A DNA stretch of 64,000 nucleotides from Variovorax paradoxus (lineage in GTDB: Bacteria > Pseudomonadota > Gammaproteobacteria > Burkholderiales > Burkholderiaceae_C): positions 124,001-188,000 of the forward strand of contig CP063166.1 in the NCBI GenBank assembly GCA_016806145.1. The letters are read 5' to 3'. This document shows, piece by piece, positions 1-64,000 of the stretch (the stretch's first letter is position 1; each line of letters opens with the position of its first letter). Under the pieces are notes generated by a model. The model saw only the letters and a program-made list of their open reading frames with translations. It was not told the origin of the DNA and ran no database searches. The translations under genes were made by a program, and so were the position numbers.

Positions 1-1142
1 CCATGCACGCCTGCGGCCTGCACAACGACGTGGGCGCGAGCTATGGCGCCAACAACTTCGGCGAGCGCTACCACTGGTACAGCTCCACGGGCTGGGTGAT
101 GTGGAACTCGCAGCTGTCGGGCCTGGCCTTCGGCGCCACCATCTGCATCTACGACGGCAACCCGGCCGGCAGCAAGGAGAAGCCCGACTGGGGCGTGCTG
201 TGGCGCTTCGTCGCACGGCACGAGGTCACCTTCTTCGGCGCGGGCGCGGCCTACTTCACCAACTGCATGAAGGCCGGGCTGGTCGCGAAGGACTGCGGCG
301 ACCTGTCGCGCGTGCGCGCGCTCGGCAGCACCGGCTCGCCGCTGCCCGAGGAGGTGCAGCGCTGGGGCACGCAGCAGCTGCTCGACGCGGGCTCGAAGGA
401 CGTGTGGTGGTGCAACATCTCGGGCGGCACCGATTTCTGCGGCGCCTTCGTCGGCGGCCACCGCGAACTGCCCGAGGTGCCGGGCCAGATGCAGTGCCGC
501 GAGCTCGGCCATGCGGTCGAGGCCTGGAACGAGCAGGGCCAGCCGGTGATCGGCGAGGTCGGCGAGCTGGTCTGCACCCAGCCGATCCCGTCGATGCCGC
601 TCTACTTCTGGGGCGACGAGGGCAATGCGCGCTACGTCTCGAGCTACTTCGACACCTACCCCGGCGTCTGGCGCCACGGCGACTGGATCCGGATCGGCAA
701 CGACGGCGGCTGCATCATCTACGGCCGCAGCGACGCCACCATCAACCGCCAGGGCCTGCGCATGGGCACCAGCGAGATCTACAGCGCGGTCGAGGGCCTG
801 CCCGAGGTGCTCGACTCGATGGTGGTCGACCTCGAGTACCTGGGCCGCGAGAGCTACATGCCGCTGTTCGTGGTGCTGCGCCCGGGCGTCGCGCTCGACG
901 ATGCGGTGCGCGCGCGGCTCAATCATGCGATCAAGACCTCGCTGTCGCCGCGCTTCGTGCCCAACGACATCTTCCAGGTGGCCGAGATCCCGCGCACCCT
1001 CTCGGGCAAGAAGCAGGAGCTGCCGATCAAGAAGCTGCTGCTGGGCCAGCCGATCGAGAAGGTGGTGAACCGCGAGGCGATGGCCAACCCCGGCAGCCTC
1101 GACTGGTACGTGGCCTTCGCGGCGCAACGCGCGTCCGTATGA
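1..1142 (+). CDS. acetoacetate-CoA ligase, C-terminal part (gene enters from the left edge)
   Basis: About 379 C-terminal residues of an ANL-superfamily acyl-CoA synthetase; the gene is open at the left edge, so the ATG at 3 is probably internal. Family members of the acetoacetate-CoA ligase type are about 650 residues long, so somewhat over half is visible. Seen here: STGWVMWN near the start, GELVCTQPIPSMPLYFWGD, the hinge-side motif YGRSDATINRQGLRMG and the C-terminal motif RTLSGKKQELPIKK with the presumed catalytic lysine. The enzyme would activate acetoacetate with ATP and CoA in the cytoplasm, feeding ketone-body or polyhydroxybutyrate metabolism. The subfamily name rests on the PSMPLYFWGD and C-terminal motifs; another short-chain acyl-CoA synthetase is possible. 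Confidence 0.85.
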   Translation, partial: MHACGLHNDVGASYGANNFGERYHWYSSTGWVMWNSQLSGLAFGATICIYDGNPAGSKEKPDWGVLWRFVARHEVTFFGAGAAYFTNCMKAGLVAKDCGDLSRVRALGSTGSPLPEEVQRWGTQQLLDAGSKDVWWCNISGGTDFCGAFVGGHRELPEVPGQMQCRELGHAVEAWNEQGQPVIGEVGELVCTQPIPSMPLYFWGDEGNARYVSSYFDTYPGVWRHGDWIRIGNDGGCIIYGRSDATINRQGLRMGTSEIYSAVEGLPEVLDSMVVDLEYLGRESYMPLFVVLRPGVALDDAVRARLNHAIKTSLSPRFVPNDIFQVAEIPRTLSGKKQELPIKKLLLGQPIEKVVNREAMANPGSLDWYVAFAAQRASV

Positions 1143-1149
1143 TGGCGCG

Positions 1150-1608
1150 ATGCTTTCCAGACGCAACGTAGTCCTTCTCGCGATCGCCACCGGCGCGGCC
1201 GCCGCCGCGCTCCTGAGCGCCTGCGCCACCTCCTCCTCCCCGGCGCCCGCGGCCGCGGGCGCGCCGCTCGTCGTGAGCGGCACCGTGAGCTACCGCGAGC
1301 GCATCGCGCTCGATCCCGCGGCCGAGGTGCGCGTGCAGCTGCTCGACGTCTCGCGCATGGACGCGCCCTCGGTCGTGCTGGCCGAGCAGCGCATCCGCGC
1401 CGACGGCCGCCAGCCGCCGTTCGCCTACACGCTGCAGGTCGACGCGGCGCGCATCGATCCGCGCATGCGCTACGCCGTGGCCGCGCGCATCGTGCGCGGC
1501 GAGCAGCTGCTGTTCATCAACGACACGCAGTACAGCGTGCTCACGCAGGGCCAGGGCACGCGCGCCGACCTGGTGCTGGTGCGCGTCACGCCCGCGCCGC
1601 CGCGCTGA
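1150..1608 (+). CDS. YbaY-like lipoprotein
   Basis: A 152-residue predicted outer-membrane or periplasmic lipoprotein. The N-terminus has a hydrophobic signal of about 25 residues ending in a lipobox (LLSAC, Cys at about residue 25), followed by an Ala/Pro-rich linker. The rest (from about residue 42) is one beta-rich domain beginning SGTVSYRERIALDPAAEV and containing VQLLDVSRMDAPS, the pattern of the YbaY/META-like lipoprotein family (PF09619). The start lies 7 bases after the stop of the upstream ligase gene, so they may be co-transcribed, although no functional link is known. Function of the family is unclear. Confidence 0.75.
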   Translation: MLSRRNVVLLAIATGAAAAALLSACATSSSPAPAAAGAPLVVSGTVSYRERIALDPAAEVRVQLLDVSRMDAPSVVLAEQRIRADGRQPPFAYTLQVDAARIDPRMRYAVAARIVRGEQLLFINDTQYSVLTQGQGTRADLVLVRVTPAPPR

Positions 1609-1611
1609 TCT

Positions 1612-3585
1612 TCAATGTAGAAGTTCGTAGAGCACCATCTTCGTCTGCCGGCCGCGCAATTCCACCTGCTCCTCGACGCGGCGCGTCGCCAGCCGGCCCT
1701 TGATCCCGGCATGGGTCACCTCCGACACCAGCAGCTGCGTGCCGAGCTGCTTGTTGATGCCCTCGATGCGGCTCGCCACGTTGATCACGTCGCCGAAGGC
1801 CGTGTACGACAGCCGGTCGTTCGAGCCCAGCACGCCCGCGATCACCATGCCCGTGTGGATGCCCACGCGGGTGCGGAACTCGGGCAGCGCCTGGCTCAGC
1901 CACTGCCGGTTGAGCGCGTGCATCTCGGCCTGCAGCTCGAGCGCCGCGAGGCAGGCCTTGTACTCGGCATCGGGCAGGTCGGCGGGCGCGCCCCACAGCA
2001 CCATGATCCCGTCGCCGATGAACTTGTCGATCACCCCGCCATGGCGCGCGAACACGCGCGCCGCGAGGTTGAAGTAGTCGGTGAGCTGGCCCACCAGCAC
2101 CGCGGGCGGCATCGACTCGGAGATGCTCGTGAAGCCCTCCACGTCGGTGAACATCACCGTCACGCGGCGCGGCGAGCCGTTGGGCGCGAGCGCATGGCCC
2201 TGCGCGATCAGCTGGTTGATCACGTCCACCGGCACGAACTTGCTGAAGGCCTTGAGGCTGCGCGCCGATTCGTCGAGCGCCTGGTCCAGGTGCTGGATCT
2301 CGAGCACCCGGCTCGGCTCGCGCGGCAGGCTGTCGAGTTCGAGCATGCCGATGCGGCGCGCGATGCGCGACAGGTTCTCGACCGGCGCCGTTACCAGCTT
2401 CGACAGCCGCAGAGAAATTGCGAGCGCCACCGCGAGGAAGCCCAGCACCAGCAGCATCGACCACAGCACTGCGCGGCGCAGGTCGCCGAGCAGCGCGTCC
2501 TCGGGCACCCAGCTCACCAGTTCCCAGCCGGTGGCCGCGATGCGCGAGGTCTGGGCCAGGTAGCGCTTTCCTTCGTGGCCGAACGAGAACGCGGTGTCGG
2601 CCGTGTGGCCCGTGGTGCCGTCGGCCACCATGTGCTGGTGCAGCTCGCCGAGAACGCCCGAGGGCGCCTCGAGCTGGTGCTGCACGCCCGGCAGGTCGCT
2701 GCGCGCGAGCACGCGGTGGTCGGCCGAGAGCAGCGCGCTGCCGCCGAAGCCGCTGCTGCTGAACTGGCGCACGAAGTCCGAGAGCCGGCCCAGCGACACG
2801 TCGCCGGCCACCACCAGCGCCTGCGGATTGCCGTCGGCGTAGCGGCGCCGGCTCGGCAGCGCGTAGGTCACGCCCAGTTCCTGCGCGGCCGCGAAGACGT
2901 AGGGCTGCGTCCACACCGCGCCCCTGGCCGCGCGGGCCCCGAGGTACCAGGCGCGCGTGCGCGGGTCGTAGTCGCTCTGGAAGGCCTCGAGCCGGATCGT
3001 CTGGTAGCGCTGTTGCGGTTCGGCCTCGATCCCGACCTCGAGCGGGCGCTTGTACTGCCAGGTCTCGGTGGTGATGCCGCGCTCGGGCGCGATGTGGCGG
3101 ATCGCCGGCGCGGGATAGCGCAGCGCCATCAGCATCTGGCCCTCGTCGTTCGCGACGTAGAGGCTGTCGAGCTCGGGCGACTGCTGCAGCATGGTCCAGA
3201 GCATCTCGGCCGTCCATTCGCCCTGTTCGCCCACGGGCCGCAGGCTCGGCGTGCCGGCGACCGCGCCGACCACCGACTCGGCCTTCGCGAGGAAGGCGTT
3301 CACCTTGTCCTCGGTGCGGTCGTGGTTCGACTTGTGGGCCGACACCCCGATGCGCGAGACCAGCCGCTGCGATCCCCAGTAGCCGAGCGAGACCAGCAGC
3401 AGCGACTGCGTGAGCGCGACCACGCTCACGATGGTGCCCACGTCGACCCGGAAGTGACGCGTGCGGCGCCGCGAAGGCGCCGGGTTCGAGGCAAAGCCGA
3501 AATCCCACGACCGTGTGACAGACGCGGCCGCTTCGGATGACGGCCGCGCGGCCGGGTCCGGCGTGCCGGACGGATATCTGTTCAT
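1612..3585 (-). CDS. membrane-bound class III adenylate/guanylate cyclase with periplasmic sensor
   Basis: 657 residues. The ATG at 3585 is chosen over upstream in-frame codons because it follows a GGGAG ribosome-binding site. Order: a cytoplasmic Arg/Ser-rich N-terminus, a membrane segment at about 50-72, a large periplasmic dCache-like region, a second membrane segment (LVLGFLAVALAISLRL), a HAMP-like linker, then a class III cyclase domain at about 470-655. The cyclase shows metal and substrate motifs FTDVEGFTS, IDKFIGDGIMVLWG, VGIHTGMVIAGVLG and FGDVINVASRIEG, so it is probably active and makes cAMP or cGMP in response to an extracellular signal. The last codons end 4 bases from the convergent lipoprotein gene. 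The ligand cannot be read from sequence. Confidence 0.9.
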   Translation of the reverse strand: MNRYPSGTPDPAARPSSEAAASVTRSWDFGFASNPAPSRRRTRHFRVDVGTIVSVVALTQSLLLVSLGYWGSQRLVSRIGVSAHKSNHDRTEDKVNAFLAKAESVVGAVAGTPSLRPVGEQGEWTAEMLWTMLQQSPELDSLYVANDEGQMLMALRYPAPAIRHIAPERGITTETWQYKRPLEVGIEAEPQQRYQTIRLEAFQSDYDPRTRAWYLGARAARGAVWTQPYVFAAAQELGVTYALPSRRRYADGNPQALVVAGDVSLGRLSDFVRQFSSSGFGGSALLSADHRVLARSDLPGVQHQLEAPSGVLGELHQHMVADGTTGHTADTAFSFGHEGKRYLAQTSRIAATGWELVSWVPEDALLGDLRRAVLWSMLLVLGFLAVALAISLRLSKLVTAPVENLSRIARRIGMLELDSLPREPSRVLEIQHLDQALDESARSLKAFSKFVPVDVINQLIAQGHALAPNGSPRRVTVMFTDVEGFTSISESMPPAVLVGQLTDYFNLAARVFARHGGVIDKFIGDGIMVLWGAPADLPDAEYKACLAALELQAEMHALNRQWLSQALPEFRTRVGIHTGMVIAGVLGSNDRLSYTAFGDVINVASRIEGINKQLGTQLLVSEVTHAGIKGRLATRRVEEQVELRGRQTKMVLYELLH

Positions 3586-3773
3586 ACTGCTCCCTGTCCT
3601 GCTGAGCGCATCCGCGGCCGGAGGGCCACGGACCGGCAGCCGGCGGTCTCGCTGTCCGATCAGTGCGTCGGAAATGCTGGCGAGTGCCGGATGCGGGGCG
3701 GATTCTCGCTCCACTGCCTCGAAGTGGGCGAAAGCTGTGCCGGGACAGTCGGAGATTCGGCGGCGCCGCGCGC

Positions 3774-4484
3774 CTACTGGGCGTCGTGGAAGATCAGCCC
3801 CAGCGTCTGGCGCCGGCCCGAGCGCACGCGGCTCACGCCATGGCGCATCGTCACGCGGTAGCTGCCGCGCGTGCCCGTCACCGGCCGCTGGTTGACCGCG
3901 AAGATCACGGCCTCGCCCTGCGCCAGCGGCACCACCTCGGCGCGCGACTGCATGCGCGGGCGCTGCTCGGTCAGCACGAACTCGCCGCCCGTGAAGTCCT
4001 CGCCGGGCCGGCTCAGCAGCACCGTGAGCTGCAGCGGGAACTGCAGTTCGCCGTACAGGTCCTGGTGCAGGCAGTTGTAGTCGTTCTCGTCATAGCGCAG
4101 CAGCAGCGGCGTCGGCCGTTGCTGGCCGGCCGCGTGGCAGCGCGCGAGGTAGTCCGCGTGCGCCGCGGGATAGTCCGCCGGCAGGCCCATCTCCTGCGCC
4201 CAGACATTGGCCAGCGGCGCGAGCCGCTGGTAGAGCGTGGCGCGCCAGGCCGCGACCGGCTCGGGCAGCGGATAGGCGAGGTACTGGTATTCGCCCTGGC
4301 CGAAGCCATGGCGCTGCATCACCACGCGGCTGCGGAAATGACGCGGTTCGTCGTACATCGCGGCCAGCGCCGCGCACTGGCGCGGACCGAGCAGGCGGCC
4401 GGTGGTGGCGCAGCCGCGCGCGGCGAGGTCGGCTTCGATGCGGGGCCAGTCGAGCGCATCGATCACGGAAGCGGGGGAGGGCAT
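3774..4484 (-). CDS. 2OG-Fe(II) oxygenase (PF09859-like)
   Basis: 236 residues starting at the ATG at 4484. The C-terminal half holds the cupin-fold iron site: HQD within YNCLHQDLYGELQFPLQ (metal His and Asp), the distal His in YRVTMRHGVS and a following Arg/Lys-rich strand (RSGRRQTLGLIFHDAQ) for 2-oxoglutarate. Other conserved patches are QHGFGQGEYQYL-like and PTPLLLRYDENDYN. This matches the bacterial family annotated as an oxygenase acting on damaged DNA (PF09859/COG3826); that activity is family lore and not shown here. It is divergent from the small protein and zeta-like kinase genes at 4602, separated by about 117 bases. Confidence 0.8.
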   Translation of the reverse strand: MPSPASVIDALDWPRIEADLAARGCATTGRLLGPRQCAALAAMYDEPRHFRSRVVMQRHGFGQGEYQYLAYPLPEPVAAWRATLYQRLAPLANVWAQEMGLPADYPAAHADYLARCHAAGQQRPTPLLLRYDENDYNCLHQDLYGELQFPLQLTVLLSRPGEDFTGGEFVLTEQRPRMQSRAEVVPLAQGEAVIFAVNQRPVTGTRGSYRVTMRHGVSRVRSGRRQTLGLIFHDAQ

Positions 4485-4601
4485 GGGGCGAGTGTGGCGC
4501 GGCCGGCGGGCGTGGGCTGGCCGTTTCCGGACGCGGGTTTTTGGCACGGTCTTGCCTTCCCTTTTCGGCGGGCATCCGGCCTTTTGAGCGATCATCCGGC
4601 C

Positions 4602-4949
4602 ATGGCGCGCGAAAAACCCATTCCACACGAGAACCCGGCCGGGCACTTGGTGCAGGGACGTTCCGTTGCCGCGCTGGGACGCGGCATGGCATTGGTCAAG
4701 GTCGGCAAGTCGCCGCGTCCGGCCGTTCGTCCCGAAGACAAGACCACGGTGCTGTTGAAGAAGGCGGCTCGCGCACTGGGCAAGCCCGGCATCGATCGGT
4801 CGGAAGTCTTTCGCGGGCCGAACGCGGCCAAGGTCTACGCCTACTCCGCCTACCCCCAGGACCTGAGCAAGGTCGTGCGCGAGGCGGCCGATGGCACCAA
4901 GGTCATCGGCCGCATGGTCGACGGCAGGTTCCGCGCCAGCAAGGCGTGA
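4602..4949 (+). CDS. small protein, candidate antitoxin partner of the zeta-like kinase
   Basis: 115 residues, basic, from ATG 4602. I do not recognise a named family. It has an N-terminal stretch with HENPAGHLVQGRSVAALGRG, a central Lys/Arg-rich part and a C-terminal segment VVREAADGTKVIGRMVDGRF that looks like a small beta-hairpin. Its stop codon TGA (4947-4949) overlaps a GTG start of the downstream P-loop kinase, so the two are translationally coupled. A short gene placed directly ahead of a zeta-type kinase is the usual antitoxin position, which is the only basis for the proposed role. Confidence 0.6.
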   Translation: MAREKPIPHENPAGHLVQGRSVAALGRGMALVKVGKSPRPAVRPEDKTTVLLKKAARALGKPGIDRSEVFRGPNAAKVYAYSAYPQDLSKVVREAADGTKVIGRMVDGRFRASKA

Positions 4950-5737
4950 GTCGACGCCTACCCCCACCCCGGCTCGAGAAGCTGCTGGCGCAGACGCAGG
5001 GACCGCGTCCGGTGGCGTTCGTGCTGGCCGGCCACAACGGGTCCGGCAAATCCACGCTCTGGTACTCGCGCCTCGCTGAATCGCTGCGCATGCCGCTGGT
5101 CAACGCCGACCGCATGATGATGTCCATCCTGCCGGATGCCGACCCGCTCACCGGGCGCATCCCGACCTGGGCCGAACGCCTGCGCGACGATGACGAGCGA
5201 TGGCAGGCGCTGTCGCAGAAAGGCGTGCGCGCCTTCAAGAGCCTGGTGATGGACCAGCGCATGCCCTTCGCATTCGAGACGGTCTTCTCCCACTGGAAGC
5301 CGCTGCCCGGCGGCGGTCATGCGTCGAAGGCGGACGACATCCGTGCGATGCAGGAGGCGGGCTATTTCGTCGTGCTGCTCTTCGTCGGACTGATCTCGGT
5401 CGACATGTCCGTCTTTCGCGTGAGCACGCGCAAGCAGCAAGGCGGCCACGATGTGGAGCGCAAGAAGTTGATCGAGCGTTTTCCGCGCACGCAGGCGGCG
5501 GTCGGGCACGCGACGCAGATCGCGAACATGACGCTGATGTTCGACAACAGCCGCTCGGAAAAGAACGCCTTCGCGCTGGTGCGAGCGCAGGCCAAGAAAA
5601 CGGTGTTGTTCGATGCGCGCGATCCCCAGTTCGACGTGGACCCCGAACTGCGAGCGGTTTGCGATGCGTGGCTCGAAAAAGTGGCCGGGCCGTTCAAGCC
5701 GCCCCGCACCCGGCGACCGAAGACGCCAGCGCGTTGA
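4946..5737 (+). CDS. zeta-toxin-family P-loop kinase
   Basis: 263 residues if started at the GTG at 4946, which overlaps the previous stop. The Walker A motif AGHNGSGKST lies at about residues 28-37 after a short helix, followed by VNADRMMMSILPDADP, and MPFAFETVFSHWKP, which matches the zeta-type substrate-binding region (phosphate acceptor sugar site around the ET motif). VSTRKQQGGHDV (about residues 158-170) resembles the conserved R..R..GGH..P/V stretch of the family with the catalytic arginines. Zeta toxins phosphorylate UDP-GlcNAc and block wall synthesis; some chromosomal relatives are not toxic. Coupling to the 115-residue upstream gene suggests a toxin-antitoxin-like pair. Confidence 0.75.
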   Translation: MSRRLPPPRLEKLLAQTQGPRPVAFVLAGHNGSGKSTLWYSRLAESLRMPLVNADRMMMSILPDADPLTGRIPTWAERLRDDDERWQALSQKGVRAFKSLVMDQRMPFAFETVFSHWKPLPGGGHASKADDIRAMQEAGYFVVLLFVGLISVDMSVFRVSTRKQQGGHDVERKKLIERFPRTQAAVGHATQIANMTLMFDNSRSEKNAFALVRAQAKKTVLFDARDPQFDVDPELRAVCDAWLEKVAGPFKPPRTRRPKTPAR

Positions 5738-5755
5738 TTCCGGATCGGCAATGCC

Positions 5756-6100
5756 TCACAGCGGCGCGATCGGAATGCAGATGTCGCACTCGAAGGCGTG
5801 TGTGTTGTCGTCGTAGGCGTAGCTCGCCGCGTAGTGCTCGAAGGCCGGCCGGTTGTCGAACTGGAAGCCGCTGCCCGGCAGCCAGTCGCGCAAGAGGTGG
5901 GTCCAGGCCATGTTGATCTCGGCCGGCAGGCCGTGGAAGCGCAGCGCCGCGTAGCGCCCGCCCGCCAGCTGCTGGGCGCGCTGCCGAAGCGCGCACGGAA
6001 GGCGCGCGAGAAGGCCTCGCCCGAGCCGAAGCCGACCGACACCACGGCCTCGAGCACCGACAGCCACGGCTGCGTCGCGAGCCGCAGCGCGGCATCGTCT
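5756..6100 (-). pseudogene. decayed AraC-family regulator with GyrI-like domain
   Basis: Remnant of an AraC/GyrI-like regulator. Reading leftward from about 6100, one frame gives the second helix-turn-helix of AraC proteins (ALRLATQPWLS, then SVGFGSGEAFSRAFRARFG). Near 5965 the frame must shift to continue into the end of a GyrI-like ligand domain (RYAALRFHGLPAEINMAW to ECDICIPIAPL, stop at 5756). The N-terminal half of the AraC domain and much of the ligand domain are missing, and the remnant begins exactly where the adjacent LysR gene ends. This looks like a deletion scar plus a frameshift, so no functional product is expected. A sequencing error could explain the frameshift but not the missing N-terminus. 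Confidence 0.75.
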
Positions 6101-7003
6101 TCAACCCTGGCGGGCCTGTTCGAGCAGCCAGTCGCTGAAGAACTTCAGCAGCGGCCGCTGGTCCGCGCGCTCGGGCGTCACGAGGTAGTAGGCGCGCTCG
6201 CCCGCCAGCGGCCGCGGGCAGGCCACCACCAGCTCGCCGCGCGCGAGTTCGTCGGCCACCAGCATGGTCGGCATCAGCGCCACGCCCAGGCCCTGCGAGG
6301 CGGCCGCGGCCAATATCGAGAACAGCTCGTAGCGCGGGCCGCCGCGCGCATTGGGCGCGTCGACCTGCTGCGCATCGAACCACTGGCGCCAGCCATCGGG
6401 CCGCGTGCTCTGCTGCAGCAGCGGCATGTGCGCGATGGCCGTGGGCGAGACCGGCTTGCCGCGCGGCAGCAGCGCGGGGCTGCAGACCGGCACCACGTCC
6501 TCCTGCATCAGCGGCAGCGCATGCGTGCCGGCCCAGTTCTGCACCTGCGCCACCGTGCCCGCGTAGAGCGCGGCGTCGAACTCCGCGTCGGCGAACAGGA
6601 AGGGCCGGGTGCGCGTCTCGATGTGCACCACCACGTCGGGCTGCAGCGTCGCGAAGCCCTTGAGCCGCGGCATCAGCCAGCGCGTGGCGAAGGTGGGCAC
6701 GGCCGCCAGCGACAGCGAGCCGCCCTCGCCCTGGTGCGCCATCGCATCGAGCGTGTCGCGCTCCATCGCCTCGAGCCGCTTGGCGGTCTGCCGCGCATAG
6801 GCCGCGCCGCTCGCGGTCAGCGCCACGCCGTGGCGCGTGCGGCGGAACAGCGCCACGCCGAGGAAGGCCTCGAGCGTGCCGATCTGGCGCGACACCGCGC
6901 TCTGGGTGAGCGCGAGTTCCTGCGCGGCGCGCGTGTAGCTCTCGTGGCGCGCGGCCGCGTCGAAGCACACGAGGGTCTGCAGGGGCGGGATCTTGCGGCG
7001 CAT
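6101..7003 (-). CDS. LysR-family regulator, GcvA/GcdR-like, divergent from gcdH
   Basis: 300 residues: winged helix-turn-helix at 1-65 (ETSYTRAAQELALTQSAVSRQIGTLE-like recognition helix region), then a periplasmic-binding-type effector domain. The sequence style (RKIPPLQTLVCFDAAARHES) is that of the GcvA subgroup. It is divergently oriented to the glutaryl-CoA dehydrogenase gene, with a 177-base gap holding a perfect 8-2-8 dyad at 7033-7050, so it is probably the local activator responding to glutarate or a related acid, as GcdR does in Pseudomonas. Its last codon abuts the AraC remnant. Confidence 0.85.
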   Translation of the reverse strand: MRRKIPPLQTLVCFDAAARHESYTRAAQELALTQSAVSRQIGTLEAFLGVALFRRTRHGVALTASGAAYARQTAKRLEAMERDTLDAMAHQGEGGSLSLAAVPTFATRWLMPRLKGFATLQPDVVVHIETRTRPFLFADAEFDAALYAGTVAQVQNWAGTHALPLMQEDVVPVCSPALLPRGKPVSPTAIAHMPLLQQSTRPDGWRQWFDAQQVDAPNARGGPRYELFSILAAAASQGLGVALMPTMLVADELARGELVVACPRPLAGERAYYLVTPERADQRPLLKFFSDWLLEQARQG

Positions 7004-7032
7004 GTATGCCGCGAGTGTATGACTGGCGAAGG

Positions 7033-7050
7033 GCTTTCATCAATGAAAGC
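7033..7050. promoter_or_regulatory. perfect dyad GCTTTCAT-CA-ATGAAAGC, candidate LysR operator
   Basis: An 8-base perfect inverted repeat with a 2-base centre, in the gap between the LysR gene start (7003) and gcdH start (7181). LysR proteins bind dyads of this kind near their own promoters. Assignment to the neighbouring LysR is by position only. Confidence 0.55.
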
Positions 7051-7180
7051 ACGGTTCCGGCAAGGCCCAAGACATTCTGGATCCGCATATCTGGGTGAGG
7101 ATTCATCGTTTGCGCCGCGCCCCATGCCTCGCTAGGATCGCCCGATCCCCCCTCTTTTCCCCTTTTCCGGAGACAGCCGC

Positions 7181-8380
7181 ATGGCCGCCAAAGCTTCCTT
7201 CCACTGGGACGACCCCTTCCTGCTCGACCAGCAGCTCACCGACGACGAGCGCATGATCCGCGACGCGGCCAATGCCTACTGCCAGGAGCGCCTGGCACCG
7301 CGCGTGCTCGAGGGCTTCCGCACCGGCGAGACCGACCCGGCGATCTTCCGCGAGATGGGTTCGCTGGGCCTGCTGGGCCCGACGATCCCCGAGCAGTACG
7401 GCGGCCCCGGCCTCAACTACGTGGCCTACGGCCTGATCGCGCGCGAGGTCGAGCGCGTCGATTCGGGCTACCGCTCGATGGCCAGCGTGCAGAGCTCGCT
7501 CGTGATGGTGCCGATCTTCGAATTCGGCACCGAAGGCCAGAAGCAGAAGTTCCTGCCCAAGCTCGCCACCGGCGAATGGATCGGCTGCTTCGGCCTGACC
7601 GAGCCCGACCACGGTTCCGACCCCGGCAGCATGGCCACGCGCGCCAAGAAGGTGCCCGGCGGCTACGCGCTCACCGGCAGCAAGATGTGGATCAGCAACT
7701 CGCCGATCGCCGACGTGTTCGTGGTCTGGGCCAAGGAAGTCAGCGAGAGCGGCGCCGTCGGTCCGATCCGCGGCTTCGTGCTCGAGAAGGGCATGAAGGG
7801 CCTGAGCGCCCCGGCGATCCACGGCAAGGTCGGCCTGCGCGCCAGCATCACCGGCGAGATCGTGATGGACAACGTGTTCTGCCCCGAAGAGAACGCCTTC
7901 CCCGAGGTGCAAGGCCTCAAGGGTCCGTTCACCTGCCTCAACAGCGCCCGCTACGGCATCTCGTGGGGCGCGCTCGGCGCCGCCGAGGACTGCTGGCACC
8001 GTGCGCGCCAGTACACGCTGGACCGCAAGCAGTTCGGCCGCCCGCTGGCCGCCAACCAGCTGATCCAGAAGAAGCTGGCCGACATGCAGACCGAGATCTC
8101 GCTGGGCCTGCTGGGCAGCCTGCGCCTGGGCCGCATGAAGGACGAAGGCACGGCCGCGGTCGAGATCACCTCGATCATGAAGCGCAACAACTGCGGCAAG
8201 GCCCTCGACATCGCCCGCCTGGCGCGCGACATGATGGGCGGCAACGGCATCAGCGACGAGTTCGGCGTGGCGCGCCACCTCGTGAACCTCGAGGTCGTGA
8301 ACACCTACGAAGGCACGCACGACATCCATGCGCTGATCCTCGGTCGCGCGATCACGGGCATCGCCGCGTTCGCGAACTGA
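7181..8380 (+). CDS. gcdH: glutaryl-CoA dehydrogenase
   Basis: 399 residues, FAD-dependent acyl-CoA dehydrogenase fold. It oxidises and decarboxylates glutaryl-CoA to crotonyl-CoA in lysine, tryptophan and glutarate breakdown. Seen: [16 protein letters not shown] (substrate/FAD loop), [19 protein letters not shown], the [19 protein letters not shown] helix, [17 protein letters not shown] and the catalytic Glu in [20 protein letters not shown] (about E377). Length and motifs match glutaryl-CoA dehydrogenases rather than generic acyl-CoA dehydrogenases. A CoA-transferase follows after a repeat-containing gap, completing a glutarate activation and oxidation unit. The ATG follows a CCGGAGAC ribosome-binding site. 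Confidence 0.95.
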
Positions 8381-8396
8381 AGCCAGACACGGACTT

Positions 8397-8505
8397 CCGG
8401 ACGCAGAGGACGCGAAGGATTCGCGAAAGACGCGAAGGGAAGTCCATCTTCCTTGAAATGAATCTTTTGCGCCCTTCGCGGAACCTTCGCGTTCTTCGCG
8501 TCCGG
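8397..8505. repeat. dispersed imperfect palindrome, copy 1 of family R1
   Basis: 109-bp palindromic element in the gap between gcdH and the CoA-transferase. Arms are 8397-8418 and 8484-8505, 22 bases each, with 3 mismatches. The left end (8391-8418) is identical over 28 bases to the left end of the element at 38082-38109. The inside is rich in CGCGAAGG/CTTCGCG words. In RNA it would form a long hairpin between two genes of one probable operon. Confidence 0.85.
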
Positions 8506-8531
8506 GCAGTCCGAATTCCAACCGCATCGCC

Positions 8532-9764
8532 ATGACCCAAGCAGCCCTCGACGGCATCAAGGTTCTCGATCTGTCCCGCGTGCTCGCGGGCCCGTGGTGC
8601 ACGCAGATCCTCGCGGACCTGGGCGCCGATGTCGTCAAGATCGAGCGTCCCGGCGTCGGCGACGACACCCGCACCTGGGGCCCGCCCTTCGTGAAGGACG
8701 CGAACGGCAACGACAGCGACCAGGCCAGCTACTTCACCGCCTGCAACCGCAACAAGCGCTCGGTCACCATCGACATGGCCACGCCCGACGGCCAGGCGCT
8801 GCTCAGGCAGATGGCGGCGCAGGCCGACGTGGTGGTGGAGAACTTCAAGACCGGGGGCCTCAAACAGTACGGCCTCGACCAGGAGACGCTGCGCCGCGCC
8901 AACCCGCGGCTCATCTACTGCAGCGTCACCGGCTTCGGCAACGACGGCCCCTATGCCGAGCGCGCGGGCTACGACCTGATGATCCAGGCCATGACCGGCA
9001 TGATGAGCATCACCGGCCGCCCCGACGGCGAGCCCGGCGGCGGCCCGCTGCGCGTGGGCGTCGCGCTCACCGACATCTTCACCGGCGTCTACGCGAGCAC
9101 CGCGATCCTCGCCGCGCTGCAGGTGCGGCACCGCACCGGCGAAGGCCAGCACATCGACATGGCGCTGCTCGACGTGGGCATGGCGATCCTCGCCAACCAG
9201 GCCAGCGCCTTCCTCAACACCGGCAAGGCGCCGGCGCGCCAGGGCAACACCCATCCGAGCCTCGCGCCCTACCAGGACTTCCCGACGCTGGACGGCGCGA
9301 TGCTGCTGGCGATCGGCAACAACGGCCAGTTCGCGCGCTTCTGCGAGGCCGCGGGTCAGCCCGGCTGGGCCAGCGACGCGCGCTTCGCGACCAACACCCT
9401 GCGCGTGAAGCACCGCGGCGTGCTGATCCCGATGATGGAAGAGCTCACGCGCACGCGCACCACGGCCGACTGGGTCGCGCTGCTCGAGGACAAGGCCGTG
9501 CCCTGCGGCCCGATCAACGACATCGCGCAGGCCTTCGACGATGCGCAGGTCAAGGCGCGCGGCCTCGCGGTCACGCTGCCGCGCGACGCGGGCGACGGCA
9601 TCGCCGCCATCACCGGCGTGGCGAGCCCGCTGCGCCTGTCGGCCACGCCGCCGGTGCTGCGCCGCGCGCCGCCCGCGCTGGGCCAGCACACGCGCGAGGT
9701 GCTCGCCGAGATGGGCATCGACGCGGCGCGTTTCGAGGCATTGCGCGCCTCGGGCGTGGTCTGA
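8532..9764 (+). CDS. CaiB/BaiF CoA-transferase, probable succinyl-CoA:glutarate CoA-transferase
   Basis: 410 residues, class III CoA-transferase. Seen: IKVLDLSRVLAGPWCTQILA at the N-terminus, LGADVVKIERPGVGDDTR, NKRSVTIDMATPDG, the catalytic-type Asp in ERAGYDLMIQAMTG (about D148), GEGQHIDMALLDV, and a C-terminal KAVPCGPIND segment. Family members move CoA between carboxylic acids through an aspartyl-CoA intermediate. Downstream of gcdH the likely reaction is making glutaryl-CoA from glutarate and succinyl-CoA. The gap to gcdH (151 bases) is filled by a palindromic repeat. Confidence 0.88.
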   Translation: MTQAALDGIKVLDLSRVLAGPWCTQILADLGADVVKIERPGVGDDTRTWGPPFVKDANGNDSDQASYFTACNRNKRSVTIDMATPDGQALLRQMAAQADVVVENFKTGGLKQYGLDQETLRRANPRLIYCSVTGFGNDGPYAERAGYDLMIQAMTGMMSITGRPDGEPGGGPLRVGVALTDIFTGVYASTAILAALQVRHRTGEGQHIDMALLDVGMAILANQASAFLNTGKAPARQGNTHPSLAPYQDFPTLDGAMLLAIGNNGQFARFCEAAGQPGWASDARFATNTLRVKHRGVLIPMMEELTRTRTTADWVALLEDKAVPCGPINDIAQAFDDAQVKARGLAVTLPRDAGDGIAAITGVASPLRLSATPPVLRRAPPALGQHTREVLAEMGIDAARFEALRASGVV

Positions 9765-9777
9765 CACACTGGCGGGC

Positions 9778-10224
9778 ATGACCCGCCCGCACGATGATCC
9801 TTCCGATGCCGCGCCGTTCGCGCTGCGGCGCATCGATCACATCGTGCTGCGCGTGCGCGATGCCGAGCGCGCCATCGCCTTCTACGTCGGCGTGCTCGGC
9901 TGCACGGTCGACAAGCGGCGCGACGACCTCGGCCTGGTGCACCTGCGCGCGGGCGAGAGCCTGATCGACCTCGTCGCGCACGACGGCAAGCTGGGCCGCG
10001 CGGGTGGCGCGCTGGCCGGCCGCGAGGGCCGCAACCTCGACCACCTGTGCCTGCGCATCGAGCCCTTCGACGAGCCCGCGATCCGCGAGCGCATGGCGCG
10101 CCATGGCGTCGAGGTCGACGGCGAGGTGCAGAACAACCACGGTGCCGAAGGCACGGGGCCCTCGATCTATCTGCGCGATCCCGACGGCAACGGCGTCGAG
10201 CTCAAGGGGCCAGCAGCGGCCTAG
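9778..10224 (+). CDS. VOC-superfamily (glyoxalase-like) protein
   Basis: 148 residues, a single vicinal-oxygen-chelate domain built of two beta-alpha-beta units: RRIDHIVLRVRDAERAIAFY at the start, RNLDHLCLRIEPFDEP in the middle and SIYLRDPDGNGVELKG at the end. His in the first strand, His in the third and the terminal Glu would be the metal ligands. Starts 13 bases after the CoA-transferase stop, so probably in the glutarate operon. Its substrate is unknown. The stop overlaps the convergent CopD-like gene by four bases (CTAG). Confidence 0.8.
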   Translation: MTRPHDDPSDAAPFALRRIDHIVLRVRDAERAIAFYVGVLGCTVDKRRDDLGLVHLRAGESLIDLVAHDGKLGRAGGALAGREGRNLDHLCLRIEPFDEPAIRERMARHGVEVDGEVQNNHGAEGTGPSIYLRDPDGNGVELKGPAAA

Positions 10225-10676
10225 CCGCGCCCCAGCACCGCCACCGCGAACACCGCCACGCCCAGCACCAGGTTCAGGCTCACGAGCTTGCGCACCAGGT
10301 CGAGCCGGCCGGCGGCCACCGGCCAGGCACCGTCGTCGACCGCGCGCCGCATTGCGCGGAACACCGAGGCGCGGATGTAGACGTAGATCGCGGCCATCAG
10401 GATCGCGATGCCCATCATCGCCTCGACGCGCCAGTGCACGCCGCGGAAGCCGCCGGTGGCCAGGATCATCGCCACGCCCGTCACGAACAACAGCGTGACC
10501 GAGGCATCGACCCCGACGAAGAAGCGCCGCAGGGTCGCGGCCATCATGCGCAGGCGCAGCGGCGGCTCGAGCGTGGCGACGGCGGCCGGGCGCACCGCGA
10601 AGTGCATGAGGGCCATGCCGCCGACCCAGAAGGCGGCGCACAGCAGGTGGACGAAGAGCGGGAGCAGGTAGGACAT
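10221..10676 (-). CDS. CopD-like four-helix membrane protein
   Basis: 151 residues with four hydrophobic helices: about 4-24 (LFVHLLCAAFWVGGMALMHF), 50-72, 83-103 and 128-148. The first helix has the H....FWVGG pattern of the CopD/DUF2269-type membrane family, and a conserved Arg/Leu-rich loop RLRMMAATLRRFF follows. The family is linked loosely to copper or haem-associated membrane processes; nothing here fixes the role. Lies convergent to the VOC gene. Confidence 0.65.
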   Translation of the reverse strand: MSYLLPLFVHLLCAAFWVGGMALMHFAVRPAAVATLEPPLRLRMMAATLRRFFVGVDASVTLLFVTGVAMILATGGFRGVHWRVEAMMGIAILMAAIYVYIRASVFRAMRRAVDDGAWPVAAGRLDLVRKLVSLNLVLGVAVFAVAVLGRG

Positions 10677-10732
10677 GGGGGGCGATCAGACCACCGATGC
10701 CCGCCGCGCGCAACGATCTCCCCGCGCCGTCC

Positions 10733-11710
10733 TCAAGCGGCGGCCGCGCGCGTGCGCGGCGCCGGCTGGCGCGTTTTGGGCGCCTTGGCCGGCCCGGTGT
10801 CCGCGTAGCGCTTCATGTCGCGCACCACGCAGCGCAGCAGCTCGGCCGCGGCCGGCGACAGCAGGCGCCCGTGGCGCGACACGATGTGCGAGCGGCCCTG
10901 CGACAGCAGCGGGTTCTTCATCGGCAGCTCGATCAGCTCGGGATGGTCGGAATTCGGCGTCAGCGAGATCCGCGTGCCCAGCGTGTAGCCCAGCCCGGCC
11001 GAGACGAAATGGCCGAGCGCGCCGAACGAGGTGGTGGTCAGCAGCGAGGGCAGCCGCACGCCCTCGCTGATCTCGGCCGCCTCGATGTGCTGGCGCACGC
11101 CGAAGTTGCGGTGCAGCGTGGCGCCCGGATAGGGCAGCAGGTCGGCGAGCTTGAGCGGGCGGCCCAGTTGCGCGAGCGGGTGCGAGCGCAGCACCAGCGC
11201 CTGGATCGGCTGCGGATGCGACTGGTGCGAGGTCAGCCGCTCGTCGCGCGGCGGCTGGAACAGCATGCCGATGTGGGCGCGCTCCTCGACCACGCGGCGC
11301 ACGATCTCGTCGGTGCTGGCCACGTCGAGGTCGACGGTGATCTTCGGATGCGTGGTCATGAACTCGCGCAGGCTGTGGCGCATCAGCCAGTCCACGTAGC
11401 CCTCGCCCACCACGATGTCGATGTGGCCGCGCTCGATCTTGCGGATGCTGTCCATCTGCGCCATCAGGTGCTGCTTCTGGCTGTTCTGCCGGCGCACGTA
11501 GCCGGCCAACATCTCGCCCGCGTCGGTGGGCACCACGCCGCGGCCATGGCGCTCGAGCAGCGGCACGCCGCACTCCTGCTCGAGGATGCCGATCGCGCGG
11601 CTGACGGCCGAGGGGTCCATGTCGAGCACGTCGGCCGCGCCGCGCACCGAGCCGCTGTCGAGCACCTGCATGAAGTAACGCACGCGGCGCGTGTCGAGCC
11701 TGTCGTCCAT
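10733..11710 (-). CDS. LysR-family regulator, divergent from DUF3100/M20 genes
   Basis: 325 residues from the ATG at 11710, which follows GGAGACC; a Met 9 codons upstream lacks a good ribosome-binding site. Winged helix-turn-helix at about 7-65 (SVRGAADVLDMDPSAVSRAIG) and a LysR substrate domain from about 95, ending in a Lys/Arg/Pro/Ala-rich tail (KAPKTRQPAPRTRAAAA) that looks disordered. Faces the DUF3100 transporter gene across a 137-base gap with LysR-box-like half sites, so it probably controls that transporter and the amidohydrolase. Confidence 0.88.
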   Translation of the reverse strand: MDDRLDTRRVRYFMQVLDSGSVRGAADVLDMDPSAVSRAIGILEQECGVPLLERHGRGVVPTDAGEMLAGYVRRQNSQKQHLMAQMDSIRKIERGHIDIVVGEGYVDWLMRHSLREFMTTHPKITVDLDVASTDEIVRRVVEERAHIGMLFQPPRDERLTSHQSHPQPIQALVLRSHPLAQLGRPLKLADLLPYPGATLHRNFGVRQHIEAAEISEGVRLPSLLTTTSFGALGHFVSAGLGYTLGTRISLTPNSDHPELIELPMKNPLLSQGRSHIVSRHGRLLSPAAAELLRCVVRDMKRYADTGPAKAPKTRQPAPRTRAAAA

Positions 11711-11727
11711 GCCCGGTCTCCTGAGTG

Positions 11728-11773
11728 TTGCATTCAATGCATCGAATATCCCGATTTGCGGTCATTGATGCAA
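11728..11773. promoter_or_regulatory. paired TTGCAT..CAATG sites, candidate LysR binding region
   Basis: TTGCATTCAATG at 11728-11739 faces CATTGATGCAA at 11763-11773, an inverted near-copy (11 of 12 with one inserted base). They lie in the divergent gap between the LysR gene and the DUF3100 gene, and each contains a T-N-A LysR-type half. Assignment is positional. Confidence 0.45.
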
Positions 11774-11847
11774 TAGGCCTGCATGGAGAAACTCGCCGCC
11801 ATCCGCCAGCAAAGGCTCACCCACGGCTCCAGACCGACGCCCCACCC

Positions 11848-13185
11848 ATGACCTCCGCCGCCTCCGTTCCCATCACGGCCGCGCCCTCCGGCGCTTCCGG
11901 AAAACTCAAGCTCGCGGCCGTCACGCTGGCCATCGTGGCCGCGGCCGAGCTGGTCGGCCCGGTGCAGTTCAGCGTCGGCCCGGGCAAGGTGGCGCTGCTG
12001 CCGATGCTGTGGGCGCTGCTGATCGCGGCGGTCTGGGGCATCGCGCACCGCCGCGTGCCGGGCGTGGCGCGCGTCGCCACCGCCGAGCAGTCCTTCGCGG
12101 GCGGCCTGCTCAACGCGGGCCTGCTGCTGTTCGTGGTGAAGCTGGGCCTCACGGTCGGCGCCGCGCTACCGCAGGTCAAGCAGGCCGGCTGGGCGCTGCT
12201 GTTCCAGGAGTTCGGCCATGCGCTCGGCACCCTGGCGCTGGGCCTGCCGCTGGCGCTGCTGCTGGGCATCAAGCGCGAGGCCGTGGGCGCCACCTTCTCG
12301 GTGGGGCGCGAGGGCAACCTCGTGATCATCGGCGAGAAGTACGGCATGGCCTCGCCCGAGGGTCGCGGCGTGCTGGCCGAATACATCACCGGCACCGTGC
12401 TGGGCGCGCTGTTCATCGCGGTGCTGGCGGGCTTCATCGCCAGCCTGCACGTCTTCGATCCGCGCTCGCTGGCCATGGGCGCCGGCGTGGGCTCGGGCAG
12501 CCTGATGGCGGCCGCGCTGGGCGCCATCGCCGCGCAGCAGCCGGCCGAGATGCTGCCGCAGCTCACGGCCATCGCGGCCGCCTCGAACCTGCTGACCACG
12601 GTCGCGGGCTTCTACTTCACGCTGTTCCTCTCGCTGCCGCTGTGCTCGTGGCTGTACGGCAAGCTCGAGCCGGTGCTGGGCCGCTTCTCGAAGCGCGGCG
12701 CGACCGATGCGGGCACCGGCGCCATGTCGCAGGTCAGCGTGGCGCACGGCGGCGCACTGCCGCTGCGCGACACGCTGATCGCCTGGGCCGTGGTGGGCGG
12801 CGGCGTGCTGATCGGCAATTCGCTGACCTACAAGGTGCCGCCGCTGGTCTCGCTCGAGGGCATGCTGGCCGTGGTGGCGATCGCGCTCGCCGTCGAGGGC
12901 CTCAAGCGCCTGGTGCCGCGCCTGCCGATGGTGCTGGTGCTGTCGGTGGTGGCCACGGTGGTGGGCATCCCGGGCCTGCTGCCGTTCTCCGACGCGCTGA
13001 TCGCGCTCACCGCCAAGCTCAACTTCCTGGCCTTCACCACGCCGGTGCTGGCGCTGGCCGGCTTCTCGGTCGCGAAGGACCTACCGGTGTTCCGCCAGCT
13101 CGGCTGGCGCATCGTGGTGGTGTCGCTGACCGCCACCGCGGGCACCTTCCTCGGCGCCACGCTGATCGCCGAATTCTTCCACTGA
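11848..13185 (+). CDS. DUF3100 membrane transporter-like protein
   Basis: 445 residues with about ten to twelve hydrophobic helices and no cleavable signal peptide. Recognised as the DUF3100 family by length, helix layout and motifs such as FQEFGHALGTLALGLPLALLLG, GATFSVGREGNLVIIGEKYG and MGAGVGSGSLMAAALGAIAA. Two similar halves (FGHALGT.. and the SGSLMAAALGA region; then the C-terminal LVLSVVATVVGIPGLLPF) suggest a transporter with internal repeats. The ATG is 20 bases before the end of a short leader; the M20 hydrolase starts 20 bases after the stop. The pairing suggests uptake of an amide or peptide-like conjugate that the hydrolase cleaves. Confidence 0.8.
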   Translation: MTSAASVPITAAPSGASGKLKLAAVTLAIVAAAELVGPVQFSVGPGKVALLPMLWALLIAAVWGIAHRRVPGVARVATAEQSFAGGLLNAGLLLFVVKLGLTVGAALPQVKQAGWALLFQEFGHALGTLALGLPLALLLGIKREAVGATFSVGREGNLVIIGEKYGMASPEGRGVLAEYITGTVLGALFIAVLAGFIASLHVFDPRSLAMGAGVGSGSLMAAALGAIAAQQPAEMLPQLTAIAAASNLLTTVAGFYFTLFLSLPLCSWLYGKLEPVLGRFSKRGATDAGTGAMSQVSVAHGGALPLRDTLIAWAVVGGGVLIGNSLTYKVPPLVSLEGMLAVVAIALAVEGLKRLVPRLPMVLVLSVVATVVGIPGLLPFSDALIALTAKLNFLAFTTPVLALAGFSVAKDLPVFRQLGWRIVVVSLTATAGTFLGATLIAEFFH

Positions 13186-13205
13186 CCCCACGAGAGAACC
13201 CCACC

Positions 13206-14375
13206 ATGTACCGCGACCCCGAAATCGCCGAAGACACCCGCGCGCGCATGCAGGCCTGGCGCCGCGACATCCATGCCAATCCCGAGACCGCGTTCGAGGA
13301 GCACCGCACCGCCAACGTGGTCGCCAACGCGCTGATGCTGATGGGCCTGCCGGTGCACCGCGGCCTGGCCGGCACCGGCGTGGTCGGCACGCTTTCGAAT
13401 GGCGAGGGCCCGAGCATCGCGCTGCGCGCCGACCTCGACGCGCTCAACATGCAGGAGCTGGGCACGCAGGCCCATGCCTCGAAGTGCGTGGGCAAGATGC
13501 ACGCCTGCGGCCACGACGGCCACACCGCGATGCTGCTGGGCGCGGCCGAGCACCTGTCGCGCCACAAGCCCTTCAAGGGCACGGTGCACTTCGTGTTCCA
13601 GCCGGCCGAGGAGAACGAGGGCGGCGGCCGCGTGATGGTCGAGGAAGGCCTGTTCGACCGGTTCCCCGCCGATGCCGTCTACGGCATGCACAACTTCCCG
13701 AGCCTGCCGCGCGGCCGCTTCGCGATCCGCAAGGGCACGATGACGGCCTACCTCGACACCTTCGAGATCGTGGTCACCGGCAAGGGCAGCCATGGCGCCA
13801 TGCCCGAGACCGGCATCGACTCGGTGGTGGTCGCCGCGCAGCTCATCAATGCGCTGCAGACCATCGTGAGCCGCCGCACCGGCGCCACCGACTCGGCCGT
13901 GGTCAGCGTCACGCAGATCCACGGCGGCGACACCTGGAACGTGATCCCCGAGACCGTGGTGCTGCGCGGCACCGTGCGCACGCTCGACGCCGCGATCCAG
14001 GACAAGACCCAGGCCGCGATGCAGCAGATCTGCGAGGGCGTGGCCGCCACCCACGGCGCGAAGGTCGCGCTCGACTATCGCCGCGGCTATCCGGGCGTGG
14101 TCAACACGCCGGCCGAGACCGATGCGGCGATCGCCGCGGCCGCCAGCCTGGTCGAGCGCGAACAGGTGCTGACCGACATCCCGCCGGCCATGGGCTCGGA
14201 GGACTTCGCCTTCATGCTGCAGAAGCGTCCGGGTGCCTACATCGGCATCGGCGCGGGCGAAGGCCCGAACGATCCGAACGTGCACAACCCCTACTACGAC
14301 TTCAACGACAACATCCTGCCGCTGGGCGCGGCCTACTGGGTGGCACTGGTCAAGCAGCAGCTTCCGGCCGCATGA
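13206..14375 (+). CDS. M20 family amidohydrolase (hippurate hydrolase/aminoacylase type)
   Basis: 389 residues, cytoplasmic dinuclear metallohydrolase. Metal and catalytic motifs: [47 protein letters not shown] (Cys-His metal patch), [21 protein letters not shown] (catalytic Glu-Glu), a dimerisation domain around [16 protein letters not shown], and the late His in [12 protein letters not shown]. This is the ACGHDGH subgroup that splits N-acyl amino acids and related amides. Co-transcribed with the DUF3100 transporter upstream and only 7 bases from the serine dehydratase gene downstream. The exact substrate cannot be read from sequence. Confidence 0.92.
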
Positions 14376-14382
14376 TGCGCTG

Positions 14383-15759
<1,377 letters not shown>

Positions 15760-15766
15760 GCCTGCT

Positions 15767-16366
15767 TCAAGGCACGAACATGTCCCACGGCCCCTTGCCC
15801 GCCGGCAGGCCGGGCCGCGCGGTCAGCGAGGCCAGCGGCTCGCCGGCCTCGAAGCGCGCGGCCAGGTCCACGGGGTCGAACACCACGCCCATGAAGTTCT
15901 CGGCATAGGCACCGCCGGCAAAGAAGGCGTCGACCTCGGCGGCGGTCTCGAACACGTCGTGCTGCAGCTCGAGCCGGTGGCCGTCGGGGTCGCGGTAGTA
16001 CATCGAGATCGTCGGCCCGTGGTTGATGCACCAGTAGGGCACGATGCCGAGCGCGGCCAGCCGCCGGTGGTTGGCGAGCAGCGCGGCCAGCGAGCCGTAG
16101 GTGAAGGCGATGTGCTCGAGCCCGGTGTTCGCATCGGCCTCGCGGCCCAGGTCGGGGCGCGCGATCAGGCCGATGCGGTGGTGCTCGTCGTCGTAGCTCA
16201 GGAAGCACAGCATCTCGTTCTCGAAGGCCACGCGCGCCTGCAGCACCGCGAGGTACCAGGCGCGCGAACGCGCGAGTTCGGCCACGCGCAGCACCACGTG
16301 GGCGAGCTTGACGGGCCGTAACTCGGAAGCGGCGAGGTCGGGCAGGGCGCGTTGGGGTTCGTTCAT
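15767..16366 (-). CDS. VOC-superfamily dioxygenase-like protein
   Basis: 199 residues. Beta-alpha-beta modules with KLAHVVLRVAELARSRAWYL at the start, GLEHIAFTYGSLAALLANHR in the middle (second metal His) and SMYYRDPDGHRLELQHD at the end (metal Glu) give the HHE metal triad of type I extradiol dioxygenases and related VOC enzymes. Overlaps the FAH gene by ATGA at 16363-16366, so both are translated from one message. The pair suggests breakdown of an aromatic ring product, with ring-cleavage-like chemistry here and hydrolysis or decarboxylation by the FAH protein. Exact substrate unknown. Confidence 0.82.
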   Translation of the reverse strand: MNEPQRALPDLAASELRPVKLAHVVLRVAELARSRAWYLAVLQARVAFENEMLCFLSYDDEHHRIGLIARPDLGREADANTGLEHIAFTYGSLAALLANHRRLAALGIVPYWCINHGPTISMYYRDPDGHRLELQHDVFETAAEVDAFFAGGAYAENFMGVVFDPVDLAARFEAGEPLASLTARPGLPAGKGPWDMFVP

Positions 16367-17238
16367 CGGGCGGTCTCCAGGGGTTCTTCCACCACGCGGT
16401 TCTCGATGTGGCCGATGCCCTCGATCTCCACGCGCACCACGTCGCCCGCCACCAGGTAGCGCGGCGGGTCCATCAGGCCGCCGACGCCCGCGGGGCTGCC
16501 GGTGCTCAGCACGTCGCCGGGCTCGAGCGTGAAGGCGGTGCTCAGTTCGACCAGCATGGCCTCGATGCGATGGATCATCTGGGCGGTGTTGCCGTCCTGG
16601 CGCAGCTCGCCGTTGACCCAGGTGCGCAGCCGCAGCGCATGCGGGTCGGCGATCTCGTCGCGCGTCACCAGCCAGGGGCCGAAGGGGCCGTGGGTGTCGA
16701 AGGACTTGCCCAGGGTGTGCGTGGGCGCGCGCAGCTGCCAGTCGCGCACGCTCATGTCGTTGATCACGACGTAGCCCGCGACCATGGCCATCGCCTCCTC
16801 GGCGCGCACATGGCGGCAGCGCCGGCCGATGACCACGCCGAGCTCGCCCTCGTAGTCGAACTGCGCCGACACGCGCGGCCGGTGCACCTCGTCGAAGGGG
16901 CCGGCCACGCACGACACCTGCTTGTTGAACCACACCTGTCCCGGCGGCCGCACGAGGCCCAGCCTCGCGGCCTCCTCGAGGTGCGAGGCGTAGTTGCCGC
17001 CGAGGCCGAGGAACTTGCGCGGCGCGGGCACCGGCGCCGCGAGCTTCACGTCGGCCAGCGGCAGCCGCGGTGCCGTCTCGATGGCCGCGCGCAGCCAGGC
17101 CAGGCCCTCGTCGTCGCGCGCCAGCAGTTCGCGCACGCCGGCCGGCGCCCCGGGCAGGGCGCTGGCGTCGAGCACGTCGTCGTTTCGGACCACGCCGAAG
17201 CGAAGGGCACCGCGGTGATGGAAGCTGGCGATTTTCAT
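16363..17238 (-). CDS. fumarylacetoacetate hydrolase family protein
   Basis: 291 residues from ATG 17238 (an alternative ATG at 17250 would add four residues; neither has a strong ribosome-binding site). FAH catalytic core from about residue 75: FLGLGGNYASHLEEAARLG, VWFNKQVSCVAGPFD, FDYEGELGVVIGRRCRHV (metal Glu-Glu), GYVVINDMSVRDWQ, GKSFDTHGPFGPWLVTRDEI and GDVLSTGSPAGVGGLMDPPR. Members hydrolyse or decarboxylate beta-diketo acids and 2-hydroxymuconate-type products with a divalent metal. Translationally coupled to the VOC gene; divergent from a LysR gene across 105 bases. Confidence 0.9.
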   Translation of the reverse strand: MKIASFHHRGALRFGVVRNDDVLDASALPGAPAGVRELLARDDEGLAWLRAAIETAPRLPLADVKLAAPVPAPRKFLGLGGNYASHLEEAARLGLVRPPGQVWFNKQVSCVAGPFDEVHRPRVSAQFDYEGELGVVIGRRCRHVRAEEAMAMVAGYVVINDMSVRDWQLRAPTHTLGKSFDTHGPFGPWLVTRDEIADPHALRLRTWVNGELRQDGNTAQMIHRIEAMLVELSTAFTLEPGDVLSTGSPAGVGGLMDPPRYLVAGDVVRVEIEGIGHIENRVVEEPLETAR

Positions 17239-17310
17239 GGGCGTGGACATTGACCGATACGAAGCGATCGATGATGCTGATGGAACGAAAAGACAACAAT
17301 CCGCCGAAAA

Positions 17311-17325
17311 AGAACGGATCGTTCT
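17311..17325. promoter_or_regulatory. dyad AGAACG-GAT-CGTTCT, candidate operator
   Basis: Perfect 6-3-6 inverted repeat 19 bases ahead of the LysR ATG at 17344 and inside the divergent gap with the FAH gene. It sits in an unusually A-rich stretch (17280-17315). Possible LysR autoregulatory site. Confidence 0.45.
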
Positions 17326-17343
17326 GCCAGCGGAACAGGAGAC

Positions 17344-18261
17344 ATGGACGACTTCAACGACCTCGCGCTGTTCGCGCACGTGGTGCAGCAGCAGGGCTTC
17401 AGCGCCGCGAGCCGGCACCTGGGCATTCCCAAGTCGCGCCTGAGCCGCCGCGTCGCGCAGCTCGAGGAACGGCTGGGCGTGCGGCTGTTGCAGCGCAGCT
17501 CGCGCCGGCTGCTGCTGACCCATGTCGGCGAGCAGTTCTACGAGCGCTGCCAGGCCACGGTGGCCGCGGGCGAGGAAGCCTTCGACGTGGTGCGCCAGGC
17601 CGTCGCGCGGCCGCAGGGGCCGCTGCGCGTGAGCGCGCCCTTCACGCTCGCGCAGTTCTGGCTCACGCCGCTGATCCCCGATTTCATGCGCGCCTTTCCC
17701 GAGGTGCGGCTCTCGCTGGAAGTGAGCCACCGGCGCGTCGATCCGCTGCAGGAGAACGTCGACGTGGTGCTGCGCGTGCGGCGCCCGCCGTTCGAGGATT
17801 CGAGCCTGGTCGCGCGGCCGCTGGGCCGCACGGTCGACGTGCTGCTCGCGAGCCCGGCATTGCTCGAGCGCCTGGGCACGCCCGCGAGCCTCGACGACCT
17901 GGCCGCCTGGCCGATGCTCTCGCTGCCCGACACCGGCGAGCGCCACCTGTGGCGGCTGGAGCGCGGCAAGCAGGTGCACGAACTGGGTTTCGTGCCGCGC
18001 CTGGTCGCCGACGACATGTTCGCGCTCCGGCACGTGGCGCTGCAGGGCCTGGGCGTGGCGCTGCTGCCCGAGATCCTGTGCCGCGACGAGTTGCGCGAGG
18101 GCCGCCTGGTGCGCCTGTTTCCCGACTGGGCCTGCACCGCGAGCGAGATCCAGGCGGCCTTCGCCTCGCGCCGCGGCATGCTGCCGGCGGTGCGCGCCTT
18201 CATCGACCACCTGCTGGCCCATCCGCCCGGCGCGCCGCAGTCGGGCGCTGGCTTATCCTGA
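17344..18261 (+). CDS. LysR-family regulator
   Basis: 305 residues: winged helix-turn-helix at 1-62 (GFSAASRHLGIPKSRLSRRVAQLE-type recognition segment), LysR substrate domain with LRVSAPFTLAQFWLTPLIPDF and a C-terminal RLFPDWACTASEIQAAFASR patch typical of the subgroup regulating aromatic-acid or quinone genes. GGAGAC ahead of the ATG. Divergent to the FAH-VOC pair, its probable target. Confidence 0.9.
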   Translation: MDDFNDLALFAHVVQQQGFSAASRHLGIPKSRLSRRVAQLEERLGVRLLQRSSRRLLLTHVGEQFYERCQATVAAGEEAFDVVRQAVARPQGPLRVSAPFTLAQFWLTPLIPDFMRAFPEVRLSLEVSHRRVDPLQENVDVVLRVRRPPFEDSSLVARPLGRTVDVLLASPALLERLGTPASLDDLAAWPMLSLPDTGERHLWRLERGKQVHELGFVPRLVADDMFALRHVALQGLGVALLPEILCRDELREGRLVRLFPDWACTASEIQAAFASRRGMLPAVRAFIDHLLAHPPGAPQSGAGLS

Positions 18262-18319
18262 ACGGCTTCGCGCCCTTCGCTCCTGCATCGAATTTCATCG
18301 AAAGAAGGAAGAGATTCCC

Positions 18320-19159
18320 ATGACCCCCACGAACCCCACCGTCGCCGAGAAACGCGCGGCCTTCCGCGCGCTGCATGCCCAGGGCTGCTTCGTCATCCCC
18401 AACCCCTGGGACACCGGCAGCGCGCGCTACCTCGAAGGCCTGGGCTACAAGGCGCTCGCCACCACCAGCTCGGGCTTCGCCTGGTCGCACGGCCAGGCCG
18501 ATGGCGCCATCGCGCGCGACGCGGTGCTCGCGCACCTGCGCGAACTGGTGGCGGCCACCTCGCTGCCGGTCAATGCCGACTTCGAGAACGGCTTCGGTGC
18601 CGATCCGCGGGCCGTGGCCCAGAGCGTGCGGCTCGCGGTCGAGACCGGCGTGGCCGGCCTGTCGATCGAGGACTCGACCGGCCATGCCGACGCGCCGCTG
18701 TTCCCCATCGAGGTCGCGGTCGAGCGCATGCGCGCCGCGCGCGGCGCCATCGATGCGGCGGGTGGCGACACGCTGCTGATCGGCCGCGCCGAGAACTTCT
18801 TCGCCGGCCGGCCCGATCTCGACGATGCGATCGCGCGCCTGAAGGCCTATGCCGAAGCCGGCGCCGACTGCCTCTACGCGCCCGGCATCAAGACGCGCGA
18901 GCAGATCGCGGCCGTGGTCGCGGCGGTCGCGCCCAAGCCGGTGAACCTGCTGGTCGGCGCGACCAGCGAACTCACGATGAAGGACATCGAGGCGCTCGGC
19001 GTGCGCCGCGTGAGCGTGGGTGGCGGTATGGCGCGCGCGGCCTGGGGCGGCTTCATCCGCGCCGCGCGCACGCTGGCCGACGAGGGGCGCTTCGACGGCT
19101 TCGCCGACGCCGCGCCCGGGGCCGAGCTCAACGCCTTCTTCAAGCCCTTCGGTCGCTGA
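18320..19159 (+). CDS. isocitrate lyase/PEP mutase family protein
   Basis: 279 residues, TIM-barrel of the PEP mutase/isocitrate lyase superfamily (PF13714 type). Motifs: RALHAQGCFVIPNPWDTGSA, VNADFENGFGADPRAVAQSV (metal Asp region), GLSIEDSTGHADAPLFP, DTLLIGRAENFFAGRPDLDD, and SVGGGMARAAWGGF near the end. The KKCGH loop with the catalytic cysteine of true isocitrate and methylisocitrate lyases is absent, so this is not a glyoxylate- or methylcitrate-cycle lyase. Relatives act on oxaloacetate or phosphonate substrates; the reaction here is unknown. GAAGGAAGAGA lies ahead of the start. The next gene starts 6 bases after its stop. Confidence 0.85.
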   Translation: MTPTNPTVAEKRAAFRALHAQGCFVIPNPWDTGSARYLEGLGYKALATTSSGFAWSHGQADGAIARDAVLAHLRELVAATSLPVNADFENGFGADPRAVAQSVRLAVETGVAGLSIEDSTGHADAPLFPIEVAVERMRAARGAIDAAGGDTLLIGRAENFFAGRPDLDDAIARLKAYAEAGADCLYAPGIKTREQIAAVVAAVAPKPVNLLVGATSELTMKDIEALGVRRVSVGGGMARAAWGGFIRAARTLADEGRFDGFADAAPGAELNAFFKPFGR

Positions 19160-19164
19160 GGCGC

Positions 19165-19752
19165 GTGCAGCCGCTGCTCGCCGAGATCCGCGCCTGCCGC
19201 GTCTGCGAGGCGCAGCTGCCGCTGGGCCCGCGCCCGGTGGTGCAGGCCGGCGCGGATGCGCGGCTCCTGATCGTCGGCCAGGCACCGAGCCTGACGGTGC
19301 ACCGCACGGGCGTGCCCTGGGACGACCGCAGCGGCGACCAACTGCGGCGCTGGCTCGGCGTGGAGCGCGAGCTGTTCTACGACGCCTCGCGCATCGCGCT
19401 CGTGCCCATGGGCTTCTGCTACCCGGGCCGCGGCACCAGCGGCGACCTGCCGCCGCGCAAGGAGTGCGCGCCGCTGTGGCACGAGCGGCTGCTGGCGCAG
19501 ATGCCGCGCGTCGAGCTCACGCTGCTGATCGGCCAGTACGCGCAGCGCCGCCACCTGGGCAGCCGCGCGCGCGACGGCGTGACCGAGACCGTGCGCGCCT
19601 TCGCGGAATTCGCGCCGCGCGTCATCCCGCTGCCGCATCCCTCGCCGCGCAACACCGGCTGGCAGCAGCGCCATCCGTGGTTCGAGAGCGAGGTGCTGCC
19701 GGTGCTGCGCGAGCGCGTGCGGCTGGCATTGGGCATGGGCACCGGCGGCTGA
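19165..19752 (+). CDS. uracil-DNA glycosylase family protein
   Basis: 195 residues from a GTG start at 19165. Motifs of the UDG superfamily: LLIVGQAPSLTVHRTGVPWDDRSGD (motif A, water-activating region), VALVPMGFCYPGR in the middle, LLIGQYAQRRHLG, and VIPLPHPSPRNTGWQQRHPW (motif B with the conserved His-Pro-Ser). Members remove uracil or damaged bases from DNA. It has two N-terminal Cys (CRVC) but not the full four-cysteine iron-sulfur set of family 4, so it belongs to a different branch. Start 5 bases after the upstream stop, likely one transcript. Confidence 0.83.
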   Translation: MQPLLAEIRACRVCEAQLPLGPRPVVQAGADARLLIVGQAPSLTVHRTGVPWDDRSGDQLRRWLGVERELFYDASRIALVPMGFCYPGRGTSGDLPPRKECAPLWHERLLAQMPRVELTLLIGQYAQRRHLGSRARDGVTETVRAFAEFAPRVIPLPHPSPRNTGWQQRHPWFESEVLPVLRERVRLALGMGTGG

Positions 19753-19776
19753 ACGCTTCGTCGCGGGACGAAGCGT
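19753..19776 (+). terminator. stable hairpin directly after the UDG-family gene
   Basis: 10-bp perfect stem ACGCTTCGTC/GACGAAGCGT with a GCGG loop starting right after the stop at 19752. No U-run follows, so it may be a stability or processing element instead of an intrinsic terminator. Confidence 0.45.
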
Positions 19777-19837
19777 GCGGGGGACGAAAGCCGCACCATC
19801 GCGGCCATCGTCATCCACCGCAACAGAGAACACGCCC

Positions 19838-20239
19838 ATGCCTGCGCGCGAAGTCATCCGTGTCGAACCCCTCTCCACCTGGCTCGATCGCTGGAAGGCA
19901 CCGGCCTCCATCGTCACGCGCCACGGCGACACCGTCTACGTCTCGGGCCTGCCGCCCTTCGATCCCGAGACCGGGCAGGTGGCGGTCGGCGCCTCGGTCG
20001 AGCGGCAGGCCGAGCTGGTGCTCGAGCAGCTGAAGCTGTGCCTGGAGACCGCGGGCTCGTCGCTCGCGAATGCGCTCAAGTGCAACGTGTACTGCACCTC
20101 GGTGGAGAAGTTCGCCGCGGTCAACGCGGTCTATGCGCGCTACTTTCCCGAGTCGCCGCCCGCGCGCATCTTCGTCTGCGTGCCGGCCTGGTTCGGGCCG
20201 TTCGACATCGAGATCGACTGCATCGCGGCGCGCGGCTGA
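19838..20239 (+). CDS. RidA/YjgF family protein
   Basis: 133 residues, trimeric RidA-fold protein expected to deaminate reactive enamine/imine intermediates. Motifs: RHGDTVYVSGLPPFDPETGQ near the start, VLEQLKLCLETAGSSLANALKCNVYC, and ARIFVCVPAWFGPFDIEIDC; the classic R-x-x-x-x-V-x-x-L arginine appears replaced, as in several subgroups outside the classic RidA type. An adjacent substrate pathway is not obvious. The stop is followed by a convergent repeat at 20266. Confidence 0.85.
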   Translation: MPAREVIRVEPLSTWLDRWKAPASIVTRHGDTVYVSGLPPFDPETGQVAVGASVERQAELVLEQLKLCLETAGSSLANALKCNVYCTSVEKFAAVNAVYARYFPESPPARIFVCVPAWFGPFDIEIDCIAARG

Positions 20240-20265
20240 GATTCCTCCAACCGTTCGAGATTTCT

Positions 20266-20333
20266 CCAACCGTTCGGGCTGAGCTTGTCGAAGCCTCGCG
20301 CAGCGCTTCGACAAGCTCAGCGTGAACGGTTGG
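20266..20333. repeat. GAGCTTGTCGAAGC-type palindromic repeat between convergent genes
   Basis: Arms at 20266-20294 and 20305-20333 (29 bases each, 27 matching inverted), with a partial extra half-copy (CCAACCGTTCGAG) just upstream at 20248-20260. This type of repeat is widespread between genes in proteobacteria. Its place between two convergent stops (20239 and 20365) suits a bidirectional terminator or mRNA end. Confidence 0.85.
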
Positions 20334-20364
20334 GTGGTGTGTTCGTCCGGGTTTTTCGGGGCGG

Positions 20365-22080
20365 CTATGTCTTCCTCCTCGGCCGCGCCGCCGGCCGCCG
20401 AGGCGGCTTCGCCTCGAGCACCAGCTCGGCCGGCAGGCCGTCGTTCCACGACTCGGCGAAGTAGGCGCGGTCGCTGGGCACCAGCTGCGGCAGCGCCTCG
20501 CGCAGCGTGACCAGCGAGCGTTCGGCCGCCTTCAGGTCGCCCGCATGGGCCGCGTACCACGCATGCTCGAACAGCAGGCTGCAATGCTGCAGGCCCGGGT
20601 AGCGGCGGCGGCCGGCCTGGTGGTCGGCCAGCCGCGCCTGCGCCACCTCGACCCAGCGCGCGGGCCAGTGCGTGGCGTCGAAGGCATCGGCGAGCGGACC
20701 GGCCAGCGCCGAGATCGCGGCCGGGTCGAGCGGCGCCTGGGCGCGGAACTGCGCGAGCGTGGGCCGGGGCTCGGCGCCGCAATGGCCGCGCGCGATGCGC
20801 ATCAGGTAGATCGCGTTCCAGGCCGAGCGACCCTGGCCGTCGGCCTGGCCGCAAAGCCATTCGCTGAAGGCGATCCACTGCACGGCATGGCGCGTGGTGT
20901 CGTTGGCGGCCGCTGCATCGCCGCGCCGCTTCGGGCCGCCCGCCGGCGCCGAGGGGAGCGCGGGCAGCGCGAGGCCCACGCGGTCGAACAGCCACACCGC
21001 CATGCCGAGGTTGGCCGCCACGTGCTGGGCGGCGTCGAAGGAGTGCGACTCGAAGGCCGCGGTCAGCGCATCGCCGAAGCGGCGCAGCGATTCCTCGGCG
21101 AGCAGGCGGGCGGCCGGCGCATCCTCGGCCGCGAGCGCCAGCGCGCGCGAGCGGCAACCGAGCGCCCACAGGTTGCACCACTCGAATCGCACGTCGGGAT
21201 GGTGGCGCAGCACCACGCTGCGCGCCGGGTCGTCGGCCATGCCGCCGAGCAGCGACTGCGCCAGCGGCAGGTCGCGCGCGGTGTAGGCGCACCAGGCCGA
21301 GACGATGCATTCCATCGCGCCGAGGTAGTCGTTGCCCGCCACGTGGTGCGCCAGGCGCTGCTTCTTGAGCACCTCGAGCTGGCGGCGCGCCTGTTCGTTG
21401 TCGCCGAGGCGGCGCCACAGCATGGCCTCGTTGAGCGTGACCAGCGCGCGCTGGAAGCCGCTGGCCGCGAGCGTGCCGGCGAGCCGTATCGATTCGAGCG
21501 CGCTCGGCTGGCCCGCGCCGTCGCCGGCACCGGCGGCCACAGGCGTCATCAGCCGGCCCTGGCGCGCGGCCCGCTGCGCGGACACGAGCTGCTTCCAGAA
21601 GGCCGCGTCCTGCAGGTGCACCGCCTCGGGCGGCGCCGAGGCGCCGGCCGCCGCGCCCGTGCGCGCGCGCAGGCCGAGGAACGAGGCGATCTCGGCCGCG
21701 CTGGCGACGCGTCCCTCGACCTCGCAGCGCACGCGCCGCGCCTCGGCCGGCGGCAGCCAGAACGGGCCCTGGCTGCGCCGCTCGGCATTGAGAAAGCGCG
21801 GCTCGCGCGTGCTGTCCTCGCCCCAGCCGACCTCGATGCCCCAGGCCTTGAAATCGCGGAAGGCGCGGCTCACGACCATGCGCAGCGTGCTCGCGTCCGA
21901 CACCTCGCCGCGCAGGTCGGCCAGCCGCACCATCGGGGTCTGGCTGTCGTGCGCATGGCGCATGCGCACCAAAAGCCACAGCGACTGGAAGGCCGCGCGC
22001 CGGCCGTCGACCGACTGCGGGGAAGTGAGCTCGACGACGAGCGGGGGAGAAGCGGAAGCGGGACTTGGCACGCCCCGCAT
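20365..22080 (-). CDS. large protein of unknown function, winged-helix-like N-terminus plus helical repeat body
   Basis: 571 residues. I do not recognise a named family. The N-terminal ~100 residues (FQSLWLLVRMRHAHDS, then TLRMVVSRAFRDFKAWGIEV) look like a small winged-helix or transcriptional-regulator-type domain. The rest is Ala/Leu/Arg-rich and largely alpha-helical, with TPR-like pairings such as ARRQLEVLKKQRLAHHVAG and VEVAQARLADHQAG near the C-terminus. The protein ends in a basic tail (KPPRRPAARPRRKT). No signal peptide or membrane helix is seen. Start is uncertain: the ATG at 22080 has no clear ribosome-binding site. Confidence 0.6.
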   Translation of the reverse strand: MRGVPSPASASPPLVVELTSPQSVDGRRAAFQSLWLLVRMRHAHDSQTPMVRLADLRGEVSDASTLRMVVSRAFRDFKAWGIEVGWGEDSTREPRFLNAERRSQGPFWLPPAEARRVRCEVEGRVASAAEIASFLGLRARTGAAAGASAPPEAVHLQDAAFWKQLVSAQRAARQGRLMTPVAAGAGDGAGQPSALESIRLAGTLAASGFQRALVTLNEAMLWRRLGDNEQARRQLEVLKKQRLAHHVAGNDYLGAMECIVSAWCAYTARDLPLAQSLLGGMADDPARSVVLRHHPDVRFEWCNLWALGCRSRALALAAEDAPAARLLAEESLRRFGDALTAAFESHSFDAAQHVAANLGMAVWLFDRVGLALPALPSAPAGGPKRRGDAAAANDTTRHAVQWIAFSEWLCGQADGQGRSAWNAIYLMRIARGHCGAEPRPTLAQFRAQAPLDPAAISALAGPLADAFDATHWPARWVEVAQARLADHQAGRRRYPGLQHCSLLFEHAWYAAHAGDLKAAERSLVTLREALPQLVPSDRAYFAESWNDGLPAELVLEAKPPRRPAARPRRKT

Positions 22081-22124
22081 TGGAACTCAAATCGGGGCCG
22101 CGGCAAGGGCCGGGCGCGCTTCCT

Positions 22125-22346
22125 TCAGCGCGAGCGGCGGCCGTGCTCGCAGTGCGAGGGCGCGGGCTGCATCAGCCCCGGCAGCTCGCTGCGGCCGACG
22201 CCGAGGTCGCGCAGATCGTGCTCGCTCATGCCGGCGAGCTGGCGCGCATCGGCACGGGCCCGGCGGCGATTTGCCGCGTGCCGGCGCCAGCCGCGCAGGG
22301 CATGCAGAAGGCGTTGGCGAAAGCTCGGGGACGATGCGGTCTTCAC
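22125..22346 (-). CDS. DUF1127 small protein
   Basis: 73 residues if translated from the GTG at 22346, preferred because AGGAG sits six bases ahead; an upstream ATG at 22382 would give 85. Contains the DUF1127 signature RRRARADARQLAGMSEHDLRDLGVGRSEL at about 25-53 (Arg-rich helix followed by LRDLG). Small DUF1127 proteins affect RNA and nutrient regulation in alphaproteobacteria; role here unknown. Divergent from a LysR gene. Confidence 0.8.
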   Translation of the reverse strand: MKTASSPSFRQRLLHALRGWRRHAANRRRARADARQLAGMSEHDLRDLGVGRSELPGLMQPAPSHCEHGRRSR

Positions 22347-22455
22347 GATGGGCTCCTGGGGTCTGGGTGTCGGTGCACTCATCTTCCGTGTCGCCGTGCT
22401 ATTGTGGAAGTTGAGATTTCTGAGCCTTCTCATCAGCTTTCCTGATCCGACGCCC

Positions 22456-23346
22456 ATGCGCCACCTCAACCTCGACCAGCTGCGCACCCTGATCGCGATC
22501 GCCGACCTCGGCAGCTTCTCGGCCGCGGCGCAGGCGCTGCACCTCGCGCAGCCCACGGTCAGCCTGCATGTCTCCGAACTCGAGTCGCGGCTCGATGCCA
22601 AGCTGGTGGTGCGCGGCGCGCGCGGCATCACGCCCACGGCGGCCGGCGCGGCGCTGGTGGAGCGCGGGCGCAAGCTGCTGCGCGACACCGACGATGCGCT
22701 CGACGCGGTCAAGCGACAGGCCGAGGGCCGCAGCGGCCGCGTGCGGCTGGGCACGTCGACCGGCGTGGTGGTCGACCTGCTGCCGCAGGTGCTCGAGGCG
22801 CTGGGCGCGCGGGACGCGGGCATCGACGTCGAGGTGGCGATCCTCGGCTCGGGCGAGGCGCTGGCGCGGCTGGCCGCGGGCACGCTCGACATCGGCCTGG
22901 TGGCGCTGCCGCAGCCGCCGCTGCGCGACCTGGTGTTCACGCCCTGGCGCACGCAGCCGATGATGGCCTTCGTGCCGCAGCGCACGAAGGCGCCCAGGCG
23001 CGTCACGCCGGCCTGGCTGGCCGAGCAGCCGTTGATCTTCAACGACGCGACCACCCACATGTACCGGCTCACGATGGAGTGGTTCGCGGCCGCGGGCTTC
23101 GCGCCGCGCGCGCGCATCGAGCTCAACTACGACGCGGCCATCCGCAGCCTGGTGGCGGCCGGCTATGGCGCCGCGCTGCTGCCGCTGCAGCCGACGACCG
23201 ACGCGGCGCTCGGCGAGCGCCTGCAGATCCTGCCGATCGTGCCGAAGCTCACGCGCCGCCTGTGCATCGCGCACCGGCCGCGCGCGCTGCTCGACGGCGC
23301 CACGCTGCGGGTGCTCGAGGTGCTGGCGGGGTTCCGCCAGGCCTGA
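22456..23346 (+). CDS. LysR-family regulator
   Basis: 296 residues: winged helix-turn-helix at 1-60 (GSFSAAAQALHLAQPTVSLHVSELE) and a LysR substrate domain (GRVRLGTSTGVVVDLLPQVLEAL through ELNYDAAIRSLVAAGYGAALLP). Divergent from the DUF1127 gene with a 109-base gap; convergent with amiR, 6 bases apart. Target unknown. Confidence 0.9.
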   Translation: MRHLNLDQLRTLIAIADLGSFSAAAQALHLAQPTVSLHVSELESRLDAKLVVRGARGITPTAAGAALVERGRKLLRDTDDALDAVKRQAEGRSGRVRLGTSTGVVVDLLPQVLEALGARDAGIDVEVAILGSGEALARLAAGTLDIGLVALPQPPLRDLVFTPWRTQPMMAFVPQRTKAPRRVTPAWLAEQPLIFNDATTHMYRLTMEWFAAAGFAPRARIELNYDAAIRSLVAAGYGAALLPLQPTTDAALGERLQILPIVPKLTRRLCIAHRPRALLDGATLRVLEVLAGFRQA

Positions 23347-23352
23347 ACCGTC

Positions 23353-23949
23353 TCAGGACGCGTCGGGCTTGCGCGCGCCGAGCGAGAGGATCTCGTTGGC
23401 GTTGACGATGGCGGCCGCGATCTCTTCCATGGTGGTACGTTTGCTCATCGCCTGCTCGCGGATCAGGTCGTAGGCCTGGCCCTCCGACACGCCATGCGTC
23501 TTCATGAGAATCGCCTTGGCCTCCGCGAGTTGGCGCACGCCCAGCAGCTTGGCCTCGGTCTTGCGCAGGCGCCGCGCGAGCGAGCGGTTCTGCTTGTGCG
23601 CCTCGCGCGCCACCACCAGCGCCGACAACAATCCGAATGAGCGCACCGGCGAGGGCAGCACGGCCTTGGCGCCGATCTCGAGCACGGCCTCGACGATGGT
23701 CGGGTTCTCGTAGGTCACGACGGCGATGATGGCCGGCGCGTCCTCGCTCTTGGTCCACTCGAAGCGCAGGTTGATGAAGTCGGGCTGCACCGCCATGAAA
23801 GCCACGTCGATGCCCTCGGGCAGCGCCTGCACCGGCGGCCAGAAGGCCTGTACCTGGCAGCCGATGCGCTGCAGTTGCTGGGTAAGCTGGCGGCCGTCGC
23901 TGTCGTCGGGGTGGATGACTGCGATCTTCAGCAGGCGCAGTTCTTTCAA
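23353..23949 (-). CDS. amiR: AmiR-like ANTAR transcription antiterminator
   Basis: About 198 residues (AmiR of Pseudomonas aeruginosa has 196). A TTG at 23949 (frame LKELRLLKIAVIHPDDSDG) gives the closest family length; the exact start is uncertain. Order: a degenerate receiver-like N-terminal domain (LLKIAVIHPDDSDGRQLTQQLQ, no phosphate-accepting Asp triad), a coiled helix, and a C-terminal ANTAR RNA-binding domain at about 135-195 (KLLGVRQLAEAKAILMKTHG, then EGQAYDLIREQAMSKRTTMEE). ANTAR proteins bind paired hairpins in leader RNA and prevent termination. With the AmiC-like sensor directly upstream in the operon it probably forms the amide-responsive switch for the urtA leader at 33975-34054. 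Confidence 0.88.
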   Translation of the reverse strand: MKELRLLKIAVIHPDDSDGRQLTQQLQRIGCQVQAFWPPVQALPEGIDVAFMAVQPDFINLRFEWTKSEDAPAIIAVVTYENPTIVEAVLEIGAKAVLPSPVRSFGLLSALVVAREAHKQNRSLARRLRKTEAKLLGVRQLAEAKAILMKTHGVSEGQAYDLIREQAMSKRTTMEEIAAAIVNANEILSLGARKPDAS

Positions 23950-24051
23950 CTGCGGTGGCGTCACTCGCAGGGTGTGTCTCTTGGGGGGGCTTTCCACCTT
24001 CAGGCCTCTTGTTTTTGTTGGTTCTGGTTTTGAGGCTGTTGTTCGGGGCGC

Positions 24052-24147
24052 GTGCACAGGACAGCGGGTACTTCCCTCCGCGAATGTCCCCCGCCCTTCG
24101 GGCTCCTCCTTAATTTCGCTGCGGGAAGCACCCACTGCCCTGTGCAC
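24052..24147. repeat. 96-bp hairpin element, copy A of family R2
   Basis: Terminal inverted repeats of 25 bases at 24052-24076 and 24123-24147 with 3 mismatches; core carries CGAATGTCCCCCG and CTCCTTAATTTCGCT. Lies in the gap between amiC and amiR. Copy B (24190-24285) is an inverted relative. Confidence 0.88.
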
Positions 24148-24189
24148 GAGGGCGCAGTCGTTGTGCAGCCGGTTCCACGGCCGCGTCCA

Positions 24190-24285
24190 GGCTCACGTCG
24201 ATGGGGTACTCCCCGCAGCGAAATAAAGGAGGAGGCCGCAGGCCGGGGGACATTCGCGGAGGGGAGTACCCCGTCGGCGTGAGCC
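24190..24285. repeat. 96-bp hairpin element, copy B of family R2
   Basis: Terminal inverted repeats of 25 bases at 24190-24214 and 24261-24285 (2 mismatches). The inner 12 bases (GGGGTACTCCCC / GGGGAGTACCCC) are perfect, and the core reads like the reverse complement of copy A. The outer 13 bases differ from those of copy A but stay self-complementary. Confidence 0.88.
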
Positions 24286-24315
24286 CCCCCACAACGGTAG
24301 AAAGCACGTTCCACC

Positions 24316-25470
24316 CTAAACCTCCAGCGTATCGAGCCGCGCAGTCCAATCCCCGAGCGAATGCGTCACCAGATAAGGATCGGGATACACAGCACGCGTA
24401 GCCTGCCGAACGATGGTGAACTGCCCCTGTGCATCCACGCGCCCGATGCGCGGATAGAGACAGGTGTGGTGGTTCGTGGGATCGATCTTCACCCGCCCCT
24501 GCGGCGCATCGAACTCGGCCCCCAGGATGTGCGGCAGGATCTCCGCGATCCCGTCGCTGCCCGCCTGCGCGAAGGCATTGGCGTAGATGTGCATCTGGAA
24601 GTAGGCCGCTTCCCAGCACAGGTTGGGTACGCAGCCGTCGCCGAAGCGGGCGCGCAGTTGCGCCAGGCAGCGCTGGTTGGCCGGCGAGTCGATCGACTGG
24701 AAGTAGGGCGCCGCCGTGAAGTGCCCCGTCGCCACCCCGCGCCCCATCTGCGAGATCTCGGCCTCCGAGGTCGTGAGGCTCGCGATCGGCATGCGCTTCG
24801 GGTCGAAGCCCGCCTCGGCATAGGCGCGGTACAGGCTCGCGGTGGAGTCGCCCACCACCGTCGAGAAGATGAAGTCGGGCTGCTTGTCGCGGATGTCGGC
24901 CATGATGGCCCGGTAGTCCTTCTCGGTCGCGTCGAGCGCCGCGTAATGCTCGCCGAGCTTTTCGCTGCCGGGGCGCTGCATCACCAACTCGCCCATGATC
25001 CGGTTCGACTCGTAGGGGTAGATGTAGTCGGAGCCGATCAGGTAGACCCGCGCGCCGAAGTTCGTCGTCATGAACTCGGCCAGTTGCACGCTGTTCTGGT
25101 TGGGCGCCGCGCCCGTGTAGATCACGTTGCCCGAGTACTCGAAGCCTTCGTAGAGCGTCGGGTAGAACAGCAGCTTGTTCCACTTCTCGATCACCGGGAT
25201 CACCGCCTTGCGGCTGCTCGACATGTAGCAGCCGAAGATCACGTTGACCCGGTCCTGCACGATCAGCTTCTCGGCCAGTTGCGCATAGCGCGCCGGGTTC
25301 GACTGCGGGTCGTGGCGCACGGCCACCAGCTCGCGGCCGTCGATGCCGCCGGCCGCGTTGATCTCCTCGATGCCGAGCAGCGCGCCCTGCAGCTGCGACA
25401 GGCCGATGGTCGAGGTGACGCCGGTTTCCGAATAGAGGATGCCGACGCGGATGGGATCCTTGTCAGCCAT
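24316..25470 (-). CDS. amiC: AmiC-like cytoplasmic amide sensor (periplasmic-binding fold)
   Basis: 384 residues and no signal peptide, unlike the exported UrtA at 32599. AmiC of Pseudomonas aeruginosa has 385. Residues aligned to its amide pocket are present: Y82 and S84 in GCYMSSSRKAV, Y103 and T105 in LLFYPTLYEGFEYSGN, and the tyrosines of IGSDYIYPYESN, followed by FSTVVGDSTASLYRA and IASLTTSEAEISQMG. AmiC binds short amides such as acetamide and holds AmiR inactive until inducer arrives. It lies between the VWA gene and amiR in the same direction, supporting the same logic here. Full-length and well conserved. Confidence 0.92.
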   Translation of the reverse strand: MADKDPIRVGILYSETGVTSTIGLSQLQGALLGIEEINAAGGIDGRELVAVRHDPQSNPARYAQLAEKLIVQDRVNVIFGCYMSSSRKAVIPVIEKWNKLLFYPTLYEGFEYSGNVIYTGAAPNQNSVQLAEFMTTNFGARVYLIGSDYIYPYESNRIMGELVMQRPGSEKLGEHYAALDATEKDYRAIMADIRDKQPDFIFSTVVGDSTASLYRAYAEAGFDPKRMPIASLTTSEAEISQMGRGVATGHFTAAPYFQSIDSPANQRCLAQLRARFGDGCVPNLCWEAAYFQMHIYANAFAQAGSDGIAEILPHILGAEFDAPQGRVKIDPTNHHTCLYPRIGRVDAQGQFTIVRQATRAVYPDPYLVTHSLGDWTARLDTLEV

Positions 25471-25566
25471 GGGCGGTCGTCCGTGAGGGGTGAGGGGCCG
25501 TCATGTCTTTTCTGTCTCGTGTGGGATTCGTTCGGGGCTCCACCCTATCGCAGTTCGATGCTTTCG

Positions 25567-27219
25567 TCAGTGGGCCGCGGCCAGCCGCGCGCTCATGCGC
25601 GCGAGCCGCGCGGGCAGGCTGCGCGCATCGTCGGCGATGCAATAGTTGCGCCAGCCGAAGATGCGCCGCACATAGGAATCGGCCGCGACATCGACCGCGA
25701 TGCAGGCGGTGCGCACGCCCGCGCCGCGTGCTTCGGCCACCGCTTCGCGCGCATCCTCGACGAGGTACTTCGGATCGTGCACGTCGATGTCGGCCGGCGC
25801 GCCGTCGGTCACCAGCAGGATCGCGCGCTGGCCCGCGGGCTCGTCCGCGAGCAGCGCCGCCGCATGCCGCAGTGCCGCGCCCATGCGCGTCGAGTAGCGG
25901 CCGCGCACCGCGCCGATCGTCGCGCGCGCCGGCGGCGAGAGCGGCTGGCCGAACTCGAGCAGCCGGTAGTAGTAGACCTCGGCGCGCGTGTTCGACGAGA
26001 AGCCGTGCACCGCGAGCCGGTCCGCGCCGCGCAGCCGCGCGGCGGCGAGCATCAGCGCGGCCTGCTTCTCGATCTCGAGCAGCGACAGGCCGTGCGGGCC
26101 CGCATCGTTGGCCGAGGCCGACAGGTCGAGCAGCACCAGCACGCTCGACGGCCGCGGCGCCTTGCCGGGCCGCATGAACAAGCGCGCATCGGGACGCAGC
26201 CGCTGGCGCCGGTCGACCAGCACCTCGATCGCCGCATTGAGGTCGATGTCGTCGCCCTCCCATTGCCGCCGCAGCCGGTGCCGGCGGTCGAGGTGGAGCG
26301 CGCGCGGCAGCGCCAGCGGCGGCAGGCTCTCGGCGCGCAGGGCCGCTTGCGCCTGGCTTGGCAGCAGGCCCTGCCACCCGGGAAGCTTCTCGATCACCGT
26401 GCACCAGTCGGGCCGCAGGCGCTCGAGGCGGCGGTCCCATTCGGGATAGGTGTAGCGGCCCAGCTCCATGTCACCGAACTCGGGCGGTGCTTCGGCGGCC
26501 GCATCGCCCGCGTCGGAGGGCGGCGGCATGCGCGCGCCCGACTGCTGCAGCGCGATCGCCTCGTCGGGCGGTGGCGGCGTCGCATCGGCGCCGAAGTCCC
26601 AGAGCCAGCTGTTGTCGTCGCGCCAAGGCGCGGGCACCGCGTAGCCCTGGGGCTCGAAACGCACGCGCATCTGGCCCAGGTCGTTGGCCAGGATCGAGGC
26701 GATCGCGCGGAAGGCCTCGTAGTCCGCCAGGCCCGCGTGCGCCGCGGTGTCCTCAAACAGCCGGCGCGCCTTCTCGACCCAGTGGCTGCCGTCGTGCAGC
26801 TCGGGCCGCAGCAGCAGCCGGTCCATGCGCAGCAGCAGCGCCTCGAAACGCAGGTCGAGCGGATCGGGCGCGGGCGGCAGCGCGTCGGCGAACCAGCCAT
26901 GCAGGCCGGGGAAGTCGCGCACCAGCAGCCGCTCGACGCGCGCGTCCTCGATCGCCGACACCAGCGCGATGCCCATCGGCCGCAGCGTGTTCGCGCGGCG
27001 CGCGGGCGTCGAATGCCGCAGGTGCGCCACCGCATGCGCGACCATCGCGCGGCGCAGCGCCGGCGGGCTGTCCTCGGGAACCAGCAGCCGCCCGGCCGCG
27101 AGCACCGCGCGCGTGCCCGGCTTCGCGCCGGCCACCAGCGGCTGCACCTCGAGCGCCATGCCGGCCAGCCCGCGCGCGAGCAGCCCCAGCGCGGCGAAGC
27201 TGCCCGTGTCGCGCATCAT
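25567..27219 (-). CDS. VWA-domain protein, NorD/CbbO-like
   Basis: 550 residues with a C-terminal von Willebrand factor A domain from about 360: MIDAS motif LVLLDLSASAND, then AALRHAAALLADEPAGQRA and LLVTDGAPADIDVHDP. The N-terminal two thirds is a helical region (HAVAHLRHSTPARRANTL, VSAIEDARVERLLVRDFPGLHGWF) found in NorD/CbbO proteins. Starts by an ATGA overlap at 27216-27219 with the NorQ/CbbQ ATPase gene; the two families act together as MoxR-type chaperones that insert metals or remodel enzymes. Sits in the amidase operon, which is unusual since the amidase itself needs no metal. Confidence 0.85.
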   Translation of the reverse strand: MMRDTGSFAALGLLARGLAGMALEVQPLVAGAKPGTRAVLAAGRLLVPEDSPPALRRAMVAHAVAHLRHSTPARRANTLRPMGIALVSAIEDARVERLLVRDFPGLHGWFADALPPAPDPLDLRFEALLLRMDRLLLRPELHDGSHWVEKARRLFEDTAAHAGLADYEAFRAIASILANDLGQMRVRFEPQGYAVPAPWRDDNSWLWDFGADATPPPPDEAIALQQSGARMPPPSDAGDAAAEAPPEFGDMELGRYTYPEWDRRLERLRPDWCTVIEKLPGWQGLLPSQAQAALRAESLPPLALPRALHLDRRHRLRRQWEGDDIDLNAAIEVLVDRRQRLRPDARLFMRPGKAPRPSSVLVLLDLSASANDAGPHGLSLLEIEKQAALMLAAARLRGADRLAVHGFSSNTRAEVYYYRLLEFGQPLSPPARATIGAVRGRYSTRMGAALRHAAALLADEPAGQRAILLVTDGAPADIDVHDPKYLVEDAREAVAEARGAGVRTACIAVDVAADSYVRRIFGWRNYCIADDARSLPARLARMSARLAAAH

Positions 27220-28034
27220 CCGAACTGGGCCTCGACGAAGCCCTGCAGCGCGCTCGCCATGTCGGGGTCGTCGGTCAGCGCGCGCGTCATCGTCATCTCG
27301 CAGCTCTCGCGCGGCGTCACGCCGTCGCGGATCAGCACGCCCGCGTAGATCAGCATGCGCGTCGACACGCCCTCGTCGAGCCCGCGGTGCTTGAGTTCGC
27401 GCGAACAGTGCGCGACGGCCACCAGCTTCGCGGCCAGCGCGGTGTCGATGCCGGCCTCGTGCGCCACGATCTCGGCCTCGAGCGCGCCATCGGGATAGTC
27501 GAACTCCAGCGCCGCGAAGCGCTGGCGCGTCGAGGGCTTGAGGTCCTTGGCGCTGCTCTGGTAGCCGGGGTTGTACGACACCACGAGCTGGAAGTCGGGA
27601 TGCGCGCGCACCAGCTCGCCCTTCTTGTCGAGCGGCAGGATGCGGCGCGCGTCGGTCAGCGGATGGATCACCACCGTCGTGTCCTGCCGCGCCTCCACCA
27701 CCTCGTCGAGGTAGCAGATGCCGCCGTGGCGCACCGCCAGCGTCAGCGGCCCGTCGTGCCAGGCCGTGCCGTCGGCGTCGAGCAGGTAGCGCCCGACCAG
27801 GTCGGAGGCCGTCATGTCCTCGTTGCAGGCCAGCGTCACCAGCGGCCGGCCCAGCGACCACGCCATGTGCTCGACGAAGCGCGTCTTGCCGCAGCCGGTC
27901 GGCCCCTTGAGGATCAGCGGCATGCGGTGGCGCCAGGCCTGCCGGTACAGCGCCACCTCGTTGCCGGCGGGCCGGTAGAAGGGCTCGGACTCGATGCGCC
28001 AGGCCGCGAGCGGATCGTGCACGGGTGCGTTCAT
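27216..28034 (-). CDS. NorQ/CbbQ/NirQ-type AAA+ ATPase
   Basis: 272 residues, MoxR-class AAA+ ATPase of the NorQ/CbbQ family. Walker A LKGPTGCGKTRF at about residue 40-50, then LVTLACNEDMTASDLVGRYL (conserved NEDMTA.D..G), Walker B GGICYLDEVVEARQDTT, and a sensor-2 arginine region near the C-terminus (VSTRMLIYAGVLIRDG). Partner of the VWA protein encoded directly downstream with a 4-base overlap. In Rubisco and NO-reductase systems these pairs activate an enzyme; the target here may be the amidase or another protein of the operon. Confidence 0.9.
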   Translation of the reverse strand: MNAPVHDPLAAWRIESEPFYRPAGNEVALYRQAWRHRMPLILKGPTGCGKTRFVEHMAWSLGRPLVTLACNEDMTASDLVGRYLLDADGTAWHDGPLTLAVRHGGICYLDEVVEARQDTTVVIHPLTDARRILPLDKKGELVRAHPDFQLVVSYNPGYQSSAKDLKPSTRQRFAALEFDYPDGALEAEIVAHEAGIDTALAAKLVAVAHCSRELKHRGLDEGVSTRMLIYAGVLIRDGVTPRESCEMTMTRALTDDPDMASALQGFVEAQFG

Positions 28035-28053
28035 GGCGTGTCGTGGCCCTCGC

Positions 28054-29091
28054 TCAACGGTGCTTGGCCGGCTCGTTCGGAATCCCCTCGATCGGGCATT
28101 CGGGCGTGCCCACGGTGCTGCGCGTGAACGACTCCACCCTCTCGCGTGTGCCCTCGGGGTCGTTGATCCACTGCGTGTAGAAGTTGTAGGGGCAGGCCGC
28201 CACGCCCTTGTCGCCGTCGCCCGAGTTGATGGTGCCGGTGTAGCCGCGGTGCACCAGCTTGAACAGGTGGTTCTGCGACTGGCCGTTGCGCCGCGCGTCG
28301 CGGATCAGGCCCATCGAGAGTTCGGCGTAGTTGATGCCCATCTCCTCCTCGCCGCATTCGCCGAGCGTGCGGCCGTCGAAGCCGATCAGCGCCGAGTGGC
28401 CGAAGTACGAGTACACGCCGTCGAAGCCGGCCGCGTTGGCCACCGCCACATAGGTGTTGTTCATGAAGGCCATCGCCTTCGACACCAGGATCTGCTGCTC
28501 CTTGGCCGGGTACATGTAGCCCTGGCAGCGGATGATGAGCTCGGCACCACGCATCGCGCAGTCGCGCCAGATCTCGGGGTAGTTGCCGTCGTCGCAGATG
28601 ATCAAGCTCATCTTCATGCCCTTCGGGCCTTCGCTCACGTACGTGCAGTCGCCCGGGTACCAGCCCTCGATCGGCACCCACGGCATGATCTTCCTGTACT
28701 TCTGGACGATCTCGCCCTGGTTGTTCATGAGGATCAGCGTGTTGTAGGGCGCCTTGTTCGGATGCTCCTCGTGGCGCTCGCCGGTCAGCGAGAACACGCC
28801 CCAGACGTTGGCGCGCCGGCAGGCGTCGGCGAAGATCGCGGTCTCCTCGCCGGGCACCGAGGCCGCGGTGTCGTACATCTCCTTGGCGTCGTACATGATC
28901 CCGTGCGTGGAGTACTCGGGAAAGATCACCAGGTCCATGCCCGGCAGGCCTTTCTTCATGCCGACCAGCATCTCGCCGATCTTGCGCGCGTTGTCGAGCA
29001 CCTCGGCCTTGGTGTGAAGGCGGGGCATCTTGTAGTTGACGACCGCGACGCCGACGCAATCGTTGCTGCTCGAAATATCACCATGTCTCAT
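28054..29091 (-). CDS. amiE: aliphatic amidase
   Basis: 345 residues (346 in Pseudomonas aeruginosa), nitrilase-superfamily acylamide amidohydrolase that converts acetamide, propionamide and other short amides to acid and ammonia in the cytoplasm. The catalytic triad is exactly placed: E59 in [13 protein letters not shown]134 in [16 protein letters not shown] and C166 in [15 protein letters not shown]-terminus [20 protein letters not shown] matches the family. Upstream lies urtE with 39 bases between. Conserved length and triad give a confident call; with the importer genes it forms an amide-use operon. Confidence 0.96.
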
Positions 29092-29130
29092 GACGCTGCT
29101 CCTGAAGGGGTGGTTGGGAAGGGAAGGGGT

Positions 29131-29820
29131 TCAGACAGTGAGGAAAGAGCGGACCTTGTCCTGGTCGAGCGTGGCGCGCGCCTCGTCGTGCACCAGGCGG
29201 CCGCGGTCGATCACGAGGAAGCGGTCGGCCAGCGCGAGCGCGAAGCTCAGCACCTGCTCCGAGACCACGATCGCGAAGCCGCGCTCGGCGCGCAGCACGT
29301 TCAGCGTCTGCGCGATCTCCTTGATGATCGAAGGCTGGATGCCCTCGGTGGGCTCGTCGAGGATCAGCACCCTGGGCTCGGAGATCAGCGCGCGCGCGAT
29401 CGCCAGCATCTGCTGCTGGCCGCCCGAGAGGTTGCCGGCCTTGCGCTGCTTCATGTCCTGCAGCACCGGGAAGAAGCGGTAGAGGTAGTCGGGCACCGTG
29501 CGGTGGCCCGAGCGCGCGGCGCCCGAGAGGATGTTCTGCTCCACCGTGAGGTGCGGGAACACCATGCGGCCCTGCGGCACGAAGGCCAGCCCGTGCGCCA
29601 CGCGCTGGTGGCTCGGCAGCCGGGTGAGCTCGGTGCCGTTCAGGCGGATGCTGCCGCCGCGCGCGGGCAAGAGGCCGATCAGCGACTTCAGCAGCGTGGT
29701 CTTGCCCATGCCGTTGCGGCCCATGACGGCGACCGCCTCGTCGGGCGCGACGCGCAGCGAGACATCGTGGATCACGTGCGACTCGCCGTAGGCGACATCG
29801 AGTGCGGAGACTTCGAGCAT
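29131..29820 (-). CDS. urtE: urea/amide ABC transporter, ATP-binding subunit UrtE
   Basis: 229 residues, ABC ATPase. Walker A GRNGMGKTTLLKSL (residues 35-45), Q-loop GLAFVPQGRMVFPHL, signature LSGGQQQMLAIARAL, Walker B RVLILDEPTEGIQPS, D-loop and VVSEQVLSFALALADRF. The LILDEPTEGIQPSIIKEI stretch is typical of UrtE/LivF. ATG follows AAGGAGT. Completes a permease complex with UrtB, UrtC and UrtD. Confidence 0.93.
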   Translation of the reverse strand: MLEVSALDVAYGESHVIHDVSLRVAPDEAVAVMGRNGMGKTTLLKSLIGLLPARGGSIRLNGTELTRLPSHQRVAHGLAFVPQGRMVFPHLTVEQNILSGAARSGHRTVPDYLYRFFPVLQDMKQRKAGNLSGGQQQMLAIARALISEPRVLILDEPTEGIQPSIIKEIAQTLNVLRAERGFAIVVSEQVLSFALALADRFLVIDRGRLVHDEARATLDQDKVRSFLTV

Positions 29821-29833
29821 GCGTTGGACTCCT

Positions 29834-30634
29834 TCAATGGCCGAGGTAGACGTCGATCACGCGCGGGTCGGCCTGCACCTCGGCGGCCGTGCCCTCGCTG
29901 AGCAGCCGGCCCTGGTGCAGCACGGTCACGCGGTGCGCGATGCGCTTGACGAAATCCATGTCGTGCTCGATCACCACCACCGACTTGCCCACCGAGATGC
30001 GGCGCAGCAGGTCGCCGGTCTGCTCGCGCTCGCGCGGGCTCATGCCGGCCACGGGCTCGTCGAGCAGCAGCAGCTCGGGCTCCTGCATCAGCAGCATCCC
30101 GATCTCGAGCCACTGCTTCTGGCCGTGGCTCAGCTGGCCCGCGCGGCGGTCGAGGCGCTCGACCAGGAACACCTCGGTGGCCATCGCCTCGATGCGCTCG
30201 CGCAGCGCGCGGGTGCGGCGAAAGCTCAGCGACTGCCACAGGCCGTGCATGCGCGGCAGCGAAATCTCGAAGTTCTCGAGCACCGTGAGGTCCTCGTAGA
30301 CCGAGGGCGTCTGGAACTTGCGGCCCACGCCGGCGCGCACGATCTCGTGCTCGTTCATGCGGCCCAGGTCCTGGCCGTTGAACAGCACCCGGCCCGCGCT
30401 GGGCCGGGTCTTGCCGCAGACCATGTCGAGCAGCGTGGTCTTGCCCGCGCCGTTCGGGCCGATGATCACGCGCAGCTCGTTGCGCTCGACCGAGAGGCTC
30501 AGGCCGTCGACCGCCTTGAAGCCGTCGAAGGAGACCGTGAGGTCCTCGACGCGCAGGATCTGCTCGTTCGAGGGCGGCACGGCCGAGGCCGCCTGCGGCA
30601 GGCCGCCGTTGGGCATCGCCAGCGTCGCGTTCAT
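29834..30634 (-). CDS. urtD: urea/amide ABC transporter, ATP-binding subunit UrtD
   Basis: 266 residues, ABC ATPase of the LivG/UrtD type. Walker A IIGPNGAGKTTLLDMV, GVGRKFQTPSVYEDLTVLEN (Q-loop), signature LSHGQKQWLEIGMLL (the LSHGQ variant typical of UrtD), Walker B ELLLLDEPVAGMSPRERE and the H-loop VVIEHDMDFVK. An N-terminal Pro/Ala extension of about 25 residues precedes the domain. Overlaps urtC by ATGA at 30631-30634. Confidence 0.93.
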   Translation of the reverse strand: MNATLAMPNGGLPQAASAVPPSNEQILRVEDLTVSFDGFKAVDGLSLSVERNELRVIIGPNGAGKTTLLDMVCGKTRPSAGRVLFNGQDLGRMNEHEIVRAGVGRKFQTPSVYEDLTVLENFEISLPRMHGLWQSLSFRRTRALRERIEAMATEVFLVERLDRRAGQLSHGQKQWLEIGMLLMQEPELLLLDEPVAGMSPREREQTGDLLRRISVGKSVVVIEHDMDFVKRIAHRVTVLHQGRLLSEGTAAEVQADPRVIDVYLGH

Positions 30635-31686
30635 GGCGCGGCCTCCGCGCCGCGGCGGCGCAGCAGCTTCTCGCCCAGGCCCGCCAGGCCGTTCGGCATC
30701 GCCCACACCACGAGGATGAAGACCGCGCCGAGGAAGTAGAGCCAGCCCTCGGGGAAGGTCTCCGACAGGTAGGACTTGAGGAAGCCGATCAGCAGCGCGC
30801 CGATCACCGCGCCGGGAATCGAGAGCCGCCCGCCCACCGCCGCGTAGATCACCATCTCGACCGAGGCCACCACGCCGATCACGCCGGGCGCGATCAGCCC
30901 CACCTGCAGGCTGTAGAAGGCGCCGCCGATGGCCGACAGCAGGGCCGCCACCGCGAACACGAAGGCCTTCATGTGCGCCGTGTTGTAGCCGCTGAAGCGC
31001 ACGCGGTCCTCGCGGTCGCGGATGGCGATCAGGATCTTGCCGAAGCGGCTGCGCACGATCAGCAGCGCGCCCATCATCGCGAGCGCGACGGCCGCCACCT
31101 CGATGAAGTACATGGTCCGCTTGGCCGCGTCGCCCGCGATGTCCCACCCCAGCAGCGTGCGGAAGTCGGTGATGCCGTTGGCGCCGCCGGTGTCGCCCTG
31201 CTGGCCGATCACCACCACGGTGAGCGTGAGCGCCAGCGACAGCGTGACGATCGCGAAGTACACGCCGCTCACGCGCCGCTTGAAGATCGCGTACGAGAAC
31301 ACGTAGGCGAGCAGGGCGGGGATCGCGAGGATGCCGACCAGGGTCCAGCCCAGCGAGTGGAAGGGGATCCACCACGAGGGCAACTGCTCGACGCTGCTCC
31401 AGACCATGAAGTCCGGCAGCTCGGGCGCCGAGGCCTCGAGCTTGAGGAACATCGCCATCATGTAGCCGCCGAGGCCGAAGAACAGGCCCTGGCCCAGGCT
31501 CAGCACGCCGCCGTAGCCCCAGGTCAGCACCACGCCGATCGCGACGAAGGCGAAGGCCAGGTACTTGCTCACGAGGTTGAGGCGGAACGGATCGAGCGTG
31601 GCCGGCAGCACCACGGCCAGCAGCAGCAGCACGGCCGCCAGCCCGACGAGGTCGCCGCGGCGTTGGGGAGAAAGCTTCATGCTCAT
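30631..31686 (-). CDS. urtC: urea/amide ABC transporter permease UrtC
   Basis: 351 residues with about nine membrane helices, LivM/UrtC type. Seen: AFAFVAIGVVLTWGYGGVLSLGQGLFFGLGGY (conserved GYGGVLSLGQ region), DYVMVWSSVEQLPSWWIPF-like loop, and the C-terminal GLAGLGEKLLRRRG. Start at ATG 31686 with GGAG nine bases ahead, four bases after urtB. Confidence 0.92.
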   Translation of the reverse strand: MSMKLSPQRRGDLVGLAAVLLLLAVVLPATLDPFRLNLVSKYLAFAFVAIGVVLTWGYGGVLSLGQGLFFGLGGYMMAMFLKLEASAPELPDFMVWSSVEQLPSWWIPFHSLGWTLVGILAIPALLAYVFSYAIFKRRVSGVYFAIVTLSLALTLTVVVIGQQGDTGGANGITDFRTLLGWDIAGDAAKRTMYFIEVAAVALAMMGALLIVRSRFGKILIAIRDREDRVRFSGYNTAHMKAFVFAVAALLSAIGGAFYSLQVGLIAPGVIGVVASVEMVIYAAVGGRLSIPGAVIGALLIGFLKSYLSETFPEGWLYFLGAVFILVVWAMPNGLAGLGEKLLRRRGAEAAP

Positions 31687-31690
31687 TCGC

Positions 31691-32593
31691 TCAGCTCCTC
31701 GACCGGGTCGCGAACAGCCCGTTGGGCCGCACGTAGAGCACCGCGATCACCAGCAGCAGGATCGTGGCCTTGGCCATCGAGCCGCTCATCAGGTACTCGA
31801 GCCAGGTCTGCGACTGCGCGATGGCGAAGCCCGAGAGCGCGGTGCCGATCAGGCTCTGCACGCCGCCGAACACCACCACGATGAAGGAGTCGACGATGTA
31901 GAGCTGGCCGGTGCCGGGGTTGGTCGAGCCGATCATCGTGAACACCGCGCCCGCGATGCCCGCCAGGCCCGAGCCCAGCGCGAAGGTCAGCGCATCGACG
32001 CGCTGCGTGTCGATGCCGACCGCGCCCGCGATCGCGCGGTTCTGCGTCACCGCGCGCACCTTCAGCCCCCAGGAGGTGCGGTAGAGCAGCAGGTAGACGC
32101 CGATGGCGACGATGGCCGTGAGCCCGATGATGAACAGGCGCGTGAGCGGCAGCTGGATGCCCGGCGTCGGTTCCCACGCCCCGGCGAGCCAGGAGGCCAG
32201 CGGCACGCTGACTTCCTGCGCGCCGAACAGCGAGCGGTAGGCCTGCTGCAGCATGAGGCTCAGGCCCCAGGTCGCGAGCAGGGTGTCGAGCGGCCGGTCG
32301 TAGAAGAAGCGGATGAAGCCGCGCTCCAGCACATAGCCGAACGCGAAGGTCACGGCGAACGCGAACGGGATCGCGGCGAACAGGTAGAGGTCCATGAAGC
32401 CCGGCGCGTAGTGCTCGAAGAAGCGCGACGCCAGGTAGGTCATGTAGGCACCGAGCGCCATCAGCTCGCCGTGCGCCATGTTGATGACGCCCATCAGGCC
32501 GAACACGATGGCCAGCCCGATCGCCATCAGAAGCAGGATGGTGAACAGGCTCACGCCGTTGAACACCTGCATCACCGCGATGTCGAAGTTCAT
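31691..32593 (-). CDS. urtB: urea/amide ABC transporter permease UrtB
   Basis: 300 residues and about eight helices, LivH/UrtB type. Conserved motifs: LAIVFGLMGVINMAHGELMALGAY, DRPLDTLLATWGLSLMLQQAYR, GLKVRAVTQNRAIAGAVGID and GSTNPGTGQLYIVDSF. Only five bases separate it from urtA. Confidence 0.93.
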   Translation of the reverse strand: MNFDIAVMQVFNGVSLFTILLLMAIGLAIVFGLMGVINMAHGELMALGAYMTYLASRFFEHYAPGFMDLYLFAAIPFAFAVTFAFGYVLERGFIRFFYDRPLDTLLATWGLSLMLQQAYRSLFGAQEVSVPLASWLAGAWEPTPGIQLPLTRLFIIGLTAIVAIGVYLLLYRTSWGLKVRAVTQNRAIAGAVGIDTQRVDALTFALGSGLAGIAGAVFTMIGSTNPGTGQLYIVDSFIVVVFGGVQSLIGTALSGFAIAQSQTWLEYLMSGSMAKATILLLVIAVLYVRPNGLFATRSRS

Positions 32594-32598
32594 CGCGC

Positions 32599-33792
32599 TC
32601 AGACCTTCGGGAACGGGTTGGGCTCGACCAGCTGCGGCGATTCCCAGACGATGTCGAACTGCCCGTCGGGCCGCGCGCGGCCCACGCGCACCTTCTTCCA
32701 CACGTGGTGGTTGGTGGCGTGCACGCGCACCGTGCCCTCGGGCGCCTCGATCTCCACGCCCGCGGCGGCGGCCGTGACCTTGTCGACCTCGAAGGACTTG
32801 GCCTTCTCCACCGCCAGCTTCCAGAGGTAGACGCTGTTGTAGGCCACCTCCATCGGGTCGCCGATCACGCGGTCCTGCCCGTACTTGGCCTTGAAGGCCT
32901 TCACGAACTTCTCGTTGGCCGGCGACTTGATGCTCTGGAAGTAGCCCATGCAGGCGTAGTAGCCGGCGGCGTTGTCCTTGCCGATGCCTTCGATCTCGTT
33001 CTCCGACACCACGGTCGACAGCAGCACCTGCTTCGTGCCGTCGAGCCCGGCCGCGCGCAGCTGCTTGTAGAAGGCCACGTTCGAGCCGCCGACCACCGTG
33101 CTGTAGATGCAGTCGGGCTTGGCGGCCTTGATCTTGTTGATGATCGAGGAGAACTCGGTGTGGCCCAGCGGCGCGTATTCCTCGCCGAGCACCTTGCCGC
33201 CGGCCTTGCCGATCGCGGGCTTGGCGATCTTGTTGCAGGTGCGCGGATAGATGTAGTCCGAGCCCACGAGGAAGAAGTTCTTGCCCTTCTCGCGCGCCAT
33301 CCATTCGACCGCCGCGATCACCGACTGCGTGGCTTCCTGCGAGGGATAGAACACGCGCTTGTCCTGCTCCTGGCCCTCGTAGTAGGTGGGATAGAACAGC
33401 AGGCCCTTGGCCTGGGCGAGCACCGGCAGCAGCGCCTTGCGCGAGGCCGAGGTGTAGCAGCCGATGATGGCCGCCACCTTGTCGCGCTCGAGCAGCTTGC
33501 GCGCCTTCTCGGCGAACACCGGGTTCTCGCTCGCGCCGTCTTCCACCACGGCCTCGATCTTCTTGCCGAGCACGCCGCCGGCGGCGTTGATCTCCTCGAT
33601 CGCGAGCTTCTCGGCGTCGACCAGCGACGCCTCGGCGATCGCGATCGTGCCCGAGAGCGAATGCAGCAGCCCGAGCTTCACCGTGCCGCCGTCCTGCGCG
33701 AAGGCCAGCGGCGCCACGCCGCCCGCGGCGCCCAGCACGATCATCGAGCCGCCGGTCTTCACGATCTGGCGGCGGTTGAAAGCGTTCGTCAT
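32599..33792 (-). CDS. urtA: urea/amide ABC transporter substrate-binding protein UrtA
   Basis: 397 residues, class I periplasmic binding protein. Signal peptide about 1-34 starts NRRQIVKTGGSMIVLGAAGG (twin-arginine-like). The mature part shows LGLLHSLSGTIAIAEASLVDAE, GCYTSASRKALLPVLAQ, FYPTYYEGQEQDKRV, VGSDYIYPRTCNKIAKP and HHVWKKVRVGRARPDGQF, as in UrtA/FmdD-type urea and short-chain-amide receptors. Start ATG 33792 follows AAAGGAAT. The upstream leader carries the ANTAR-type attenuator. Confidence 0.94.
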   Translation of the reverse strand: MTNAFNRRQIVKTGGSMIVLGAAGGVAPLAFAQDGGTVKLGLLHSLSGTIAIAEASLVDAEKLAIEEINAAGGVLGKKIEAVVEDGASENPVFAEKARKLLERDKVAAIIGCYTSASRKALLPVLAQAKGLLFYPTYYEGQEQDKRVFYPSQEATQSVIAAVEWMAREKGKNFFLVGSDYIYPRTCNKIAKPAIGKAGGKVLGEEYAPLGHTEFSSIINKIKAAKPDCIYSTVVGGSNVAFYKQLRAAGLDGTKQVLLSTVVSENEIEGIGKDNAAGYYACMGYFQSIKSPANEKFVKAFKAKYGQDRVIGDPMEVAYNSVYLWKLAVEKAKSFEVDKVTAAAAGVEIEAPEGTVRVHATNHHVWKKVRVGRARPDGQFDIVWESPQLVEPNPFPKV

Positions 33793-33974
33793 GTCAAATT
33801 CCTTTGTGGTTGTGCGAGTCGTCAGGAAGATCCGACCTTCGGAACCGCGCTTTGGGTGTCTCCTCCCGCCACGCGGCCCTGCAAACGGGCGCTTCGTCGC
33901 CAGTGCCTTTGCTTCGGGCAAAGCTCCGCCAGCGGATGCATGCATCCGTTTCGACGAAAGCCCTGTTGCGACCG

Positions 33975-34020
33975 AAAAAACAAAAAGGCCCGAACCGGTG
34001 TTCAAACCGATTCGGGCCTT
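33975..34020 (-). terminator. intrinsic terminator in the urtA leader
   Basis: On the minus strand, a 15-bp stem (AAGGCCCGAATCGGT pairing with ACCGGTTCGGGCCTT, one G-U pair) with loop TTGAAC spans 34020-33985 and is followed by a T-rich run to 33975. It lies 183 bases before the urtA ATG. Either it attenuates the urt-ami operon or it ends the gene at 34204; the overlapping hairpin P2 argues for the first. Confidence 0.88.
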
Positions 34021-34054
34021 GTTGCCCGACACCTCGCTGGCAGCATTGGCAGCG
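34012..34054 (-). promoter_or_regulatory. ANTAR-type paired hairpins (antiterminator) in the urtA leader
   Basis: Minus strand, P1 at 34054-34035: CGCTGCCAATGCTGCCAGCG folds with a 5-bp stem, a C-C mismatch, a C-G pair and hexaloop AATGCT (A at 1, G at 4, as in the ANTAR consensus). After 5 bases comes P2 at 34029-34012: TCGGGCAACAAGGCCCGA, a perfect 6-bp stem with hexaloop AACAAG (A at 1, but A in place of G at 4). P2's 3' arm is the terminator's 5' arm, so the two exclude each other. The cognate protein is probably AmiR encoded at 23353. Confidence 0.7.
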
Positions 34055-34203
34055 GGCGTCGCATGACTGGTAACGATTGCTCGTTGCGGCGGATTCTTCT
34101 CAACCCGCGCCGGTCTGCAAATACGTTGTTGTGCGGATTGGCGGGCCGGCGGGGACTGTGCTATTTGCGCGCACAGGCGCGCCTGGGGCCGCTTTGCGCG
34201 GGG

Positions 34204-34704
34204 TCAGCGCGGCCGCGCGAAGTCCGCGTCGATCCAGGCCGAGGCGCTGGTGGCGCTGAGCTTGAACGAGGCCGGCACGTTCACGCGCGCGAGCTCGCTG
34301 TCGTCGGCGTCGTCGAAGGCGCTCAGCGTGGCCGAGGGGTTGTCCTCGTCGGGCACGATGGCCAGCGTGACGCGGATGCGCCGGTCGCCGGCGCTCACCG
34401 TCACGCTGCGGTTGAGCGTGGCGTGCAGCTGCTGCTCGTGGCGGCGGATCACCTCGGCCGCGGTCTTCACCAGCGTGGAGAAGGCGGGGCCGTCGAGCGG
34501 CTTCGGGTTCTTCTTGTCGCGGCCCATGGTCCAGGGGCCGACCAGCGCGGGCTCGGGGTCGCCATGGCGCGTCATCTCGACGGCCCAGCCGTCGTCTTCC
34601 TCGTTCTTGATGATGCGGGCGGTCCAGCGCTCGTCGCGCCAGAGGCGGTCCTGTTGCAGCGGGAGGATGTCGTCGGATTCGGTGGTCGGGGTCGTGTCGG
34701 TCAT
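34204..34704 (-). CDS. conserved protein of unknown function
   Basis: 166 residues, acidic N-terminus (MTDTTPTTESDDI) then a compact alpha/beta region with RWTARIIKNEEDDGWAVEMTR and GPWTMGRDKKNPKPLDGPAF, TLVKTAAEVIRRHEQQLHA and two C-terminal strands. I do not recognise the family. Its start overlaps the stop of the upstream LysR gene by ATGA (34701-34704), so both come from one transcript. Confidence 0.7.
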   Translation of the reverse strand: MTDTTPTTESDDILPLQQDRLWRDERWTARIIKNEEDDGWAVEMTRHGDPEPALVGPWTMGRDKKNPKPLDGPAFSTLVKTAAEVIRRHEQQLHATLNRSVTVSAGDRRIRVTLAIVPDEDNPSATLSAFDDADDSELARVNVPASFKLSATSASAWIDADFARPR

Positions 34705-35630
34705 TCGGAGGCGGAGGTTCTTGCGCGTGCCATTGTCCCCTGGCCGGCGATGTAGGCCTGCAGCCCCTCGGCCAGCGCGTCGAAGGTGACGCGGCAGCGC
34801 GGGCTCGCGCGCAGGTCCTCGTGCATCGTGACCCAGGTCTCGAGCTTCAGCGACAGCGCGCGCGGCAGCAGCCGCACCAGCGCCGGGCCGCGCCGCGCCA
34901 GCGCGACCTGGCACACGCCGATGCCGGCGCCGGCGCGGATCAGCGCCAACTGCGCGAGGTCGCTGTCGGCGCGCAGCGAGAAGGCGTCGCGCGTGAAGCC
35001 CTTGAAGGACTTGATCGCGTCGCGCACGAAGGCCGTGGGCTGGTCGTAGCCGATCAGCGTGTGGCGCATCAGCTCCTCGGCCGTGCGCGGCGTGCCGTGG
35101 CGCGCGAGGTAGTCGGGATGGGCATGGAAGCCCAGCTCGATGTCGCCGATGCGGCGCGCCACCAATTGCTCCTGGCGCGGGCGCACCATGCGCACCGCGA
35201 TGTCGGCCTCGCGCCGCAGCAGGTCCTGCACGCGGTTGGTCGACACCAGCTCGACCTTGAGCGCCGGATGGGCTTCGCGCAGCTTCGCCACGATCGGCGG
35301 CAGCACCTCCACCGCGACCACCTCGCTGGTCGACACCCGCACCACGCCGCGCACGCCTTCGCCCTGGCCGCTGGCCGCGCGCTGCAGCGAGGCGGCCGTG
35401 CTCTCCATGGCCTCGGCATGCGTGCGCAGCGCCAGCGCCACCTCGGTGGGCAGCAGCCCGACCTGCGAGCGCGTGAAGAGCACCACCTCGAGCGCTTCCT
35501 CGAGCGCCGCGACGTGGCGCCCGACGGTGGGTTGCGTGATGCCGAGCGCGCGCGCCGCGCCCGAGAGGGAGCCCTCGCGCAGCACGCCGAGGAAGGAGCG
35601 GTAGAGCTCCCAGCTGATGGTCCAGGTCAT
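34701..35630 (-). CDS. LysR-family regulator
   Basis: 309 residues from ATG 35630 (an in-frame Met 24 codons upstream is less likely as it enters the divergent gap). Winged helix-turn-helix at 10-65 (GSLSGAARALGITQPTVGRHVAALEE), then a substrate domain containing GVVRVSTSEVVAVEVLPPIVAKLRE and VQVGAGIGVCQVALA-like core. Divergent from an SDR gene at 35727 (96-base gap), its likely target. Confidence 0.88.
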   Translation of the reverse strand: MTWTISWELYRSFLGVLREGSLSGAARALGITQPTVGRHVAALEEALEVVLFTRSQVGLLPTEVALALRTHAEAMESTAASLQRAASGQGEGVRGVVRVSTSEVVAVEVLPPIVAKLREAHPALKVELVSTNRVQDLLRREADIAVRMVRPRQEQLVARRIGDIELGFHAHPDYLARHGTPRTAEELMRHTLIGYDQPTAFVRDAIKSFKGFTRDAFSLRADSDLAQLALIRAGAGIGVCQVALARRGPALVRLLPRALSLKLETWVTMHEDLRASPRCRVTFDALAEGLQAYIAGQGTMARARTSASE

Positions 35631-35726
35631 GCATAAATGTATGGCGGATGGCTCATGTTCGGCAATTCCATTTGAACCCCGGCCTGCCCAGAATTCATCC
35701 ATCGATCACTGTTTTGGAGATGTTTC

Positions 35727-36713
35727 ATGGCAAGCAACGACACGGTTCTGGTTCTGGGCGCGACGGGCGGCATCGGCGGCGAAGCGGCGCGCCAGCTGCG
35801 CGACGCGGGGTGGCGGGTGCGCGCGATGAAGCGCGGCGCAGAGGCGCAGCGGCGCGACGGCATCGACTGGGTGGGCGGCGACGCGATGGAGGCACGCGAC
35901 GTGCGCGAGGCCGCGCGCGGCTGCGCGGTCATCGTGCATGCGGTCAATCCGCCCGGCTACCGCCGCTGGTCGCAGCTGGTGCTGCCGATGCTCGACCACA
36001 CGATCGCGGCCGCCAGGGCCGAGGGCGCGACCATCGTGCTGCCCGGCAGCGTCTACAACTACGGCGCCGATGCCTTCCCGCTGCTGGCCGAGGATGCGCC
36101 CCAGCATCCGGCCACGCGCAAGGGCGCGATCCGGGTCGAGATGGAGCGCCGCCTCGAGCGCGCGAGCCGCGAGGGCGCGCGCGTGCTGATCGTGCGCGCC
36201 GGCGACTTCTTCGGCCCCAAGGCCGGCAACAACTGGTTCTCGCAGGGCCTGGTGAAGGCGGGGCAACCGGTCGGGGGCGTGAGCTATCCCGGCGATGCCG
36301 GTGTCGGCCACCTGTGGTCGTACCTGCCCGACGTGGCCCGCACCATGGTCGAGCTGCTGGCGCGGCGCGACCGGCTCGAGCCCTTCGCCCGCTTCCACAT
36401 GGCCGGCCACTGGGATGCCGACGGCACGCGCATGGCCGATGCCATCCGGCGCGTGGTGGCGCGCCGCACCGGCACGCAGGCGCGCGTGTCGGCCTTCCCG
36501 TGGTGGCCGCTGCTGCTGGCCTCGCCCTTCGTCGCCACCTTCCGCGAGCTGCGCGAGATGCGCTACCTGTGGCGCACGCCCGTGGCCATGGACAACGCGA
36601 AGCTGGTGGCGCTGCTCGGCCGCGAGCCGCACACGCCGCTCGACGAGGCGGTCGAGGCCGCGCTCGAAGGCATGGGCTGCCTGCAGGCGGCGCCGCGCTC
36701 GGCGCTGGCCTGA
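35727..36713 (+). CDS. NAD(P)-dependent epimerase/dehydratase (atypical SDR)
   Basis: 328 residues with an N-terminal Rossmann fold: VLVLGATGGIGGEAARQLRDAG (GxxGxxG) and RAMKRGAEAQRRDGIDWVGGD. The YxxxK-type site is not clearly in place; NYGADAFPLLAEDAPQHPAT and the following basic helix (KGAIRVEMERRLERAS) occupy the region. Likely a reductase or epimerase on a small NDP-sugar-like or carbonyl substrate. Divergent from the LysR gene at 34701. Confidence 0.82.
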   Translation: MASNDTVLVLGATGGIGGEAARQLRDAGWRVRAMKRGAEAQRRDGIDWVGGDAMEARDVREAARGCAVIVHAVNPPGYRRWSQLVLPMLDHTIAAARAEGATIVLPGSVYNYGADAFPLLAEDAPQHPATRKGAIRVEMERRLERASREGARVLIVRAGDFFGPKAGNNWFSQGLVKAGQPVGGVSYPGDAGVGHLWSYLPDVARTMVELLARRDRLEPFARFHMAGHWDADGTRMADAIRRVVARRTGTQARVSAFPWWPLLLASPFVATFRELREMRYLWRTPVAMDNAKLVALLGREPHTPLDEAVEAALEGMGCLQAAPRSALA

Positions 36714-36807
36714 GCGCTGCGCGAGGGCGTCGTTGTCTCGACGATCGGGCCGGGATGCTGATAGCCTGAGGTGCCGCGCCCGCCATCGCAACCCAGCCCT
36801 TCTCGCC

Positions 36808-38007
36808 ATGCCCGACTTCCGTTCGCCCGACTTCCTGATCGGCCACGTGCAGCACACGCTCGCGTTCTACGACGGCCGCAGCCTCGATCCGCACGGCGGC
36901 TTCTTCCACTTCTTCAAGGACGACGGCACGGTCTACGACCGCCGCACGCGCCACCTGGTGAGCAGCACGCGCTTCGTCTTCAACAACGCCACCGCCTGGC
37001 GCCGCTTCGGCCGGCCCGAGCACCTGGCGGCGACGCGCCACGGCCTCGCGTTCCTGCACCGCGCCCATGCGCATCCGCAGGGCGGTTACCTGTGGGAGCT
37101 CGACTGGCACGAGGGCCGCGCGCAGGTGCGCGACGACACCCACTACTGCTATGGCCTGGCCTTCGTGCTGCTCGCGCATGCGCATGCGGCGATGGCCGGC
37201 GTGGACGAGGCGCGCGCGGGCATCGAGAGCACCTGGCAGCTGCTCGAGCGGCATTTCTGGGAGCCGCGCCATCAGCTCTACGCGAACGAAGCCACTGCCG
37301 ACTGGACCGTGTCTCCCTACCGCGGCCAGAACGCCAACATGCATGCCTGCGAGGCGATGATGGCGGCCTTCGAGGCCACGGGCGACGCGAAGTACCTGGA
37401 GCGCGCGGCGACGCTGGCGCAGGCGATCGCGCTGCGCCAGGCCGACCTGACCGGGGGCAGGGTCTGGGAGCACTTCCGCGAGGACTGGACGGTCGATGCC
37501 GAGCACAACCGCGGCAACCGCGCCGACATCTTCAAGCCCTGGGGTTTCCAGACCGGCCACCTGACCGAGTGGACCAAGCTGCTGCTGCAGCTCGAGGGCC
37601 TGCTCGCCGGCCGGGGCGTGGCGACGGACTGGATGCTGCCGCGCGCGCAGTCGCTGTTCGAGGCAGCGATGCGCCACGGCTGGGATGCCGATTTCGGCGG
37701 CCTGGTCTACGGCTTCGATCCCGCGGGCGCGCTCTACGACGGCGACAAGTACTTCTGGGTGCAGGCCGAGAGCTTCGCGGCCGCCGCGCTGCTCGCGGTG
37801 CGCACCGGCGAGTCGCGCTACTGGGACTGGTACGACCGGATCTGGGACTACGCCTGGCGGCACATGGTCGATCACGAGCATGGCGCCTGGTTTCGCATCC
37901 TGTCGCGCGACAACCGCAAGCTGGGCGACGAGAAGAGCCCGGCCGGCAAGACCGACTACCACACGATGGGCGCCTGCCACGACGTGCTGCGCGCCCTCGG
38001 CGCTTGA
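36808..38007 (+). CDS. AGE-family sugar epimerase/isomerase
   Basis: 399 residues, (alpha/alpha)6-barrel of the N-acylglucosamine 2-epimerase/mannose isomerase family. Motifs: DPHGGFFHFFKDDGTVYDR, TRFVFNNATAWRRFG, YGLAFVLLAHAHAAMAG, SPYRGQNANMHACEAMMAAFEA (catalytic His helix), FKPWGFQTGHLTEWTKLLL (second His) and KTDYHTMGACHDVLRAL. Probably interconverts mannose, fructose, glucose or related sugars. Start at ATG 36808. A palindromic repeat (38088) follows its stop. Confidence 0.9.
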   Translation: MPDFRSPDFLIGHVQHTLAFYDGRSLDPHGGFFHFFKDDGTVYDRRTRHLVSSTRFVFNNATAWRRFGRPEHLAATRHGLAFLHRAHAHPQGGYLWELDWHEGRAQVRDDTHYCYGLAFVLLAHAHAAMAGVDEARAGIESTWQLLERHFWEPRHQLYANEATADWTVSPYRGQNANMHACEAMMAAFEATGDAKYLERAATLAQAIALRQADLTGGRVWEHFREDWTVDAEHNRGNRADIFKPWGFQTGHLTEWTKLLLQLEGLLAGRGVATDWMLPRAQSLFEAAMRHGWDADFGGLVYGFDPAGALYDGDKYFWVQAESFAAAALLAVRTGESRYWDWYDRIWDYAWRHMVDHEHGAWFRILSRDNRKLGDEKSPAGKTDYHTMGACHDVLRALGA

Positions 38008-38087
38008 AGCAACTCAGTCATCCATGGCGCTGCGCGCCACCCGCATCTCATGAAACGGCCGGTGGGATCAAAGACGGAAGCGGACTT

Positions 38088-38197
38088 CCGGACGCAGAGG
38101 ACGCGAAGGTTGCGCGAAGGACGCGAAAGGAAGGCAAGAAAAATTTTGAATTTCTCTTTTGCGTTCTTCGCGAAATCTTCGCGTCCTCTGCGTCCGG
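38088..38197. repeat. dispersed perfect palindrome, copy 2 of family R1
   Basis: 110-bp element with perfect 21-base terminal arms (38088-38108 and 38177-38197). The left end from 38082 is identical over 28 bases to copy 1 at 8391-8418. Lies between the stops of two convergent genes (38007 and 38214), where a hairpin could end both transcripts. Confidence 0.9.
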
Positions 38198-38213
38198 CTG
38201 TTGGCGTTTCATT

Positions 38214-39155
38214 TCAGAACACCGACAGCCCCGTGCGCGCCACGAACATCTCGAGCGCCTTCATGCCCAGCAGCGAGTTGCCGGTGGCATCGAGCGCGGG
38301 CGACCACACGCTGAGCGTGAGCCGGTCGGGCACCACGGCCACGATGCCGCCGCCCACGCCGCTCTTGCAGGGCAGGCCGATCGAGAAGGCCACGTCGCCC
38401 GCGGCGTCGTAGGTGCCGCAGGTGAGCATCAGCGCGTTGATGCGCCGGGTCTGGCGCTCGCTGGTGATCGCGGCCTCGCCGTCGATCGGGTGCGCGCCGT
38501 CGCGGCACAGGTAGCCGGCGGCGTGCGCGAGCTGGCGGCAGCTCATGCGCAGCGCGCACTGGTGGAAGTAGGTGTCGAGCACCTCGGCCACGTCGTTGTC
38601 GAGCTTGCCGAAGCTCTTCATGAAGTTGGCCAGCGCCACGTTGCGAAAGCCGGTCTCGGCCTCCGAGCGCGCGACCTCCTCGTCGAAGCCCACGGGCTCG
38701 CCCGCCAGGCTGGCCATGAGCGCGAGGATGCGCGCCTTGGCGCTGCCGCCCTCGGCGCGCGCATGGCTCACGAGCCGGTCGGCGACCGCGATCGCGCCGG
38801 CATTGATGAAGGGATTGCGCGGCTTGCCCTGCTCGTTCTCGAGCTGCACCAGCGAGTTGAACGGATTGCCCGAGGGCTCGCGGCCGATGCGCTCCCACAG
38901 CGCGTCGCCCACGGCCTGCATGGCGAGCGTGAGCGTGAACAGCTTGGACACGCTCTGGATCGAGAACGGCGTGTCGGCATCGCCGGCCGCGGCCTCCTCG
39001 CCGTCGCAGGTGCGCAGCGCGATGCCGAACTGCCGCGCGTCGACGCGCGCGAGCGCGGGGATGTAGCTGGCCACCGTGCCGGCCTGGCCCAGCAGCGGTT
39101 GCATCGCGGCCGCGATCTCGTCGAGCACGGGCTGGAATCGGGTGGATGTCGCCAT
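38214..39155 (-). CDS. glsA: glutaminase
   Basis: 313 residues, serine-dependent glutaminase of the beta-lactamase-like fold. The catalytic S-x-x-K is in FSIQSVSKLFTL (about residues 63-70). NPFINAGAIAVADRL, SFGKLDNDVAEVLDTYFHQC and GDVAFSIGLPCKSGVGGGIV match the family, where KSGVGGG is the C-terminal oxyanion region. Converts glutamine to glutamate and ammonia. It is followed 14 bases upstream by a DMT transporter gene in the same orientation, so likely co-transcribed after it. Confidence 0.95.
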   Translation of the reverse strand: MATSTRFQPVLDEIAAAMQPLLGQAGTVASYIPALARVDARQFGIALRTCDGEEAAAGDADTPFSIQSVSKLFTLTLAMQAVGDALWERIGREPSGNPFNSLVQLENEQGKPRNPFINAGAIAVADRLVSHARAEGGSAKARILALMASLAGEPVGFDEEVARSEAETGFRNVALANFMKSFGKLDNDVAEVLDTYFHQCALRMSCRQLAHAAGYLCRDGAHPIDGEAAITSERQTRRINALMLTCGTYDAAGDVAFSIGLPCKSGVGGGIVAVVPDRLTLSVWSPALDATGNSLLGMKALEMFVARTGLSVF

Positions 39156-39168
39156 GTCGCTCGTTCCT

Positions 39169-40071
39169 TCAGGCGCGGCGCGCGCCGCCGCGGTTGACCA
39201 GCACGATGCCCACCGCCACGCCGGCCAGCGCCACCACCAGCTGCGGCGTGAGCGGCTCGGACAGCAGCAGCACGCCGAACACCAGCGCGAACAGCGGCGT
39301 GAGGAAGGTGAAGGAGGACATCTGCGTGGCCGGGTAGTGGCGCAGCATCCACATCCACGCGAGGTAGCTCGCGAAGGCGCCGATCACGGTCTGCAGCGCG
39401 ATCGAGGTCCAGGCCCAGGTCGAGTAGTGCGTGCCCCAGGTCTCGCCGAGCAAGAGCGAGATCACGGGGCAGACCGCGGCCGTCACCGCGACTTGGTAGA
39501 ACAGCGTCTTCTCGGCGCTCGCAGTGGCGAGTTTGGTGGCACGCAGGGTCAGCGTGGTCAGGCCCCACAGCATGCCGGCGGCGAGCGCCAGCGCGTCGCC
39601 ACGCAGTTGCGACGAGGAGGTATGGCCGAAGCCTTCGCTGAAGGCCAGCACCACGGCCGCGAAGGCGATCGCGAGCCCGGCCCACTGCAGCCCGCGCAGC
39701 CGCTCGGCCGGCACCCAGCGCGGCAGGAACAGCGAGACCCAGAACGGCGCTGTGTAGAGGAACACCGTGAGCCGCGAGGCGCTGGTGAGCTGCAGCCCCA
39801 GGTAGATGCCCGCGAACTCGCCCGCGAACAGCAGCCCCGCGAGCAGGCCGCCGGGCAGCGTGCCGTCGCGCTCGAACAGCGGCACCTTGCGCCAGGCGCA
39901 CCACAGCCCCAGCAGCACCACCGCGCCGGCCATGCGCATCGAGGCCTGCCACATCGGCGGCACCTCGGCCACGGTGGTCTTGATGAGGATCTGCTGCAGG
40001 CCCCAGAAGGCGCAGCAGACGACGAGCATGCCGATGGCGAGCGCGTCGAGGTGGGTTTTTCTCTGGGTCAT
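39169..40071 (-). CDS. DMT-superfamily (EamA) exporter
   Basis: 300 residues with ten membrane helices in two EamA repeats (about 5-145 and 155-295). First repeat: MLVVCCAFWGLQQILIKTTV and GGLLAGLLFAGEFAGIYLGL; second: LAAGMLWGLTTLTLRATKLA and GAFASYLAWMWMLRHYPATQ. ATG 40071 chosen because the earlier in-frame Met (40107) would add 12 residues without a ribosome-binding site. Probably exports an amino acid or small metabolite. Shares direction with glsA. Confidence 0.88.
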   Translation of the reverse strand: MTQRKTHLDALAIGMLVVCCAFWGLQQILIKTTVAEVPPMWQASMRMAGAVVLLGLWCAWRKVPLFERDGTLPGGLLAGLLFAGEFAGIYLGLQLTSASRLTVFLYTAPFWVSLFLPRWVPAERLRGLQWAGLAIAFAAVVLAFSEGFGHTSSSQLRGDALALAAGMLWGLTTLTLRATKLATASAEKTLFYQVAVTAAVCPVISLLLGETWGTHYSTWAWTSIALQTVIGAFASYLAWMWMLRHYPATQMSSFTFLTPLFALVFGVLLLSEPLTPQLVVALAGVAVGIVLVNRGGARRA

Positions 40072-40235
40072 CTGTTGTTCGTTCTTCGCAAGGCGGCCCG
40101 CCCGCATCGCGCGGCGGCGCCGACGATCCTAGCGCGCGGGCGCTTCCCCGCTACCATCCGGGTTTCGTTCCCGGGTACCGCCCCTCCCGTTCCTGGTTCC
40201 GCATCCGGTATAGATGCGGGGCCCGGGAGGCATGC

Positions 40236-40568
40236 ATGGGCATGCGGAATTTCTCGTGGCTGCTGCTCGCGGCCAGCATCGCGGCGGAGGTCGTCGGAAC
40301 CCTCGCGCTGCGCCACGCCGACGGTTTCACGCGCGCACTGCCCTCGGCCGTGGTGGCGGCGGCCTATGCGCTCGCGATCTGGCTCATGGCGCTGGCGGTG
40401 CGGCAGCTCGAGGTCGGCCTGGCCTACGCGGTCTGGGCCGGCGCCGGCACCGCGCTGATCGCCGTCTGCGGCGTCTTGCTGTTCGGCGAAGCGGTCACGC
40501 TCGCGCGCTGCCTCGGCGTGGCGATGATCGTGCTCGGCGTGGTCGTGCTCCACCTCGACCCGCGCTGA
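40236..40568 (+). CDS. SMR-family efflux transporter (Qac/EmrE-like)
   Basis: 110 residues, four helices, dimeric proton antiporter. The essential Glu is in IAAEVVGTLALRH (about residue 18), and the loop-helix motif LEVGLAYAVWAGAGTALIA identifies the SMR fold. The GTALIA and AVWAGAG forms point to the Qac/Mdt-type branch rather than the guanidinium exporter branch (which has W-x-A near the Glu), though the call is not firm. No guanidine riboswitch was seen upstream. Confidence 0.85.
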   Translation: MGMRNFSWLLLAASIAAEVVGTLALRHADGFTRALPSAVVAAAYALAIWLMALAVRQLEVGLAYAVWAGAGTALIAVCGVLLFGEAVTLARCLGVAMIVLGVVVLHLDPR

Positions 40569-40587
40569 GGCGACCCGCGCCGAGGCT

Positions 40588-41094
40588 TCAGCGCCCCGCG
40601 ACCGGGTACGGCGGCTTGCCGCGCGTGCCCACCATCAGGTCGGGCACCACCGCCTCGACGTCGGGCAGCGCGCGCGCCGCGCGTTCGAGTTGGCGTGCCA
40701 GCGCGGGCGAGGGCACGCAGCCCTGCAGGTAGACCCAGCGCCGCTGCACCATGACCCACACGCTGCCCCGGCGCAGGCCTGGCACCGCCTCGAGCGCGGC
40801 GCGCACCTTGGGCGCGAGCGGCTTGTCGTAGCGGTAGGCGTTGCTGTCGCTGCATTTGCCCGCGAGCCAGCAGCTGGTGCCGCGCTCCAGCCGCGAATGG
40901 ATCTGGATGCGGCGCTCCTCGGCCGTGTAGAACGGGCCTTCGGGTTCGGGGCAGCCCGGCAGTCCGGCCGAGACGCGGAAGAAGGGATCGTCGAACCAGT
41001 TCTGCTTGAGTGGCGCGGCGGCGTCCTGCGCGCTCGCCGCATGCGGCGCGGCAACGGCGCACAGCAGGGCGAGCACCGGCGCCGCGTACTTCAC
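40588..41094 (-). CDS. exported BON-like domain protein
   Basis: 168 residues from a GTG at 41094 whose bases overlap the preceding stop codon (GTGA). Signal peptide about 1-25 (KYAAPVLALLCAVAAPHAASA), then PLKQNWFDDPFFRVSAGLPGCPEPEGP. The C-terminal half (VRAALEAVPGLRRGSVWVMVQ through LERAARALPDVEAVVPDL) has the alternating pattern of a BON domain (phospholipid or polymer binding). Cysteines (GCPEPEG, SCWLAGKC) may form disulfides. Periplasmic or outer-membrane; role unknown. Confidence 0.7.
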   Translation of the reverse strand: MKYAAPVLALLCAVAAPHAASAQDAAAPLKQNWFDDPFFRVSAGLPGCPEPEGPFYTAEERRIQIHSRLERGTSCWLAGKCSDSNAYRYDKPLAPKVRAALEAVPGLRRGSVWVMVQRRWVYLQGCVPSPALARQLERAARALPDVEAVVPDLMVGTRGKPPYPVAGR

Positions 41095-41600
41095 AAGGGA
41101 TGTTCCGTGTAGAAGCGGCCGCCGTGGAACAACAGCGGCGAGGCGCCGGCGTCGTGGCTGCAGCGCTCCACCTCGCCGACGAAGATCACGTGGTCGCCCT
41201 CGTCGTAGCGGCTGCGGTTGAAGCACTCGAAGCTCGCCGCGGCGCCCGCGAGCACCGGCGCGCCGCCCAGGCCCTCGGTGAAGTCCACGTCGGCCCAGCG
41301 GTCGATGTCCTTGGTGGCGAAGCGCTCGGCCAGCGTCTTCTGGCTGGCCGCGAGGATGTTCACCGTGTAGTGCGAACCGGCCCGCAGCGCGGCCATCGAG
41401 GCGGCGCTGCGCGACAGGCTCCACAGCACCAGCGGCGGCGACAGCGAGACCGAATTGAAGGAGTTGGCGGTGAGCCCGACCAGCGCGCCGTTGGCCGCGC
41501 GCGCAGTGACGATGGTCACGCCGGTGGCGAACATGCCGAGCGCCGCGCGGAATTCAGCGGACGAGAAGGTGGGCGGCTGGGCGCGGCGCAAGGTGGTCAC
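41091..41600 (-). CDS. flavin reductase family protein
   Basis: 169 residues, split-barrel FMN-binding reductase. Motifs: FATGVTIVTARAANGALVGLTANSFNSVSLSPPLVLWSL, RAGSHYTVNILAASQKTLAERF, and DHVIFVGEVERCSHDAGASPLLFHGGRFY. This is the flavin:NAD(P)H reductase group that supplies reduced flavin to monooxygenases. Overlaps the BON-like gene by GTGA. No partner monooxygenase lies in the window. Confidence 0.88.
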   Translation of the reverse strand: MTTLRRAQPPTFSSAEFRAALGMFATGVTIVTARAANGALVGLTANSFNSVSLSPPLVLWSLSRSAASMAALRAGSHYTVNILAASQKTLAERFATKDIDRWADVDFTEGLGGAPVLAGAAASFECFNRSRYDEGDHVIFVGEVERCSHDAGASPLLFHGGRFYTEHPL

Positions 41601-41630
41601 GAAGGAGCGGGAACGGTGGAGGGCAGGGGG

Positions 41631-42554
41631 CTATTCTGGCGCACCCGTCCTTCCCGCCCCCGGCGCGGCCGACATCACCTCGGTCACGAAGCGGGTGTAG
41701 GCCGCCGCGGCCGGCGAGGGCGTGCGGCCCGCGAGCGTGACCAGGCCGTAGTGGGTGCGCATGCCTTCGAGGCCCGCGATGGGCAACGGCACCAGCGGCT
41801 GGGTCTCGTGGCGGAAGGCCGGCGCATCGGGCGCGAGCACCACGGCGCGCGCCGTGAGCGCGAGGTGGCGCAGGGTGCCGGTGTCGTCGCAGACCAGGTT
41901 GAACACGCCGCGGCCGGCGCGCTTCGCCTGGCGCTCGAACTGAGTGGCCACGCGCGCGGGCAGCTTCGGGCCGGCGACCGGGTAGTCCATCGCCTGCTCG
42001 AGCGTGACCGACGCCAGCCTGCGCAGCGGATGGCGCGGCTGCACGAAGAACGAGACCGGCACGTCGGGCAGCCGCATGGTTTCGAGGCCGCCCTGGCGCG
42101 CGAGGTCGCGCGTGTCGGCGATGAACAGGTCGATCTCGCGCCGGTGCAGCCGCTCGGCCAGGGTGGCGGTGTCGGCCACCTCGGTGCGCACCGAGAGCTG
42201 CGGATGCCGCTGCACCAGCAGCGTGAGCGCCGCGCGCCCGAGCATGCCGGCCGCGAATGGCCCCAGGCCCACCTGCAGGCTGCCGGCGGCCAGGCCCTCG
42301 AGCTGCAGCACGTCCTCCTTGAGCTGGCGCGCGTCGATGAGCAGTTCGCGGGCGCGCGCGAGCACCAGCTCGCCGGCCTGCGTGAAGCGCACCGTGCCGT
42401 AGGCGCGGTCGATCAGCCGGACCTGCAGGCCCTCCTCGAGCGCCTCGATGCTGCGCGAGAGCGCGGGCTGCGAGAGGTGCGAGGCCTGGGCCGCGCGGCC
42501 GAAGCTGCCCTGCTCGGCGAGGGCGACGAGGTGCTGGAGCTGGCGCAGCTGCAT
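41631..42554 (-). CDS. LysR-family regulator, divergent from alkylsulfatase
   Basis: 307 residues from ATG 42554: winged helix-turn-helix at 1-60 (GSFGRAAQASHLSQPALSRSIEALEE) and a LysR substrate domain (GSLQVGLGPFAAGMLGRAALTLL, RREIDLFIADTRDLARQGGLETM). Faces the SdsA-like gene at 42661 over 106 bases. In Pseudomonas the LysR protein SdsB controls the sulfatase; a similar role here is likely but inferred from arrangement. Confidence 0.88.
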   Translation of the reverse strand: MQLRQLQHLVALAEQGSFGRAAQASHLSQPALSRSIEALEEGLQVRLIDRAYGTVRFTQAGELVLARARELLIDARQLKEDVLQLEGLAAGSLQVGLGPFAAGMLGRAALTLLVQRHPQLSVRTEVADTATLAERLHRREIDLFIADTRDLARQGGLETMRLPDVPVSFFVQPRHPLRRLASVTLEQAMDYPVAGPKLPARVATQFERQAKRAGRGVFNLVCDDTGTLRHLALTARAVVLAPDAPAFRHETQPLVPLPIAGLEGMRTHYGLVTLAGRTPSPAAAAYTRFVTEVMSAAPGAGRTGAPE

Positions 42555-42608
42555 GGCGATCTTGTGTTTTTCTTCAAATCGATCGACGTATTTTGCATTT
42601 GCCAATGG

Positions 42609-42625
42609 TTTGGGGGCTGCCCAAA
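42609..42625. promoter_or_regulatory. dyad TTTGGG-GGCTG-CCCAAA, candidate operator
   Basis: 6-5-6 perfect inverted repeat between the LysR and alkylsulfatase starts, 36 bases before the sulfatase ATG. Possible site for the LysR regulator. Confidence 0.45.
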
Positions 42626-42660
42626 ATCGCGCCACTTTCCAGCTTCGCGCCAGGCCGCAC

Positions 42661-44652
42661 ATGCATCTCCTCCACGTCTTCCCACGCGCACATCGCGCCG
42701 CCGCCGCCTGCGCCGCGCTGGCCTGCGCCATGGCCTTCGCGCAGCCTGCAGCGTCCCTCGCGCCCAAGCCACCCGAGCCCGCCACGCTGGCCGCCAATGC
42801 CGAATTCGCGAAGACGCTGCCCTTCGCCGACCGCCGCGATTTCGAGGACGCGATGCGCGGCTTCATCGGCACCGTGCCCGACGCGCTGGTGCCCGGCGCC
42901 GGCGAGCGCCCGGCATGGAGCATGAAGCCCTACGGCTTCCTGCAGGCCGACGCGCCGGCCGACAGCGTCAACCCGAGCCTGTGGCGTCAGGCGCAGCTCA
43001 ATGCGATCCACGGGCTGTTCCGCGTGACCGACCGGGTCTACCAGGTGCGCGGCTTCGACATCGCGAACATGACCATCGTCGAGGGCGACAGCACGCTGAT
43101 CGTCATCGACCCGCTGCTCGCCGCCGAGACCGCGCGCGCCGCGCTCGCGCTGTACTACCAGCACCGGCCGCGCAAGCCGGTCGGCATCGTGGTCTACACG
43201 CACGGCCATGCCGACCACTTCGGCGGCGTCAAGGGCGTGGTCGACGAGGCCGACGTGGCGGCCGGCAAGGTGCAGGTGATCGCGCCCTCGGGCTTCATGG
43301 AGACCGCGGTGGCCGAGAACATCCTCGCGGGCAACGCGATGAGCCGGCGCTCGCAGTACCAGTTCGGCTCGCTGCTGCCGCCGGGCGTGCGCGGCCAGGT
43401 CGACACCGGGCTGGGCAAGGCGCTGGCGCGCGGCACCGTCACGCTGATCGCGCCCACCGCCACCATCGACAAGCCGACCGAGGAGCGCACCATCGACGGC
43501 GTGCAGTTCGTGTTCCAGCTCGTGCCGGGCTCGGAAGCGCCGTCCGAGATGCTGATGTACCTGCCGCAGTTCCGCGTGCTCAACATGGCCGAGGACGTGA
43601 CGCACACCATGCACAACCTCTACACCATCCGCGGCGCCGAGGTGCGCGACGGCAGCCTGTGGTCGAAGTACATCGACCAGGCGCGCGTGGCCTTCGGCGA
43701 CAGGACCGACGTGCTGATCGCGCAGCACCACTGGCCCACCACCGGGCGCGAGCGCATCGTCGAGCTGCTGAAGAAGCAGCGCGACATGTACAAGTTCATC
43801 AACGACCAGTCGCTGCGGCTGCTCAACCACGGCTACACCGCGGCCGACATCGCCGAGACCCTGCGCATGCCCGCGAGCCTCGAGCAGGAATGGTCGGCGC
43901 GCGGCTACTACGGCACCCTGCGGCACAACGCGAAGGCGGTCTACCAGAAGTACCTGGGCTGGTACGACGCCAATCCCGCCAACCTCAATCCGCTGCCGCC
44001 CGTGGCCCAGGCCCGCAAGACGGTGGAGTACATGGGCGGCGCCGAGGCGGTGATCGCGCGCGCCCGTGGCGATTTCGCCAGGGGCGAGTACCGCTGGGTC
44101 GCGAGCGCGATGAGCCAGGTGGTCTATGCCGATCCCACGAACCGCGCGGCGCGCGAGCTCGGCGCCGACGCGCTCGAGCAGCTGGGCTACCAGTCGGAGG
44201 CCGGCACCTGGCGCAGCGCCTACCTGGTGGGCGCGATGGAGCTGCGCAACGGCGTGCCGAAGATCCCGTCGGGCGGCACCGCCAACGCCGACACGCTCAA
44301 GGCCGTGAGCAACGACCTGTTCTTCGACTACCTCGGCGTGCGCCTCGATGCCGCGAAGGCCGAGAGCAAGCGGCTGGTCATCAACTGGAACTTCACGGAC
44401 TCGAAGCAGCAGTTCGTGCTGACGCTCGAGAACTCGGCCCTGACCCACATCGCCGGGCGGCAGCCGGATGCCGACGCCACGGTGACGCTGAGCCGCGCCA
44501 CGCTCGATGCCGTGACGCTGAAGCAGACCAGCTTTCCGGCCGCGGTGCTGGCCGGCCAGGTGCGCATCGAGGGCGACCGCGCGAAGCTGGCCGAGCTGAT
44601 GGCGATGCTCGACAGCTTCGAGCCGATGTTCCCGGTGGTGGAGCCGCGCTAG
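42661..44652 (+). CDS. SdsA-like secreted alkylsulfatase (metallo-beta-lactamase fold)
   Basis: 663 residues. Signal peptide at about 1-27 (HAAAACAALACAMAFAQPA), then the metal-binding MBL core: the HxHxDH motif in VVYTHGHADHFGGVKGVVDEA (about residues 178-185), EDVTHTMHNLYTIRGAEVRD and IAQHHWPTTGRERI. A following helical dimerisation region and a C-terminal SCP-2-like domain (RLVINWNFTDSKQQFVLTLENSA, RATLDAVTLKQTSFPAAV) match SdsA1-type enzymes, which split primary alkyl sulfates such as SDS. Likely periplasmic or exported. Confidence 0.9.
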   Translation: MHLLHVFPRAHRAAAACAALACAMAFAQPAASLAPKPPEPATLAANAEFAKTLPFADRRDFEDAMRGFIGTVPDALVPGAGERPAWSMKPYGFLQADAPADSVNPSLWRQAQLNAIHGLFRVTDRVYQVRGFDIANMTIVEGDSTLIVIDPLLAAETARAALALYYQHRPRKPVGIVVYTHGHADHFGGVKGVVDEADVAAGKVQVIAPSGFMETAVAENILAGNAMSRRSQYQFGSLLPPGVRGQVDTGLGKALARGTVTLIAPTATIDKPTEERTIDGVQFVFQLVPGSEAPSEMLMYLPQFRVLNMAEDVTHTMHNLYTIRGAEVRDGSLWSKYIDQARVAFGDRTDVLIAQHHWPTTGRERIVELLKKQRDMYKFINDQSLRLLNHGYTAADIAETLRMPASLEQEWSARGYYGTLRHNAKAVYQKYLGWYDANPANLNPLPPVAQARKTVEYMGGAEAVIARARGDFARGEYRWVASAMSQVVYADPTNRAARELGADALEQLGYQSEAGTWRSAYLVGAMELRNGVPKIPSGGTANADTLKAVSNDLFFDYLGVRLDAAKAESKRLVINWNFTDSKQQFVLTLENSALTHIAGRQPDADATVTLSRATLDAVTLKQTSFPAAVLAGQVRIEGDRAKLAELMAMLDSFEPMFPVVEPR

Positions 44653-44662
44653 GACACACCGC

Positions 44663-45691
44663 TCACGCCTTTAGCAGCTTCAGCCGCACCAGGCTCTCGG
44701 CCGTCGCGACGATCGCCTCCTCGGCCGAGCGCGGGTTCCATCCGAGCAGCCGCCGGGCCTTCTCGCTGGTGGCGTTCATGTTCACGCCGAGCATCGGCAC
44801 GACGGCCTTCATGCGCGGGTCGGTCTTCGCGCCGAGCCGCACCAGCCAGTTCGGCAGGGCCCGCGTCGACACCTTCTGTGCCGCCGCGCCCATGCGCTCG
44901 CGCAGGATGCCCGCCACGTCGGCCAGCCACAGGCTGTCGCCCGCGATCGCGAGGAAGCGCTCGCCCTTGCCGGCCGGATGCGTCATCGCGAGCAGGTGCA
45001 GGTCCGCGACATCGCGCACGTCGACGAAGCCCGAGTTGATCCTGGGCGAGCCGGGCTGGCCGTCCATCATTCCCTTGATGATCTGGATCGAGTGCGAGAA
45101 GTCGGCACCGAGCGCGGGGCCCAGCACCGCGGTCGGGTTGACGGCCGCGAGCTCGAGGCCGCGGCCTTCCTTCTCGACGAAGGCCCAGGCGGCGCGCTCG
45201 GACAGCGTCTTCGACCGCTGATAGGGCGCGACATCGCCCGCGAGGTTGCTCCAGTCCTCTTCATTGAAGGGCCGGCCCATCGGCCCATGGCCGACGCCGA
45301 CCGCGCCGAAGGCCGAGGTGAGGACCACGCGCTGGACGCCCGCATCGCGCGCGGCGCGCAGCACGCGCAGGTTGCCGTCGACGGCCGGCCTGACCCAGTC
45401 CTCGTCGGTGGCATAGCTGCCCGATGGCGTGGGCGAGGCGCCGTGGATCACGTAGGTGCATCCCTTGGCGGCCTCGGCCCAGCCGGCGTCCGCGCCCAGG
45501 TCCGCGACCACGAAGCCCAGCCGCTTGCCCGGCTCGGCGCCGCCTGTCTTAAGGTGCTCGCGGACCTCCGCTTCCCGTGCGAGCGTGCGCACGGTCGTGC
45601 GGACGCGAAATCCCTGGGCCAGCAGCGCGAGGATGCAGTGCTGCGCGATGAAGCCGGTGCCGCCGGTGACCAATACCAAAGCCTGTTCCAT
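44663..45691 (-). CDS. NAD-dependent epimerase/dehydratase (dihydroflavonol-reductase-like SDR)
   Basis: 342 residues from ATG 45691 (AAGGAACGG ahead). Rossmann motif VLVTGGTGFIAQHCILALLAQG, RVRTTVRTLAREAEVREHLK (NADP-binding Arg), GCTYVIHGASPTPSGSYATDED, catalytic YxxxK in APYQRSKTLSERAAW, and C-terminal NWLVRLGAKTDPRMKAVVPM. Extended SDRs of this type reduce 4-keto or beta-keto groups on flavonoid- or sterol-like compounds; substrate unknown. Divergent from AraC at 45795. Confidence 0.88.
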   Translation of the reverse strand: MEQALVLVTGGTGFIAQHCILALLAQGFRVRTTVRTLAREAEVREHLKTGGAEPGKRLGFVVADLGADAGWAEAAKGCTYVIHGASPTPSGSYATDEDWVRPAVDGNLRVLRAARDAGVQRVVLTSAFGAVGVGHGPMGRPFNEEDWSNLAGDVAPYQRSKTLSERAAWAFVEKEGRGLELAAVNPTAVLGPALGADFSHSIQIIKGMMDGQPGSPRINSGFVDVRDVADLHLLAMTHPAGKGERFLAIAGDSLWLADVAGILRERMGAAAQKVSTRALPNWLVRLGAKTDPRMKAVVPMLGVNMNATSEKARRLLGWNPRSAEEAIVATAESLVRLKLLKA

Positions 45692-45794
45692 ATCCGTTCC
45701 TTGTTCGTCCTTGATTCGAGATGGGGAACGATATTTCGAGGGGCTCGGACTGTGAATGCTTGGGAGTACGCTTTGCTTGCGCGATAGTACGAAG

Positions 45795-46760
45795 ATGAGC
45801 GCCGATCCCTTCTCCGACATCCTCAAGTTGACCCATGCGCAGAGCCTGGTGACCGGCGGCTTCACGGCCGGCGGCACCTGGGCGATCCGGTTTCCGGCGC
45901 CCGACAAGATCAAGTTCTTCGCCGTCGTGAAGGGCCACTGCTGGGTCCGCATCGAGGGGGAGCCCGAACCCGCGCGCTTCGAGACCGGCGACGTGGGGCT
46001 GCTGTCGGCGCACCGCTGGTCGATCCTGTCCAGCGATCCCGAGGCCGAGCCCGTCGATGCCATGGGCCTGTTCTCGGGCGCGGGCCGCTCCTCGGCGCAG
46101 CTCGGCGACGGCAGCGAGTTCGCGCACATCGGCGGCCATGTGCTGCTCGACCCGGTCAGCGGGCCCTTGCTGCTGAATGCGCTGCCGCCGTGGATCCATG
46201 TCCGCGCGTCGGCGCCGCAGGCCCCGGTGTTCCGCTGGCTGCTCGATCACCTGATGGAGGAGCGCACGCAGGCACAGCCGGGTGCGCAGCTCGCCGCGGC
46301 CCAGCTCGCGCAGCTGCTGTTCATCCAGATCCTGCGCGCGCACCTGGGAACCTCGGGGCCGCTGGTCGCGGGCTGGCTGCGCGCCCTGAGCGAGCCGCGC
46401 ATCGCGCCGGCCCTGCGGGCCATGCACGACGATCCGGCGCGTGCCTGGCACCTGGAGGAGCTGGCCAGCGCCTGCGCCATGTCGCGCACCACCTTCGCCT
46501 CGCACTTCAAGGCCGTGGCCGGCATCGCGCCGCTGGGCTATCTGACCGAGTGGCGCATGCGCCTGGCCGAGCGCGCCCTGGGCGAGGACGACACGCCGGT
46601 CGCGCTCGTGGCGCAGAGCCTGGGCTACACCTCCGAGAGCGCGTTCAGCCATGCCTTCAAGCGCGTCACCGGGAGTTCGCCGACGGCCTACCGGCAGGCG
46701 CTGCGCGCGGGGGCGAGGGTAGGACTCACGAGCCGCGAGGCGGTGCCGCAGGAATCCTAG
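45795..46760 (+). CDS. AraC-family regulator (cupin_6-type sensor)
   Basis: 321 residues. N-terminal cupin-like sensor with TGGFTAGGTWAIRFPAPDKIKFFAVVKGHCWV and GDVGLLSAHRWSILSS, then two AraC helix-turn-helix units at about 215-315: WHLEELASACAMSRTTFASHFK and VALVAQSLGYTSESAFSHAFKRVTG. The GDVGLL / KFFAVVKG layout is the AraC group that often controls an adjacent oxidoreductase; here it is divergent from the SDR gene at 44663, probably its target. Confidence 0.88.
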   Translation: MSADPFSDILKLTHAQSLVTGGFTAGGTWAIRFPAPDKIKFFAVVKGHCWVRIEGEPEPARFETGDVGLLSAHRWSILSSDPEAEPVDAMGLFSGAGRSSAQLGDGSEFAHIGGHVLLDPVSGPLLLNALPPWIHVRASAPQAPVFRWLLDHLMEERTQAQPGAQLAAAQLAQLLFIQILRAHLGTSGPLVAGWLRALSEPRIAPALRAMHDDPARAWHLEELASACAMSRTTFASHFKAVAGIAPLGYLTEWRMRLAERALGEDDTPVALVAQSLGYTSESAFSHAFKRVTGSSPTAYRQALRAGARVGLTSREAVPQES

Positions 46761-46776
46761 GCGCCCGCCGCCCCCT

Positions 46777-47487
46777 TCAATCGCGCGACCACTGCAGGGT
46801 CGCGTCGACGGGCACGCGCGAGGTCCTGTAGCCGTTCGCCGGATCGTCCGCATCGGCGTGGCCGAAGGAGATGCCGCACACGACCTGCTGGTCGGCGGGC
46901 AGGCCGAAATGGGCGCGGATCGCCGCGGCGTGCCGCGCCAGCGCGGCCTGCGCGATGGCCGCGACGCCGTGCGCCTCGGCCGCCAGCAGGAAGTTCGCGA
47001 CCCAGCCGCCGGCGTCGACCAGCGCATAGGGCCCGAGCTCGGCCGGCACGGTGACGACCAGCACATGCGGTGCGCCGAAGAAGTCGAAGTTGCGCAGCGC
47101 CTGGGCCGCCGAGGCGTCGCGGTCGCCGCGGCGCACGCCGACGGCGTCGTAGAGCTGCAGGCCGGCTTCGCGGCGCCGCTCGAGGTGCACGCCGCGGTAC
47201 CCGGCGGGAAAGGGAAAGTCGCTGGCCGGCGGCTGCGCGCGCGCCGCGGCCTGCATGGCCGCGCGGAAGCGCTCGGTGCCCGCGCCGCGCGTCACGACGA
47301 TGCGCCAGGGCTGCGTGTTGCACCACGAGGCCGTGTGGCGCGCGGTCTCGAACAGGCGCTCGATGGTGGCGTCGGGCAGCGGCTCGCCCAGGAAGGCCCG
47401 GCAGCTGCGGCGGCGCGACGCGAGGTGCGCGAGGATCCGGGCTTCGGATGGGCTCAAGGCCGCCTCACTCCGCCTGGATGCCCGCAT
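46777..47487 (-). CDS. nitroreductase family protein
   Basis: 236 residues, FMN-dependent nitroreductase fold. Motifs: RRRSCRAFLGEPLPDATIERLFE and ARHTASWCNTQPWRIVVTRG (FMN-binding ASWCNTQPW), FGAPHVLVVTVPAELGPYALVDAGGWV, AAIAQAALARHAAAIRAHFG and VVCGISFGHADADDPANGYR at the C-terminus. Overlaps the Bug receptor gene by 23 bases, same strand, so translated after it. Substrate unknown. Confidence 0.88.
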   Translation of the reverse strand: MRASRRSEAALSPSEARILAHLASRRRSCRAFLGEPLPDATIERLFETARHTASWCNTQPWRIVVTRGAGTERFRAAMQAAARAQPPASDFPFPAGYRGVHLERRREAGLQLYDAVGVRRGDRDASAAQALRNFDFFGAPHVLVVTVPAELGPYALVDAGGWVANFLLAAEAHGVAAIAQAALARHAAAIRAHFGLPADQQVVCGISFGHADADDPANGYRTSRVPVDATLQWSRD

Positions 47488-48433
47488 CCTTGATGCGCGT
47501 GCCCCAGGCCGCTTCCTGCTCGACCATGAAGCGCGCGAACTCCTCGGGCGGCGCGGGATAGGGCTCGAGGCCCAGCGCCGCGAAGCGTTCCTTGATCGCG
47601 GGCTTGTTGAGCGACTTGACGACTTCGGCGCTGAGCTTCGCGACGATGTCCGGCGGTATGCCGGCCGGCCCCATCAGTCCGCCCCAGGCGATGTACGAGA
47701 AGCCCGGAAAGGTCTCGCCCAGCGCCGGCAGGCCCGGCATCAGGATCGAGCCCTTGTCGGCCATCATGGCCAGCGGCCGCACCTTGCCGTCCTTGACCAG
47801 CCCCTGCGACGAGGCCAGGTCCACGAACATGAAGTCGAACTGGCCGCCCACCAGGTCGACCAGCGCCGGCGGCGTGCTGCGGTAGGGCACCGCGATCGCG
47901 GAGAACTTGCCGACGTTCATCAGGTGGGCGCCCGCCACCTGGCCGGTGGCGTTGCCGTAGCCCATGGTGTTCTTCGCGCCGCCGCGCACGGTCTTGAGGA
48001 AGTCGGCGACGTTGGTCACGGGCGAGGTGCCATTGACCACCAGCACGAACGGAAAGTTGGTGGTGCGCGCGATCGCGGTGAAGTCCTTGATCGGCGCGTA
48101 GTTGAGCTTCTTGTAGAGCCAGGGATTGGCCGAGTGGGCCGAGCTCGTGCCGAGCAGCAGGGTGTAGCCGTCGGGCGCGGCCTTGCTCACGGCCTCGGCG
48201 GCGATCGAGCCGTTGGCGCCGGGCTTGTTGTCGATCACGATCGGGGCGCCGAGTCCCTTGTGCACGTCCTCCATGAGCACGCGCGTCATCACGTCGGTGC
48301 CGCTGCCCGCGGCGAAGGGCACGACGACGCGGATCGGCTTGGCCGGATAGGGCTGGGCCGAGGCCGCGGCACAGGCCAGGGCGAGCGCGCCCGCGGCGAG
48401 CGCCTTCGCCAGGAAGGAATCCAGAATCTGCAT
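47465..48433 (-). CDS. Bug/TctC-type solute-binding receptor
   Basis: 322 residues. Signal peptide to about residue 26 (ending SAQPYPAKPIR), then the Bug fold: RVVVPFAAGSGTDVMTRVLM, IVIDNKPGANGSIAAEAVSKAAPDGYTLLLG, SPVTNVADFLKTVRGGAKN, VDLVGGQFDFMFVDLASS and FSYIAWGGLMGPAGIPPDIV. Such receptors deliver carboxylic acids to TctAB transporters; no tctA/tctB lie nearby, so it may work with a distant set or as a sensor. Adjacent to the acyl-CoA dehydrogenase gene on the same strand. Confidence 0.92.
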   Translation of the reverse strand: MQILDSFLAKALAAGALALACAAASAQPYPAKPIRVVVPFAAGSGTDVMTRVLMEDVHKGLGAPIVIDNKPGANGSIAAEAVSKAAPDGYTLLLGTSSAHSANPWLYKKLNYAPIKDFTAIARTTNFPFVLVVNGTSPVTNVADFLKTVRGGAKNTMGYGNATGQVAGAHLMNVGKFSAIAVPYRSTPPALVDLVGGQFDFMFVDLASSQGLVKDGKVRPLAMMADKGSILMPGLPALGETFPGFSYIAWGGLMGPAGIPPDIVAKLSAEVVKSLNKPAIKERFAALGLEPYPAPPEEFARFMVEQEAAWGTRIKDAGIQAE

Positions 48434-48505
48434 GCGTGTCTCCTGTGCCGCTGAGGGCTTGTTGTGGGTCCGGTCGGTCGATGCGTGGCGAGCGTGGCGT
48501 GTGCC

Positions 48506-49672
48506 TCAGTAGGACTTGGGCAGCCCCAGCACCTTCTCCGCGATGAAGCACAGCACCAGCTCGGGGCTGATCGGCGCGATGCGCGGGATCATGATCTCGC
48601 GCAGGTAGCGCTCCACGTGGTATTCCTTCGCGTAGCCGAAGCCGCCGTGCGTCATCACCGCCTGCTGGCAGGCATTGAAGCCGGCCTCGCCGGCCAGGTA
48701 CTTGGCGGCGTTCGCGGCCGCGCCGCAGGGCAGTCCGCTGTCGTACTGCCAGGCCGCCTGCATCACCATGAGCCAGGCCGCCTCGAGCTCGATCCAGTTG
48801 CGCGCCAGCGGATGCTGGATGCCCTGGTTCTGGCCGATCGGGCGGTTGAAGACCACGCGCTCGTTGGCATAGGCGGTGGCACGCTCGAGCGCGAGCTGGC
48901 CCAGGCCCACGGCCTCGGCGGCGATCAGCACGCGCTCGGGGTTCATGCCGTGCAGGATGTATTCGAAGCCGCGGCCTTCCTCGCCGATGCGGTCCTCCAC
49001 CGGGATCTCGAAATCCTCGATGAACAGCTCGTTCGAGTCGACGCACTTGCGGCCCATCTTCTCGATCTCGCGCACCTCGACGCGGCTGCGGTCGAGGTCG
49101 GTATAGAACAAGGTGAGCCCGTGCGTGGGCTTCTCGACCTCTTCCAGCGGCGTGGTCCGCGCGAGCAGCAGCACCTTCTGCGCGACCTGGGCGGTCGAGA
49201 TCCAGACCTTGCTGCCGTTGACCACGTAGCGGTCGCCGCGGCGCTGTGCGCGCGTGCGCAACTGGGTGGTGTTGAGGCCGGTGTTCGGCTCGGTCACGGC
49301 GAAGCAGGTCTTGACCTCGCCGCGCGCCATCGGCGGCAGCATGCGCTGCTTCTGGGCCTCGCTGCCGAACACGACCACGGGGTTGAGCCCGAACACGTTG
49401 ATGTGCACCGCCGAGGCGCCCGACATCCCGGCGCCCGAGCGCGAGATGGTCTGCATCATCACGGCCGCATCCGCGATCGACAGCCCCGAGCCGCCGTACT
49501 GCTCGGGAATGCAGATGCCCAGCCAGCCGTCCTTGGCCAGGCTGTCGGCGAACGCCGTGGGGAAGCCGCCTTCCCGGTCCCTTTCGAGCCAGTAGGCATC
49601 GTCGAAACGGCGGCAGATCTTCTGGATGGAATCGCGGATGGATTCCTGTTCGGCGCTGAGCTGGAAATTCAT
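48506..49672 (-). CDS. acyl-CoA dehydrogenase
   Basis: 388 residues from ATG 49672, FAD-dependent. Motifs: SIADAAVMMQTISRSGAGMSG, VKTCFAVTEPNTGLNTTQLRT (substrate loop), VVNGSKVWISTAQVAQKVLL, the RVVFNRPIGQNQGIQHPLARN helix, and MTHGGFGYAKEYHVERYLRE. The catalytic Glu expected between the last motifs is not obvious; the segment MIPRIAPISPELVLCFIAEKVLGL replaces the usual E..R near the end, so the base may lie at another place as in some branched-chain dehydrogenases. Divergent from the CoA operon at 49900. Confidence 0.88.
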   Translation of the reverse strand: MNFQLSAEQESIRDSIQKICRRFDDAYWLERDREGGFPTAFADSLAKDGWLGICIPEQYGGSGLSIADAAVMMQTISRSGAGMSGASAVHINVFGLNPVVVFGSEAQKQRMLPPMARGEVKTCFAVTEPNTGLNTTQLRTRAQRRGDRYVVNGSKVWISTAQVAQKVLLLARTTPLEEVEKPTHGLTLFYTDLDRSRVEVREIEKMGRKCVDSNELFIEDFEIPVEDRIGEEGRGFEYILHGMNPERVLIAAEAVGLGQLALERATAYANERVVFNRPIGQNQGIQHPLARNWIELEAAWLMVMQAAWQYDSGLPCGAAANAAKYLAGEAGFNACQQAVMTHGGFGYAKEYHVERYLREIMIPRIAPISPELVLCFIAEKVLGLPKSY

Positions 49673-49844
49673 GGACGGGCGACAGGTTGAAAACCCAATC
49701 ATTCATCTATGTGTTTAATATTGACATGAGGGAGAACACCTAGACTCATCGCTGATGGAGGAGCTCTTCCTCTGAAGGCGAGCAAAAATCCGAAGTCGAA
49801 AGAGTTTGTCGCGTCAGCAAAAGCGTTTCAGGAGCTTGGCGATA

Positions 49845-49885
49845 TTGTTCATGTATGTGTACTATTCGTACACGACAAAGAACAA
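49845..49885. promoter_or_regulatory. 41-base dyad operator ahead of the acyl-CoA operon
   Basis: Two nested inverted repeats share one centre at 49865: outer TTGTTC (49845-49850) with GAACAA (49880-49885), and inner GTGTAC (49857-49862) with GTACAC (49868-49873). The dyad ends 14 bases before the ATG at 49900 and would lie on the promoter or ribosome-binding region. Candidate binder: the IclR regulator encoded at the operon's end. Confidence 0.65.
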
Positions 49886-49899
49886 TCCTCAGGAGACGC

Positions 49900-51132
49900 A
49901 TGACAGTTCCCCCCACGCCCGCGCCGCTCGCGGGCTTCCGCATCGTCGACATGAGCACGGTGCTCATGGGCCCGGTCGCGACCCAGGTGCTGGGCGACTA
50001 CGGCGCCGACGTCATCAAGGTCGAGCCGCCCGAGGGCGACGTGATGCGCCACGCCGGCATGGCGCGCACGCCGCGCATGGGGGCGATGTATCTGGCGAAC
50101 GGCCGCAACAAGCGCAGCATCGTGCTGGACATCAAGCAGCCGGCCGCGAAGGAGGCGCTGTTCGCGCTCTGCCGCTCGGCCGACGTGTTCATCCACAACG
50201 TGCGTCCGGCCGCAATGCAGCGCGCCGGGCTCGGCTACGAGGACCTGCGCGCGATCAATCCGTCGATCGTGTACGTCGCGCTCGTGGGCTACAGCGAGCA
50301 CGGCCCCTATGCCAACCAGCCGGCCTTCGACGACATCATCCAGGCCGGCGCCGGCGTGTCGGGGCTGTTCGTGCGCGCGGGCCTGGACGAGCCGGTGTTC
50401 GTGCCGATGACCGTCGCCGACCGCGTGACCGGGCTGACCGCGGCGCACGCCACGCTGGCCGCGCTGCTGATGCGCGAGCGCACCGGCATCGGCCAGGCGA
50501 TCGAGGTGCCGATGTTCGAGACGCTGGTGCAGACCGTGCTCGGCGACCATCTCAACGGACAGGCCTTCGAGCCGCCGATCGGCGAGTCGGGCTACAGCCG
50601 CCTGCTCACGCCGCACCGCCGGCCCTACAGGACGCTCGACGGCTACATCGCCGCCACGCCCTACAACGACAAGCAGTTCCGGGCCTTCTACGCCGCGATC
50701 GGCCGCGCCGACGAGATCGACAGCAATCCGCTTTTGGGCAGCCAGAGCGCGCGCGCCAGCAACTACCACGCGACCTACGCGCAGCTCGCCGAGATCATCG
50801 CCACCCGCAGCACCGACGAGTGGCTCGCGCTGTGCCGCGCACACGAGGTGCCGTGCGCGCGCGTCAATTCGATCGACGACCTGCTGGTCGATCCGCACCT
50901 CGAGGCGGTGGGCTTCTTCGAGCGCGGCGAGCATCCGTCCGAAGGCCGCATCGTGCAGATGCGGCCCAGCACGCGTTGGAGCAGCGCCGACGTCTCGATC
51001 CGGCGGCATGCGCCGCGCATCGGCGAACAGAGCGTCGAGCTGCTGGCCGAGGCCGGCTTCGATGCCGAACGCATCGACGCGATGCTGGCCGAAGGCAGCA
51101 CCGTCGACGGCCGACCTGGACCGCGCGACTGA
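49900..51132 (+). CDS. CaiB/BaiF CoA-transferase
   Basis: 410 residues from ATG 49900 with AGGAGA ahead. Class III CoA-transferase: FRIVDMSTVLMGPVATQVLGDYGADVIKVEPPEGDV, NGRNKRSIVLDIKQPAAKEAL, the catalytic-type Asp in NQPAFDDIIQAGAGVSG, IGQAIEVPMFETLVQ, and late HEVPCARVNSIDDLL. It most likely activates the substrate acid of the pathway with CoA. First gene of an operon of CoA-thioester enzymes. Confidence 0.9.
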   Translation: MTVPPTPAPLAGFRIVDMSTVLMGPVATQVLGDYGADVIKVEPPEGDVMRHAGMARTPRMGAMYLANGRNKRSIVLDIKQPAAKEALFALCRSADVFIHNVRPAAMQRAGLGYEDLRAINPSIVYVALVGYSEHGPYANQPAFDDIIQAGAGVSGLFVRAGLDEPVFVPMTVADRVTGLTAAHATLAALLMRERTGIGQAIEVPMFETLVQTVLGDHLNGQAFEPPIGESGYSRLLTPHRRPYRTLDGYIAATPYNDKQFRAFYAAIGRADEIDSNPLLGSQSARASNYHATYAQLAEIIATRSTDEWLALCRAHEVPCARVNSIDDLLVDPHLEAVGFFERGEHPSEGRIVQMRPSTRWSSADVSIRRHAPRIGEQSVELLAEAGFDAERIDAMLAEGSTVDGRPGPRD

Positions 51133-51185
51133 GATCCGTTTTCCTCTTCCGCTTCCACCCACGCACAGGACCCACAGGACCCACC

Positions 51186-51650
51186 ATGGCAGGCCTCTAC
51201 TTCGAGCAGTTCGAGATCGGACACATCTTCCAGCACGCGACCACGCGCACCGTCACCGAAACCGACAACCTGCTGGCGACCGTGCTGAGCATGAATCCGC
51301 AGCCGCTGCACCTGGACGTCGAGTTCGCGGCCAAGACCGAGTTCGGCCGGCCGCTGGTCAACAGCACCTTCACGCTGGCGCTGGTCATCGGCCTGTCGGT
51401 CAGCGAGACCACGCTGGGCACCACCATCGGCAACCTCGGCATGCGCGAGGTCACGTTCCCGAAGCCGGTGTTCGCGGGCGACACGCTGCGCATCGAGACC
51501 ACGGTCAAGAGCAAGCGCGTCTCGAAGTCGCGGCCCGACGCGGGCATCGTCGACTTCGAGCATCGCGGCTACAACCAGCGCGGCGAGATCGTCTGCGTGT
51601 GCCAGCGCGCCGCCTTCATGCGCCGGCAGCCCGAGCCGGCCCTCGCATGA
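51186..51650 (+). CDS. MaoC-type hydratase
   Basis: 154 residues, single hot-dog domain. Hydratase motif TETDNLLATVLSMNPQPLHLDVEFA (Asp-Asn-His) at about 18-42, then GRPLVNSTFTLALVIGLSVS and RIETTVKSKRVSKSRPDAGI. Such proteins hydrate enoyl-CoA, for example mesaconyl- or itaconyl-CoA. Starts 53 bases after the CoA-transferase stop and overlaps the next gene by ATGA. Confidence 0.88.
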   Translation: MAGLYFEQFEIGHIFQHATTRTVTETDNLLATVLSMNPQPLHLDVEFAAKTEFGRPLVNSTFTLALVIGLSVSETTLGTTIGNLGMREVTFPKPVFAGDTLRIETTVKSKRVSKSRPDAGIVDFEHRGYNQRGEIVCVCQRAAFMRRQPEPALA

Positions 51651-52942
51651 CGGGCGGCTCGTCGCCGGTCGACGCGCGCGATTTCGACCTGCGCGGCCTG
51701 CTGCGCGCGGACGACTGGATCGTCTGCGGCCAGGCCGCGGCCGAGCCGCTGACGCTGACGCGGCGGCTGCTGGCGGACGACGGCGCGGCGCTGCCGTCGA
51801 CGGTGTTCCTCGGCACCACCCTGTCGGCGAGCTTCGACGGCCCGGTGCCGCCAGGCATGCGCTTCGTCTCGTACGGCGCGATGGCGCGCACCTGCGGCCT
51901 GGCCGACCGCGGCCTGCTCGAGGTGCTGCCCGAGCGCTATGCCCTGCTGGCCGGGTTGTTCGCCGAGGGCACGCTGCGCGCCGACGTGGTGCTGCTGCAG
52001 GTGGCGCCGGGCGGAGCGCACCGGCCGCCGAGCCTGGGCCTGGCCAACGACTACACGCTGGCCGCCGCGCGGCGCGCCCGCGTGGTGATCGCGGAGGTGA
52101 ATCCGGCCGTGCCCTGGACCCATGGCGCGGCGCTGCCGGGCGACCTGCGTGTCGATCACTGGGTCGCGGCCGATGGCCCGCCGGTCGAGCTGGCGCCGGC
52201 CCGTTCCGGGCCGGTGGAGCAGGCGATCGCGCGCCATGTCGCGGCCGCCATCCCCGAGGGCGCCACGCTGCAGACCGGCATCGGCAGCCTGCCCGATGCC
52301 GCGCTGGCCGAACTCGGCGGGCACCGCGACCTCGGCATCCATTCGGGCGTGCTCGGCGACGCCGGTGCGCGGCTCGTGCGCGCGGGCGCGGCGAACAACA
52401 GCCGCAAGGGCATCGACGCCGGCATCTCGGTGACCAACACCGTGATCGGCAGCGCCGAGCTCTATCGCTGGGTCGACGACAACCGGGCCGTCGAGGTGCG
52501 GCCCGCCTGCTACACGCACGCGGCCGAGGTCATGGCGCGACTGCATCGCCTGTGCGCGATCAATGGTGCGCTCGAGGTCGACCTCTCGGGCCAGGTCAAC
52601 TGCGAGGCCATCGGCGGGCGCCAGCGCGGCGGCGTCGGCGGCCTGCTGGATTTCGCGCGCGCCGCGCGGCAGTCGCCGGGCGGGCGCGCCATCACGGTGC
52701 TGCCGGCCACCGCCGAGGGCGGGCGGCGCAGCCGCATCGTGCTCGACCTCGCGGGCAACCCGGCCACCATCGGCCGCGCGGACGTGGACCTGGTCGTCAC
52801 CGAATTCGGCGCCGCCGACCTGCGTCACGCCACGCTGGACCAGCGGGCCGAGCGGCTGATCGCGATCGCCGCGCCCGCATTTCGCGAAGCGCTGGCGCGC
52901 GGCTGGCGCGCATCCATCGGGGGGAGAAGGGCATGGCACTGA
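51647..52942 (+). CDS. acetyl-CoA hydrolase/transferase family protein
   Basis: 431 residues, class I CoA-transferase/hydrolase fold. N-terminal half DDWIVCGQAAAEPLTLTRRLL; C-terminal half with LQTGIGSLPDAALAELGGHRD, LGIHSGVLGDAGARLVRAGA, INGALEVDLSGQVNCEAIGG, GGVGGLLDFARAARQSPGGR and DLVVTEFGAADLRHATLDQRAERL. The fold transfers CoA between acids or hydrolyses acyl-CoA through a glutamyl intermediate. Joined by ATGA overlap to the MaoC gene and by 10 bases to the next gene. Confidence 0.87.
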   Translation: MTGGSSPVDARDFDLRGLLRADDWIVCGQAAAEPLTLTRRLLADDGAALPSTVFLGTTLSASFDGPVPPGMRFVSYGAMARTCGLADRGLLEVLPERYALLAGLFAEGTLRADVVLLQVAPGGAHRPPSLGLANDYTLAAARRARVVIAEVNPAVPWTHGAALPGDLRVDHWVAADGPPVELAPARSGPVEQAIARHVAAAIPEGATLQTGIGSLPDAALAELGGHRDLGIHSGVLGDAGARLVRAGAANNSRKGIDAGISVTNTVIGSAELYRWVDDNRAVEVRPACYTHAAEVMARLHRLCAINGALEVDLSGQVNCEAIGGRQRGGVGGLLDFARAARQSPGGRAITVLPATAEGGRRSRIVLDLAGNPATIGRADVDLVVTEFGAADLRHATLDQRAERLIAIAAPAFREALARGWRASIGGRRAWH

Positions 52943-54120
52943 CGCAGGGACCGCTCGCGGGCATTCGCGTGCTCGAGTTCGCGGGCATCGGCCCGGGGCC
53001 GCTGTGCGGCATGCTGCTCGCGGACATGGGTGCCGAGGTGCTGCTGGTCGAGCGCAAGGAGGCGGCCGACATCGGGCTGCCGCGGCCGCGGCGCTTCGAG
53101 CTGCCGCACCGCGGCAAGCACTCGATCGCGATCGACCTCAAGGCGCCCGAGGGTGTGGCGCTGGCGGCCGATCTCGCCGGCGCGGCCGACGTGCTGGTCG
53201 AGGGCTTCCGGCCCGGCACGATGGAGCGGCTGGGGCTCGGCCCCGAGCCCTGCCTGGCGCGCCAGCCGGCGCTGGTCTACGGCCGCATGACCGGCTACGG
53301 GCAGGACGGCCCGATGAGCCGCGCCGCGGGCCACGACCTCAACTACATCGCGCTGGCCGGCGCGCTGCATGCCATGGGCCGGGCCGGGCAGGCGCCGACG
53401 CCGCCGCTGAACCTGGTCGGCGACTATGCGGGCGGGGCGCTGAACCTGGCCTTCGGCATCGCCTGCGCGCTGGTCGAGCGCGGCCGCTCGGGCCACGGCC
53501 AGGTCATCGATGCCTCGATGGTCGAGGGCGCGGCCCTGCTCATGACCTCGTTCTTCGGCCTCTATGCGGCCGGCATGCACGCGGCGCCGCGCGGCTGCAA
53601 CCTGCTCGATTCGGGCGCGCCGTTCTACGAGGTCTACCGCTGCGCGGACGGCGCCTGGGTCGCGTTCGCCGCGATCGAGCGCAAGTTCCGCGCGGTGTTC
53701 GCCGAACGCGCCGGCCTCGCGCCCGATGCGCTCGCGGGGCTCGACGATCCTGCCACCTGGCCCGCGGCCAAGGCCATGCTCGGCGCGCTGTTCGCGGGCC
53801 GCACGCAGGCCGACTGGTGCGCGCTGTTCGAGGACTGCGATGCCTGCGTCACGCCCGTGCTCTCGCACGAGCAGGCGGTGGCGCATCCGCACAACCGGGC
53901 ACGCGCGAGCTTTGTGCGGGTCGACGGCGTCGCGCAGCCCGCGCCGGCGCCGCGGCTGTCGCGCACGCCGGGCGCCATCCAGCGCCCGCCACCCGAAACC
54001 GGCGCGGGCGGCCTGGCCGTCGCGCGCGCCTGGGGCATCGGTGGCGACCGGCTCGATGGCCTCCTGCAGGCCGGCGCGGTCGCCGGCGCCCTCGATTCCC
54101 AATCCCAAGAGATGCCCTGA
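52933..54120 (+). CDS. alpha-methylacyl-CoA racemase-like protein (CaiB/BaiF family)
   Basis: 395 residues. Distinct from the two CoA-transferases: the catalytic region reads PMSRAAGHDLNYIALAGALHAMG (H134 with D135) and NLVGDYAGGALNLAFGIA (D164), the His/Asp pairing of alpha-methylacyl-CoA racemases, followed by GHGQVIDASMVEGAALLMTSFF. LEFAGIGPGPLCGMLLADMGAEVLLVER is the family's N-terminus. It likely inverts the 2-methyl centre of an acyl-CoA so that one stereoisomer can be used by the dehydrogenase or lyase. Start overlaps the previous stop by 10 bases; stop overlaps the next start by one base. Confidence 0.85.
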   Translation: MALTQGPLAGIRVLEFAGIGPGPLCGMLLADMGAEVLLVERKEAADIGLPRPRRFELPHRGKHSIAIDLKAPEGVALAADLAGAADVLVEGFRPGTMERLGLGPEPCLARQPALVYGRMTGYGQDGPMSRAAGHDLNYIALAGALHAMGRAGQAPTPPLNLVGDYAGGALNLAFGIACALVERGRSGHGQVIDASMVEGAALLMTSFFGLYAAGMHAAPRGCNLLDSGAPFYEVYRCADGAWVAFAAIERKFRAVFAERAGLAPDALAGLDDPATWPAAKAMLGALFAGRTQADWCALFEDCDACVTPVLSHEQAVAHPHNRARASFVRVDGVAQPAPAPRLSRTPGAIQRPPPETGAGGLAVARAWGIGGDRLDGLLQAGAVAGALDSQSQEMP

Positions 54121-54995
54121 TGCGATCCTTCCTCTTCGTGCCCGCGGACAGCCCGCGCAAGATCGACAAGTCGTTCACGAGCGCGGCCGACGCGCTGATC
54201 CTCGACCTCGAGGACGCGGTGGCGCCGCAACGCAAGGACGAGGCCCGGCGGCTCGCGCGCGAGGCCCTGGGCCGCGAGCGGGGCGGGCGCCGGGTGTTCG
54301 TGCGCGTCAATGCCTTCGACACCGGCCTCACGCTCGCCGACCTCGGCGCCGTGATGCCCGGCGGGCCCGATGGCGTGGTGCTGCCGAAGTGCGCGGGGCG
54401 CGAGGACATCGTTCGCCTCGACCACGTGCTCGACGGCATGGAGGCGGCCCTCGGGCTGCCGCCGGGCCGCACCTCGATCGTTGCCGTGGCGACCGAGACG
54501 CCGGCCGCCGTGCTGGGGCTCGCCGGCTATGCGGGAAGCAGCGCGCGGCTGTGCGGCCTGATGTGGGGCGCCGAGGACCTGGCGGGCGCGCTGGGCGCAT
54601 CGTCGAACCGCACGGACGGGCGCTACCGCGCGCCGTTCGAGCTCGCGCGCAACCTGTGCCTGCTCGGCGCCGCGGCCGCCGAGGTGATGGCCATCGACGC
54701 GGTCTACACCGACTTCGCCGATACCGAGGGCCTGCGCGCCGAGGCCTCGGCCGCGCGCATCGACGGCTTTCGCGCCAAGGCGGCGATCCATCCGGACCAG
54801 TGCGCCATCGTCAACGCGGCCTTCGAGCCCTCGGAGGCCGAGCGCCGCTGGGCCCGCGCCGTGCTGGACGCGCTCGCCGCCACGCCCGCGGGCGTGGCGA
54901 GCCTCGACGGCCGGATGATCGACCGGCCGCACGAGGTGCAGGCGCGCCGCATCCTCGGCCTGGCCGCTCCGGGCGGGCCGGTGGGCTCCGGCTAG
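54120..54995 (+). CDS. CitE-like HpcH/HpaI lyase (CoA-ester aldolase)
   Basis: 291 residues, TIM-barrel of the citrate lyase beta/HpcH family. Motifs: RSFLFVPADSPRKIDKSFTS, DALILDLEDAVAPQRKDEAR (acidic Mg-binding), VFVRVNAFDTGLTLADLGAV, VLPKCAGREDIVRLD, IVAVATETPAAVLGLAGYA, GLMWGAEDLAGALGASSNR and KAAIHPDQCAIVNAAFEPSE. Members split malyl-, citramalyl- or related 3-hydroxyacyl-CoA into acetyl-CoA (or propionyl-CoA) and an oxo acid. Its neighbours fit a citramalyl-CoA-like step. ATG shares one base with the previous stop. Confidence 0.88.
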   Translation: MRSFLFVPADSPRKIDKSFTSAADALILDLEDAVAPQRKDEARRLAREALGRERGGRRVFVRVNAFDTGLTLADLGAVMPGGPDGVVLPKCAGREDIVRLDHVLDGMEAALGLPPGRTSIVAVATETPAAVLGLAGYAGSSARLCGLMWGAEDLAGALGASSNRTDGRYRAPFELARNLCLLGAAAAEVMAIDAVYTDFADTEGLRAEASAARIDGFRAKAAIHPDQCAIVNAAFEPSEAERRWARAVLDALAATPAGVASLDGRMIDRPHEVQARRILGLAAPGGPVGSG

Positions 54996-55051
54996 ACTTC
55001 CCGCCGGTACCGAGCCCCACTCCGTCGTCAGTCAGAAGGAAATTTTCATCC

Positions 55052-55807
55052 GTGGATGTCAAGCAGGTCGTCAACGCCCTGGAGCTGATCGAGTTCTTCG
55101 CGACGCATCGACGGCCGGCCACGCTGGCCGAGATCTCGAAGCATTTCGGCTGGCCGCGCTCGAGCACCTTCAACCTGCTGGGCACGCTGGCCAATCGCGG
55201 CTACCTCTACGAGCCGCGCGCGCGCGAAGGCGTCTATCCGTCGCCGCGCTGGCAGCAGCTCATCGATGCGATCGAGCGCGCCGCGCCGCTGCCGCCGAGC
55301 CTGCGCACGCTGCTGGAGGCGCTGTCGAAACGCACCCAGGAGACGGCCGTGCTGGGCGCCATCAGCGGCGGCCAGGCGTTGTTCATCGACGCGGTCGAGT
55401 CGCCGCATGCCGTGCGCTATTCGGCCGCGCCCGGCAAGCTGGTGCCGCTGCACGTCACCGCCACCGGCCGCGCGCTGCTGTCGCAGCTGTCCGACGCCGA
55501 CCGCGCCACAGTGCTGCGCAAGGCCGTGTTCGAGCGCTACACGCCGACCACGCTGATGAGCGTGGAGGCGGTCGAGATCGAGATCGCGCGCTCGATCCAG
55601 CGCGGATGGTTCGAGGGCGCCGCGGAGTTCACGGCCGACCTCGGCGGCGTGGCGCTGCCGCTGCAGGTGGGGCAGCGCCAGTTCGCGCTGCTGGTGGGCG
55701 GGCCGATGTTCAGGATCCAGCCGCGCCGTGAAGAGCTCGCGCGCATCATGCGCGAGGAGATCGCGGCGCACCTGCCCGACGCCGGTCTTCAGCCGAAGAA
55801 CCAGTAG
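55052..55807 (+). CDS. IclR-family regulator
   Basis: 251 residues from GTG 55052, with AAGGAA ahead. Winged helix-turn-helix at about 1-60 (RRPATLAEISKHFGWPRSSTFNLLGTLA) and an IclR effector domain (AVLGAISGGQALFIDAVESPHAVRYSA, LVPLHVTATGRALLSQL). Follows the lyase gene after 56 bases, so it may be the operon's regulator acting at the dyad 49845-49885; this link is inferred. Its 3' end overlaps the convergent gene by 19 bases. Confidence 0.9.
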   Translation: MDVKQVVNALELIEFFATHRRPATLAEISKHFGWPRSSTFNLLGTLANRGYLYEPRAREGVYPSPRWQQLIDAIERAAPLPPSLRTLLEALSKRTQETAVLGAISGGQALFIDAVESPHAVRYSAAPGKLVPLHVTATGRALLSQLSDADRATVLRKAVFERYTPTTLMSVEAVEIEIARSIQRGWFEGAAEFTADLGGVALPLQVGQRQFALLVGGPMFRIQPRREELARIMREEIAAHLPDAGLQPKNQ

Positions 55808-57018
55808 CAGACCGCGATCGCCGCGACCACGCCCGCCAGCTCGGCCAGCAGCGCGCAGGCCACCGTGTGCCGCGCGCGCTGGATGCCGACCGCGCCGAAG
55901 TACACGGCCAGCACGTAGAAGGTGGTCTCGGTGCTGCCCTGGATGGTGGCGGCCGCGAGCGCGGGGAAGCTGTCGACGCCCTGGCTCTTCATGGTCTCGA
56001 TCAGCATCGCGCGTGCCGCGCTGCCCGAGAAGGGCTTGACCAGCGCGGTCGGCAGGGCGTCGACGAAGCGCGCGTCGAAGCCGCCCGCATGCACCAGCCA
56101 GCGCACGCCCTCGAGCGCGAGGTCGAGCGCGCCCGAGGCGCGCAGCACGCCGATCGCGCACAGCATCGCGACCAGATAGGGCAGCAGGTTCTTCGCGATG
56201 TCGAAGCCTTCCTTGGCGCCCTCGATGAAGCATTCGTAGACCTTCACGCGCTTCAGCGCGCCGGCCAGCAGGAAGGCGACGAGCACGCCGAACAGCGTGA
56301 GGTTGCCCAGCAGCGAGGAGAGCGCGGCGATGGCCGCGGCCGAGAGCGTGCCCAGCAGCGCCATGAAGCCGCCGAGCAGCAGCGCGCCGGGCAGCAGGTA
56401 GGCCAGCACCACCGGGTCCCACAGCCGGAGCCGCTGCACCGCGGCCACCGACAGCAGCCCGACCAGCGTGGAGGCGCTGGTGGCCAGCAGGATCGGCAGG
56501 AACACCAGCGTGGGATCGGCCGCGCCCTGCTGCGCGCGGTACATGAAGATGGTGACCGGCAGCAGCGTGAGCGAGGAGGCGTTGAGCACCAGGAACAGGA
56601 TCTGCGCGTTGGTGGCCGTGACCGGGTCGGGGTTGAGCCGCTGCAGCTCGCGCATCGCCTTCAGGCCGATCGGCGTGGCGGCGTTGTCCAGGCCCAGCGC
56701 GTTGGCCGCGAAGTTCATGGTGATCAGGCCCAGCGCCGGATGGCCGGCCGGCACGCCGGGCATGAGCCGGCGGAACAGCGGGCCGAGCATGCGCGCGAGC
56801 CAGGCCACGAGGCCGGCCGCCTCGGCGATGCGCAGGAAGCCCAGCCACAGGGTGAGGGTGCCGAACAGCAGCACCATGACCTCGACCGCGAGCTTGGCCA
56901 TCGCGAACAGGCTCTCGACCAGCGCCGCGAAGACGGCCGGGTCGCCGCCGAACAGCCAGCGGCCGAAGGCGGCCAGCGCCGCCACCAGAAAGAAACCCAG
57001 CCACAAGCCGTTGAGCAC
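55789..57018 (-). CDS. nucleoside-recognition (SpmA/SpmB-like) membrane protein
   Basis: 409 residues with about ten helices arranged as two gate-like units. Motifs: PALGLITMNFAANALGLDNAATPIGLKAMREL (SpmA-type asparagine-rich gate), NASSLTLLPVTIFMYRAQQG, FDIAKNLLPYLVAMLCAIG and IQGSTETTFYVLAVYFGAVG. This fused SpmA-SpmB-like arrangement is common in proteobacteria; substrates are unknown. Convergent overlap with the IclR gene. Confidence 0.85.
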   Translation of the reverse strand: MLNGLWLGFFLVAALAAFGRWLFGGDPAVFAALVESLFAMAKLAVEVMVLLFGTLTLWLGFLRIAEAAGLVAWLARMLGPLFRRLMPGVPAGHPALGLITMNFAANALGLDNAATPIGLKAMRELQRLNPDPVTATNAQILFLVLNASSLTLLPVTIFMYRAQQGAADPTLVFLPILLATSASTLVGLLSVAAVQRLRLWDPVVLAYLLPGALLLGGFMALLGTLSAAAIAALSSLLGNLTLFGVLVAFLLAGALKRVKVYECFIEGAKEGFDIAKNLLPYLVAMLCAIGVLRASGALDLALEGVRWLVHAGGFDARFVDALPTALVKPFSGSAARAMLIETMKSQGVDSFPALAAATIQGSTETTFYVLAVYFGAVGIQRARHTVACALLAELAGVVAAIAVCYWFFG

Positions 57019-57126
57019 TCTTTTCCGACCCCTTTTCTTAGCCTTCTCTTACCCTCGCACGCGCCCGTGGCGCCGCGTCGATCATAGGGGTGACGTTCGT
57101 CACCGCCGCGAGCTACATTTCGAGCC

Positions 57127-58713
57127 ATGCCCGCCACCCCGCTTCGCCGCCGCCTTGCCGTGCTCGCCCTGTGCGCCGCGGCCGCATGGATCTCGGGCTG
57201 CGCGAGCCTGCCGCCGCCGCCCGACAAGCCGCCGACCCTGGCCTTCACCGACGTGCGGCAGACCGAGCTGGGCCAGCTCGCGTACAAGGACGCGCCGGGC
57301 GGCAGCGAAACCCCGCTGTCGGGCTTCCGGCTGCTGCCCGAGGCGGCCTTCGCCTTCGACGCGCGCATCTCGCTGGCGCGCCACGCCGAGAAGTCGCTCG
57401 ACGTCCAGTACTACCTGATCGAGAACGACGACGTCGGCCTGCTGTTCCTCAAGGAGCTGCGCGAGGCGGCCGCGCGCGGCGTGCGCGTGCGCCTGCTGGT
57501 CGACGACCTCTACACCGGCGGCGCGGACGAGGTCTTCAGCACCTTCTCGGCCTTCCCGAACGTGGAGGTGCGGCTGTTCAACCCGCTGCCCTCGCGCTCG
57601 AGTTCGCTGGCCACGCGGCTGGCACTGTCGATCACCGACTTCGGCCGCATCAACCACCGCATGCACAACAAGCTGCTGATCGCCGACAACAGCTTCGCGG
57701 TCTCGGGCGGGCGCAACATCGCCAACGAGTACTTCATGCGCAGCACCGCGGCGAACTTCATCGACATGGACGTGATCTCGTGCGGCCCGGTGGTGCGCCA
57801 GATGTCGGACGGCTTCGACCGCTACTGGAACAGCCCGCACGTGCGCCCGATCGAGAACATCGCGCCGCTGGCGATGACGCCCGAGGCGGCGCAGCGCCGC
57901 TTCGACGAGATCGCGCGCACGGCGGTGCCCGACGTGCCGATCCGCCCGCGCGACATCCTCGACAAGTCGCCGGTGGGCGAGCAGCTGATCACCGGCAAGC
58001 TCGACCGCTACTGGGCGCCGTTCACGCTGTTCGTGGACGACCCCGAGAAGATCACGCGCAAGCCCGAGCTGGCCTACCGCGGCAGCGTGACCGAGGGCGC
58101 GCTCGGCGTCATCGACTCGGCGCAGCACGACGTGAAGATCGCTTCGCCCTACTTCATTCCGGGCGCGCGCGGCATGGCGCAGATGAAGAAGAACATCGCC
58201 TCGGGCGCGCGCATCACGGTGATCACCAATTCGCTGGGCGCCACCGACGAGCCGCTGGCCTACGCGGGCTACGAGCGCTACCGCGCCGACATGCTGAAGA
58301 TCGGCGTCAACATCTTCGAGATCGCGCCGCTGCTCAGCGGGCGCTCGGGCCAGTTCGGCGACTTCGGCAAGACCATCAGCCGGCTGCACGCCAAGCTCGC
58401 GATCGTGGACGACGAGCGCTTCTTCGTCGGCTCGATGAACCTCGACCACCGCTCGGCCGCGGTCAACACCGAGATGGGTCTGGTGATCGACAGCCCCGAC
58501 ATGGTCAACGACTACGACCGGCTGATGCGCACCACCGCGCGCGTCAACATCGGCTACCGCCTGCGGCTGGGGCCCGACGGCCGCCGCGTCCAGTGGCTCG
58601 AGTACGACGACGCGGGCGGCGACATCGTCCACGAGGACGAGCCCGGCGAGTTCATCTGGCTGCGCTTCAAGAACTGGCTGCTGCTGCCGATCGTGGGCGA
58701 AGAGCTGCTCTGA
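57127..58713 (+). CDS. phospholipase D-family lipoprotein
   Basis: 528 residues. Lipoprotein signal (hydrophobic 10-24 then ISGCASL) at the N-terminus, then two PLD domains with HKD motifs: HNKLLIADNSFAVSGGRNIANEYF (about 178-200) and HAKLAIVDDERFFVGSMNLDHRS (about 420-440). ARHAEKSLDVQYYLIENDDVG precedes the first. The C-terminal region GEFIWLRFKNWLLLP has a hydrophobic patch. Probably a periplasmic or membrane-attached phosphatidyl transferase or phospholipase, related to cardiolipin synthases. A gap of 108 bases to the divergent gene at 57018 holds a pyrimidine-rich run. Confidence 0.88.
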   Translation: MPATPLRRRLAVLALCAAAAWISGCASLPPPPDKPPTLAFTDVRQTELGQLAYKDAPGGSETPLSGFRLLPEAAFAFDARISLARHAEKSLDVQYYLIENDDVGLLFLKELREAAARGVRVRLLVDDLYTGGADEVFSTFSAFPNVEVRLFNPLPSRSSSLATRLALSITDFGRINHRMHNKLLIADNSFAVSGGRNIANEYFMRSTAANFIDMDVISCGPVVRQMSDGFDRYWNSPHVRPIENIAPLAMTPEAAQRRFDEIARTAVPDVPIRPRDILDKSPVGEQLITGKLDRYWAPFTLFVDDPEKITRKPELAYRGSVTEGALGVIDSAQHDVKIASPYFIPGARGMAQMKKNIASGARITVITNSLGATDEPLAYAGYERYRADMLKIGVNIFEIAPLLSGRSGQFGDFGKTISRLHAKLAIVDDERFFVGSMNLDHRSAAVNTEMGLVIDSPDMVNDYDRLMRTTARVNIGYRLRLGPDGRRVQWLEYDDAGGDIVHEDEPGEFIWLRFKNWLLLPIVGEELL

Positions 58714-58881
58714 AACGCCTCGGCGCGCAGGCAGAATCCCCGGCTGCGGGCTCGCGCCGGGTGCTACCACCGGGTAATAATTAAGTTTAAAGTCCCTGGC
58801 GCCTTCCGCCCCGGGCCGATCCTTGCCGGATCGTCGCGGCGGCGATGCCCTGTCCCGCCTCTTCTTTCGAAAGCTTCACGG

Positions 58882-60366
58882 ATGGACCTGACCGACGCGA
58901 CCGATGCCGCCCCCGTCGACGACCTCGACGCCACCTTCGACCTGGCGCCGGTCTCGCTCTGGATCGAGGACTACAGCGCGCTGCGGCGCATGCTCGATGG
59001 CTGGCGCGCGCAGGGCGTGACCGACCTCGTCGCCTTCCTGGCCGAGGACCCGCAGCGCGTGCGCGACTGCATGGCCTCGCTGAAGGTGCTGCGCGTGAAC
59101 CGCCACACGCTCGAGCTGTTCGCGGCCGAGAGCGAGGCCCATCTGCTCGGTTCGCTCGACAGCGTGTTCCGCGGCGACATGTCGGCGACCGTGGTGCACG
59201 AGCTCGACCAGCTCTGGCGCGGCCAGATGCGCTTCGAGAGCGAGACCGTGAACTACGCGCTCGACGGCCGCCGGCTCGACGTGCGGGTGCGCGCGCGCGT
59301 GCTGCCGGGCCACGAGGCGCACTGGGACCGCGTGCTGGTCGCGCTCGACGACGTGACCGAGCGCGTGGCCGCGCAGCGCCGGCAGGCCGAGAGCGAGCGC
59401 TACGCGCGCAGCCTGTTCGACCATTCGCCGGTGTCGCTGTGGGTGGAGGACTTCAGCGCGGTGCGCGGCCTGCTCGACAACCTGCGCGCGCGCGGCATCA
59501 CCGACTTCACCACCTTCCTCAAGGTGCATCCCGAGTTCGTGACCCGCTGCATGCAGGAGATCCGCGTCATCGACGTGAACCACGAGACCCTGCGCATGTT
59601 CGGCGCGCCCGACCTGCGCACCCTGCTGGGCAGCCTGTCGCGCATCTTCCGCGACGAGATGCGCGAATCCTTCGCCGAGCAGCTCAACGACCTGTGGAAC
59701 CACAAGACGCTGCAGCAGCGCGAGGTGATCAACTACGCGCTGTCGGGCGAGATGCTCAACATCCACATGCAGTTCGCGGTGCAGGAGGACCGGCTCGACA
59801 GCTGGGACCTGGTGCTGGTCTCGCTGGTCGACATCACCGCGCGCAAGAAGGCCGAGGCCTACCTCGAGTACCTGGGCAAGCACGACGTGCTCACGCAGCT
59901 GTGCAACCGCACCTTCTACACCGAGGAACTCAACCGGCTGGCGCGCAAGGGGCCGTGGCCGGTGTCGATCGTGGCGATCGACCTCAACGGCCTGAAGCAG
60001 CTCAACGACCAGGAAGGCCACGCCGCTGGCGACACCATGCTGCGCCGCATGGGCGAGGTGCTCGACAAGGCGGTCGACACGCCGTCCTGGCCCGCGCGCA
60101 TCGGCGGCGACGAGTTCGCGGTGCTGATGCCGCAGACCGACGAGCGCGGCGCCGAGGCGATGCGCGAGCGCATCCTCGCGCTGCTGGAGCTCAACAACCA
60201 GTTCCATGCCGGCCAGAGCGGCCATGCGCTGAGCCTGGCGATCGGGCTGGCGACCTGCCATGCGGGCGATTCGCTCGAGGCCGCGCTGCAGCGCGCCGAC
60301 CGCGCGATGTACGCCGACAAGGCGCTGCACTACAAGGACAGCCCGCACGAGCGCCGCGGCGGCTGA
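58882..60366 (+). CDS. diguanylate cyclase with duplicated N-terminal sensor
   Basis: 494 residues, cytoplasmic (no membrane segment). Two PAS-like sensor copies at about 20-160 and 178-320; they begin LAPVSLWIEDYSALRRMLDG and HSPVSLWVEDFSAVRGLLDN and share GVTDLVAF/GITDFTTF plus VNRHTLELF/VNHETLRMF segments. A short linker (DITARKKAEAYLEYLGKH) leads to a GGDEF domain with DVLTQLCNRTFYTEEL, IAIDLNGLKQLNDQEGHAAGD and an intact GGDEF in RIGGDEFAVLM (about residues 408-418). No I-site RxxD is obvious just before it. Makes c-di-GMP in response to an unknown signal. Confidence 0.9.
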   Translation: MDLTDATDAAPVDDLDATFDLAPVSLWIEDYSALRRMLDGWRAQGVTDLVAFLAEDPQRVRDCMASLKVLRVNRHTLELFAAESEAHLLGSLDSVFRGDMSATVVHELDQLWRGQMRFESETVNYALDGRRLDVRVRARVLPGHEAHWDRVLVALDDVTERVAAQRRQAESERYARSLFDHSPVSLWVEDFSAVRGLLDNLRARGITDFTTFLKVHPEFVTRCMQEIRVIDVNHETLRMFGAPDLRTLLGSLSRIFRDEMRESFAEQLNDLWNHKTLQQREVINYALSGEMLNIHMQFAVQEDRLDSWDLVLVSLVDITARKKAEAYLEYLGKHDVLTQLCNRTFYTEELNRLARKGPWPVSIVAIDLNGLKQLNDQEGHAAGDTMLRRMGEVLDKAVDTPSWPARIGGDEFAVLMPQTDERGAEAMRERILALLELNNQFHAGQSGHALSLAIGLATCHAGDSLEAALQRADRAMYADKALHYKDSPHERRGG

Positions 60367-60383
60367 GACCGCGACGGAATTCC

Positions 60384-60399
60384 TAGACCGGTTGGTAAT
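60384..60399. promoter_or_regulatory. candidate TetR operator TAGACC-GGTT-GGTAAT
   Basis: An imperfect dyad resembling TAGACC-N4-GGTCTA operators of some TetR (NemR-like) regulators, 50 bases ahead of the TetR ATG at 60449. One half matches well, the other in 3 of 6 positions. Probable autoregulation site, inferred. Confidence 0.4.
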
Positions 60400-60448
60400 T
60401 CCGCACTCGGGGTGTATGCAAGACGACGCGCGAGACTAGAATTTCGCC

Positions 60449-61063
60449 ATGACCGTCCCGACCGCCAAGCCCTCGTTCAAGGAGCAGATGCTGGCTGCGC
60501 GGGAAGAGGCCATCGTGCAGACCGCCAACCGGCTGCTGGCCCAGAAGGGCTTCGAATCGATGACGGTCGACGAGGTCGCGGCCTCGGTGGGCATCGCCAA
60601 GGCCAGCCTCTACAAGCATTTCCCGAGCAAGGAAGACCTGGCGGCGGCCGCCATGGTGCGGCTGATGCAGCGCACGCTCGATCTGCTCGCGTCGCTGCCG
60701 GCCGACGAGCCGCCGATCGGCAAGTTGCGCGCCACGGTGCGCTGGGCGCTCGAGCTGCAGCTCGCGGGCGAGATGCCCTCGCTGCCGCACCAGAATTCCA
60801 GCCTGCGCGCGACCCTGCTGGGCAACCGCGGCTACATCGACCGGCTGGTGACCATCAGCGACACCCTCGGCGGCTGGATCCAGGCGGCCCAGGCCGACGG
60901 CTCGATGAATCCGAAGCTGCCCGCGATCGGCGTGCTCTACACGCTCTATGCGCGCGGCTGCGATCCGGTGCTGGGTTTCCTGCAGGGCGGCGGGCAGCAC
61001 AGCGACGCGCAGATCGTCGAGCTGGTGCTCTCGACCTGCTTCGACGGGCTGGCCGCGCGCTGA
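60449..61063 (+). CDS. TetR-family regulator
   Basis: 204 residues. Helix-turn-helix at about 20-65 (QTANRLLAQKGFESMTVDEVAASVGIAKASLYKHFPSKEDL) and a helical ligand domain with GYIDRLVTISDTLGGWIQAAQADGS. Upstream NemR-like half-site at 60384. No divergent partner; the 3' end faces a convergent holin-like gene. Target unknown. Confidence 0.88.
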   Translation: MTVPTAKPSFKEQMLAAREEAIVQTANRLLAQKGFESMTVDEVAASVGIAKASLYKHFPSKEDLAAAAMVRLMQRTLDLLASLPADEPPIGKLRATVRWALELQLAGEMPSLPHQNSSLRATLLGNRGYIDRLVTISDTLGGWIQAAQADGSMNPKLPAIGVLYTLYARGCDPVLGFLQGGGQHSDAQIVELVLSTCFDGLAAR

Positions 61064-61079
61064 AGCGCGGCTCGAATTC

Positions 61080-61484
61080 CTAGAGCCAGTTGCCGGTGCC
61101 CTGCGGCATCTGGATCGTGGTGGCCGGATCGCTGCCGCCGACGAAGGCGCCGATCAGGATGCTCAAGATCGAGACGAACAGGCTCGCGAACAGCGCGGTC
61201 CAGAAGCCCGAGACCCGGAAGCCGCGCACCAGCGCCGCCACCAGCAGGATCATCAGCGCGTTGATCACCAGCAGGAACAGGCCGAAGGTCACCAGCGTGA
61301 GCGGCAGGGTCAGCACGATCAGCAGCGGCTTCACGACCGCGTTCGCCAGGCCCAGCAGCAGCGCCGAGATGACCAGCGCGCCGGTGCTCTCGAAAGTCAG
61401 GCCCTTGAAGATGTGGCTCGCGATCCAGAGCGAGAGCGCGGTGATGGCCCAGTGGATGAGGAAGGGAGCGAGGTTGTCGAGCAT
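61080..61484 (-). CDS. phage-holin-superfamily IV membrane protein
   Basis: 134 residues with four helices: 7-25 (FLIHWAITALSLWIASHIFKG), 33-52, 58-78 (VLTLPLTLVTFGLFLLVINA) and 83-110. The layout with ALLLGLANAVVKPLLI and the acidic-Gly tail GGSDPATTIQMPQGTGNWL fits the phage_holin_4_2 family found in many free-living bacteria. Chromosomal copies are not tied to phage; role unknown. Confidence 0.8.
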   Translation of the reverse strand: MLDNLAPFLIHWAITALSLWIASHIFKGLTFESTGALVISALLLGLANAVVKPLLIVLTLPLTLVTFGLFLLVINALMILLVAALVRGFRVSGFWTALFASLFVSILSILIGAFVGGSDPATTIQMPQGTGNWL

Positions 61485-61562
61485 GCGCGGGCGGCCGGGG
61501 CCGAAGGGCGGTGGTTGGAGGAGAAGTGCGGGCCATCATATCGACGGCCCGCCGCCGCGGAT

Positions 61563-62369
61563 TCAGCGGATCTCGATCAGCAGCTCGGGCCGGAAGCCCT
61601 CCTGCTCGCCCTTGCTGCGGTAGCCCAGCGGATTGGCGACCACGCGGCAGCCGTCCTTCACGTAGTCGAAGGCGCAGTGCAGGTGGCCGTGCAGCCAGAG
61701 GCTGGCTTGCGGCAGCAGCTCGTCGAGCGAATTGCAGAAGCCCGCCGTGCCGGGCGTGAGCCCGTAGCGCGGATCGGCGCTGGCCAGCGAGGGCGCGAAA
61801 TGGGTGATGGCGACCGTGGTGCCGTCGAAGGGCTGGGCCAGCGCCTCGCGCAGCCAGGCCTGGCAGGTGAGCCCTTGCTCTCGCAATTCGGCCGACAGGA
61901 AGGGCACGCCGTTGCGCCGCGAGGACATCTTCCCGAGATAGAAGTCGGCCGCGCGCATCGCCTTGCCGCGCTTCTTGAGCGCCTCGGCGAGGCCGTCGGT
62001 GGGCGTCACGAGCGCATCGAAGTCGGCCCACAGCGTGGTGCCGATGAAGCGGATGCCCTCGATCACCAGCGTTTCGCGCTCGAGCCAGAGGATGCCGAGC
62101 TCCTCGCACAGCGCGCGCAGCCGGGCATGGGTCTCGTCGAAATCGAGGTTGTCGTACTCGTGGTTGCCCGGCACGTAGATCACGGGCGTCGGCCAGCCCT
62201 TTTTGGGCGAGAAGCGGCCGAGGCCGAAGTCGGGCTCCTCCAGGCGCGAGCCTTCCTGGTAGGAGCCCACGTCGCCCGCGAGCACCAGCAGGTCGGCGCC
62301 CGGCACGGGCTCGGCGTGGAAGCGCGGATGGGATTCGAGATGCAGGTCCGACAGCAGCTGCAGTTTCAT
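61563..62369 (-). CDS. calcineurin-like metallophosphoesterase
   Basis: 268 residues with the full metal motif set: QLLSDLHLESHP (D, H), DLLVLAGDVGSY (D), YVPGNHEYDN (N, H), TVAITHFAPSLAS (H) and LHGHLHCAFDYV (GHxH). The order and spacing match phosphoesterases acting on nucleotides or phosphodiesters, often of the YkuE/Icc-like group. Starts at ATG 62369; the upstream gap carries motif M1 on the opposite strand. Confidence 0.87.
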   Translation of the reverse strand: MKLQLLSDLHLESHPRFHAEPVPGADLLVLAGDVGSYQEGSRLEEPDFGLGRFSPKKGWPTPVIYVPGNHEYDNLDFDETHARLRALCEELGILWLERETLVIEGIRFIGTTLWADFDALVTPTDGLAEALKKRGKAMRAADFYLGKMSSRRNGVPFLSAELREQGLTCQAWLREALAQPFDGTTVAITHFAPSLASADPRYGLTPGTAGFCNSLDELLPQASLWLHGHLHCAFDYVKDGCRVVANPLGYRSKGEQEGFRPELLIEIR

Positions 62370-62429
62370 CAGGGTTTCTATCTAGGTGGATCAGCCTATG
62401 CGCATCGCGCATAGATCTGGCATTTTTTA

Positions 62430-62460
62430 ACTAGGGTTAACCCCTAATCTATGGGGCATC
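62430..62460 (+). promoter_or_regulatory. motif M1 upstream of a small protein gene (copy 1)
   Basis: ACTAGGG-TTAA-CCCCTAAT at 62430-62448 followed by GGGGCATC (ends 62460). An almost matching copy lies at 63723-63751. Both stand 40-50 bases before small plus-strand genes. Confidence 0.6.
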
Positions 62461-62495
62461 AACCACTGCAGCGCAGCCAAGAGCCGCGCACCATC

Positions 62496-62669
62496 ATGTT
62501 CAGCCTCATTGCCCAAGTGGCACGTTTCTTCCGTTCCTCCGCCAATTCTGCGCCGGCCAGCCACGCCGCGACGCTGATGGAAAGCGCCGATGTGCGCGCG
62601 GGCCTCGATGCCCACCACGCGCAGGAACTGCGCGGCGCGGCAGCCGCCTGGCTGCGCGTCGTTCGCTGA
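62496..62669 (+). CDS. small protein of unknown function
   Basis: 57 residues from ATG 62496 (an earlier ATG at 62451 adds 15). Begins MFSLIAQVARFFRSSANSAPASHAATLM and ends with an Ala/Arg-rich helix (DAHHAQELRGAAAAWLRVVR). No domain recognised. Lies behind motif M1 and ends 29 bases from the convergent LysR gene's stop. Coding is supported by position and third-base GC but the call is modest. Confidence 0.55.
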   Translation: MFSLIAQVARFFRSSANSAPASHAATLMESADVRAGLDAHHAQELRGAAAAWLRVVR

Positions 62670-62697
62670 CCCGCGAACGATTCCGACGCCGGGCGTT

Positions 62698-63678
62698 TCA
62701 GCCCGGCACCTGCTGCCCGAGTATCGAGCCCGCGAAAGCGGCCGCCGCCGAGCGCAGCAGCGATTGCCGCAACCATTCGTGCGAGTGGGCGTGCTGGGCG
62801 CGCCGGTGCCAGATGGCATCCACGTGCACCGGCGGCTGGTCGAAGGGCAGGTCGCGCAGCACCAGCTGGTCGCCGATGCCCGTGACCGTCACGAAATGGC
62901 GCGGCAGCACCGTCAGCAGATCGGTGGTCGCGACCACCTGGCCAGCCGTGAAGAACTGGTTCACCGTGACCACGATGCGCCGCTCGCGCCCGAGCGCGCC
63001 CAGCGTCTGGTCGATGAAGCCGTAGGGCCGGCCCGAGAAACTCACCAGCAGGTGCCGCGCGGCGCAGTAGTCGTCGAGCGTGAGCGGCTGCTCGGCCAGC
63101 GGATGGCCGCGGCGCATCACGCATACATATTGGCCCAGGTACAGCCGCTGGGTCTCGAAGGGCACGCCCACGCCCGACTGGCCGCGCGCCGCCAGGCTCG
63201 CGATCACGGCCGGGAAGTAGCCGATCGCCATGTCGACCTCCTCGTGCTCGAGCATGCGGCGCGGGTCGCGCGTGGTCAGCGGCAGCACCCGCATCGAAAT
63301 GCCCGGCGCCTCGGTCTCGGCGATCCGCACCAGGCCCGGCATCAGCTCGGCCGCGGTGGCATCGGCCATCGCCAGCAGGAAGGTGGTGTCGGCGGTGCCG
63401 GCATCGAACTCGCCCGGCGCCAGCGTGTGCTGCAGCTGGCGCAGCGCGTCGCGCACCGTGGGCCACAGCGCCAGCGCGCGCGGCGTGGGCTCCACGCCGG
63501 CACCGGCGCGGCGCACCAGCTCGTCGCCCAGCACCTCGCGCAGCCGCCGCAGCGCATTGCTCACGGCCGGCTGCGTGATCGACAGGTTGCGCGCGGCGCG
63601 CGTGAGGTTGCGCTCCGCCATCACCTCGTCGAAGACGCGAAGCAGGTTGAGGTCGAGTGTGCGGAAATTGACGTCCAT
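62698..63678 (-). CDS. LysR-family regulator
   Basis: 326 residues, winged helix-turn-helix at 1-62 (RNLTRAARNLSITQPAVSNALRRLRE) and a LysR substrate domain (FDAGTADTTFLLAMADATAAELMPGL, LVSFSGRPYGFIDQTLGALGRERR). NodD-like subgroup by helix style. Its ATG at 63678 faces motif M1 copy 2 and the small membrane protein gene at 63781. Confidence 0.9.
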   Translation of the reverse strand: MDVNFRTLDLNLLRVFDEVMAERNLTRAARNLSITQPAVSNALRRLREVLGDELVRRAGAGVEPTPRALALWPTVRDALRQLQHTLAPGEFDAGTADTTFLLAMADATAAELMPGLVRIAETEAPGISMRVLPLTTRDPRRMLEHEEVDMAIGYFPAVIASLAARGQSGVGVPFETQRLYLGQYVCVMRRGHPLAEQPLTLDDYCAARHLLVSFSGRPYGFIDQTLGALGRERRIVVTVNQFFTAGQVVATTDLLTVLPRHFVTVTGIGDQLVLRDLPFDQPPVHVDAIWHRRAQHAHSHEWLRQSLLRSAAAAFAGSILGQQVPG

Positions 63679-63722
63679 CAGTCTTGTGAATGATAAACAT
63701 CAGAAAGATAAAGTGGAAACTT

Positions 63723-63751
63723 ACTAGGGCAAACCCTAATATCGAGGCATC
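63723..63751 (+). promoter_or_regulatory. motif M1 upstream of a small membrane protein gene (copy 2)
   Basis: ACTAGGG-CAAA-CCCTAAT at 63723-63740 followed by GAGGCATC (ends 63751). Matches copy 1 at 62430 closely, including the distal GGCATC. Sits between the LysR start (63678) and the ATG at 63781. Confidence 0.6.
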
Positions 63752-63780
63752 GGAAATAGAAACACGCCTTGGAGGGCATC

Positions 63781-64000
63781 ATGACCAGCTTCGTACACGT
63801 CGACCAACCCACCGTCCACCCCGGCGTCCAGCGCGCCGAAGTCCTGTTCGGCCACCTGAAGGCCGCACGCGGCGGCAGCAGCGCCCGTCCGCTGATCCTG
63901 CTGCTGATCGTCGCCATCGTCTCGGCCGTGCTCGTGGTGGCCGACACCATCGTCAGCCACTGGGACGAAGGCGCGCTGCTCGCGGCCTGGGCCCTGGTCT
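63781..64000 (+). CDS. small membrane protein, incomplete at the right edge
   Basis: At least 73 residues, open at the window end. Starts MTSFVHVDQPTVHPGVQRAE, then a membrane helix (RPLILLLIVAIVSAVLVVAD) at about 37-56 and the start of a second (WDEGALLAAWALV). Ribosome-binding site GGAGGG is nine bases ahead of the ATG. Not recognised as a named family; lies behind motif M1. Confidence 0.75.
   Translation, partial: MTSFVHVDQPTVHPGVQRAEVLFGHLKAARGGSSARPLILLLIVAIVSAVLVVADTIVSHWDEGALLAAWALV

Follow-up and report, generated by a model that had tools for sequence, protein, structure and literature searches.

The closest described counterparts of the leader RNA reported here precede amiE of Pseudomonas aeruginosa, eutP of Enterococcus faecalis and nasF of Klebsiella oxytoca. 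The ANTAR RNA motif has been defined by A at position 1 and G at position 4 (A1 and G4) of both loops (PMC3369931; what is taken from this and the other cited papers refers to the passages concerned). In eutP all four of these loop letters mattered, the G56A exchange, by which G4 of loop 2 becomes A, lowered induction as well as EutV binding, and altering the two closing pairs of hairpin P1 disrupted induction (PMC3369931). In a crystal structure of EutV with RNA the only base-specific contact is made by a base, taken to be G4, that is flipped out and stacks on Tyr164 (PMC8934654), and NasR preferred a closing C:G pair, A1 and G4 in SELEX (PMC7496416). Ramesh and colleagues predicted ANTAR RNAs before urea transporters, reported matches in Burkholderia and counted at least 13 attenuators in a single organism (Ramesh et al. 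2012; PMC3369931). Since their search model fixed A1 and G4 in both loops, leaders with A4 in loop 2 may have been under-scored. Gene clusters containing amiE, a CbbQ/NorQ gene, a NorD-like gene, amiC and amiR were described in 2026 (PMC13209695). Searches of the open-licence PMC literature showed no report describing this leader or A4 in the second loop; the leader alignment and model made here offer a direct handle on A4 leaders.

The leader RNA and its operon

The window, that is the whole stretch of 64,000 nucleotides that was analysed, carries on its minus strand a probable attenuator leader 183-262 nt upstream of the urtA start (33792), followed by an operon in the order urtABCDE, aliphatic amidase, CbbQ/NorQ-type ATPase, VWA protein, AmiC and AmiR (Table 1). 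HP1 reads CGCTG-C-C-[AATGCT]-G-C-CAGCG, and its stem reaches 34060-34028 past a bulged A. The stems of HP1 and HP2 are separated by 5 nt (34034-34030; the range in eut leaders is 5-12), and the terminator ends in TTTGTTTTTT as far as 33975. As the 3' arm of HP2 is part of the 5' arm of the terminator, the two structures are mutually exclusive. The terminator ranks strongest among 8 terminator-like sites in 23000-34400, where shuffled sequences contained 4.1 on average, and the 93-nt leader has a predicted fold of -53.4 kcal/mol (z = -6.8) that was equalled by 0 of 200 shuffles. The hairpin and terminator coordinates given in the earlier note are correct, its statement that only one of HP2 and the terminator can form follows from them, and loop 1 obeys the A1/G4 rule as it had said. 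Its ANTAR-type reading gains from conservation, covariation and gene families; against it stands loop 2 (AACAAG), which breaks G4, a point the note did not mention.

Table 1. Features of the leader and of the operon downstream, in the order of transcription (window coordinates)
Feature	Coordinates	Strand	Remarks
HP0	34072..34085	-	upstream stem AACG(A)-GCAA-(T)CGTT
HP1 (P1)	34035..34054	-	hexaloop AATGCT (A1, G4), C-G closing pair, C.C mismatch beneath; covariation and conservation
HP2 (P2), putative antiterminator	34012..34029	-	TCGGGC-[AACAAG]-GCCCGA; loop with A1, but A at position 4
Intrinsic terminator	33975..34020	-	15 bp stem 34020-34006 / 33999-33985; U-tract 33984-33975
urtA-type substrate-binding protein, first gene of the operon	32599..33792	-	TIGR03407, 525.7 bits (cut-off 492.75)
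urtB-type permease	31691..32593	-	TIGR03409, 389.1 bits (cut-off 250.3)
urtC-type permease	30631..31686	-	TIGR03408, above cut-off
urtD-type ATPase	29834..30634	-	TIGR03411, above cut-off
urtE-type ATPase	29131..29820	-	TIGR03410, above cut-off
Aliphatic amidase (AmiE type)	28054..29091	-	NF009802, 719.5 bits (cut-off 427)
CbbQ/NirQ/NorQ-type AAA ATPase	27216..28034	-	family match
VWA-domain protein	25567..27219	-	family match
AmiC-type amide sensor	24316..25470	-	best PDB match 1PEA (AmiC), E 3.7e-98
AmiR-type ANTAR antiterminator	23353..23964	-	AmiR_N (PF21332) and ANTAR (PF03861) above cut-off; best PDB match 1QO0_D

UrtA to UrtE pass the NCBIfam cut-offs for a urea importer; such family names state what the members are called, and the substrates are predictions. 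The VWA-domain protein we take to be NorD/CbbO-like. AmiR likely starts at the GTG at 23964, as judged by its match to AmiR of known structure, which gives 203 amino acids. The matches to 1PEA and 1QO0_D and the domain assignments bear out that an AmiC sensor and an AmiR-like ANTAR protein end the operon, and the gene families that the leader stands before a Urt-type importer and an amidase, both of which the earlier note had proposed. A Urt-type importer adjoining an amidase would fit amide uptake, by analogy with the fmd operon of Methylophilus methylotrophus (PMC10781810). AmiC and amiR are separated by about 350 nt, in which long inverted repeats (24066-24285) with 68-nt arms, 90% complementary, are located; in some relatives, e.g. 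L014-L017, the two genes almost abut.

How might this leader work? We consider it, with a probability of about 0.86, to be an amide-induced, AmiC-gated and AmiR-dependent antiterminator as in Pseudomonas amiE. Without inducer AmiC would hold AmiR, and without AmiR the nascent RNA would shift from HP2 into the terminator, so that transcription would end at about 33975. Binding of a small amide by AmiC would release AmiR, which would then bind the loop of HP1 and subsequently that of HP2, keeping HP2 closed. The terminator would thereby be deprived of its 5' arm, and the polymerase would continue into urtABCDE, the genes for amidase, ATPase and VWA protein, amiC and amiR, AmiR thus being encoded at the end of the operon that it would read. 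Support for this reading comes from the sequence, predicted structure, covariation, gene families and co-occurrence, from which we infer RNA binding, the inducer and the off and on states in cells.

Conservation, covariation and co-occurrence with AmiR

A search with UrtA yielded 80 loci, mainly from Burkholderiales (the best 80 of 163). Leaders were judged where at least 150 nt lie upstream, i.e. in 77 of the 80 relatives (L035, L059 and L060 being too short) and in the window. The module of HP1, HP2 and terminator is present in 71 of these 78 urtA leaders, 69 of them distinct, and with it both hairpins, on whose conservation in homologous leaders the earlier note had made its reading depend. 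A script found the module in 64 leaders (the register of L070 was reset by hand) and the remaining 7 were found by eye; since the script rewards pairing, A1, the closing C-G pair and a spacing of 18-20, the figures for those features are somewhat inflated, and no reward was given for the letter at position 4 of the HP2 loop. Seven urtA leaders are without the module: in L073, L074 and L076 modules lie further upstream, ahead of the genes preceding urtA, the contig of L075 ends too soon, L067 is doubtful, and none is found in L069 and L084. Both loops comprise six bases in 66 of the 69 distinct leaders, and loop-to-loop spacing is 18 nt in 52 of the 64 script-found ones, a spacing within the range the script favoured. 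The genes downstream recur as well, with an amidase of at least 70% identity in 66 of the 80 loci, within the sequence that each locus holds, and, at 45% identity or more, AmiC in 62 and AmiR in 61, many of the others being cut by contig ends.

Covariation in the 69 leaders is strong for HP1 and for the terminator. In HP1, 86.0% of the cells are paired, 10 of 11 pairs changed on both sides, and the covariation value of 0.554 compares with 0.183 in shuffled alignments and 0.139 for the best slide, albeit each of the lower five pairs is unpaired in 15-24 leaders. The corresponding figures for the terminator are 91.3%, 12 of 15 pairs, and 0.451 versus 0.184 and 0.171. HP2 covaries weakly (0.116 versus 0.080 shuffled, with 1 of 500 shuffles as high, and 0.091 for the best slide); 74.6% of its cells are paired and 4 of 6 pairs changed on both sides, the inner three pairs being nearly invariant and the outer three unpaired in 34, 37 and 26 leaders. 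A closing C-G pair, which the script rewarded, is found in both hairpins of all 69. Folding predictions show HP2 closed in 68 of 69 transcripts that stop at its 3' end, whereas in the complete leaders the shared arm goes to the terminator every time (69 of 69). HP1 and the terminator are thus firmly supported as RNA structures by the aligned sequences, and the case for HP2 rests mainly on its near-invariant GGC/GCC core, the closing pair and the spacing. The covariation analysis that the earlier note had called for consequently bears out HP1 and the terminator strongly and HP2 weakly.

Upstream of the module, a hairpin corresponding to HP0 (stem of at least 4 pairs, linker of 26-32 nt) occurs in 29 of 68 leaders versus a mean of 2.0 and a maximum of 6 in 200 single-letter shuffles, a count that overstates the support since the leaders are related. 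The letters of its stem vary between clades. HP0 was considered as a third ANTAR hexaloop and rejected, because in most instances A1 lies opposite U6 and the loop is better taken as a tetraloop closed by A-U, in several cases of the GNRA type. In the window HP0 perhaps marks the 5' end of the transcript, where it may form a hairpin, or it may be a dyad in the DNA. In many of the leaders L013-L049 a DNA motif of the type GGGTAAnnnC recurs, as read by eye, upstream of HP0 and may perhaps be an activator site.

The leader also co-occurs with AmiR. Within the genus of the window, leaders scoring above 80 bits with the leader model R1 were found in 26 of 101 genomes, and AmiR matches above 270 bits in the same 26, both cut-offs having been placed in score gaps after these had been seen; as leader and amiR belong to one operon, linkage explains much of this agreement. 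At the limits of the searches the leader was found in 29 (E 1e-8) and AmiR in 38 (E 1e-20) of the 101 genomes. The three additional leaders score 44-51 bits (G538, G606, G586), the first being without an AmiR match and the other two having weak ones of about 106 bits, and 12 genomes contain only weaker AmiR relatives below 150 bits. Six of the 26 matches contain stops (G575, G594, G600, G601, G608, G610); the AmiR query began 61 residues upstream of the likely start. In the window's own genome R1 gives 92.6 bits at the urtA leader and at most 33 bits elsewhere. These lower hits are not claimed as a regulon, because below about 35 bits R1 also reports apparent ordinary terminators (in 105 of 150 family genomes at E 0.01).

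Loop letters and alternative explanations

Position 1 is A in 66 of 66 leaders in loop 1 and in 65 of 66 in loop 2, a letter that the script rewarded. Position 4 is G in 46, A in 19 and T in 1 of the 66 in loop 1, and A in 56, G in 8 and T in 2 in loop 2, so that loop 2 of the window shares its departure from the A1/G4 rule with most relatives. The second pair from the loop of HP1 is C.C in 52, C.U in 7 and U.C in 3 leaders and paired in 7 of 69. A4 in loop 2 and the HP1 mismatch make the leader a variant of the ANTAR motif and, in view of the eutP exchanges, both tell against the AmiR-dependent reading. On a UrtA tree built by a quick method, with 22 of 66 inner branches open and without shuffle control, the fewest changes are 6 for HP1 position 4, 5 for HP2 position 4 and 2 for the second pair of HP1. 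Among more distant AmiR-linked leaders, read by eye and with HP1 unclear in L115 and L123-L125, loop 2 has G4 in L122, L117, L115 and the Shinella/Rhizobium plasmids L123-L125 and A4 in L087, L121, L119 and L086.

Does AmiR differ where the RNA differs? At the places of EutV Tyr164, Arg168, Met172 and Arg175 the AmiR of the window has Tyr, Arg, Met and Arg, if the EutV numbering is shifted by two to fit the alignment, as we infer. The place of Tyr164 is occupied by Tyr in most rows, by Phe in L058-L060 and L066 and by His in L010, L012 and P. aeruginosa AmiR; L006-L009, L034, L044, L063 and L078, whose frames came out truncated or wrong, were left out of this comparison. An AmiR residue as the cause of A4 was rejected, since by eye the contact positions are alike in A4 and G4 leaders. 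Since Arg168, Met172 and Arg175 are retained in the relatives with an alignable ANTAR domain, whose residue at the Tyr164 place is Tyr, Phe or His, a recognition code that accepts a purine at position 4 is plausible. In addition, the position-4 base of loop 2 faces the U-tract within the terminator (A-U in 59, G-U in 8 of 69 leaders), and A4 would therefore strengthen the off state. We tentatively propose, at slightly less than even odds, that a mostly Burkholderiales lineage moved to a variant code in which loop 2 is read with A4 and HP1 via a C.C-mismatched neck, AmiR reading a purine where EutV needs guanine and recognition strength being traded for tighter shut-off. As a natural loop 2 here carries the very letter that weakened the eutP switch, the ANTAR-RNA recognition code becomes testable by single-base swaps.

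Alternatively, AmiR might bind HP1 alone and block termination in some other way, leaving HP2 unbound and A4 of loop 2 free to drift. EutV does bind single hexaloops in vitro (PMC8934654), and the weak covariation of HP2 and the pairing of its position-4 base with the U-tract would agree with such a mode. However, the inner 5' arm of HP2, which lies outside the terminator, is nearly invariant and its closing pair never lost, loop spacing is almost fixed, and 64 of 66 leaders have a purine at position 4 of loop 2, although pairing within the terminator might by itself account for this. We consider binding to HP1 alone unlikely.

Clearly less probable still is an attenuator run by a factor other than AmiR, be it a peptide encoded in the leader, a riboswitch for a small molecule or a different one among the five ANTAR proteins of the genome, three of which have AmiR_N domains. 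The departure of loop 2 from the ANTAR motif could be read this way, and by eye a 20-codon frame starts at 34064 in the window; yet the ATG of this frame is missing in the nearest relatives L006-L012, for which reason the leader peptide was rejected, the leader reached no Rfam family's gathering score, and candidate leaders at the locus of the AmiR paralogue L115 have G4 in HP2. The two-hairpin architecture, the spacing and the match in the same 26 genomes point to the operon's own AmiR.

That the hairpins and terminator merely end the co-directional upstream gene (stop 34204), with urtA having its own promoter downstream, is the least credible reading, for the gene's position on the same strand 184 nt before the terminator, the lack of any sigma-70 promoter passing the scan of 23000-34400, which tells against the AmiR-dependent reading as well, and a co-directional longest upstream frame in 46 of the 63 loci that offer 2.2 kb or more of upstream sequence (a mechanical count, unsure in GC-rich DNA) are outweighed by the finding of this gene in 7 of 80 loci (63 with at least 2.2 kb upstream) versus the module in 71 of 78 leaders, by amiC being the upstream gene on the opposite strand in L064, L078-L081, L083 and L085, by TTGACA and TAnTCT-like hexamers seen by eye just upstream of HP1 in L050, L052-L054, L057 and L077, and by the consideration that a plain terminator would need neither HP1 nor a near-invariant 5' arm of HP2; the opposite-strand loci and the two counts led to its rejection.

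Other loci and comparison with known systems

Beyond the aligned leaders, R1 also matches upstream of AmiC/AmiR operons that have other amidases (L087, L121, L122, L086), namely an amidase-signature enzyme in L087, acetamidase/formamidase in L086 and L122, and in L121 an amiE cluster that lacks the importer and adjoins a divergent permease operon, itself preceded by a leader. This divergent operon, on plasmid pBN4, encodes permease, hydrolase, porin and amidase, and its ANTAR-like leader (L121:6639-6728, minus strand) scores 40.2 bits. Further modules lie ahead of a second copy of urtA in L016 and of cytosine/purine-type permeases in L045 and L074. Two modules in series are found in L051, L065, L068 and L074 (47-67 bits) and three in L073 and L076, of which only the first of each exceeds 35 bits. 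A generic module scan gave 4 modules in 13 loci at a cut-off of 17 and is only a guide, since reversed sequences gave 2 above 17 (20.2 and 20.1). One cassette of AmiC, AmiR and leader is thus joined to different amide hydrolases, at times with at least two attenuators in series. The window's genome (G000) contains further AmiR-type genes at G000:C2:2459514-2460191 (L115) and G000:C2:1437822-1438412 (L116); at L115 AmiR has an AmiC-like and a Urt-type binding protein as neighbours, and the two candidate leaders there show G4 in loop 2.

The locus resembles P. aeruginosa amiE in its AmiC sensor, AmiR antiterminator, aliphatic amidase and dual hairpin before a terminator. Both operons also include the regulator genes and a gene for an ATPase, amiB in P. 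aeruginosa. The Pseudomonas ami locus contains amiS, whereas no match to the AmiS/UreI family was found anywhere in the window's genome. The leader in the window moreover precedes a Urt-type ABC importer, which is placed first, and has A4 in loop 2 and the HP1 mismatch, A1 and G4 being stated for both amiE loops in the text of PMC3369931. E. faecalis eutP likewise has two hexaloop hairpins, the second overlapping the terminator, and its loop spacing of 18 nt, derived from A29/G32 and A53/G56 (PMC3369931), equals that of the window type; EutV differs in being a phosphorylated response regulator, and both eutP loops have G4, with G56A damaging function. K. oxytoca nasF shares the dual hairpin and terminator, the closing C:G pair and A1, but NasR senses nitrate itself and prefers G4 in SELEX. 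The fmdCABDEF operon of M. methylotrophus has a formamidase and FmdB, and AmiC and AmiR are not named in the passages concerned (PMC10781810). A Pseudomonas veronii plasmid carries amiE-CbbQ/NorQ-NorD-like-amiC-amiR, i.e. the accessory genes and regulators of the window, and Klebsiella-type plasmids carry amidase-amiC-amiR-ABC importer with the same regulators; the passages on these clusters describe no leader RNA (PMC13209695). The setting that the earlier note had called different from Pseudomonas is, given such clusters and the ANTAR RNAs predicted before urea transporters (PMC3369931), not wholly new. On a Raoultella plasmid (L086) the leader was found here together with an apparent amidase-amiC-amiR-ABC importer operon.
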